Assembly (NCBI GenBank): GCA_018883305.1
Contig: VEQI01000002.1
Coordinates: forward strand, 1 to 38,336
Reading direction: 5' to 3'
Origin: Limnohabitans sp.
Lineage (GTDB): Bacteria; Pseudomonadota; Gammaproteobacteria; Burkholderiales; Burkholderiaceae_C
Length of the DNA: 38,336 nucleotides
Shown: piece after piece, positions 1-38,336 of the stretch
How the letters are laid out: the number at the start of each line of letters is the position of its first letter
Position numbering within the stretch: the first letter of the stretch is position 1
Translations under genes and position numbers: made by a program
Notes under the pieces: model-generated
What the model saw: only the letters and a program-made list of their open reading frames with translations
Told to the model about the DNA's origin: nothing
The model's database searches: none

Positions 1-729
1 GTGGTGGTGCCCATGGGCTGTCGCGCCGAGGCGTTCCCGGCGTTTCTGCCGCTGGTGTTTCGCTTGTCCAATATTCGTGGCGCGTTGATCACCATGCCGC
101 ACAAGGTGAGCGTGGTGTCTTTGCTTGACGAGGTCACGCCCGCCGTGCGCGTGGCTGGCGCTTGCAACGCGGTGCGTCTGTCGTCTGAGGGTCGCCTGCA
201 GGGCGACATGTTTGACGGCGAAGGGTTTGTGCGGGGCTTGCGCACCAAGGGCTTCAACCCCCAGGGCTGCCGTGCCCTGGTGGTGGGCTCGGGTGGCGTA
301 GGGCGTGCCATTGCGGCCTCCTTGGCCGCGGCAGGTGTGGCGCAGTTGAGCCTGTTCGATGTGGACGCGGCCTCTGCCGATGGCCTGGCCGCACGCGTGC
401 GTGAACATTTTTCCAGCGTTCAGGTGCAGACCGGTTCGCGTGACCCGGCTGGCTTTGATCTGGTGGTCAATGCCACACCGTTGGGCATGAACGAAAACGA
501 TCCCTTGCCGTTTGACGTGCAACGCCTCGCGCCCAGCACCTTTGTGGGTGAAGTGGTGATGAAGCGTGAAACCACGGCCCTGCTGGCTGCGGCCCAGGCC
601 TTGGGTTGCCGTACCCAGGTAGGCACCGACATGCTCTATGAGCAGATCCCCGCCTACCTGGAATTCTTTGGCTTGCCATCCACGACGGCGGCCGATTTGC
701 GACGACTGTCCAAAGTCAGCTACGTTTGA
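1..729 (+). CDS. Shikimate/quinate dehydrogenase-like protein, 5' end truncated by the window edge
   Basis: Reads 'ITMPHK' and 'GDMFDGEGF' (AroE-type substrate site), then a Rossmann motif 'VVGSGGVGRAIA' followed by 'LFDVD'. The N-terminal residues of an AroE fold are missing. Confidence 0.85.
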   Translation: MVVPMGCRAEAFPAFLPLVFRLSNIRGALITMPHKVSVVSLLDEVTPAVRVAGACNAVRLSSEGRLQGDMFDGEGFVRGLRTKGFNPQGCRALVVGSGGVGRAIAASLAAAGVAQLSLFDVDAASADGLAARVREHFSSVQVQTGSRDPAGFDLVVNATPLGMNENDPLPFDVQRLAPSTFVGEVVMKRETTALLAAAQALGCRTQVGTDMLYEQIPAYLEFFGLPSTTAADLRRLSKVSYV

Positions 730-781
730 GGGGTTCTTCGAGTCCCTGGCTCATTCGGCCCCAGGCGGGCAGGAGTAATGC

Positions 782-1663
782 ATGCGCACCGAATCCAACG
801 ATCGTGAATCCATTCCCGAGTTGCCCAACCGACTGGGCATCGAGGGCATCGAGTTCATCGAGTACGCCACCTCGCGGCCCCAGGCCCTGGGGCAGGTGCT
901 GGAGCACATGGGCTTTCGTCCGGTGGCGCGGCATCGTTCGCGCGAGGTCACGCTGTATCGGCAAGGCTCGATGAACCTCATCGTCAATGCGCACCATGAG
1001 GATGCCCGGGTGGACGCCTCGAAGGATGGCCAGCCGGTGTTGTCCGCAGTGGCCTTTCGTGTGCGTGATGCCCTGAAGGCCCACACCCGCTGTCTGAACT
1101 TGGGGGCCTGGTCAGTGCCCAGCCACGCGCAGGCCATGGAGCTGCACATTCCCGCCATTCATGGGCCGGGGTCCAGCCGCTTTTATTTTGTGGACCGCTG
1201 GCGTGAGTTCTCGATTTACGACATCGACTTCAATCCGATTCCCACCGTGGAGATGCAGCCGCAGGCGCTGGAAGGCATGTCTTACTTTGGCGTGGTGCAG
1301 TACATCGGCGCGCAACGCAGTGCCGACTGGTTGACGTATTACGAGCACATGTTTGACTTCACGCCCATTCCGGATCATGAGCGATTTGGCATCCTGCCCA
1401 AGGGCAAGCTCATGCGCAGCCCTTGTGGCCAGTTCTTGTGGCAGTTGATCGAACCCGAGCCCTGGATGGATGCTGAAGACACCGGCGAGTGTCTGCAACG
1501 CATCGGATTGGGTGTGAAGGATGTCGGGCGTGCCGTGCAAGCGCTGAAGGCGCGTGGGGTGGAGTTCGTGGAGTCATCCCGCCTGCACCCTGAAGACCGT
1601 GGCGCATTGACCCGCTCCGTGCTGGGGTCGGTGGCCTTTGAACTGGTGCACCAGGACCGTTAA
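782..1663 (+). CDS. VOC / 4-hydroxyphenylpyruvate dioxygenase-like protein (stand-alone homologue of the QuiC HPPD-like domain)
   Basis: Two VOC-like halves ('GIEFIEYATSRPQALGQVLEHMGF' and 'SADWLTYYEHMFDF...VAFELVHQDR'), upstream of a dehydroshikimate dehydratase-like gene. Confidence 0.75.
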   Translation: MRTESNDRESIPELPNRLGIEGIEFIEYATSRPQALGQVLEHMGFRPVARHRSREVTLYRQGSMNLIVNAHHEDARVDASKDGQPVLSAVAFRVRDALKAHTRCLNLGAWSVPSHAQAMELHIPAIHGPGSSRFYFVDRWREFSIYDIDFNPIPTVEMQPQALEGMSYFGVVQYIGAQRSADWLTYYEHMFDFTPIPDHERFGILPKGKLMRSPCGQFLWQLIEPEPWMDAEDTGECLQRIGLGVKDVGRAVQALKARGVEFVESSRLHPEDRGALTRSVLGSVAFELVHQDR

Positions 1664-1673
1664 GGAGACCGAC

Positions 1674-2552
1674 ATGCACATGCTGGACGGTTATGGGATG
1701 GACACCATCACCATGGCAGGTTCGCTGGAGGCCAAGCTGACCGCCATGAAGGCGGCGGGCTTTTCTCAAGTGATGCTGATGGCGCGCGACCTGGTGAGTC
1801 ATCCGGGCGGCGTGAATGCGGCCGTGGAGGCGGTGCGTGACAGTGGCCTGCGGCCGACGGGCTTTCAAGTGTTGCGGGATTTTGAGGGGTTGTCGGGCCA
1901 TTTGCACGACTACAAAGTTGACATCGCCAAATCCATGCTGACGATGTGTCAGGCCGTGGGTAGCCGCGTGTTGCTGGCCTGTTCATCCACCTCGCGCCAT
2001 GCCACCGATGATCGAGCGCTCATCATTCGCGACCTGCGCAAGCTGGCCATGCTGGCCTTGCCCCTGGGCATCCGGGTGGCCTACGAAGCCTTGTCCTGGG
2101 GCCGCACCGTCAACGACTATGTGACCAGCTGGGAATTGGTGGAAGAAGCCAATTGCCCCAACCTGGGCGTGGGCATCGACTCCTTTCACATCTTTGCCGC
2201 CAACTCCTCCCTGGACGCGTTGGAGGATATCGATCCGGACAAAATTTTCCTGGTGCAACTGTCCGACTTCATGTGGAACGACACCCCCACCTTTGAAGAC
2301 CGCATCACCACGGCACGCACGTTCCGCGTTTTCCCGGGCGAGGGCGTCCACAGTGAGCAACTGGCCGATCTGGTGCTGCGTCTGGAGCGCATGGGTTATC
2401 CGGGCGACTTCAGTTTTGAAGTCTTCAATGACGACTACCAACAATTGCCACTGGCCACCGTCGCCGAACGTGCGCGACGCAGTGCCTTGTGGCTTCATCA
2501 GGACGTCTTGCACCGTAGCGCCCCTTTGCCGGACTGGACTCTGACTCGCTAA
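1674..2552 (+). CDS. Sugar phosphate isomerase/epimerase-type TIM barrel, likely 3-dehydroshikimate dehydratase
   Basis: ATG at 1674 preceded by TAAGGAGACC. Motifs 'YEALSWG', 'GIDSFH', 'VQLSD', 'FSFEVFND' match the metal-binding TIM barrel. The ORF-track start at 1638 overlaps the upstream gene and is less likely. Confidence 0.75.
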   Translation: MHMLDGYGMDTITMAGSLEAKLTAMKAAGFSQVMLMARDLVSHPGGVNAAVEAVRDSGLRPTGFQVLRDFEGLSGHLHDYKVDIAKSMLTMCQAVGSRVLLACSSTSRHATDDRALIIRDLRKLAMLALPLGIRVAYEALSWGRTVNDYVTSWELVEEANCPNLGVGIDSFHIFAANSSLDALEDIDPDKIFLVQLSDFMWNDTPTFEDRITTARTFRVFPGEGVHSEQLADLVLRLERMGYPGDFSFEVFNDDYQQLPLATVAERARRSALWLHQDVLHRSAPLPDWTLTR

Positions 2553-3511
2553 CAGCGTTCGATCACGACCTGCTTCAGCAGGGCTTGCACCTGCTGCGGA
2601 TCACACAACGCCGTGCCATAAGAAGACACGGCTGATGCTGCAGTGGCCATGGCCCAGCGAAATGCGTTCATCAGGCGGCTGGGTTCAGCATCACTCGCGG
2701 TGTCAGGCGTTTGCCAGCCATGGAGCCAGCCACCCAAAAAACTGTCGCCCGCACCAATGGTGCTGCGCACGGTCACGGGCAGTGCCTTGGCGCGCCAATG
2801 GTGCTGTGCGGTCACCACCAAAGCACCTTCTTCACCCAGAGACAAAGCCACGGTCTCGGCTTGATGTTGCTCCACCAATGAAGCCGCGGCGGCCCGGTAG
2901 TCGGACTCGCGCTGCAAGGGATGTCCCACCAATTCAGACAACTCGCGCAGGCTGGGTTTGACCATCGCCACACCCGTGCGCAAGGCGTATTTCAGGGCCT
3001 CACCGGACGCATCCAGGATCAGACGCCGTCCCAAGGCTTGCGCGCGGCGTGACAGCTCGGCGTAACTGTCATCCGCCAACCCCAGTGGCAAACTGCCACT
3101 GACCACCGCATGGGTGGCATGAGGCAGGCGTTCGAGAAAGGCTTGCTGACAGGCTTGCCACTCGGCAGCTGTCAGCCGGGGCCCGGGCAAAACAAATCGG
3201 AAATCCTGACCGCTGGAGGTTTCATGGATGGAAAAATTTTGCCGAGTTTCCTGCGCGATGGGTACAGGTTGTTGCACCAGGTCCTCTTCGGTCAGCAGGG
3301 CTTGCAGTGCTTGCCCCATCACGCCACCAGAAGGGTAGAGCGCCAACGCAGAGCTGCCCAAACGGTGAGTCACACGCGCCACATTGATGCCGCCACCGCC
3401 CGGATGGTTGACGCCTGCGCTGCAACGCAGCTTATGCACCGGTGACACCGTCTCCACGCTGGTGGAGACGTCAACGGCCGGGTTGAGGGTGAGGGTCAGC
3501 ACATCCAGCAT
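2549..3511 (-). CDS. PfkB family (1-phosphofructokinase-like) sugar kinase
   Basis: N-terminus 'LTLTLNPAVDVS', 'PGGGGINVARV', C-terminal 'STIGAGDSFLGG' signature. Stop overlaps the convergent stop of the upstream + gene. Confidence 0.9.
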   Translation of the reverse strand: MLDVLTLTLNPAVDVSTSVETVSPVHKLRCSAGVNHPGGGGINVARVTHRLGSSALALYPSGGVMGQALQALLTEEDLVQQPVPIAQETRQNFSIHETSSGQDFRFVLPGPRLTAAEWQACQQAFLERLPHATHAVVSGSLPLGLADDSYAELSRRAQALGRRLILDASGEALKYALRTGVAMVKPSLRELSELVGHPLQRESDYRAAAASLVEQHQAETVALSLGEEGALVVTAQHHWRAKALPVTVRSTIGAGDSFLGGWLHGWQTPDTASDAEPSRLMNAFRWAMATAASAVSSYGTALCDPQQVQALLKQVVIERC

Positions 3512-3512
3512 G

Positions 3513-3995
3513 TCAGGACCGGCGTGGATCGCTGGGTGTGCGGCTGTGGTCGTTGTTGCTGTCCACCAGCAGACCCAGCATGTCCATGAATTGCTGACGT
3601 TGTTCAGGCGAGAGCGGATCCAGAATGCGTTGCTGCGCTTGCAGCATCATGGGGGTGATCCGTTGCAACAAGGCATCGCCGCCGACGGTGACGTGCAGCA
3701 ACCGCACGCGTCGGTCTGCGGCAGAGGTGCGACGTTCCAGGAGTTGGCGGGCTTCCAGTCGGTCCACCACGCCCCCTGTGGTGGAGGCGTCTAGCGCAAT
3801 GCTGCGCGCCAGCGTACGCTGATCTATGCCGGGTTGCTGCTGTACCGTTTGCAGCGCCGCATATTGCATGGGCGTGATGCCCAGCGACTCCGTTTCCTGC
3901 ACGAACAGGCCCACGGCAATCTGGTGCAAGCGGCGGATCAAATGGCCGGGTTGGCTGTCCACATGAACCGGGTGGGGGGTGTCAGGGGCATTCAT
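3513..3995 (-). CDS. MarR family transcriptional regulator
   Basis: 'LGITPMQYAALQTV..PGIDQRTLARSIALDASTTGGVVDRLEARQLLERRTSAADRRVRLLHVT' winged-helix MarR pattern. Confidence 0.93.
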   Translation of the reverse strand: MNAPDTPHPVHVDSQPGHLIRRLHQIAVGLFVQETESLGITPMQYAALQTVQQQPGIDQRTLARSIALDASTTGGVVDRLEARQLLERRTSAADRRVRLLHVTVGGDALLQRITPMMLQAQQRILDPLSPEQRQQFMDMLGLLVDSNNDHSRTPSDPRRS

Positions 3996-4136
3996 GGTTT
4001 CATTCTAATGGGCATGCTTATCAATAGCTTGCTTAAGGCGGTAGCGGACATGACACCGGAATGCACTGACCCACGGACTCGATGGGTTGTCACGGTGGGG
4101 GGTGGCAGAGGGCGCCAGTTGGGACACAATTCAGCC

Positions 4137-4820
4137 ATGTACTACGAACCCGGCATCACGCCTCACGGCTTACCTCACGACCCCTTCAAGTCCTGCGTCA
4201 TCCCACGCCCGATCGGCTGGATCTCGACGGTGGACGCGCAAGGGCAGGACAACCTGGCACCGTTCAGCCAGTTCCAGAACGTCACCTTTGATCCACCCAT
4301 CGTGATGTTTGCCTCCAATCAGAACAGCCGGGGTGAACGCAAGGACTCGGTGCGCAATGCGGAGAGCACCGGCCAGTTTGTCTGGAACATGGCCACCTAT
4401 GCGCTGCGCGAGGCGGTGAATATCTCGGCCGAAGAGTTGCCGCACGGCGTGGATGAGTTTGAACGGGCAGGGCTGGGCAAACTCCCATCGAGTTTGGTCA
4501 AGCCCAAGCGGGTGGCGGGTTCCCCGATCCATTTTGAGTGCACCTACTTGAACACGGTCCGTTTTCCCGGTTCATCGGTGATGGGCACCGTGGACGTGGT
4601 CTTTGGCCGCGTGGTGGCGGTGCATATTGACGATGCTTACCTGACGCCGGACGGGTTGGTGGATGTGCTCAAGATCCAGCCCCTGGCACGCATGGGCTAT
4701 TACGATTACACCTACGTTGACAACCAGTTCCGCATGGTCATCCCGGGCAACAACGAGGCCGTGCTGGCCGGGCTGGAAGGATCGCCTGATCGCGTCCGTG
4801 CGTCAGGCCCGCAACGTTGA
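4137..4820 (+). CDS. Flavin reductase family (FMN-binding split-barrel) protein
   Basis: 'VIPRPIGWISTVDAQGQDNLAPFSQFQNVTFDPPIVMF' typical of flavin-reductase-like domains. Start ATG 4137 is internal to the longer ORF-track entry. Confidence 0.88.
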   Translation: MYYEPGITPHGLPHDPFKSCVIPRPIGWISTVDAQGQDNLAPFSQFQNVTFDPPIVMFASNQNSRGERKDSVRNAESTGQFVWNMATYALREAVNISAEELPHGVDEFERAGLGKLPSSLVKPKRVAGSPIHFECTYLNTVRFPGSSVMGTVDVVFGRVVAVHIDDAYLTPDGLVDVLKIQPLARMGYYDYTYVDNQFRMVIPGNNEAVLAGLEGSPDRVRASGPQR

Positions 4821-5734
4821 AGGCACCTTGCATGTCGATGTTTCCCCACTACGCCCCCTCACACCGCTTGGTCTGGCTGTTCTGTGCGGGTGCCTCTCTC
4901 TCAGCCCATGAGGCCACCGTGACCAGTGGTGCCCAGATCCTCATTCAGGATCTGGAGGATTTCACGCCGCCTGAATTGCGCACACAGGCCAGGGCCATGG
5001 CGCCAGACTTGTTCAACGCTGCGCGTGCGCGGGGCACCATGGTGTGCGTGCGCATCAATCTGTTGAGCCAGGAAGGTCTGGTCGATCTGGAAGCGGTGAT
5101 GCCGCATCGCCCCGACGTGATTTCTTATCCGAAGGCGGAACGTGCGCTGGACATGGCTGCGTTGTCCGAACACATTGGCCGGTTGGAACGCTTGCATGGT
5201 ATTCCGCTGGGCCAGACGGAAATTCTGCCGGTGTGTGAAACCGCGCTGGGCGTGGTGGAGGTGCGTTCACTGGCGGCAGCCACCCCGCGGGTGCGTGCCG
5301 CTTTGCTGGGTACCGAAGATCTGGCCAGTGACTTGCAAGCGGAGCGCGGCACCGATGGCTTGGAACTGGACCATGCGCGTCGCCGCTTTCTGCTCGAGTG
5401 CCGTGCGGCGCGCATCGAACCGGTGGATGCGCCCTACACCTTTGCCGATGAGGCCGGTGCCGTGGCCGAGACCCGCTATTCGCGCCGCCTGGGCTATCAA
5501 ACCAAGAGCCTGGTGAACCCCGCCATGGTGCGTTCGGTGCAGGCTGCCTTGGCGCCATCGCCTGCAGACATTGCCCTGGCCCGCGAGACCGTGACGCTGT
5601 TTGAAGCAGCGCGCGCGCGTGGCGAGGACCGTGCTCTGGTACGCGACCTGTGGGTCGAGGTGCCCACCTATCTCAATGCCCGCCGTCTGCTGGAGCGGGC
5701 ACAAGGACTGTCAACACAAGGAGCCCCACGATGA
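4817..5734 (+). CDS. HpcH/HpaI aldolase / citrate lyase beta (CitE)-like protein
   Basis: 'ILIQDLEDFTPPELRTQAR', 'VCVRIN', 'ILPVCETALGVVEV', 'ALLGTEDLASDL'. Start may be TTG 4817 or ATG 4832. Confidence 0.88.
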   Translation: MKAPCMSMFPHYAPSHRLVWLFCAGASLSAHEATVTSGAQILIQDLEDFTPPELRTQARAMAPDLFNAARARGTMVCVRINLLSQEGLVDLEAVMPHRPDVISYPKAERALDMAALSEHIGRLERLHGIPLGQTEILPVCETALGVVEVRSLAAATPRVRAALLGTEDLASDLQAERGTDGLELDHARRRFLLECRAARIEPVDAPYTFADEAGAVAETRYSRRLGYQTKSLVNPAMVRSVQAALAPSPADIALARETVTLFEAARARGEDRALVRDLWVEVPTYLNARRLLERAQGLSTQGAPR

Positions 5735-6738
5735 ACCACCCATCGCCTGACATGCTTTCGAAGTCAACCCTCATGCGCCGCCGTGGCTGGTGGCGTCTGT
5801 TGCAGGGCCTGGTGGTGATGGGGGGCTTGTCTGCATCTTTGGGATGGGCCCAAACGGCAGCACCGATTCGGCTGCTGGTGGGGTATGCCGCGGGGGGACC
5901 CGTTGACGCGGCGGCTCGTTTGTTCGCGCCCGTGCTGTCGCGTGAACTCGGTCAGTCCGTGGTGGTGGAGAACCGCCCGGGTGCGGGCGGGGTGCTGGCG
6001 GGGGACTTGGTGGCCAAGGCTGCGCCCAATGGTCAGGTGCTGTTTTTTGGCGCCAGCCCCACCATGACCATCAGTCCGCATGTGCTCAAGTCCATGCCGT
6101 TTGACACCCTGCGCGATCTGGCGCCCATTGCGCCCATCCTGAGCTACGCCAACATGCTGGTGGTGAACAAGGACCAGCCCTTTCGCAATGTGGCCGAGCT
6201 CACCGCGTATGCACGTGCCAACCCTGGCAAGGTGTCCTATGGTTCCGCCGGCATGGGGGGCTCCAACCACCTCAGTGGCGAGTTGTTTGCCAAACGGGTG
6301 GGTGCACAGTTGACGCATGTGCCTTACAAAGGCAATGCACCAGCCATGACCGACGTGGTGGGTGGGCAGTTGACCATGATGTTTGACATCGTGGGCACCG
6401 CGCGCAATTACGTGAACTCGGGTCGCGTGCGGGCGCTGGCCGTGACATCGCGTGAACGCAACCCTTCCGTGCCCGATGTGCCCACCCTGCGCGAGAGCGG
6501 CGTGGACTTCGAGGTGGGTGGTTGGTATGGCTTGTACGGGCCGCCGCAATTGCCGGCGGAACTGGTCCAGCGCTTCAACGATGCCACGCGACGTGCGCTG
6601 GCGCAAGAGGAGTTGCGCAGCAAGCTGGTGGAGCAGGGCTATGACCTGTGGGTGGGGTCGCCGCAAATGCTGGCCGAACGTGCCACGCGAGAGCTGTCCC
6701 TGTGGGGAAGCGTCACGCAGGGCATGAAGTTCGATTGA
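5731..6738 (+). CDS. Bug/TctC family tripartite tricarboxylate transporter substrate-binding protein
   Basis: Signal peptide then 'PIRLLVGYAAGGPVDAAARLFAPVLSRELGQSVVVENRPGAGGVLAGD', 'THVPYKGNAPAMTDVVGGQL'. ATGA overlap with the upstream stop. Confidence 0.95.
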   Translation: MNHPSPDMLSKSTLMRRRGWWRLLQGLVVMGGLSASLGWAQTAAPIRLLVGYAAGGPVDAAARLFAPVLSRELGQSVVVENRPGAGGVLAGDLVAKAAPNGQVLFFGASPTMTISPHVLKSMPFDTLRDLAPIAPILSYANMLVVNKDQPFRNVAELTAYARANPGKVSYGSAGMGGSNHLSGELFAKRVGAQLTHVPYKGNAPAMTDVVGGQLTMMFDIVGTARNYVNSGRVRALAVTSRERNPSVPDVPTLRESGVDFEVGGWYGLYGPPQLPAELVQRFNDATRRALAQEELRSKLVEQGYDLWVGSPQMLAERATRELSLWGSVTQGMKFD

Positions 6739-6744
6739 ACCGCC

Positions 6745-7745
6745 TCAGTCCAGGCTCAGTTTGTTGTCGTGGATGATGCGCGCATAACGCTTGCGGTCAT
6801 CGGCAATCAGCTGCACGAATTCGGCGGGCGTTCCACCCTTGGCGACCGCGCCCTGGGCCAGCAACTGTTGCTGCACCTCCGGCATGGCCAGCACTTGCTG
6901 AATACCACTGGACACCTTGTCCACAATCTCCTTGGGCGTTCCCGCGGGCGCCAGCAAGCCCAGCCATGAGCCTGACTCTGCACCGCTCACGCCCGCTTCC
7001 TGCAACGTGGGCGTGTCGGGCAGGGCGGGCACCCGTTGCTTGCTGGTGATGGCCAATCCCTTGAGCTTGCCCGACTTGATGTAGGCCGAGGTTTCCAGCA
7101 CCGAGGCAAACAGCATGTGCACATTGCCGGAGATCAGGTCCGTCATGGCCGCACCACCGCCTTTGTAAGGGACATGCAGGATCTGCGTGTCGGTGGCAAT
7201 CTTGAAGGTTTCCGCGGACAAGTGGGGTGAACCGCCATTGCCTGAGCTGGCATAGGTCAACTGGTTGGGATTGGACTTGGCCAGCGCCACCAACTCTTTG
7301 ACGTTTTGCACGGGCAGACTGTTGGTCACGGCCAGCACAAACGGCAGTTCGGCAAAGAGACCAATAGGCACAAACGCCGTGTCGGGGTTGTAGTTGAGTT
7401 TTTTGTACAGCGTGGGATTGATGGACTGCGTGCCCACGTTGCCTGTCAACAGGGTATAGCCGTCCGGCTTGGCCCGGGACACCACCTCCAGGCCCACGTT
7501 GCCACCCGCGCCTCCCTTGTTGTCCACCACCACCGATTGTCCCCACAGCTGCGACAAGCGTTGCGCCACGATGCGGGTGCCAATGTCGGTGCCACCACCC
7601 GGTGCAAAGGGCACCACGATGGTGACGGTTCGGGTCGGCCATGCTGTGGATTGCGCATAACAGGGGCGCTGCAGACACACAGGGCCGCCAGGGCGGACAA
7701 GAGCTTCAGACAGGGGCGCAAGGCATGATTCACAGGGTTCTCCAT
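6745..7745 (-). pseudogene. Bug/TctC family substrate-binding protein, apparent frameshift between signal peptide and mature domain
   Basis: Mature part 'YAQSTAWPTRTVTIVVPFAPGGGTDIGTRI...' is one frame; the signal peptide 'MENPVNHALRPCLKLLSALAALCVCSAP' (ATG at 7745) is in another. One inserted base near 7655-7665 would join them. Confidence 0.75.
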
Positions 7746-7817
7746 CGGTGCTGAAGTCCACATCCTAGTGCAAGATACGTGATTGTTCTTTTCATTTCTG
7801 CCAAGGAGACTCTCGCC

Positions 7818-9002
7818 ATGCCGCTGGTTCATGACACCGCTCACGCCTTCATGCCCTACCCGGAGGTGGACGTTCCGCGCGCCAGCACGGGCCCCCTCAG
7901 CGGCCTCACCTTTGGCGTCAAAGACTTGTTCGATGTGGCCGGCTATCCCACCAGTGGGGGGCAACCCTTCCTGCTGGCCATGTCGGGGATCAAGACCCGA
8001 CATGCGGAGACGGTGGAACGCCTGTTACAAGCCGGTGCCAGTTTTGTCGGCAAAACCGTCACGGACGAACTGGCGTTTTCCGTCAATGGTCAGAATGCGC
8101 ACTTTGGCTCACCCATCAATGGGGCCGCACCTGATCGCATCAGCGGTGGCTCCTCCAGTGGGTCCGCATCTGCGGTGTCCAATGGCTTGTGCGATTTTGC
8201 CCTGGGGACCGACACCGGCGGCTCGGTGCGCGCGCCCGCCAACCATTGCGGCCTCATCGGTCTGCGTCCCACGCACGGACGTGTCAGTCTGCGTGGTGCC
8301 CTCGATATGGCGCCCAGTCTGGACACCTGTGGATGGTTTGCCCGTGACATCGACACTTTTGACCGGGTGGGTGAGGTCTTGCTGGGCGAGGATGCACAGC
8401 CTTTGCCTTCACAGGTCCGTCTGCTGCGGTCCCCTCAGCTGGATGACCTCTTGCTGTCGCCCGCCAAACCGGCGGTACTGGCAGCCATGGAGCAGGTGGT
8501 CAACCGCTTGGGCGCGACACACGTGTTGCCGGCCGATGCGTTTGACATCGAGTCGATGTACTGGAGTGTGCGTCACATTCAAGGGCATGAGACCTGGGGC
8601 GTGAATCGCGCGCTCATCACCCGTTACGCGCCGCCCTTGGGTCCGGGTGTGGCGGAACGCTTTGCGTGGTCCAGTCAGGTCACCGATGCCCAGATGGAGG
8701 AAGGCCGTGCCCTGCGTGCGCAGTTGCGACAGCGCTGGCTGGCGGTGCTGGGTCAGGATGGGGTCCTGGTGATGCCTACGATGCCGGACATCGCGCCCTT
8801 GTGCTCACAAAGCGAAGGCGAGCTGGATGACTTTCGCCAACGGGCGGTGCGTTTGCTGTGTTTGGCGGGACTCACGGGTTGTCCGCAAATCAGTTTGCCA
8901 TTGGCCTCACGCGAGGGTGCGCCGCTGGGTGTCTCGTTGATGGCCGCACCAGGGAATGATCGGTCATTGATTCGTTTGGCACAACGTGTGATGAAGGGTT
9001 GA
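7818..9002 (+). CDS. Amidase (amidase-signature family)
   Basis: 'GGSSSGSASAVSNGLCDFALGTDTGGSVRAPANHCGLIGLRPTHGRVS' amidase signature; RBS AAGGAGA before ATG 7818. Confidence 0.92.
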   Translation: MPLVHDTAHAFMPYPEVDVPRASTGPLSGLTFGVKDLFDVAGYPTSGGQPFLLAMSGIKTRHAETVERLLQAGASFVGKTVTDELAFSVNGQNAHFGSPINGAAPDRISGGSSSGSASAVSNGLCDFALGTDTGGSVRAPANHCGLIGLRPTHGRVSLRGALDMAPSLDTCGWFARDIDTFDRVGEVLLGEDAQPLPSQVRLLRSPQLDDLLLSPAKPAVLAAMEQVVNRLGATHVLPADAFDIESMYWSVRHIQGHETWGVNRALITRYAPPLGPGVAERFAWSSQVTDAQMEEGRALRAQLRQRWLAVLGQDGVLVMPTMPDIAPLCSQSEGELDDFRQRAVRLLCLAGLTGCPQISLPLASREGAPLGVSLMAAPGNDRSLIRLAQRVMKG

Positions 9003-9029
9003 GCCTTCACCACACGATCTGTCACACGC

Positions 9030-9374
9030 TTACTTCTTCACGGCTGCCACGGCAGCCACTTTTTCCGGGGCAGCGGGCGCGGCTTCCGACTTGATCTCGG
9101 TTTTGCCCTGTGCCTTGTGCTCGGCTTTTCCTTCAGCTTTGTGAGCGGTTTTGCCTTGCGCTTTATGCTCCGCTTTCCCTTGGGCTTTCACCTCGGCCTT
9201 GCTCTCCGACTTGGCTGCCACAGCCGGTGTGGCGGGTGTGGCTGGTGCGGCCGTCACGGCAGCGGGGGTGGCAGGCGTGACAGCAGCAGGCGTGGCCGCA
9301 GGGGCCGCTGCCGTGCCGGCCATGGCCGCGGCGGAAAATGCGCTGACGATCAAAGAGGCGAGAAGCTTGTTCAT
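9030..9374 (-). CDS. Secreted/periplasmic Ala/Lys-rich low-complexity protein with KAEHKAQG-type repeats
   Basis: Signal peptide 'MNKLLASLIVSAFSAAAMA', A/P/T-rich linker, then near-repeats AEVKAQGK-AEHKAQGK-TAHKAEGK-AEHKAQGK; RBS AAAGGA upstream of ATG. Confidence 0.7.
   Translation of the reverse strand: MNKLLASLIVSAFSAAAMAGTAAAPAATPAAVTPATPAAVTAAPATPATPAVAAKSESKAEVKAQGKAEHKAQGKTAHKAEGKAEHKAQGKTEIKSEAAPAAPEKVAAVAAVKK
9090..9200 (-). repeat. Degenerate tandem repeat (8-residue unit, about 24 bp) inside the Lys/Ala-rich protein
   Basis: Protein segment SKAEVKAQGKAEHKAQGKTAHKAEGKAEHKAQGKTEIK read directly from the ORF. Confidence 0.75.
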
Positions 9375-9384
9375 ATGCAGTCCT

Positions 9385-9420
9385 TTCGGGAGTGTTGCTC
9401 CACAGTTCGGGAGTACTGCT
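9385..9420. repeat. Direct repeat TTCGGGAGTGTTGCT / TTCGGGAGTACTGCT, 21-bp period
   Basis: Copies at 9385-9399 and 9406-9420 with two mismatches, just upstream of the 9030-9374 start. Confidence 0.6.
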
Positions 9421-9544
9421 ACAACGAGAGGTTGGACAAAACTGTTGACCTTTTTTTGAAAAATATTCTTGTCAACGGAATCATGCGAAGCACGTTTTGT
9501 TGCGCTATCGTTGAGACCTTCTTGTCACCACATACCTGTTTGTC

Positions 9545-10462
9545 ATGACTCCTTGCATCGGCATTGACCTGGGCGGAACCAAGACCGAAATTGCCGTCCT
9601 GGATACACGTGGTCATTTTTTGTGGCGCCATCGCGAACCCACACCTGCACACGACTACGCAGCCATGTTGGGCTTGATGGCAGCGTTGGTTCGCCAAGCC
9701 GTCAAGGCCTGTGATCTTCCGTGGCCTTCGCGTATTGGTTGCGGCATTCCGGGCACGCTCGATCCCGTCACGCAACGTGTCAGAGGCGCCAACACACAGA
9801 GGCTCAACGGACAACCATTGGCGCGTGACTTGTCGGCCATGCTGAATATGCAGGTGCGCGTTCAAAACGATGCCAACTGCCTGGCCGTCAGTGAAGCCGT
9901 GGACGGCGCAGGGGCGGGCGTCGAGATGGTGTTTGCCGTTATTCTGGGCACAGGGTGTGGTGGCGGTCTGGCAGTGCAGCAACGCGTTCACACTGGACGC
10001 AACGCGCTGGCAGGCGAATGGGGCCACAACCCCTTGCCCTGGCCCACCCCGTCAGAGTTGCAGGCGCCGCCGTGCTGGTGTGGTTTGCAAGGTTGCCTGG
10101 AAACCTGGGTCAGCGGGCCGGGCTGGTCGAATGCGCATCAGCGCGATACGGGCCAGATGCTGGCACCGCCAGAGATCTGGTCGGCCATGGAGTCGGGCGA
10201 TGTGAACGCCACGCGCAGTGTTGAGCAGTGGTTGGACCGCCTGGCACGTGGCTTGTCTCAGGTGGTGAATCTGATGGACCCGGACCTGATCGTGCTGGGT
10301 GGCGGTATGAGCAATTTGCCCGGGGTGTCCGAGCGCATCGAAGCCTTGATTGCCCGTCATGCCTTTTATCGTGGTGCGCGCACACCGGTTCGGGTGGCCT
10401 TGCACGGGGATTCGTCGGGCGTACGAGGCGCAGCCTGGCTGGCTCGTGACACATCGGCCTGA
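9545..10462 (+). CDS. ROK family sugar kinase (fructokinase-like)
   Basis: 'IGIDLGGTKTEIAVL', 'ILGTGCGGGLAV', 'GEWGHNPLPW', Cys-rich 'PCWCGLQGCLETWVSGPG' ROK signature. Confidence 0.92.
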   Translation: MTPCIGIDLGGTKTEIAVLDTRGHFLWRHREPTPAHDYAAMLGLMAALVRQAVKACDLPWPSRIGCGIPGTLDPVTQRVRGANTQRLNGQPLARDLSAMLNMQVRVQNDANCLAVSEAVDGAGAGVEMVFAVILGTGCGGGLAVQQRVHTGRNALAGEWGHNPLPWPTPSELQAPPCWCGLQGCLETWVSGPGWSNAHQRDTGQMLAPPEIWSAMESGDVNATRSVEQWLDRLARGLSQVVNLMDPDLIVLGGGMSNLPGVSERIEALIARHAFYRGARTPVRVALHGDSSGVRGAAWLARDTSA

Positions 10463-10469
10463 CGGCCGA
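10454..10469. terminator. Small GC-rich hairpin at a convergent gene junction, possible bidirectional terminator
   Basis: TCGGCC-TGAC-GGCCGA perfect 6-bp stem overlapping the ROK stop; no T-tract, so weak. Confidence 0.25.
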
Positions 10470-10507
10470 GCATCGCCAAGTCATGACAGACCGATGGCTC
10501 AAGCACC

Positions 10508-12940
10508 TCAGGACAAGGCGCTATCGCGTACGTGCTGGGCGGTGGCTTTGATAGCGTCGTTTTCTGCGCGCAAGCGGGCAATGTCCTCGGGTGTGAGTCC
10601 CTCGATGCTGAGGTAGTGACGCTTCCAGTCGGGGTCTCCCGGCCAGCGCACCGCATTGCGCTGCGTGGTGCGTGCCTGCGAGGCTTGTTCCAACACGTCC
10701 AGGGCGGCACGCACACTGGCATCTTGTGAAGCTGTGTCATAGGGCAAGCCTGCTGAATGGCCCAGTGGCAGATCACTGAACAAAAACCGTGGCACACCCA
10801 CATGCTCCACGATGTCCAGCGCCGCGCCCATGATGACGGTGGCTATGCCGTGCGCCTCCAGATGGCGCGCCACCAGGCTCATGGTCTGATGACACACCGG
10901 GCAATTGGGCACCAGAATGGCCACATCAGCGCCGTCTTCTTGACATCGGCGCAACACCTCCGGGGCATCCACCGCCAACGTGTGGCGTTGACTGCGGTTG
11001 GTGGGCACGCCGTGAAAGCGCGGTGCCAGTTCACCGATCTCGCCACGCGCCACCGCACGGCGCAACGCCGGCAATGGAAACCAGGTGTTGCTGTCATCGC
11101 TCAGATGACGACGATCCACCATGACATGCGAGACCCGCAGATCATGGTCTTGGCGGGTATCACCCGAATACACCTGATAGAACTTCACGGCCGCGTTGTA
11201 GGGCGCACTCGCATCTTGCGGCCCTTGATCTGGTTGATAGGGCGCTGCCGTGGTGAGCAACACCACGCGGGACTGGGCCAGGGGCTTGCGCAAGGGTTGG
11301 AAGGGGACGTCTTCAAAGTGCGCATACCGGTAAGGGTTGGCATAGCCCAAGGTTTCATACCAGATGCGCGTGCGATCGATGTAAGCCAGTGGCGGGTGCT
11401 GGCTGTCCACGTATTGCTCGCGCAGTTCACGCTTGAGCACCTTCCCAATCTCGCTGCGTGGCAGTGTGGGTACGATGACCAGGTCTGCCACGCGCTGGGT
11501 CTTGCCCACGCGTTCGTTGACAAATGTTCGCAAGGTGTTCGCCGACACCTCGGCCGTTTCATGGATCACCACATAGGCCACCGGTGTTTCGCCCCACTGG
11601 TGAGAGGGCACGCCCACCACCGCACACTCTTTCACGGCTGGGTGCTGCCTCAGTTCGGCCTCGATGTCCGACGGGTAGACATTGAAGCCGCCGGTGATGA
11701 TCATGTCTTTTTTTCGATCACCCAAAATCAGAAAGCCGTCGGCATCGAAGCGTCCCACATCCCCGGTGCGAATGAAGCGTTTGCCGCTGGCATCATGCCA
11801 TTCCACTTCGCGCGTCTTCTCCGGCATGCGGTGGTAGCCCTTCATGATGGCGACCGAATGGCCCACCACCTCGCCACTCTCGCCAGGACCGACCTCGATG
11901 CCATGCTCATCGATGAGCCGGATGTCGTGGCCCGCGGCCGGTCGACCCACGGTGTGCAGCTTGTCCGGATGGTCCGTGGCATACAACTCGCAGCGACCAC
12001 CGCCTTCGGTCATGCCGTAATACTCGGTCAACCGACCCGGCCAGCGCTGCATCACCTGCCGCTTGAGATCGGCACGGAACGGCGCACTGGTGCAGAACTT
12101 GGCCTCGAAGCTGCTGAGGTCATAGTGGTCAAAATCGGGGAAATCCATCAGTCGCTGATATTGCACCGGCACCAACATGGTGTGGGTGGCACGATGCAAC
12201 TGAGCTAACTCAAGGTAGTGCCGCACATCGAACTTGGACATCATCACGCAAGTGCCACCCAGCCCCAGCGTGGGAATGACCGACACCAGGGTGGTGTTGG
12301 AATACAGCGGCGTGGCCACCAGGTTGACCGTGCGTTCGTCATAGCGGTTGGCATGTCCGCGCTGAATTTGCGCCCAGCGCATGCTCCAGGGTTGCAGAAT
12401 GCCTTTGGGGACGCCGGTGGTGCCAGAGGAATAAATCAGGTTGAACGCCCAATCCGGTTGAGGGCTCACCGCTTGGGGGTGTGGGTCAGGACCGGCGGCG
12501 GCCAGCCAGGCCTGCCAGGCTTCGCCCGTGGGGCCATTGTCCAAGCTGACCACTGGCCAATCTTGGGCGGCCGTGGCGGGCAACCGCCCCAGGGCATCCG
12601 CATCCAGAAAGAGCACGCGTGGCTGGGCGTTGTCCAGCATGGCTTGCAAATGGGCTGCCGAGGAAGAGGGCGCCAGCGGAGCCGCGATCACCCCCGCGCG
12701 CAGGCCGCCCATGAACGCCACCACGTACTCGATGGAGGAGGTGGCGCACAGGGCGATGACATCGCCAGGTTGCAGGCCGGCCTGTTGCAATCGCGTTGCA
12801 ACTTGATCCATCTGACGGTCCAGGCCGGCGTAATCCAGGGTGCGGCCGTTGCAGATCAGCGCGGGGTGCTGGCCACGTCGCTGGGCATGCAGGTGAATCA
12901 GGTCGGGCAGGGACCCAAAGGAGTGCTCTAACGGGTTCAT
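10508..12940 (-). CDS. Fusion: N-terminal acyl-CoA synthetase (AMP-binding/ANL) with C-terminal GrdB-like reductase domain
   Basis: ANL motifs 'YSSGTTGVPKGILQ', 'YYGMTEGGG', 'GDRKKDMIITGGFNVYPSDIE', 'SEIGKVLKREL'. C-terminal 'LRVSHVMVDRRHLSDDSNTWFPLPALRRAVARGEIGELAPRFHG...VAILVPNCPVCHQTMSLVARHLEAHGIATVIMG' resembles glycine/betaine/sarcosine reductase component B. ATG 12940 preferred over the 12982 ORF start. Confidence 0.82.
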   Translation of the reverse strand: MNPLEHSFGSLPDLIHLHAQRRGQHPALICNGRTLDYAGLDRQMDQVATRLQQAGLQPGDVIALCATSSIEYVVAFMGGLRAGVIAAPLAPSSSAAHLQAMLDNAQPRVLFLDADALGRLPATAAQDWPVVSLDNGPTGEAWQAWLAAAGPDPHPQAVSPQPDWAFNLIYSSGTTGVPKGILQPWSMRWAQIQRGHANRYDERTVNLVATPLYSNTTLVSVIPTLGLGGTCVMMSKFDVRHYLELAQLHRATHTMLVPVQYQRLMDFPDFDHYDLSSFEAKFCTSAPFRADLKRQVMQRWPGRLTEYYGMTEGGGRCELYATDHPDKLHTVGRPAAGHDIRLIDEHGIEVGPGESGEVVGHSVAIMKGYHRMPEKTREVEWHDASGKRFIRTGDVGRFDADGFLILGDRKKDMIITGGFNVYPSDIEAELRQHPAVKECAVVGVPSHQWGETPVAYVVIHETAEVSANTLRTFVNERVGKTQRVADLVIVPTLPRSEIGKVLKRELREQYVDSQHPPLAYIDRTRIWYETLGYANPYRYAHFEDVPFQPLRKPLAQSRVVLLTTAAPYQPDQGPQDASAPYNAAVKFYQVYSGDTRQDHDLRVSHVMVDRRHLSDDSNTWFPLPALRRAVARGEIGELAPRFHGVPTNRSQRHTLAVDAPEVLRRCQEDGADVAILVPNCPVCHQTMSLVARHLEAHGIATVIMGAALDIVEHVGVPRFLFSDLPLGHSAGLPYDTASQDASVRAALDVLEQASQARTTQRNAVRWPGDPDWKRHYLSIEGLTPEDIARLRAENDAIKATAQHVRDSALS

Positions 12941-12994
12941 CCGCGGCATGTTAACCGAGCACCTCGGGCGGTGCGGCCGCACGCGTGACGGCTG

Positions 12995-13483
12995 TCAGGC
13001 GCGGTAATCGATGATGTGCTGTCCGTTGGAGACGCGATGCACCGGCGACGGCGTCTGGACGCTGGATGGGCCTGTGGCAGGGTGATGGACTCCAGCGCCC
13101 GTGCCATGGCGTGATGAAGAGGCGGCGGGTGACGACGGCATGGAGGAATGGTTCGTAGCAACCGGGTGTGCATGCGCCCAGTCATTCCAGGCGGCCAGCC
13201 CCTCATCGCGTAGCTCATGGGCCAGTTGTTTGGCCATGCGTGCGTTGCTGCTTTGCAAGGCATTGCCAATGCGGTGCAGCAAGGGGTGGTTGCTCAATGC
13301 TGGGTCTTCATGTACCAGGCCGGCAAACTGCAGTCGTGCGGCATCCAGGTCGCCGCGCTCCAGGGCATCGACCAAGTCGATCAGCCAGTGCGCGCGACGA
13401 TGACGTCGGGGCGGCACGTCCATGGCGTGGCCGCTGCCTTGGCCGCTCAATCCCTCGATCCGTAGGCCGAACATGTGGTCCAT
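12995..13483 (-). CDS. Hypothetical protein, His/Ser-rich C-terminus
   Basis: Open frame upstream of and co-oriented with the ligase-GrdB fusion; N-terminal part looks helical ('RAHWLIDLVDALERGDLDAARLQFAGLVHEDPAL'). No family recognised. Confidence 0.55.
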   Translation of the reverse strand: MDHMFGLRIEGLSGQGSGHAMDVPPRRHRRAHWLIDLVDALERGDLDAARLQFAGLVHEDPALSNHPLLHRIGNALQSSNARMAKQLAHELRDEGLAAWNDWAHAHPVATNHSSMPSSPAASSSRHGTGAGVHHPATGPSSVQTPSPVHRVSNGQHIIDYRA

Positions 13484-13666
13484 GGTGTCCTCCTGTGTGC
13501 GGAGCCCCCGTCTGAATCGATGGAGACATGTTTGGGAGATCGGCTCAGCATGGGCAAGCTTGAGCTTGGGGGAAGTGCGATTGACAGGGCTTCAAGTGGC
13601 ATGCACGATGAAGGTATCGGTCCTGAACAGGGCGATTCAATTCACGATCAACAGGAGACATGACCC

Positions 13667-14764
13667 ATGAAGCGTCGGCAATGGATTCAGCACGGTGGTT
13701 TGGCAGGCATCCTCGCTGCGGGTAGCGCCCCGGCCCTGGCACAGGCCCTGCCCGAGGTTCGCTGGCGCATGACGTCCAGCTTTCCCAAAACCCTGGACAC
13801 ACTGTATGGCGCCGCTGAAAACGTGGCCCGTCGCGTGAATGATGCGACCGGTGGCAAGTTTCAAATTAAAACCTTTGCGGCCGGTGAAATTGTCCCTGGC
13901 CTGCAAGTGCTGGATGCGGTTCAGAACGCCTCTGTCGAGGTGGGGCAAACCGCCATGTACTACTACTTCGGCAAGAACCCGGCCTTTGCCTTTGCCTCCT
14001 GCATGCCGTTTGGCATGAATGCACGTCAGCAAAATGCCTGGTGGTATTACGGCGGTGGTGAGGAGCTATACAACGAGTTTCTCAAGCCATTCAATTGCTA
14101 CGCCATTCCCTATGGCAACACCGGGACGCAAATGGGCGGCTGGTTCCGCAAGGAGATCAAGACCATCAACGACCTCAAGGGACTGAAGTTCCGGGTGGGG
14201 GGCGTGGCCGGGCAGATTCTCCTGCGCCTGGGGGTGGTGCCGCAGCAGATTGCCGCTGGCGACATTTATCCGGCGCTGGAGAAAGGCACCATAGATGCTG
14301 CTGAATGGATTGGTCCACATGATGATGATCGCCTGGGCATAGCCAAGGTGGCCAAGTACTACTACACGCCGGGCTGGTGGGAGGGCAACTCGTCCGGTCA
14401 CATGATCGTCAACCTCAAGGCCTGGGAGGCCCTGCCCAAGGAATACCAGCAGATCTTTATGGCCGCCTGTGGCGAGTCCAATGCCATGACCCTGTCCAAG
14501 TACGACCACTTGAACCCCGTGGGGCTCAAGAAGTTGCTGGCTGGGGGTGCACAGTTGCGTGTGTTTCCCAAGGCCGTGCTGGACGCTTGCTATGCGGCCA
14601 CGCAGGAGCAGTACAGCGAGTGGGCGGCCAAACACCCCGAGTTCAAGACCCTGCTCACGTCCTACATGAACTACCTGCAGGAAGAGATCGCCTGGTTCCG
14701 CGTGGCCGAGGGCAGCTATGACAGCTACATGTCGCAGGTGATGCAAAAGAGCGCGCGCAAGTAA
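13667..14764 (+). CDS. TRAP transporter substrate-binding protein (DctP/TakP-like), Tat-like signal
   Basis: 'MKRRQWIQHGGLAGILAAGSAPALAQ', 'VRWRMTSSFPKTLDTLYGAAENVARRV', 'TQMGGWFRKEIKTINDLKGLKFRVGG', 'AAEWIGPHDD'. Confidence 0.92.
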   Translation: MKRRQWIQHGGLAGILAAGSAPALAQALPEVRWRMTSSFPKTLDTLYGAAENVARRVNDATGGKFQIKTFAAGEIVPGLQVLDAVQNASVEVGQTAMYYYFGKNPAFAFASCMPFGMNARQQNAWWYYGGGEELYNEFLKPFNCYAIPYGNTGTQMGGWFRKEIKTINDLKGLKFRVGGVAGQILLRLGVVPQQIAAGDIYPALEKGTIDAAEWIGPHDDDRLGIAKVAKYYYTPGWWEGNSSGHMIVNLKAWEALPKEYQQIFMAACGESNAMTLSKYDHLNPVGLKKLLAGGAQLRVFPKAVLDACYAATQEQYSEWAAKHPEFKTLLTSYMNYLQEEIAWFRVAEGSYDSYMSQVMQKSARK

Positions 14765-14798
14765 TCTGTCACGCCTGACAGGGCGTGCAGTGCAAGCT

Positions 14799-15977
14799 TC
14801 AGCGTTGGTACCAGGCGCGTACTGCGCCGAGATAACGCTGCACACCCTCGGCCACGGTGGCACTGTCCAGTGCGCCGTAGGAGAGGCGTTGGTAGTTGGC
14901 GCGTGTTGTGTCGGTCAGGCCGAAGGCGAAGCCCGGGATGCAGGCCACCCGGTGCTGTTCCGTCATGAAGCGGTTGAAGGCCAGGGCATCGTCAACACCC
15001 GGCAATTTCATCAGGACGTAGAACGCGCCCTGGGTGTGCGGGTATTCCACCAGATCGCCCAGGGTGTCCAGTGCGGCATGGACCGTCTTGCGCACACGGG
15101 CCAAGGCCTCGATGTGCGGCGCCACCCAGTCACGTCCCAGCTTGAGCGCTTGCAAGGCTAGCACTTGAGAAGGCACGGGGGCGCAAATGATGTTGGTGTC
15201 CTGCACTTTGTTCATGGCATCGAACAGATCGGTCGGAAACACCACGTAGCCCACACGCCAGCTGGCCATGCCGTAATTTTTGGACATGGAATAGAAAGAC
15301 AGGGTGTGTGCGTGCGCCCCGGGAATGGACCCGGGAGAAAAGTGACGGGCACCTTCGTAAGTGAAATACTCGTAGGCCTCATCACAGAAATGGTAGAGGC
15401 CATGGTGTGCGCACAGGGCGTTGACGGCGCGCAGATCTTCTTCGCGATAGACCGCCCCGGTGGGGTTGTTGGGGGTGACCGTGATGATGGCCCGGGTGCG
15501 TGGCGTGATGGCCCGTGCCAGCGCCTCCACATCCAGGCTCCAGTCCGGTCGGGTGGGGACTGGCACCGGCACGCAACCGGCCATGCGGATGGCCATTTCC
15601 TGGTTGAAGTAATACGGCATGGGCAGGATGAACTCGTCACCCGCATCGCCAATGGCCATGACGGCGTTCAAAAACGCCATGTTGCTGCCCGCCGTGACCA
15701 TCACCTGGGATTGGCCCTGACACACAATGCCGTTTTCGCGCGCCAGCTTGCGTTCAATTTCTTCCACCAGCGGCTGATAGCCGGTGACCGGTTGATATTT
15801 GTGCAACTGGGCATCGGCCATCAAGGCGGGCAGGGCGGCGATGGCGTCAGCGGGCGGCGCGTAGCTCACCACGCCTTGCCCCAGGGAAATGGTGCCTGGG
15901 GTGGCGCGGGCCAGTGCAGCGATGGTGGGAATGATGGGGGTGTCGACCCCGTCCATGCGAAGTGAGTGTCGCTTCAT
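14799..15977 (-). CDS. Class I/II pyridoxal-phosphate aminotransferase
   Basis: 'ISLGQGVVSYAPP', 'HKYQPVTGYQPLVEEIERKL', 'TPNNPTGAVY', 'YSMSKNYGMASWRVGY'. Start ATG 15977; the ORF-track extension to 16280 overlaps the divergent SDR gene. Confidence 0.92.
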   Translation of the reverse strand: MKRHSLRMDGVDTPIIPTIAALARATPGTISLGQGVVSYAPPADAIAALPALMADAQLHKYQPVTGYQPLVEEIERKLARENGIVCQGQSQVMVTAGSNMAFLNAVMAIGDAGDEFILPMPYYFNQEMAIRMAGCVPVPVPTRPDWSLDVEALARAITPRTRAIITVTPNNPTGAVYREEDLRAVNALCAHHGLYHFCDEAYEYFTYEGARHFSPGSIPGAHAHTLSFYSMSKNYGMASWRVGYVVFPTDLFDAMNKVQDTNIICAPVPSQVLALQALKLGRDWVAPHIEALARVRKTVHAALDTLGDLVEYPHTQGAFYVLMKLPGVDDALAFNRFMTEQHRVACIPGFAFGLTDTTRANYQRLSYGALDSATVAEGVQRYLGAVRAWYQR

Positions 15978-16068
15978 GTCAGACGTTTCAAGCGTGATCG
16001 AGTATTCTTCCACAGAAGTTCCTGCGGGCTGCGTTGCCCGCATCCGCCACGTTTGTAGAAAGCCAGAC

Positions 16069-16833
16069 ATGAATCTCTTTGACCTCAGCGGCCAAGTGGC
16101 TGTCATCACCGGTTCCAGCCGCGGCATCGGACGGGCCATTGCCGAGCGCATGGCCGAGCACGGCGCGCGCGTGGTGATTTCCTCTCGCAAGGCCGATGCC
16201 TGCGAGGCCGTGGCCGCGGACATTCGTGCCCGCTTCGGTGAGGATCGGGCGGTGGCCATTGCCGCCAATATCTCGTCCAAAACCGATCTTCAACATCTCA
16301 TGGACGAGGCGCGCTCACGGCTGGGGCCCATCGACATCCTGGTCTGCAATGCCGCCACCAATCCCTACTTTGGTCCGCAAGAAGGCATCAGCGACGATCA
16401 GTTCCGCAAGATCCTGGACAACAACATCATTGCCAATCACTGGTTGATCAGCATGGCCGTGCCGCAGATGAAAGAGCGACGCCGCGGCGCCATCATCATC
16501 ATTTCATCCATCGGGGGGCTGCGTGGCTCGCCGGTGATCGGGGCCTATTGCATCAGCAAGGCAGCAGACATGCAGTTGGCGCGCAACCTGGCGGTGGAGT
16601 ACGGGCCTCACAACATCCGGGTCAACTGCATTTCTCCGGGGCTGATCAAGACGGATTTTGCGCGGGCCCTGTGGGAGGATCCCGCCATGTTGTCACGTCG
16701 AACCGAAACGACGCCACTGCGCCGCATTGGTGAACCCGACGAGATTGCCGGCGCCGCGGTGTTCCTGGCCTCGTCGGCGGGTTCCTTCATGACCGGTCAG
16801 AGCCTGGTCATTGACGGGGGGGTGACGATTTGA
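16069..16833 (+). CDS. Short-chain dehydrogenase/reductase (SDR)
   Basis: 'VAVITGSSRGIGRAIAERM', 'ISSIGGLRGSPVIGAYCISKAA', 'RVNCISPGLIKTDFA', 'GQSLVIDGGVTI'. Confidence 0.95.
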   Translation: MNLFDLSGQVAVITGSSRGIGRAIAERMAEHGARVVISSRKADACEAVAADIRARFGEDRAVAIAANISSKTDLQHLMDEARSRLGPIDILVCNAATNPYFGPQEGISDDQFRKILDNNIIANHWLISMAVPQMKERRRGAIIIISSIGGLRGSPVIGAYCISKAADMQLARNLAVEYGPHNIRVNCISPGLIKTDFARALWEDPAMLSRRTETTPLRRIGEPDEIAGAAVFLASSAGSFMTGQSLVIDGGVTI

Positions 16834-16843
16834 GCCTGCCGGC

Positions 16844-17218
16844 TCAGGCGTCGTCCATGGCTGACGGGTCGTCCGGGAACACGGCCATGCCGCCAGCGTT
16901 GAGCTTCATGAGGAAGTAAAAATGCCTCAGTTCGGCCTTTTCGCAGTCCGGCGCTCCCAGCCAGCGGGCCAGGGCATGGGCTGGAATGTACATCTGCTTG
17001 GCGCCAAAATCCACGCCCACGCGGAAGTACCCGTCAGTCGGTTCCGAGAAGTCGAACACTTTGCCGGTCTGTCCGACCGGCCAGGGTTTCTTGAGCACGA
17101 TGACCGTTCGTCCCGGGCGGGCGAGGTAATCAAACGTGTCCTCGTAGGCCTCCCGGTGCCGCGTGTGCTGAGCCATGGCGGTGGCGGTGACCTGTTCAAT
17201 GAATTGTTCAACTTTCAT
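16844..17218 (-). CDS. Conserved-looking hypothetical protein (124 aa)
   Basis: ATG at 17218 gives 'MKVEQFIEQVTATAMAQHTRHREAYEDTFDYLARPGRTVIVLKKPWPVGQTGKVFDF...'. Fills the gap between flanking genes; no family recognised. Confidence 0.65.
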   Translation of the reverse strand: MKVEQFIEQVTATAMAQHTRHREAYEDTFDYLARPGRTVIVLKKPWPVGQTGKVFDFSEPTDGYFRVGVDFGAKQMYIPAHALARWLGAPDCEKAELRHFYFLMKLNAGGMAVFPDDPSAMDDA

Positions 17219-17287
17219 GGTCCATGGATCGGCTTCAGTGGATAGAACTTGAGCCCTAGGTGGACAGACATTTTTGAAGGGAATTTC

Positions 17288-18208
17288 ATGTTTTATGGCG
17301 AAATCGAAGGGGGTGGGTTCGAGGTCATCGAGCCCGAGTTTGCCGGCTGTTTTGTCGGCCATGCCCGTCTGGAGCGGTTGTGGACGGGTTGCCGCTGGGC
17401 TGAGGGCCCCGCCTGGTTTGGCGGCGGACGCTATCTGATCTGGTCGGATCTGCCCAACAACCGGCTGATGCGCTATGACGACACCGATGGCTCGGTGTCC
17501 GTGTTTCGCCAGCCCAGTGGCTTTGCCAACGGCAATACGGTGGACCGGCAAGGGCGGCTCATCACCTGTGAGCACCTGAACCGGCGTGTCACCCGGACCG
17601 AGCATGACGGCTCGATCACGGTGCTGGCCAGCCACTTTCAGGAACGACGACTCAATTCACCCAATGACGTGGTGGTGAAGTCCGATGGCTCGATCTGGTT
17701 CACCGACCCCAACTACGGCATCATTGCCGACTATGAAGGGGGCCGGGCCGAGCAGGAGCAGGTAGGCTGTCATGTCTATCGCATCGACCCGGACACGGGG
17801 ACGGTGACCTGCGTGGCCGATGATTTCGATCACCCCAACGGCCTGGCCTTTTCCCGCGACGAGCGGCATTTGTACGTGGCCGACAGCGGCTTCACGGAGT
17901 CGCCGCAGGCCCCCCGTCATATCCGTTGCCTGACGCTGGATGCCAGCGGTCAGCGGCTGGGGGCATCCCGTGTGTTTGCCGAATGTCAGCAAGGCATCTT
18001 TGACGGCTTTCGCATCGATGAGCAGGGGCGGGTGTGGGCGTCCACCGCTGGTGGCGTGAACTGCTACGCCCCGGACGGTCGCTTGATTGGCAAAGTGCAC
18101 GTGCCTGAAATGGTGGCCAACGTGGCCTTTGGCGGCGTGCAACGCAATCGCTTGTTCATTTGCGGCACCACGTCGCTGTACGCCATTTATCTGAAGATCA
18201 ACGGCTGA
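17288..18208 (+). CDS. SMP-30/gluconolactonase/LRE family protein
   Basis: 'LWTGCRWAEGPAWFGGGRYLIWSDLPNNRLMRYD', 'LNSPNDVVVKSDGSIWFTDPNYGI', 'HPNGLAFSRDERHLYVADSG'. Confidence 0.93.
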   Translation: MFYGEIEGGGFEVIEPEFAGCFVGHARLERLWTGCRWAEGPAWFGGGRYLIWSDLPNNRLMRYDDTDGSVSVFRQPSGFANGNTVDRQGRLITCEHLNRRVTRTEHDGSITVLASHFQERRLNSPNDVVVKSDGSIWFTDPNYGIIADYEGGRAEQEQVGCHVYRIDPDTGTVTCVADDFDHPNGLAFSRDERHLYVADSGFTESPQAPRHIRCLTLDASGQRLGASRVFAECQQGIFDGFRIDEQGRVWASTAGGVNCYAPDGRLIGKVHVPEMVANVAFGGVQRNRLFICGTTSLYAIYLKING

Positions 18209-18217
18209 CACCCACCC

Positions 18218-19240
18218 TCAGGGCTTGATATTGCCCTTGCGGATGACGTCAGAGAACACGCTGGACACCATCTTGAGGTACTTGGTGAAGTCCTCGTTTT
18301 TGCGGAAGTCGATTTCGATGGCGATGCCGTCGAACGCTTTCTTCATCTCCGGTGTCTGCATGGCTTTTTCCAGCACGTTGGTGAGCTGATCCACGATGGG
18401 TCGCGGTGTATTGGCTGGCGCCATCATGCCGAACCAGGCGCCCAGATCAAAGCCAGGGATGCCGGCCGCCGTGGCCAGGGGGGGCACGCCGGGCGTGACG
18501 CTGCTGCCTTTTTCCAACGAGACGCCATAGGCTTTGAGACGGCCATTGCGAACAAAAGGCAAGGTGGAACCCGCCGTTTCAATACAGTAGGCCACTTGCC
18601 CACTGATCACGTCTGTCAGAGCCGGCACTGATCCTTTGTAGGGGACATGCGTGGCCTGCAGTCCCAGCGCGGCGTTGAAGGACTCACAGATCAGGTGCGC
18701 GGTGGCGCCGGTCCCGGAGGAGGCGAAGGAATACTTGTTGGGGTTGCCCTTGATCAGCGCGACCAACTCCTTGGCGTCCTTGGCGGGAAAGTCCATGCCC
18801 GTCACCAGCAGGTAGGGGGACAGTCCCAGCATGGCAATGGGGGCGAAGTCTTTGTCGGAATCGTAGGGTGTTTTGGTGAACAGCGGGCTGATGCTCACCG
18901 GACCACTGGAGGCTGCCAAGAGGGTGTATCCGTCAGCCGGGGCCTTGGCCACAGCGTCCGTGCCAATGGTGCCGCCAGCACCTGCGCGGTTATCGATGAC
19001 AAAGGGCTGTCCCAGAATCTTGCTCAATTCCTGGCCCAGCACACGAGCAGCCAGGTCGGTGGCCTGCCCGGGAGGCCAGGGCACCATGAGCTTGATGGGT
19101 CGGTTGGGGTACGCTGCTTGGGCCTGAGCTGGTGCGTGCAAGCCTACCACGCTGGCAGCACCGATGGCGGCCGTCTGGCTCAGCAGATCTCGACGGGTGA
19201 TTCCGGACAGTGGGGAAAAGGGATGCGTTTTGCGGTTCAT
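18218..19240 (-). CDS. Bug/TctC family substrate-binding protein with Tat signal
   Basis: 'ITRRDLLSQTAAIGAASVVGLHAPAQAQAAYPNRPIKLMVPWPPGQATDLAARVLGQELSKILGQPFVIDNRAGAGGTIGTDAVAKAPADGYTLL'. Confidence 0.95.
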   Translation of the reverse strand: MNRKTHPFSPLSGITRRDLLSQTAAIGAASVVGLHAPAQAQAAYPNRPIKLMVPWPPGQATDLAARVLGQELSKILGQPFVIDNRAGAGGTIGTDAVAKAPADGYTLLAASSGPVSISPLFTKTPYDSDKDFAPIAMLGLSPYLLVTGMDFPAKDAKELVALIKGNPNKYSFASSGTGATAHLICESFNAALGLQATHVPYKGSVPALTDVISGQVAYCIETAGSTLPFVRNGRLKAYGVSLEKGSSVTPGVPPLATAAGIPGFDLGAWFGMMAPANTPRPIVDQLTNVLEKAMQTPEMKKAFDGIAIEIDFRKNEDFTKYLKMVSSVFSDVIRKGNIKP

Positions 19241-19318
19241 GAAAACACTCCTGGCAGGGTTGAGGTCAGTGATGAATCAGGGGACAGGTGAGTCACGTTG
19301 TCAGTGACATGTCACACG

Positions 19319-20677
19319 TCAGGCCGTGGCCAATTCTCGGGCCGAGGCCACTTGTTCCAAGTGGGTCAGGCGTTGCCACAGTCCCTCGCGGTCCAGCGGA
19401 ACATGACCTTGTGTGCAGTCCATGAATTTGAGGCGCATGTCTTCTTCGGAGAGCACGCATTTGGCGTTGCCGCGGGCAAAGCGAATGTCACCGGTGTCCA
19501 GTACGCGGCCGTCATCAAGCTCCAGTTCCACGCGGTCATTCATCGCGAAGATGGGCTCGACGGTGCAGCGTGAATCGTCGGTGCTGATGTTCACACGCGG
19601 CATGAGCGCACGGATCGGTGCCTGGGCCACCACCTCGTCGGTCAGCTCATGCAGGCCAACCCGTCCATGTACCAGAGCAGAGGCAATGGCAAATTCCAGA
19701 CTGAACTTGGCCTCCAGTCCGGTGATGGGGGAGTGGTTGCGCAGCATGGAGGCCTGCGCCACCCCAATGCGCGCGCGAATGGTCTTGACGCGATCGGCTT
19801 GCAGGCCATGGTCGCGTCGCAAATCCAGCACGCCGTCAATCACGCGGTGCGTGGCATAGCAGGTGGGGTACTTCTTGATGGAGAGCCCGTAGTCGAGGAT
19901 GCGCAAGGTCTTGCCCAGCGTCGTGCATGCAGAATCCCGGTCGGCCTGGCCATGCGGGGAGAGGGCGGCCAGATAGCCCGCATGATGTTCAAAAGCGTCC
20001 GGCGCCGCGGTCAAACCCAGCCGGGCGAATTGCACGGCCTCCAGGCCACAGGCCGCTGCACGTCCAGCGTGCAAGGGCTTGGTCATGGTGCCGAAATTGG
20101 CCACCAGTCCGCCGGCCATGCTGGCCGACAGCGCCAGTGCGTGCTGAGTCTGCGCCAGTGGCAGCCGATGCAGATAAGCCGCAGCCGCACAAGCACCCAC
20201 GGTGCCCAGCACGGCGGTGGGATGCCAGCCCTTGAGGTGATAAGCATCTTTCTCGCGGGTGAACAATTCGGCCCACACTTCATAGCCCACCAGGTAGGCA
20301 CGCAGGGCTTCGGCGCCCGAGGCATTGACTTCTTCCGCAGCGGCCAGCACCGCCGGCACCAGCACCGTGCTGGGGTGCCCCCCCAGGGCCACGTCGTCAA
20401 AGTCCAGCGCATGGCCGGCTGTGCCGTTGATCAACGCGGCATCCGCAGCATTCAGTCGCACTCCGCCCAGCAGCACAGACGAGGCGCCCGTGGCCGGATG
20501 GCGCGCAGCCACAAACTGGCGAGCGATCTGCACCACCGGTTCATCACGGCCTGCAATCATGGTGGCCAGGGTGTCGGCAAAACCGGTCTTGATGATGCGC
20601 ACGGCCTCTGGCGGCAGTTGCGCGGGCAAATTCGGTTGGTGCACAAAGGCGGCCAGTGCTGCGGTCAATCCTGTCAT
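19319..20677 (-). CDS. MmgE/PrpD family protein
   Basis: 'HALDFDDVALGGHPSTVLVPAVLA', 'KPLHAGRAAACGLEAVQFA', 'SIKKYPTCYATH' characteristic of MmgE/PrpD. Confidence 0.93.
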   Translation of the reverse strand: MTGLTAALAAFVHQPNLPAQLPPEAVRIIKTGFADTLATMIAGRDEPVVQIARQFVAARHPATGASSVLLGGVRLNAADAALINGTAGHALDFDDVALGGHPSTVLVPAVLAAAEEVNASGAEALRAYLVGYEVWAELFTREKDAYHLKGWHPTAVLGTVGACAAAAYLHRLPLAQTQHALALSASMAGGLVANFGTMTKPLHAGRAAACGLEAVQFARLGLTAAPDAFEHHAGYLAALSPHGQADRDSACTTLGKTLRILDYGLSIKKYPTCYATHRVIDGVLDLRRDHGLQADRVKTIRARIGVAQASMLRNHSPITGLEAKFSLEFAIASALVHGRVGLHELTDEVVAQAPIRALMPRVNISTDDSRCTVEPIFAMNDRVELELDDGRVLDTGDIRFARGNAKCVLSEEDMRLKFMDCTQGHVPLDREGLWQRLTHLEQVASARELATA

Positions 20678-20731
20678 GGCTTGTCTCCTCTGGGGTGAGC
20701 GGTGCTTGCGGGTGGCGTTCGTGCGTGTTGG

Positions 20732-21688
20732 TCAGGCGGCCAGGGGTTCTCGGGCAGGGTCCAGCATGGTGCGATATTTGACGGGCAGCCCTGCACGCGC
20801 CAAGGTGCCGTGCATCTCGATGTCGGGCAAGGTGTCGCGGATGATCTGGCGGATGGCCACCAGCTGCTCCAAATTCACACCGGTGCGCAGCCCCATGGAG
20901 TCAAGCATGAAGCACAGGTCTTCCATCACGATGTTGCCCGTGGCCCCAGGCGCAAACGGACAACCCCCGATGCCCGCCAGCGAAGCATCAAAGTGGCGAA
21001 TGCCGCACTCCAGGGCCGCGGCCACGTTGGCCAGGCCGGTGCCGCGGGTGTCATGGAAATGCGCGGCAATGACCTTGTCACCCAGCTCGGCCTTGAGGGC
21101 CTTGAACACGGAGCGCACCAATTGCGGGTCGGCGTAGCCCACGGTGTCGGGGATGACGAGTTCATCGGCACCAGCTTCGGACAGCATGCAGGCATACTTG
21201 ACCACATCGCTCACGGCCACGCGGCCTTCAAAGGAACACCCAAAAGACGTGGCCAGACCGGCCACGATGATGGGCCGCTTGTCTGCCGGCTGAGCCCGGA
21301 TCAGCTCGACAATGCGGCGGAAATCGGCCACCGAATCTTCACGTTCGCGGCGCACGTTGTTGAGGTTGTGCGTCTTGCTGGCCGACATCACGAAGTTGAG
21401 TTTGTGCACGCCCAGTTCCAGCCCGCGTTCTGCGCCACGGTAGTTGGGAATCAGCGCAGCGACGGTGAGGCCCGGCACTTTCAACGCGCCCACAGACACG
21501 GCTTCCGCGTCCACAAACTGCGGCACCACTTTGGCGGGCACGTAAGAGGTGACTTCGATCTCCTGCACACCCGCCGCCGCTTCGGCGGCAATCCAGGCCA
21601 GCTTGCGCTCGGTGGGCATGAAGGTGGGATGAATCTGAAGGCCGTCACGCAGGCCCACTTCACGGACAACAACATCAATTTGGGACAT
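20732..21688 (-). CDS. Hydroxymethylglutaryl-CoA lyase-like protein
   Basis: 'VVVREVGLRDGLQIHPTFMPTERKLAWI', 'IEVTSYVPAKVVPQFVDAE', 'HFHDTRGTGLANV', 'GIGGCPFAPGATGNIVMED'. Confidence 0.93.
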   Translation of the reverse strand: MSQIDVVVREVGLRDGLQIHPTFMPTERKLAWIAAEAAAGVQEIEVTSYVPAKVVPQFVDAEAVSVGALKVPGLTVAALIPNYRGAERGLELGVHKLNFVMSASKTHNLNNVRREREDSVADFRRIVELIRAQPADKRPIIVAGLATSFGCSFEGRVAVSDVVKYACMLSEAGADELVIPDTVGYADPQLVRSVFKALKAELGDKVIAAHFHDTRGTGLANVAAALECGIRHFDASLAGIGGCPFAPGATGNIVMEDLCFMLDSMGLRTGVNLEQLVAIRQIIRDTLPDIEMHGTLARAGLPVKYRTMLDPAREPLAA

Positions 21689-21696
21689 GGTTTACC

Positions 21697-22503
21697 TCAC
21701 TTGCCTTTGAACACGGGTTTGCGTTTTTCGTTGAAGGCGCGCACACCTTCGTAGCGGTCTTCGGTTTCCACCAGGTGGTTGTAGGCCTCGACCTCGAAAC
21801 GGAAGGCGGTACGAAGTTCCATTTCGAAACCATAACGAACGGACTTCTTGATTTGCCGTACGGACAGCGGGGCATTGCCGGCGATGGTGGTGGCCGTTTG
21901 CAAGGCCATGGCCAGCACCTGATCCGGCTCGGCGATGTCATTGAACAAACCCCAGGCCAGGGCTTTTTGCGCGCTGATGGGTTGGCCCGTCATCAACAGT
22001 TCCTTGGCACGGCGTTGACCCACGGCACGGGGCAAATTCTGGGTGCCGCCAGCGCCCGGCATGATGCCCAGCGTGACTTCGGTCAGGGCAAATCGCGCCG
22101 CATTGGAGGCGTAGGCAAAGTCGCAGCTCAGCACGGTTTCAAAACCACCGGCATAGGCATGGCCGTTCACAGCGGCGATCACTGGAATGGGCATGTCGGT
22201 GAGGGTCCAGTACATGCGTTCAAACAACTCATGCTGCTTGATCCACTGTTCCTTGGTCATGCCGTTGCGCTCTTTCAAATCGCCACCCGAGCAGAAAATC
22301 TTGTTGGGACCCGCGCCCGTCAGCACGATGCAGCGCACATCGCCGGCGTCCTCGGTCAGGCGGCTCCACAGGTCAAACAGGTCGCGACCCATCTGGGTGC
22401 TGATGGCGTTGCCCACTTCAGGGCGATTCAGGGTGACTTGCAATACGTGCGGCGCGACCATCTCGGTCAGCACGGTGGCGTAAGCGGGCAGGGACAAAGT
22501 CAT
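21697..22503 (-). CDS. Enoyl-CoA hydratase/isomerase family protein
   Basis: 'LQVTLNRPEVGNAI', 'CIVLTGAGPNKIFCSGGDLKE', 'AAVNGHAYAGGFETVLSCDFAYAS', 'LGIMPGAGGTQNLPRAVG'. Confidence 0.94.
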   Translation of the reverse strand: MTLSLPAYATVLTEMVAPHVLQVTLNRPEVGNAISTQMGRDLFDLWSRLTEDAGDVRCIVLTGAGPNKIFCSGGDLKERNGMTKEQWIKQHELFERMYWTLTDMPIPVIAAVNGHAYAGGFETVLSCDFAYASNAARFALTEVTLGIMPGAGGTQNLPRAVGQRRAKELLMTGQPISAQKALAWGLFNDIAEPDQVLAMALQTATTIAGNAPLSVRQIKKSVRYGFEMELRTAFRFEVEAYNHLVETEDRYEGVRAFNEKRKPVFKGK

Positions 22504-22506
22504 GGA

Positions 22507-23661
22507 TTAACTCCTCGGGTTCAAGATCGATTCGGTATGTTCGCCCAGCTTGGGCGGCGCGCCCCGCGACACGGGACGTTGCCCATCCAGGCTCAGGGGC
22601 AGGGTGACAAAACGCATGGAGGTGTCCGGGACCGGCTGGATCAAGCCCAGGGCCTGGGTTTGCGGATGCTCGGCCATTTGCTGAATGGTTTGCACAGGTG
22701 AGCAGGGAATGCCCGCCGCCTCCAGGGCCTCCACCCATTCACGAGTGGGGCGCTGAGACATCAGTTCGTCGAGCAGGCGGTACAACTCCACCTGGTTGCG
22801 CACGCGTGAGGGGTTGTCCACAAAACGCGGATCTTCGATCCACTCGGGATGCCCCACCACCTTGGCCAGGCTGCGAAACAAGCTGTCGCTGCCGGCCGCC
22901 ACCACCACTTCGCCATCCAGCGTCATGTAAGCCTTGTAGGGGGCAATGCCAGGTGCCCCCGAGCCCTGTTTCTGCGGGCTTTCCCCCGTGCACAGGTATT
23001 GCGCGGTGAGCAGCGAGGTCCAGGAGGCCGCTGTTTCAAACAGGGAGACATCCACGACGCGGCCACGTCCGGTCTGTTGACGCTCATACAAGGCGGTGAG
23101 AATGCCCACCACCGACCACAGGCCCGTGCCCATGTCCACGATCGAGGCGCCCACGCGCACGGAGGGACGACCAGGTTCGCCGGTGGTGCTCATCACGCCG
23201 CCAAAGGCCTGCATCAGTGGGTCATAGCCCGGGCGCTCTTTCAAGGGACCTTCGCGCCCGAAGGCGCCCAAATTGCAATACACCAAGGAGGGCTTGGTGG
23301 CCAGCAAGGTGGGGCCGTCGATGCCCAGCTTTTCCACGTGACCAGGGCGAAGGTTTTGCAGCACCACGTCGGCGCGCTCGATGATGAGTTGCTTGAGGGC
23401 GGCGGCTTCCTGGGCATCTCGGAAATTGCAGACCACAGAACGCTTGTTGCGATTGAGTGACTGGAAAAACGCGGAGGCACCTTCCCAAAAGGGCGGACCC
23501 CATCGGCGTGCATCGTCGCCGTCGGACTTTTCCACCTTGATGACATCGGCGCCAAGCTCACTCAGGATGTGACCAGCAAAGGGGGCGGCCACACTGTGAC
23601 CCAATTCAATGACCACCAGACCTTTGAAGGGTTGGGGGGCGGTGGAGGAAGATGCGCTCAT
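22507..23661 (-). CDS. CaiB/BaiF family CoA-transferase
   Basis: 'LVVIELGHSVAAPFAGHILSELGADVIKVEKSDGDDARRWGPPF', 'FQSLNRNKRSVVCNF', 'RPGYDPLMQAFGGVMSTTGEPGRPSVRVGASIVDMGTG'. Confidence 0.95.
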   Translation of the reverse strand: MSASSSTAPQPFKGLVVIELGHSVAAPFAGHILSELGADVIKVEKSDGDDARRWGPPFWEGASAFFQSLNRNKRSVVCNFRDAQEAAALKQLIIERADVVLQNLRPGHVEKLGIDGPTLLATKPSLVYCNLGAFGREGPLKERPGYDPLMQAFGGVMSTTGEPGRPSVRVGASIVDMGTGLWSVVGILTALYERQQTGRGRVVDVSLFETAASWTSLLTAQYLCTGESPQKQGSGAPGIAPYKAYMTLDGEVVVAAGSDSLFRSLAKVVGHPEWIEDPRFVDNPSRVRNQVELYRLLDELMSQRPTREWVEALEAAGIPCSPVQTIQQMAEHPQTQALGLIQPVPDTSMRFVTLPLSLDGQRPVSRGAPPKLGEHTESILNPRS

Positions 23662-23712
23662 TCGGCCTGTGTCGTGTTGTCGGGAGTCCCGTTTGAATTC
23701 ATATTACCAAAA

Positions 23713-23746
23713 CCCTGTTCAATGGCGTGTCGCCGATTGAACGGGG
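23713..23746. promoter_or_regulatory. Long inverted repeat (operator or attenuator candidate) in a divergent intergenic region
   Basis: CCCTGTTCAATGGCG-TGT-CGCC(G)ATTGAACGGGG: arms pair over about 15 bp with one bulged G and one T/G wobble. Lies between gene starts at 23661 (-) and 23848 (+). Confidence 0.6.
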
Positions 23747-23847
23747 CCATGGGTCCATCGGGTGTCGAGTCCACGCTACGGACAGGGCTGGCGCAAAGGG
23801 CTGGGGTATAGTGACCTGCATTTCAAATCGGCACTTCGGAGAGATCC

Positions 23848-24834
23848 ATGAAATCCTTGCCCAGTTTTGCTTCAATGCGTCGTGTCTGTTGGCTGATCGG
23901 TGTGTTGAGCACCTTAAGCGTGCAAGCCTGGGCACAGGCCTATCCTGCCAAGCCGTTGAAAATTCTGGTGCCCTTTGTCGCCGGTGGCACCAGCGACATC
24001 GTGGCCCGCGCCGTGGCGCAAAAGCTCAATGAAGCGGGGTATGTCACGGTGGTGGAAAACCGTCCAGGGGCCAATGGCTCATTGGCGGCCGAGGCCACCG
24101 CCAAATCGCCCAACGACGGTTACACCATTCTGGTCGGCTCGATTGGCACCTTCGCCATCAACATGAGCCTGTACAAACAGCCCAAGTACGACGTGATGCG
24201 CGACTTCGAGGCGATCACGGTGGCGGTGCGCACGCCCAATGTGCTCATCACGCCGCCGGGCTTGCCTGCCGCCAACGTGAAAGAGTTCATCGCCTATGCC
24301 AAGGCCAATCCTGGCAAGGTGGCCTATGGTTCCTCTGGCTCCGGGTCCAGCGACCACCTGTCCGCCGAACTGTTCAAGCAGCAAACCAATACCTTTGGCG
24401 TGCACATCCCCTACCGGGGTGGCGCAGCCGCGCAAATGGACATCATGGCCGGCAACATCGAGGCGTCCTTTCAGAACTTTGGGACCGTGGTGCCCTACAT
24501 CCGCTCCGGCAAGATGAAAGCCCTGGCCGTGACCTCGCGCGAGCGCATGCCGCAATTGCCGAACGTGCCCACCATGATCGAGAGCGGCTTGTTCGATTTC
24601 GATGTCACGTCCTGGCAAGCCCTGGTGGCGCCCAAAGGAACCCCGCGCGAGATTGTGGCCAAGCTTCAGGCCGACATTGCGCGTGGTCTGCGTTCACCCG
24701 ATGTGGCCCAGCGCTTCAAGGACCAGGGGTTCGAGATCGTGGCCAATACGCCGGAGCAGGCCAGTGCCTTTTTCAAGTCCGAGATCGATCGCTGGGCCGT
24801 GGTGGTGAAAGCCTCTGGTGCCACCGTGGATTGA
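23848..24834 (+). CDS. Bug/TctC family substrate-binding protein
   Basis: Signal peptide, then 'YPAKPLKILVPFVAGGTSDIVARAVAQKLNEAGYVTVVENRPGANGSLAAEATAKSPNDGYTIL'. Confidence 0.95.
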   Translation: MKSLPSFASMRRVCWLIGVLSTLSVQAWAQAYPAKPLKILVPFVAGGTSDIVARAVAQKLNEAGYVTVVENRPGANGSLAAEATAKSPNDGYTILVGSIGTFAINMSLYKQPKYDVMRDFEAITVAVRTPNVLITPPGLPAANVKEFIAYAKANPGKVAYGSSGSGSSDHLSAELFKQQTNTFGVHIPYRGGAAAQMDIMAGNIEASFQNFGTVVPYIRSGKMKALAVTSRERMPQLPNVPTMIESGLFDFDVTSWQALVAPKGTPREIVAKLQADIARGLRSPDVAQRFKDQGFEIVANTPEQASAFFKSEIDRWAVVVKASGATVD

Positions 24835-24840
24835 ACGCCT

Positions 24841-24856
24841 AGGCCGCAGCCGGCCT
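24841..24856. terminator. GC-rich hairpin at a convergent junction, possible terminator
   Basis: AGGCCG-CAGC-CGGCCT perfect 6-bp stem in the 27-bp gap between convergent stops; no T-tract. Confidence 0.3.
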
Positions 24857-24861
24857 GAACG

Positions 24862-25668
24862 TCAGCGTGAAGCCATCAGCGCCTCGTCAAAGATGGCCAC
24901 GGCTCGCGTCCAGCCAGCCGAAGCGCCCCGGATCTTGTGGGGGAAACAACTGATGTAAAACCCGCTGGCCGGCAGCGACTCCAGGTTGTGCAGTTTTTCC
25001 AGGTGACAGTAGCCAATGTCACGTCCCGCCTTGTGCCCCTCCCAGATGAGCGAGGCGTCTTGGCTGGACTGATATTTCTGCGCCGTGTGCACAAAGGGGG
25101 CGTCCCAGCTCCACGCATCGGTGCCCGTCAGGCGCACACCCCGGTCCAGCAAATAACGCGTGGCGTCATAGCCCATGCCGCAACCGCTGGCCACATAGTC
25201 GGGTTGTCCGTAGCGGGAGCCTGCACGGGTATTCACCACCACAATTTCCAGGGGTGACAGGGTGTGGCCTATGCGTTGCAGTTCCTGCGCCACCTCCTGT
25301 GCGGTCACCACATGACCGTCCGGCAGATGACGAAAGTCCAGCTTGACGCCGGGCTGAAAACACCACTCCAGCGGGACAGCATCAATGGTGATGGCGGGCT
25401 TGGCCTGGCCCAGTGCCTTGTCCATGGTGGAGTGGAAGTGAAAGGGCGCATCCAGATGGGTGCCGTTGTGGGTGGAGAGTTGCACCGTCTCCACGGCCCA
25501 GCCTTCGCCATCGGGCAGGTCTTCTTTTTGCAAGCCGGGAAAGAAGGGGGCGATTTGCTCGAACGTATGCTCGTGGGTGAAGTACTCGATCTTGGGCGCA
25601 AACGCCGGCGGATCACTCATCACATCGTTTTCAAGATAGATCGACAAGTCGACAAATTTTCTGGGCAT
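24862..25668 (-). CDS. Cyclase family protein (kynurenine formamidase-like metal hydrolase)
   Basis: 'FVDLSIYLEND', 'STHNGTHLDAPFHFH', 'AGSRYGQPDYVASGCGMGYDATRYLLDRGVRLTGTDAWSWD'. Confidence 0.9.
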   Translation of the reverse strand: MPRKFVDLSIYLENDVMSDPPAFAPKIEYFTHEHTFEQIAPFFPGLQKEDLPDGEGWAVETVQLSTHNGTHLDAPFHFHSTMDKALGQAKPAITIDAVPLEWCFQPGVKLDFRHLPDGHVVTAQEVAQELQRIGHTLSPLEIVVVNTRAGSRYGQPDYVASGCGMGYDATRYLLDRGVRLTGTDAWSWDAPFVHTAQKYQSSQDASLIWEGHKAGRDIGYCHLEKLHNLESLPASGFYISCFPHKIRGASAGWTRAVAIFDEALMASR

Positions 25669-25784
25669 TCACGTCTCCTCGCGCAGACTCCGTCAATTGA
25701 GGGGATGATAGCGGCTCGCTGTCCAGCCACCGGGGGATGATTCGGGTGGACTGGATTCTTGTTGGAACAACCCGGGAGTCCTGT

Positions 25785-26798
25785 GTGACCGCCATTCCCT
25801 ACACCTCGCTGGGCCACAGTGGCCTCAAAACACCACCGCTCTGGCTGGGCACGATGATGTTTGGCGATCAAACCCCTGAGTCCGAGGCACGGCGCATGAT
25901 CGAGTCCTGCCGCGAGGCCGGGCTGTATGCGGTGGACACCGCGGACAACTACGCCGGTGGTGCCTCCGAGCGCATGCTGGGCCAGTTGATTGCGGCAGAC
26001 CGTGAGCGCTGGATCGTGGCCACCAAGGTGGCCAATGCCATCGGCGATCAGGCCAATGACCGCGGCCTGTCGCGACGCTGGGTGATGCAAGAGGTGGACA
26101 ACAGCCTGCGCCGCCTGGGCACCGACTGGATCGACGTGTACTACATGCACCGTGACGACGAAAGCACGCCCATTGAGGAAGTGCTGTCCACCTTTGCACG
26201 TTTGATTGAAATGGGCAAGATCCGTTACTACGGCTTGTCCAATTTCCGCGCCTGGCGCGTGGCCCGCTTGGTGGAGACCGCGCACCGCATGGGCGTGCCG
26301 CCACCCATCGTGTGTCAGCCGCCCTACAGCGCCGCCACTCGCTTGATTGAAACCGAATTGCTGCCATGCTGCGAACACTATGGCGTGGGCGTGGTGGCCT
26401 ACAGCCCCTTGGCGCGTGGTGTGCTGACGGGCAAGTACAAGCCCGGTGAGGCGCCTGCCGAAGGCACGCGTGCCGCGCGCGGTGACCGCCGCATTCTGCA
26501 GACCGAGTTCCGTCCGGAATCCATTGCCATGTCACAGGCATTTGAACAGCATGCACGCTCACGCGGCATGACGGCCACCCAATTGGCCATTGCCTGGGTG
26601 CTCAACAACCGGCTGGTGCATGGCGTGATTGGTGGACCCAAAACCATGGACCAATGGCAGGACTATCTCTCGGCGCTGTCGTGCCGCCTGACCGCCGAAG
26701 ACGAAGCCGCCATCGATGCACTGGTGCCACCGGGCTATGCCACGACGCATGGTTACAACGACCCGCAATATCCACTCACCGGACGGCTCCCACGATGA
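25785..26798 (+). CDS. Aldo/keto reductase
   Basis: 'LGHSGLKTPPLWLGTMMFG', 'VDTADNYAGGASERMLGQLI', 'TDWIDVYYMHRDDESTPIEE', 'YYGLSNFRAW'. GTG 25785 assumed; an upstream ATG at 25737 is possible. Confidence 0.93.
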   Translation: MTAIPYTSLGHSGLKTPPLWLGTMMFGDQTPESEARRMIESCREAGLYAVDTADNYAGGASERMLGQLIAADRERWIVATKVANAIGDQANDRGLSRRWVMQEVDNSLRRLGTDWIDVYYMHRDDESTPIEEVLSTFARLIEMGKIRYYGLSNFRAWRVARLVETAHRMGVPPPIVCQPPYSAATRLIETELLPCCEHYGVGVVAYSPLARGVLTGKYKPGEAPAEGTRAARGDRRILQTEFRPESIAMSQAFEQHARSRGMTATQLAIAWVLNNRLVHGVIGGPKTMDQWQDYLSALSCRLTAEDEAAIDALVPPGYATTHGYNDPQYPLTGRLPR

Positions 26799-27703
26799 AT
26801 ACATCAACAACACGCCCCGTGGTGGGGCTGGTGGGGCTGGGCATCATGGGCAGTGCCATGGCGCCCAATTTGCTTGCTGCGGGGTTTGAGGTGGTGGGCT
26901 TTGACCTGTCACCCGAACGCCTGCAGGTCTTCCAACAAGCCGGGGGAACCCCAGCAACTTCACCTCAGGCGGTGGCTCAAGCCGCCCGCATCGTGATCAC
27001 TTCGTTGCCCAGTGTGGCCGCACTTCACAGTGTGGTTCTGGGGCCGCAGGGCCTGACAGCCGCCAGCGGCGAAGGGCACATTCTGGTGGAGACCAGCACC
27101 TTCCCTATTGAAGACAAGCAGGCAGTCCGTGATCAGGCCTCAGGCTGGACCATGCTGGACTGTCCGCTCAGCGGCACCGGTGCGCAGGCCGTCACCAAGG
27201 ATTTGTTGGTGTACGCCAGCGGGGACCCACAAGCCATCCAGACCTGTGGACCGGTGTTCAACGGTTTCGCGAAGGCGCATCACGATGTGGGCGCATTTGG
27301 CAATGGTTCGCGCATGAAGTTCGTGGCCAACCTCCTGGTGGCCATCCACAATGTGGCTGCCGCCGAAGCCTTTGCCCTGGGCATCAAGGCGGGCCTGGAT
27401 GCGCAAACCATTTACAAGGTGATTGCTGATGGCGCAGGAGGCTCACGCATGTTCAGCGTGCGCGGTCCCCAGATGGTGGCCAACCACTATGAGCCTGCCA
27501 CCATGAAGGTGGAGACCTGGCAAAAGGACATGAGGATCATTGCCGAGTTTGCCGCCAAGGTGGAAGCGCCCACGCCCTTGTTTCATGCCACCGCGCCCAT
27601 CTACAACATCGCCATGGCGCAAGGTCGAGGCGCGCAGGACACGGCCGCGGTGTTTGCCGTCCTGGCTGACATGGCGCGGATAGACTTGCCCGCATCATCC
27701 TGA
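26795..27703 (+). CDS. NAD(P)-dependent beta-hydroxyacid dehydrogenase (3-hydroxyisobutyrate dehydrogenase family)
   Basis: 'VVGLVGLGIMGSAMAPNLLAAGFEVVGFD', 'MLDCPLSGTG', 'GNGSRMKFVANLLVAIHNVAAAEAF'. ATGA overlap with the upstream stop. Confidence 0.94.
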   Translation: MNTSTTRPVVGLVGLGIMGSAMAPNLLAAGFEVVGFDLSPERLQVFQQAGGTPATSPQAVAQAARIVITSLPSVAALHSVVLGPQGLTAASGEGHILVETSTFPIEDKQAVRDQASGWTMLDCPLSGTGAQAVTKDLLVYASGDPQAIQTCGPVFNGFAKAHHDVGAFGNGSRMKFVANLLVAIHNVAAAEAFALGIKAGLDAQTIYKVIADGAGGSRMFSVRGPQMVANHYEPATMKVETWQKDMRIIAEFAAKVEAPTPLFHATAPIYNIAMAQGRGAQDTAAVFAVLADMARIDLPASS

Positions 27704-27714
27704 GGAGACTACGC

Positions 27715-28707
27715 ATGTTCACGTTTTTGTCGCTTCCTTGTTTTCGTCGGTGGGCCATCCTGGCCCTGGGTACCCTGTTGGGTGGCCTGGCGCTGGCGCA
27801 GGATTACCCGAATCGCCCGATCACCCTGGTGATGCCCTATGCGGCTGGCGGGCCCGGCGATGTCATCACCCGCATTTATGCAGCGGCCCTGCAAAAAAGC
27901 CTGGGACAGCAAGTGGTGGTGGAGAACCCGGCCGGTGCGGCGGGGTCCATCGGCACGGCCAAGGTCGCGCGCAGCAAGCCGGATGGATACACCTTGTTGA
28001 TGATCCATGTCAGCCATGCCACCAACCCGTTCATGTTCAAGTCCTTGAGCTACAACCCGGTGGAAGACTTTGAGCCCATTGGACTGGCCACGGAAGGGCC
28101 GATGTTGCTGGTGGCCAGGAAGGATTTTCCGGCGCGTGATGCGCGTGAGTTTCTGGACTATGTGCGCGCCAATGCTTCCAAGCTCAGCATGGGTCACGCC
28201 GGCCCGGGCTCGGCCGCGCATTTGTGCAACCTGAAATTCATGCAGGCCCTCAAGGTGGATATCACCCAGGTGCCTTACAAGGGCGCGGCGCCCGCTCTCA
28301 ACGACTTGATGGGCGGACAACTCGACCTGATGTGCGACCAAACCTCCAACAACCTGCCCACGGTGCAAAGTGGTCGTGTGCGTGCCTATGCCGTGGCTGG
28401 CACCCAACGGCTGGCGCAAGTGCCGGACGTGCCTTCACTGCAAGAGGCCGGTTTGTCTGGCTTTGAGATCAGCATCTTTTTTGGCATGTACGCGCCCAAG
28501 GGCACACCCAAGCCCGTGCTGGATCGCCTGACAGCGGCATTGCAACAAGCCGTGCGAGACCCCGACGTCAAGGCACGACTGGCCGCCTTGGCCACCTTGC
28601 CAGTGCCGGTGGAGAAAGCCCGGCCTGAAGCCTTGCGGGCGCACCTGAAATCAGAAATCGATACCTTGGGACCTTTGTTGCAAGGGGCGGGGATCAAGCC
28701 TGAATGA
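27715..28707 (+). CDS. Bug/TctC family substrate-binding protein
   Basis: Signal peptide, then 'YPNRPITLVMPYAAGGPGDVITRIYAAALQKSLGQQVVVENPAGAAGSIGTAKVARSKPDGYTLL'. Confidence 0.95.
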   Translation: MFTFLSLPCFRRWAILALGTLLGGLALAQDYPNRPITLVMPYAAGGPGDVITRIYAAALQKSLGQQVVVENPAGAAGSIGTAKVARSKPDGYTLLMIHVSHATNPFMFKSLSYNPVEDFEPIGLATEGPMLLVARKDFPARDAREFLDYVRANASKLSMGHAGPGSAAHLCNLKFMQALKVDITQVPYKGAAPALNDLMGGQLDLMCDQTSNNLPTVQSGRVRAYAVAGTQRLAQVPDVPSLQEAGLSGFEISIFFGMYAPKGTPKPVLDRLTAALQQAVRDPDVKARLAALATLPVPVEKARPEALRAHLKSEIDTLGPLLQGAGIKPE

Positions 28708-28749
28708 GTTTGAGGGTGCGTCGAGACAGATTGCCCAAGGGGGTGATGC

Positions 28750-29505
28750 GTGCTGTTTAATGCCCAGGAGCGTCACGCACGCCGGGTGGCTTTTTGGTCA
28801 GGCGTTCGCATGGCGTTGGGTGCACCGGCGGCCGTGCTGTTTGCCGGCATGCTGGGCTTTGGCGCCCTGGGTCACGCCAGTCAGATGGATCCCTGGCTGA
28901 TGTCCCTGAGCAGCTGGACCGTGCTGGCCTTGCCAGGGCAGGTGGTGATGATCGAGATGCTCTCGCACGGCGCCTCCTGGATGGCCATCATGCTGGCCGT
29001 GACGCTCACCTCCAGTCGGTTTGTCGTCATGGTGGTGACGCTATTTTCTCAATTTGACGATCGTGACCGGCGCCCACGTCTGTATGCCTGGGTGCACCTC
29101 TTGGCCATGACCGCTTGGGCCTTGTCCATGCGGGATTTTCAAACCATGCCCCGTGAGCAGCGTGCGCCGTTTTTCCTGGGCCTGGGCCTGGTGTGCGGTT
29201 TGGTGGGCTTGCCGGGTACCGCCCTGGGCTATTGGCTGGCCGGCAGCGTGCACCCGGCCGTCACTTTGGCCATGGTGTTCATCAACCCTTTGTTTTTTCT
29301 GCTGACCTTCACCGAGGTGCGCCCCTGGGCCAATCGACTGGCCATTGTGATGGGTTGTGTCCTGGGACCCTTGATGTATTTGCTGGACGCAGACACCAGT
29401 TTGCTCACCACAGGGTTGCTGGCTGGCAGCCTGGGTTATTGGGTGGACAGGCGATGGTTGCGTCCAGGCACACCAGTCATCTCCACCGCGGGAGTTCAGG
29501 AATGA
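28750..29505 (+). CDS. azlC: AzlC family permease subunit
   Basis: Hydrophobic multi-span protein with 'SSWTVLALPGQVVMIEMLSHGASWMAIMLAVTLTSSRFVVMVVTL', followed by an AzlD-like gene with ATGA overlap. Confidence 0.82.
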   Translation: MLFNAQERHARRVAFWSGVRMALGAPAAVLFAGMLGFGALGHASQMDPWLMSLSSWTVLALPGQVVMIEMLSHGASWMAIMLAVTLTSSRFVVMVVTLFSQFDDRDRRPRLYAWVHLLAMTAWALSMRDFQTMPREQRAPFFLGLGLVCGLVGLPGTALGYWLAGSVHPAVTLAMVFINPLFFLLTFTEVRPWANRLAIVMGCVLGPLMYLLDADTSLLTTGLLAGSLGYWVDRRWLRPGTPVISTAGVQE

Positions 29506-29837
29506 ACTGGACCTTGCATGGCCCTTGGCTGGCGTTGATCGGAGCCAGTGTGGGGACCTATTTGTGCCGCGCAGTGGGTGTGGCCATGGCGGGGCGATTG
29601 AATGCGGACAGTGAGTTCTTTCGCTGGCTGTCGGCCGTCACCTATGCCATGGTGGCGGCGCTGACCGTGCGCCTGGTGGTGCTGCCCCAGGGGCCGCTGG
29701 CCACGGTGCCCTTGTGGCTACGTATTCTGTTGTGCGTGCTGAGCGTGGCCGTGATGATGTCACGCCCGCAACGCCGGCTGGTCCCGGCCTTGTTGACCGG
29801 CACCCTCCTGATGCTGATCTACGGCTTTATGCGGTGA
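29502..29837 (+). CDS. azlD: AzlD family small membrane protein
   Basis: About 110 aa hydrophobic protein, 'GTYLCRAVGVAMAGRLNADSEFFRWLSAVTYAMVAALTVRLVVLP', coupled to the AzlC-like gene. Confidence 0.82.
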   Translation: MNWTLHGPWLALIGASVGTYLCRAVGVAMAGRLNADSEFFRWLSAVTYAMVAALTVRLVVLPQGPLATVPLWLRILLCVLSVAVMMSRPQRRLVPALLTGTLLMLIYGFMR

Positions 29838-30558
29838 CGCGTGGCGCCACGGACAGGCCACGCACGCCGTGCTTGTCAATCAGCCGCGCCACCAGCCCCG
29901 TGTCAATGGCCTCGTTCACGAATTGCTGCAGGAACACCGCGGCTTGCGTGTTGCGCTTGTGCGTGCCGATGGATTGCTGCACCGCGGTGAATTGGCCGGG
30001 CAGAATGCGCGAACCAGGCCATTTCTCGGCGTCGGACAGCAGTCGAGGGCGCAGGCAGGCCATGGCTTCCAGGCCATCGCGCTGAACCATTTCCAAGGTG
30101 GCATCAAAGCCTTCGGCATGCACCAGCGTGGCATGTTGAATGTGCCGCTTGAGCCACAGGTCGTAGGCACTTCGCGCGGCCACGCCAATGCGCACACCGG
30201 GGCGGTCAATCTCTGCCATGGTTTGAATGGGTGAACCCGGTGGCACCAGATAGGTGGCCTCGATCTCCACATAGGCGGTGGAGAAGGTGATGCGTTCAGC
30301 ACGTGCCGGCTCGGCACCGATGAGGCCGATATCCCAGGTGTTGTCCGCCGCAGCATCTGCCAGTTCGCCAGGCGTGGCATAGGGCACCAGCTGAAGGCCC
30401 ACGCCCAGACGGTCGGCAATGGCTCGCGCCATGTCCGGGCCCACACCTTGTGGTTCACCCTGAGGGCCACGGCTGCTGACCAGCAGGAAGTTGAGCAGAT
30501 TGACAGCGGCACGCAGCGTTCCCTGGGGAGCCAGTTCCTGAATGATGGCGTCGTACAT
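29827..30558 (-). CDS. Family-3 solute-binding (SBP_bac_3-like) protein lacking a signal peptide
   Basis: 'GTLRAAVNLLNFLLV...GVGPDMARAIADRLGVGLQLVPYATPGELADAAADNTWDIGLIGAEPARAERITFSTAYVEIEATYLVPPGSPIQ'. In-frame stop TGA at 30580-30582 just upstream of the ATG. Confidence 0.85.
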   Translation of the reverse strand: MYDAIIQELAPQGTLRAAVNLLNFLLVSSRGPQGEPQGVGPDMARAIADRLGVGLQLVPYATPGELADAAADNTWDIGLIGAEPARAERITFSTAYVEIEATYLVPPGSPIQTMAEIDRPGVRIGVAARSAYDLWLKRHIQHATLVHAEGFDATLEMVQRDGLEAMACLRPRLLSDAEKWPGSRILPGQFTAVQQSIGTHKRNTQAAVFLQQFVNEAIDTGLVARLIDKHGVRGLSVAPRVTA

Positions 30559-30738
30559 GAGACCTCTGGAATAGGTGAATCAACGAAATGAGCCGCTGAG
30601 TCTATCGTGCCTGCCAGTGGTTGGCGTTCGGACTGTCGCCTGCTGGACGTTCCATGTGTCAGCGTCTCGGGGCGCGAATTGACAAGACCTTTGAGCCTAC
30701 CTACAGTGGCCAGCACTGTTGATCATTTGACTTGCCGC

Positions 30739-31866
30739 ATGTTCCGAGCTCCCACCACCCTGGCGCAAACCTCTGACGCCACCCGCGATCTGCCCGAATA
30801 CCTCACCCTGCATGAAATTGTGAAAAAGGCGCGCCAGCGTCTAAGCCACGACAACTGGGACTACATCATTGGTGGCACGGAGACCGAAGTGAGTGTCAAG
30901 CGCAATCGTCTGGCGCTGGACTCGCTGGGCTTTCGTCCTCGCATCCTGCGTGATGTGAGCCGCATCGATGCCGGCACCGATTTTCTGGGACGACGCTTGC
31001 GCCTGCCTGTGGTGCTGGCCCCCGTCGGCAGTCTGGAATTGTTCAGTGCCGAAGGCGCCGCCGAATCTGCCCGTGCCGCTCACACCTTTGGTGTGGCGCA
31101 CATGCTGAGTTCGGTGTGTCAGCCGGGCATCGAAGGCTTGGCCGAAGCTGCGCCCAAGGCGCTGCGGACCTATCAGCTCTATGTGCATGGCGACGCGGGC
31201 TGGATCGACGACCGGATTGAACGCTGCATCGAAGCGGGCTACTCGATGTTCTGTTTCACGGTGGACTCCGCGGTGTACAGCCGGCGTGAGCGAGATCAGG
31301 CCAAGCGCAACATTCGCCGCAACGTGGTGCCAGGGCGTGAGATGCAGGTGTTTTTCAGCTGGAAGGACATTGAGCGCATTCGCGCCAAATACAACATTCC
31401 CCTGGCACTCAAGGGCGTCGACACGGCCGCCGATGCGCAACTGGCGCTGGACCATGGCATCGACATGATCTATGTGTCCAACCATGGTGGGCGTCAACTC
31501 GATCATTGCCTCGGCTCGATGGCCGTGCTGCCCGAGATCGTGGACGTGGTGAAAAAACGGGTGCCGGTGATTGTTGATGGCGGCATCAACCGGGGTTCGG
31601 ATCTGGTGAAGGCCATGGCGGCCGGCGCTGACATGGTGGGCCTGGGCCGCATGCAATGCCTGGCCCTGGCCGCCGGGGGTGAAGCCGGTGTGGTGCGCAT
31701 GCTGGAAATTCTGGAGCATGAGGTGATGACCTGCATGGGCTTGCTGGGTGTCAATCACTGGGGTGAGTTGGAGCGTTCGCACATCTGTGCCGCGCCGCCC
31801 ATTGACACCCCGCACACCCTGAGTGCCTTCCCCCTGTTGTCTCTGGACGAAAAATCCTTTTTCTGA
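30739..31866 (+). CDS. FMN-dependent alpha-hydroxy-acid dehydrogenase/oxidase
   Basis: 'NWDYIIGGTETEVSVKRNRLALDSLGFRPRILRDVS', 'PVVLAPVGSLELF', 'YVSNHGGRQLDHCLGSMAVLPEIV', 'VIVDGGINRGSDLVKAMAAGADMVGLGR'. Confidence 0.93.
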   Translation: MFRAPTTLAQTSDATRDLPEYLTLHEIVKKARQRLSHDNWDYIIGGTETEVSVKRNRLALDSLGFRPRILRDVSRIDAGTDFLGRRLRLPVVLAPVGSLELFSAEGAAESARAAHTFGVAHMLSSVCQPGIEGLAEAAPKALRTYQLYVHGDAGWIDDRIERCIEAGYSMFCFTVDSAVYSRRERDQAKRNIRRNVVPGREMQVFFSWKDIERIRAKYNIPLALKGVDTAADAQLALDHGIDMIYVSNHGGRQLDHCLGSMAVLPEIVDVVKKRVPVIVDGGINRGSDLVKAMAAGADMVGLGRMQCLALAAGGEAGVVRMLEILEHEVMTCMGLLGVNHWGELERSHICAAPPIDTPHTLSAFPLLSLDEKSFF

Positions 31867-31924
31867 AGCGATGGCCGATCATGGCCAGCCCCTTCGCCCG
31901 GTTTGAGTTATCAAGGAGTCGATC

Positions 31925-32374
31925 ATGCGTTTGTCCACCCTGATTCCCGCCGTCCTGGCCGCCACCCTGAGCTGGGGCGCGCTCCCGGTGCAGGCCCAAG
32001 GCAGTTACCCCAACAAACCGGTACGCATGATCGTGCCATTCCCGGCTGGACAAGCCACCGACATGGTGGCCCGCATGCTGGCTGAAGGGCTCGGTCGTGT
32101 CTGGGGGCAGCAGGTGGTGGTGGAAAACCGTCCGGGTGTGCCCGGCATGATGGTGGGCAAAGAGGCGTTGCCCGATGGTTACACCATCACCTTCGGCACC
32201 AGTGGCACGCTGGCGGTGAATCCGGCGGTCATTGCGAAGATCACCTATGACACGCAGCGCGATTACGCCATGATCCACGGCGGCAGCATCATCCCGATGG
32301 TGATTGTGGCCAGCGCAAATTCCCAGTTTCAAACACTGAAAGACTTCGGGCAGCGGCCAGTCCACGATGCGTGA
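31925..32374 (+). pseudogene. Truncated Bug/TctC family substrate-binding protein (about 140 genuine N-terminal residues)
   Basis: Signal peptide and 'YPNKPVRMIVPFPAGQATDMVARMLAEGLGRVWGQQVVVENRPGVPGMMVG...' then homology ends at '...SQFQTLKDF' near 32347; remaining residues 'GQRPVHDA' are antisense of a dioxygenase gene. Confidence 0.88.
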
Positions 32375-33022
32375 GGCATGCGAGGCGAGATACAGCGAAC
32401 GCCGTCCTGTGGACGGAAAGTCCCGCACCAGGGGCTGAATGGCGCCCTTGAGACGATCCTTCTCCGCCGACGAAAATTCAAAGCCCAGGACTTCACGTGA
32501 ATACGCGATGGAGTGATGCACCTGCAAGCCTTCCAGCTGGCGTTGGGTGTCCTCGTCCAGCCAGTCGTACGCCGTGCGCATATCGGCAAACTGGGTATCA
32601 GCGCGCACTGGTGGCAGCACGCGGGCGCTGAGCATGGAGTAACGACCGGGCGGACTGACAAAGCTGGCGTCGGCGTGCCACAGGCGGTTCGCCAGAGAGC
32701 TGACACGCCGACGGTCATCGGGCGCGAGCAGCTCGCCATCGGCGCCCACGTTGGAAATGTCCGACAAGGCCTCATTGCCAAAGCGGTTCTTGACCATCAC
32801 GGCCGTGGAGGTCTGCGCGTGCAATTGCCCGTCAAAACGGGTGGCGAAGTCCAGCTGTTCTTCGTCGGTGAAGGGCTGTTGGCGAAACACCAGCACCCCA
32901 AAGGTGTCCATGGCCTGACGCAGCGTCTGAAGCGTGGCAGGGTCACGGACTTGCCGCAGGTCGATCGGACTGACCTCCGCGACAAAGGTGTCATGCAGAG
33001 GTTTGAAACTGAGCGAGGTCAT
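32345..33022 (-). pseudogene. TfdA/TauD family Fe(II)/2-oxoglutarate dioxygenase, 3' end deleted
   Basis: 'VSPIDLRQVRDPATLQTLRQAMDTFGVLVFRQQPFTDEEQLDFATRFDG', 'LWHADASFVSPPGRYSMLSARVLPP', 'SREVLGFEFSSAEKDRL'. Homology ends at 'SRIVDWPLPE'; the ORF then runs antisense through the Bug remnant. Confidence 0.87.
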
Positions 33023-33038
33023 GCACGGTCTCCTGTCC

Positions 33039-34001
33039 TCAATCGGGTTTGATATTGCCTTCACGGATCACCTTGGACCACTTGCGCATCTCGGAGCGGG
33101 TGAAGCTGTCCAGTTCCTGCGGCGAGGTGGGGCTGGCAATGGCGCCCAGCTCCTCGATGCGCTGACGCACGTCGGGCAGGGACAAGATGCGTGTGACGTC
33201 AGTGTTGATGCGGGTGATGGCCTCGGCAGGTGTGCCAGCGGGCGCCAGCAGCGCGCCCCAGGTGAAGGCTTCATAGCCCTGCAGGCCCGGCATTTCATCC
33301 AGCGCCGGGGTTTGCGGCCAGGAACTCAGGCGTTGACGATTGCCGGTGGCCAGTGCCTTCAGCTTGCCATTGCGCACCTGAGGACCCGATGACAACACGC
33401 TGTCAAAGAGCACACTGCACACGCCCCCGATGGCGGCAATGATGGCGGTGCCGCTGCCACTGTAAGGCACATGGGTGAGCGAGAGGCCTGTCATCGATTT
33501 GAACAACTCTGCCGCCAGGTGCGAGGGCGAACCCGCACCGATGGAACAGTAATTGGCTTGCGAGGGATTGGCCTTGACCCAGGCGATGTACTCGGCCACG
33601 GTGTTCACCGGCAATTGCGCGGGCACCACCATGAGCAGTGGGTTGACCGACAACAACGAGATGGCGCTGAAGTCTTTCAACGGGTCATAGGGTATTTTGG
33701 GAAACAGGCTGATGTTGATGGCGTGCGGACCTGCACCGGTGGAGAGCAGGGTGTAGCCATCAGGCGCGGATTTGGCCACCAGGTCACTGCCAATCATGGC
33801 TGCACCACCCGGGCGGTTATCCACCAGCACCGGCTGTTTCCAGATGTCCGAGAGCTTCTGCGCCAGCAACCGAGTGAGGATGTCGGTGGTGCCTCCAGGC
33901 GGGTAGGGCACGACGATGCGTACCGCCTTTTCTGGCCAGGCCGCCCAGGCCTGCATTCCCCAACATAGCAACAGGGCGCAAGCCCAACGTGTCCAGCGCA
34001 T
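33039..34001 (-). CDS. Bug/TctC family substrate-binding protein
   Basis: 'MRWTRWACALLLCWGMQAWAAWPEKAVRIVVPYPPGGTTDILTRLLAQKLSDIWKQPVLVDNRPGGAAMIGSDLVAKSAPDGYTLL'. Start ATG 34001. Confidence 0.94.
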   Translation of the reverse strand: MRWTRWACALLLCWGMQAWAAWPEKAVRIVVPYPPGGTTDILTRLLAQKLSDIWKQPVLVDNRPGGAAMIGSDLVAKSAPDGYTLLSTGAGPHAINISLFPKIPYDPLKDFSAISLLSVNPLLMVVPAQLPVNTVAEYIAWVKANPSQANYCSIGAGSPSHLAAELFKSMTGLSLTHVPYSGSGTAIIAAIGGVCSVLFDSVLSSGPQVRNGKLKALATGNRQRLSSWPQTPALDEMPGLQGYEAFTWGALLAPAGTPAEAITRINTDVTRILSLPDVRQRIEELGAIASPTSPQELDSFTRSEMRKWSKVIREGNIKPD

Positions 34002-34187
34002 CGTGATGTCTCCTTTTTGGTGTGGCCTTGAGTTTAGGTCGATGGACCATTCTTTGCAGACCTGCGTTGGATTGCTCCCCTGGGGAAACACCGATATGAT
34101 GCCAATCCCCCGCGATCTGCGTTGACTTGACCGGTCGACGTGAGGCAGGGACAGTCAATCAAACATCATCAAGACAGGAGTGACACC

Positions 34188-35342
34188 ATGGCAGGACTCT
34201 TACCTCACATCGACCCGGATGGCTTGCTGGAGTTTTCGGTGGTCTACACCGACCGTGCGCTCAACCACATGTCGCAACGCTTTCAAGGCGTGATGAAAGA
34301 CATCTCGGGTGTCCTGAAAGAGGTGTACCACGCCCATGCGGCTGTGCTGGTGCCCGGCAGTGGCACCTTTGGCATGGAGTCCGTGGCGCGTCAATTTGCC
34401 ACTGGTCGTCGGGTGATGGTGATTCGCAATGGCTGGTTCAGCTATCGCTGGACCCAGATTTTCGAGATGGGCCACATTCCCGCCGAGAGCATGGTGATGA
34501 AGGCCCGACGTGTCAGCACCGACGCCCAATCGGCCTGGACACCCTGTCCAGTGGATGAGGTGGTGCAAGCCATTCGCCAGCATCGCCCCGAAGTGGTGTT
34601 TGCACCGCATGTGGAAACAGCCGCAGGCATGATTCTGCCGGACGACTACCTGCGCAAGGTCTCGGACGCGGTGCATGAGGTGGGTGGCCTGATGGTGTTG
34701 GATTGCATCGCTTCCGGTGCGGCCTGGGTGGACATGCAGGCCACGGGCGTGGATGTGTTGATCAGCGCCCCCCAGAAGGGCTGGAGCAGCTCCCCGTGTT
34801 GTGCCATGGTGATGCTGAGCGAGCGCGCCCGGACCGCCATCGAGCAGACTCAGAGCACCAGCTTTGCCTGTGATCTCAAGAAATGGCTCAACATCATGGA
34901 AGCGTACGAGAAGGGCGGTCATGCCTATCACGCCACCATGCCCACCGATGCCCTCATGCGCCTGCGCGACGTGATGCTGGAGACACGTGCTTATGGTTTT
35001 GACAAAGTGCGGCAGGAGCAATACGAGATTGGCCGGCAGGTGCGTGCGCTGCTGGAGTCACGTGGCTTCAAGAGTGTGGCGGCGGAAGGTTTCAAGGCGC
35101 CCGGCGTGGTGGTGAGCTACACCACCGATGCGGACGTTCACAACAGCAAGAAGTTTTTGGCACTGGGCTTGCAAACAGCCGCCGGTGTGCCGCTGCAATG
35201 CGACGAGCCTGCCGACTTCATGACCTTCCGCATCGGGCTCTTTGGCCTGGAGAAACTCCATCACGTGTCGCGCAGTGTGGAACACCTGGCGCAGGCCCTG
35301 GACCGCATGGGCTACACCGCCAAGGAGGCGGTGGCTGCCTGA
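34188..35342 (+). CDS. Class V PLP-dependent aminotransferase (alanine-glyoxylate / 2-aminoethylphosphonate transaminase-like)
   Basis: 'VPGSGTFGMESVARQFATGRRVMVIRNGWFSYRWTQIF', 'APHVETAAGMILPDDYL', 'LDCIASGAAWVDMQATGVDVLISAPQKGWSSSP'. Confidence 0.9.
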   Translation: MAGLLPHIDPDGLLEFSVVYTDRALNHMSQRFQGVMKDISGVLKEVYHAHAAVLVPGSGTFGMESVARQFATGRRVMVIRNGWFSYRWTQIFEMGHIPAESMVMKARRVSTDAQSAWTPCPVDEVVQAIRQHRPEVVFAPHVETAAGMILPDDYLRKVSDAVHEVGGLMVLDCIASGAAWVDMQATGVDVLISAPQKGWSSSPCCAMVMLSERARTAIEQTQSTSFACDLKKWLNIMEAYEKGGHAYHATMPTDALMRLRDVMLETRAYGFDKVRQEQYEIGRQVRALLESRGFKSVAAEGFKAPGVVVSYTTDADVHNSKKFLALGLQTAAGVPLQCDEPADFMTFRIGLFGLEKLHHVSRSVEHLAQALDRMGYTAKEAVAA

Positions 35343-35348
35343 GCGGGC

Positions 35349-36416
35349 TTACACCGTGGCGATCGGTGTGGCCGGTGAGCCCACGGCGCCGGGCAAGCGC
35401 AACGGTGGCGCAGTGAGCAAAAATCGCGAGCGCTGATGCTCGCGCAGCCAGTCTGCCAGCGGCGAGAGGTGCCAGATCTCCCCGAGGTGAACGCCCAGCT
35501 TGAACAGGCAGTGCTGGTGCAAGGGCAGGAACGCGCACTCACCCTCTTGCGGTGACGGGGGATGGGCTTCCACTGCATAGTTGTCCGCAATCAGGGCCAC
35601 CAGCCCGGAGTCGGTGATCCATTGCAGCAGTTTGGGGTCACGCCCCTCCAGCACGGCGCAGCTGTTCAACAGCTTTTCGCCATCCGGCTGACGATTCATC
35701 TCCAGCAGCATGTCGGCAAAGCCGGTGCGCAGACACACCATGTCGCCACTTTCCACCGTGACCTGGTCCTGGCGCAGGATATCCATGAGGTGGTCATAGT
35801 CGATGTTCACGCGTTGCCGTCCCACATGAGCCCAGAGGTCGATCATCACGGCACGACCTTGCACACATCGCTCGGACATGTTTTCGATGCCCAGCTTTTT
35901 CACTTGGGTGGTCGAGCTGCGCGGAATGTTGGGAAAGTCGAAGATGCCCGCACCGCCCGGATAAGCCGGGCCGATGACGTCCACCCCGGGACGAAAGCCG
36001 TTGTAGTACACGGGTTCAGCAATCCCGTCGCCATCGGCATCAAACAGTGCACCCACATGCGCCAGGCTGTCCCACTGCGTGCTGTATTGCAAGTGCATGA
36101 TGACCAGGTCGTCGCACAGCACATCGGTGCAACTCGGGTCATGGGAACGGAGTTGGTAGTTCAGCATGGGCGTGCCCACACGCTCACGTGCCGTGGGACG
36201 CAGCACGGGTGGCATGCGGCGCGGGTTGAGCACATTGCCGCCAGGAAAATCCAGTGGCAGGCTGAGGTTGAAGGTTTGACCGGTGCGAACTTCGGCGATG
36301 CCTTGCATGACCTTTTCACGCGTCAGGAGGTTCATGCGACCGGCTTGATCGTCGGGTCCGAAGTCACCCCAGGTGGAGCCAGGGGGGCGATGTTTCCAGC
36401 GGGGAGATGCGCTCAT
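35349..36416 (-). CDS. Cyclase family protein (long form, 355 aa)
   Basis: 'STWGDFGPDDQAGRMNLLTREKV', 'QYSTQWDSLAHVGALFDADGDG', 'AVMIDLWAHVG', 'VCLRTGFADMLLEM', 'LIADNYAVEAHPP'. Confidence 0.9.
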   Translation of the reverse strand: MSASPRWKHRPPGSTWGDFGPDDQAGRMNLLTREKVMQGIAEVRTGQTFNLSLPLDFPGGNVLNPRRMPPVLRPTARERVGTPMLNYQLRSHDPSCTDVLCDDLVIMHLQYSTQWDSLAHVGALFDADGDGIAEPVYYNGFRPGVDVIGPAYPGGAGIFDFPNIPRSSTTQVKKLGIENMSERCVQGRAVMIDLWAHVGRQRVNIDYDHLMDILRQDQVTVESGDMVCLRTGFADMLLEMNRQPDGEKLLNSCAVLEGRDPKLLQWITDSGLVALIADNYAVEAHPPSPQEGECAFLPLHQHCLFKLGVHLGEIWHLSPLADWLREHQRSRFLLTAPPLRLPGAVGSPATPIATV

Positions 36417-36495
36417 GGGTGTCCTCGATCAGCGATGGCGTGGGAATGGCTCAGTGTGCACGAGGCCACGCGCATGTTCCACCGTCCAGGCGTCG

Positions 36496-36510
36496 CCAAG
36501 GTGACCTTGG
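36496..36510. promoter_or_regulatory. Perfect 15-bp palindrome CCAAGGT-G-ACCTTGG, operator candidate
   Basis: Read directly; sits in the divergent intergenic region between the cyclase (-) and the acyl-CoA-dehydrogenase-fold gene (+). Confidence 0.55.
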
Positions 36511-36606
36511 GGTGAGGAGCGACGTCCAGGTGACAGCGAGAGGGTGTTTCAGGATTGTGAAGTGATGTGTCTGCGGCTAGACTTTTTAACGGTCAGGGAG
36601 GACCAC

Positions 36607-37836
36607 ATGAACATTCACACGCTGACCCCGCGCAAGAGCAAGCCCACTGAATCCAGTGTGGTGCTGACCCCGCAGCAAGCGGTGCAGATCGCCGCCGAGA
36701 TGGTGCCGCGGCTGGCGGCCCGCGCTGCCGAATCCGAGCAATTGCGTCATGTGCATCCCGACACCATTGCCGAGTTGCACGGCAGTGGTCTGATGCGACT
36801 CATGCAACCCGCGCGCTTTGGGGGCTCTGAGTTGGGCCTGGACGATCTGATGAACGTGGTGTTCGAGATCGCGCGTGGCTGTCCTTCCACCGCCTGGGTG
36901 TATTCCAACCTGGCCTCGCATTCCTGGAACCTGGGGCAATTTGAGCTTCAGGCGCAAGAAGACATCTGGGCCGAAGACCCGCATGCCCTGGCAGCCACCG
37001 GGCTGGCCTTTCCCTGTGGTCGTGCTGTTCCCGTGGAGGGTGGCTATCGGCTCACCGGACTGTGGCCCTTTGGCAGCGGTGTGGATGCCTCCAGCTGGAT
37101 GCTGGTGGGGGCCATGACCGAACGTGCTGGTGGCGCCCCCGAGCGTCGGTTCTTTCTGGTACCCCAAGCCGACTTCAAAAGCCTGGATAACTGGAGTTCC
37201 TACGGACTCACGGGCACGGGCAGCCATGATGTGCAAATACAGGACGCCTTTGTGCCTGCACATCGAACTGTGTCTGCCGAGGTGTTTGCCGCAGGTCAGA
37301 ATTTGCCAGGTGCACAGCTGTATGCCAATCCGCTGTTTTCCATGCCCACCTTCGCAGCCTTCGCCTACATCCTGTCCAGCGTTCCCGTGGCGACTGCCAA
37401 GGCCGCCGTGGAGCAATTCACCCAGGGCATGCGTGCACGTGCCGGCACCTACACGGGCACGCGCGTGGCCGAGCTGGCGTCCGTGCAGGCACGAATTGCC
37501 GAAGCAGCTTCTTGCGTGGAATTTGCCGAGACCGTGATCCGTCGTGACTGGCAAACCCTGGAGGCCAATGTGCGTGCTGGTGAGTTCCCCAGCATGGAAA
37601 CCAAGTTGCGATGGAAACGCAACGTGGCATTTGCCACCCAGTTGGCCGTGCGCGCCATCGATGCCCTGATGCCAGCTGCCGGCGCGGGTGGACTCAAGCT
37701 GGGGTTGCCGCTGCAACGCCAGTTCCGTGATATTCACGCTGCCTCGGCACACATTGCACTGACCTGGGATGTGCATGCCGCGGCCTATGGTCAAAGCGCC
37801 CTGGGCTTGCAACCCCAAGGCGGTTTGCTGTTGTGA
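36607..37836 (+). CDS. Acyl-CoA dehydrogenase-fold flavin-dependent monooxygenase/oxidoreductase
   Basis: 'ELHGSGLMRLMQPARFGGSELGLDDLMNVVFEIARGCPSTAWVYSNLASH', 'GYRLTGLWPFGSGVDASSWMLVGA', 'LTGTGSHDVQIQDAFVPAHRTV'. Confidence 0.9.
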   Translation: MNIHTLTPRKSKPTESSVVLTPQQAVQIAAEMVPRLAARAAESEQLRHVHPDTIAELHGSGLMRLMQPARFGGSELGLDDLMNVVFEIARGCPSTAWVYSNLASHSWNLGQFELQAQEDIWAEDPHALAATGLAFPCGRAVPVEGGYRLTGLWPFGSGVDASSWMLVGAMTERAGGAPERRFFLVPQADFKSLDNWSSYGLTGTGSHDVQIQDAFVPAHRTVSAEVFAAGQNLPGAQLYANPLFSMPTFAAFAYILSSVPVATAKAAVEQFTQGMRARAGTYTGTRVAELASVQARIAEAASCVEFAETVIRRDWQTLEANVRAGEFPSMETKLRWKRNVAFATQLAVRAIDALMPAAGAGGLKLGLPLQRQFRDIHAASAHIALTWDVHAAAYGQSALGLQPQGGLLL

Positions 37837-37840
37837 CCCA

Positions 37841-37880
37841 CACGATCTTGTCCTCACCGTGACAGGATCGTGTTTGTCCT
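37841..37880 (+). terminator. Rho-independent terminator
   Basis: CACGATCTTGTC-CTCACCGT-GACAGGATCGTG: 12-bp stem with one T/G wobble, followed by TTTGTCCT, 4 nt after the stop at 37836. Confidence 0.75.
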
Positions 37881-37954
37881 AATAGCGTCTTGTAGAAAAC
37901 ACGTTAAGGTCTGCCCACTCACCCCGAGTGAGACCACCCACCAAGGAGACTCGC

Positions 37955-38336
37955 ATGAAGAAAACCCGTCGACAAATACTGGGCACAGCCGGTGCCGCCG
38001 TCGTTGCCGCGCATTTGCCCCTGAGCACGGCGCTGGCACAGGGCGCCCCCGTCAAGATTGGCATGAGCATGCCGCAAACGGGTGGCCTGGGTGCGGGCGG
38101 ACAGGCAGCCCTGCTGGCTCTGCGCATGTGGGTGGACGATGTCAATGCCAAGGGCGGACTGCTGGGTCGCAAGGTGGAACTGATTGCCTATGACGACCAG
38201 AGCAATGGCGCCAACACCCCGGGCATCTACACCAAGCTCATTGATGTGGACAAAGTGGACTTGCTGATCGCGCCGTATGCCACCAACCCCACCGCGCCCA
38301 TCATGCCCCTGGTCAAGGAGCGCGGCTTGCTGCTGA
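37955..38336 (+). CDS. Branched-chain amino acid (LivK)-type ABC substrate-binding protein, Tat signal, 3' end truncated by the window
   Basis: My translation: MKKTRRQILGTAGAAVVAAHLPLSTALAQGAPVKIGMSMPQTGGLGAGGQAALLALRMWVDDVNAKGGLLGRKVELIAYDDQSNGANTPGIYTKLIDVDKVDLLIAPYATNPTAPIMPLVKERGLLL. Open to the window end and absent from the ORF track. RBS AAGGAGA. Confidence 0.93.
   Translation, partial: MKKTRRQILGTAGAAVVAAHLPLSTALAQGAPVKIGMSMPQTGGLGAGGQAALLALRMWVDDVNAKGGLLGRKVELIAYDDQSNGANTPGIYTKLIDVDKVDLLIAPYATNPTAPIMPLVKERGLLL

Follow-up and report, generated by a model that had tools for sequence, protein, structure and literature searches.

The window analysed here, a whole contig of 38,336 nucleotides from a freshwater comamonad bacterium (Limnohabitans sp.), encodes a protein in which a complete ANL acyl-CoA ligase continues in frame into a domain related to PrdB, the 26-kDa subunit of D-proline reductase. 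According to the reading favored here, to which a probability of roughly 0.55 can be assigned, this protein is bifunctional: the ligase would activate a carboxylic acid and the CxxC thiol pair of the second domain would then act on the activated acid. The architecture is a new combination of known families, and only the fusion itself appears to be new; no report of a ligase–PrdB-like fusion was found in the papers searched.

The fusion gene is a single open frame (Table 1), with alternative starts at Met12 (position 12949) and Met15 (12940), in which the ligase (residues ~18–525) is followed by a linker of ~5 residues and by a PrdB-like domain of 294 residues. Comparison with stand-alone ligases indicates that the two joined modules are both complete: at the junction, the natural C-terminus of a ligase passes into the natural N-terminus of a PrdB-like module, and the codon-position GC shows that the same coding frame is kept across it. 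The sequence-only reading, which described a ligase continuing without a stop into a C-terminal domain, thus holds, with both domains matched by profiles; its placement of the CPVC motif at residues 694–697 was likewise accurate, but 12940, the end that it gave for the feature, is only the Met15 start, and the strand, which it left out, is minus. A stop or frameshift between the domains, named in that reading as one possible flaw, is not found in the assembled sequence, and the junction is in frame in a second assembly as well (L060, genome G471). That two genes were joined by an error of assembly or annotation is hardly credible: the window is admittedly the whole of one contig in a fragmented, 87% complete assembly, but the same in-frame junction recurs in the other metagenome-assembled genome (MAG) with the ROK kinase and amidase neighbors preserved, and the codon bias is continuous.

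Table 1. Positions of the fusion gene, its parts and other genes in the window.
Feature	Position	Strand	Basis or remark
Fusion gene, 824 aa from GTG	10508..12982	-	Single uninterrupted ORF
ANL acyl-CoA ligase module, residues ~18-525	11408..12931	-	Pfam domains; stand-alone homologs
Lys514 codon, A10 motif GKVLKREL	11441..11443	-	Motif position
Junction, residues 524-531	11390..11413	-	Ends of stand-alone ligases L003, L006 and starts of stand-alone PrdB-like ORFs
PrdB-like module, residues 531-824	10511..11392	-	TIGR04483 match; AF2 model
Cys694-Pro-Val-Cys697, then invariant His698	10892..10903	-	Equivalent to PrdB Sec151-x-x-Cys154
162-aa ORF	12995..13483	-	Ends 12 bp upstream of fusion start
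ROK-type kinase, convergent with fusion	9545..10462	+	Syntenic in L060; named by reading the sequence
Amidase	7779..9002	+	Syntenic in L060; named by reading the sequence
TRAP-type (DctP) substrate-binding protein, divergent neighbor	13667..14764	+	Named by reading the sequence
Enoyl-CoA hydratase and CaiB/BaiF CoA-transferase, elsewhere on contig	21697..23661	-	Linkage to fusion not implied
Bug-type receptors	5650-6738, 6745-7761, 18218-19240, 23848-24834, 27715-28707, 33039-34091	+, -, -, +, +, -	Read from sequence

The ligase half matches PF00501 (AMP-binding; residues 32–384, 11831–12889, E = 4.6e-69) and PF13193 (AMP-binding_C; residues 440–514, 11441–11665, E = 1.9e-17), and all of its motifs are intact: YSSGTTGVPKG (184), YGMTEGGG (322), TGD (406) and GKVLKREL (513). 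Both the domains and the P-loop, A5, A7 and A10 lysine motifs place it in the ANL superfamily; Lys514 is presumably the adenylation lysine, as in ANL enzymes generally. Stand-alone ligases of the same subfamily in other Burkholderiales are 55–68% identical to this half.

For the last 300 residues, the top NCBIfam model is TIGR04483 (PrdB; E = 3.7e-26), with a score of 92 bits against an equivalog cut-off of 300, so that the domain falls outside the PrdB equivalog, and the GrdF, GrdH and GrdB models rank behind it (E = 1e-8 to 1e-12). PF07355 (GRDB) is matched with 25.1 bits (gathering cut-off 22, E = 1e-5), and a BLASTP comparison with the PrdB of Terrisporobacter gives 31% identity over 211 amino acids (E = 9e-27). 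Judged by these matches, the homology of the C-terminal domain to the PrdB/GrdB superfamily is far above chance. The earlier label, GrdB-like, is therefore correct at the level of the superfamily, but the better match to TIGR04483 makes the domain PrdB-type rather than GrdB-type; the UGSC family, which had been suggested for comparison, gave no match among the NCBIfam results for these residues. The AF2 model of the module, for which selenocysteine-containing rows were left out, is confident (pLDDT 92, pTM 0.91) and puts the CPVC motif at the beginning of a helix preceded by a strand, which is a common setting for a reactive thiol. A search of the PDB by sequence and by fold yielded no meaningful match to the PrdB-like domain (best Foldseek E = 0.008, TM 0.16), so that the mechanism is not readable from solved structures.

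The authentic PrdBs used for alignment, those of Terrisporobacter, Peptoclostridium acidaminophilum and Ligilactobacillus plasmids, each contain one in-frame TGA, within the context TAGUGTCHR. The corresponding segment of the fusion (VPNCPVCHQ) aligns around the motif without gaps and has Cys at the U position of PrdB; the view of CPVC as the cysteine version of a catalytic U-x-x-C is borne out by this register with the UGTCHR of authentic PrdB. Several proteobacterial homologs, 43–59% identical, have TGA at the position of Cys694 (UPVCHQ), and SelB scored above the cut-off in all seven of the TGA-bearing genomes tested. Taken together, the PrdB alignment and the TGA-bearing homologs with SelB identify Cys694 as the Cys counterpart of the catalytic selenocysteine. 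The fusion is not itself a selenoprotein, having a Cys codon at 694 and no SelB over the cut-off; SelB above the cut-off was not found in the genome of the window (G000, assembly 87% complete), nor in G471, G017 and G023. In alignments of 54–65 relatives, the domain's C170, P171, H174 and Q175 never vary if U is treated as C, and C173 varies hardly at all. Cys (CPVC) and Sec (TGA, UPVC) paralogs occur within one genome in G173 and G275 (L058/L034 and L059/L033), with identities to the domain of the window of ~67% and ~46%.

Homology to PrdB and GrdB would by itself suggest a component of a Stickland-type D-proline, glycine or betaine reductase, but this is very improbable. The TIGR04483 score (92 bits) is far from the cut-off (300), and the pyruvoyl subunit of GrdE and PrdA (PF09338) was detected in none of the 16 proteobacterial genomes searched, including that of the window (87% complete), whereas both positive controls were detected. 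Because this subunit was not found, a Stickland reductase and, more generally, a proline-reductase role outside anaerobes are unlikely. GrdA (PF04723) had no match in the genome of the window, in a search run without a positive control. The sequence-only reading had noted that partner genes are not visible, and neither GrdA nor a pyruvoyl partner was found.

The spread of the fusion, which the sequence-only reading left open, is narrow: it is carried by two of the 84 genomes of the genus, was not seen in the other 79 best relatives (GTDB genomes), and no further ligase fusion turned up among homologs from samples taken at the levels of genus, order, class and phylum. The second copy (L060) is 83% identical; its contig begins inside the ligase, the start of which is missing, and an in-frame TAA in the ligase half (L060:57-59) falls among the first 60 bases of that contig, so that it may be a contig-end sequencing error, or else the copy may be a pseudogene. 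Between the two fusions, dN/dS comes to 0.093 in the ligase half and 0.094 in the PrdB-like half, so purifying selection is equally strong on both. In G017 and G023, from the same genus, and in G138 and G215, the ligase and the PrdB-like protein are encoded apart, by unlinked genes.

Further evidence comes from the neighborhoods of the stand-alone relatives, counted in 80 loci whose flanks reach 1.5 kb or more on each side of the PrdB-like gene. At 19 of these loci, which are phylogenetically non-independent, the adjacent same-strand gene encodes a CaiB/BaiF CoA-transferase or a PaaK-like ligase, compared with ~0.8 expected from the density of CoA-thioester-forming genes farther out. Family III CoA-transferases of the CaiB/BaiF type make up the majority of these partners and begin 9–114 bp downstream; a CaiB-linked version is present in Bradyrhizobium. 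Among the stand-alone relatives examined, roughly three in four lack a CoA-activating gene as their immediate neighbor. The order PaaK-like ligase, PrdB-like gene, enoyl-CoA hydratase is found in Azomonas agilis, a Pseudomonadaceae MAG and G423 (L113, L115, L154), and Oryzomicrobium and Pseudothauera have these genes as well, with one for a Bug receptor lying between them. The tree joins the two fusions to a sister clade (SH-aLRT of the union 94) that has CaiB downstream in 7 of its 14 entries. Given how common a downstream CaiB is in the sister clade, the most economical view is that the ligase of the fusion probably takes the place of the CoA-transferase as the activating step.

Several other features of these loci can be recorded. 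Clusters of PaaK-like ligase, PrdB-like gene and enoyl-CoA hydratase with Bug receptors were noted at L087, L093, L113, L115 and L154, and the receptors of tripartite transporters near many loci fit imported carboxylic acids. A link to carnitine or betaine, evoked by the name CaiB, was dropped since the CaiB neighbor tested scored below every equivalog cut-off. At L088, L089, L090, L096, L100 and L139, the PrdB-like gene lies near a class I fumarase and a PurB-type lyase (carboxymuconate cycloisomerase/adenylosuccinate lyase family), in some cases together with an FAH-type hydrolase, which is another possible pathway context.

The neighborhoods also bear on a different use of the activated acid, namely, transfer of the acyl group from acyl-AMP to Cys694 (or Cys697) instead of CoA, followed by reduction or cleavage of the acyl-S-enzyme in the manner of LuxE and LuxC. 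In the fatty-acid reductase, LuxE passes an acyl group to LuxC, and the juxtaposition of PaaK-like ligases with PrdB-like genes, like the presence of the thiol pair and the ligase within one chain, would agree with such a transfer. The most common partners, however, are CaiB/BaiF CoA-transferases, which make CoA thioesters, and the target of the PrdB side is presumably carbon rather than acyl groups, so that acyl-protein transfer appears distinctly unlikely.

A second fusion, independent of the one with the ligase, joins the PrdB-like domain to a kinase. In two Alcaligenaceae-type MAGs (L119:9905-11896 and L116:9821-11938, both on the plus strand), the CPVC-containing domain runs into a C-terminal APH-family kinase, weakly similar to MTR kinase, and the next gene encodes an enolase paralog; at a sister locus (L126:9929-11979, plus strand), the kinase is encoded separately, with its ATG overlapping the stop codon (ATGA). 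L116 and L119 were the only real fusions among eight long ORFs around other homologs; the long ORFs at L063, L070, L087, L120, L130 and L132 contain no Pfam domain and look like chance frames. In mammals, 4-hydroxyacyl-CoA is phosphorylated by the APH kinase domains that ACAD10/11 carry in fusion with acyl-CoA dehydrogenases (PMC12440821, PMC11342911). As a suggestion only, a kinase that makes a hydroxyl a leaving group would suit displacement by a thiolate.

These observations can be set against the notion of a PrdB-like half with a general thiol-disulfide or housekeeping role, accidentally fused to a ligase with which it shares no chemistry. The fusion is indeed rare, and most of the stand-alone relatives (Bradyrhizobium, Phenylobacterium and others) lie among unrelated genes; but purifying selection is equal on both halves, CoA-forming neighbors are strongly enriched, and there is a second fusion, along with an operon containing the kinase and enolase, all of which make the housekeeping role rather unlikely.

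The surroundings of the fusion in the window include a 162-aa ORF with no Pfam match and no homolog in the loci examined, which is a possible operon partner. Six Bug-type receptors (tripartite tricarboxylate transporter), named by reading their sequences, are encoded on this 38-kb contig and fit a carboxylate-scavenging lifestyle. A protein with an HPPD N-terminal domain (PF14696; 782-1663, plus strand) adjoins a sugar-phosphate-isomerase-like ORF, possibly a pair of the 3-dehydroshikimate dehydratase type, and a shikimate-dehydrogenase-like ORF lies beside them at 1-729.

Under the bifunctional reading, the N-terminal ligase would adenylate a carboxylic acid and convert it to the CoA thioester, on which the Cys694-x-x-Cys697 pair would then act; the PrdB-type domain that carries this pair corresponds to a selenoenzyme with Cys in place of Sec. 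Most likely, Cys694 would attack the carbon beside the activated carboxyl, expelling an amine, a hydroxyl or a similar group; Cys697 would resolve the adduct, with the net result of a reductive cleavage; and the resulting disulfide would be re-reduced by a cellular dithiol. Of what was proposed from the sequence alone, a thiol-dependent reaction with a CoA- or AMP-activated substrate, here an acid, is retained as the best reading; its reductive nature we infer, as we do a single substrate for both active sites and the identity of that substrate.

No function of the aerobic PrdB-like proteins was reported in the papers searched and, to our knowledge, no activity is known for any of them. The ligase fusion suggests that they work on CoA-activated acids. 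More tentatively, the aerobic proteobacterial Cys and Sec proteins might form a distinct class that cleaves CoA- or phosphate-activated acids by a thiol or selenol without a pyruvoyl subunit and whose partner varies with the lineage: a CoA-transferase, a PaaK-like ligase, an ANL ligase in fusion, or a kinase in fusion together with an enolase. The ligase fusion would be the single-chain form. According to the accounts of the ocean proteins in the sources cited, a stand-alone Cys/Sec 'PrdB' family was recognized in ocean metagenomes as early as 2005 (PMC1088965, PMC2398784), it ranks there with the most abundant families of selenoproteins (PMC2398784), and its role was borrowed from the clostridial proline reductase (PMC1088965, PMC2398784; review PMC13188914). 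The ligase fusion, together with the CoA-transferase, PaaK-type and kinase partners, points to a concrete class of substrates, CoA-activated carboxylic acids, and provides a single protein in which this idea can be tested.

Compared with known systems, the ligase half shares all core motifs with ANL ligases such as 4-coumarate-/feruloyl-CoA ligase, malonyl-CoA synthetase and the FadD types, and its PDB relatives include 3a9u, 8wev and 4fuq (E = 1e-53 to 1e-57), but, unlike the known ANL acyl-CoA ligases, it bears a C-terminal PrdB-like extension. With PrdB, the domain shares the U/C-x-x-C-H motif in register and a similar length of the core, and differs in the replacement of Sec by Cys, ~60 extra residues, the lack of a PrdA partner and the attached ligase. 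GrdB, the selenoprotein B of glycine, sarcosine and betaine reductases, belongs to the same superfamily and has the same U-x-x-C position, but only its C-terminal part aligns with the domain, with a weaker score than that of PrdB, and, unlike GrdB, the fusion has no GrdE or GrdA partners among the genes found. Stand-alone proteobacterial PrdB-like proteins are 51–69% identical to the domain and share its C/U-x-x-C motif; the Sargasso/GOS ocean 'PrdB' set, compared by its description in PMC1088965 and PMC2398784 only, has the same U-x-x-C motif and Cys homologs. These proteobacterial and ocean proteins stand alone, whereas in the window the PrdB-like domain forms the C-terminal half of a chain that starts with an acyl-CoA ligase.
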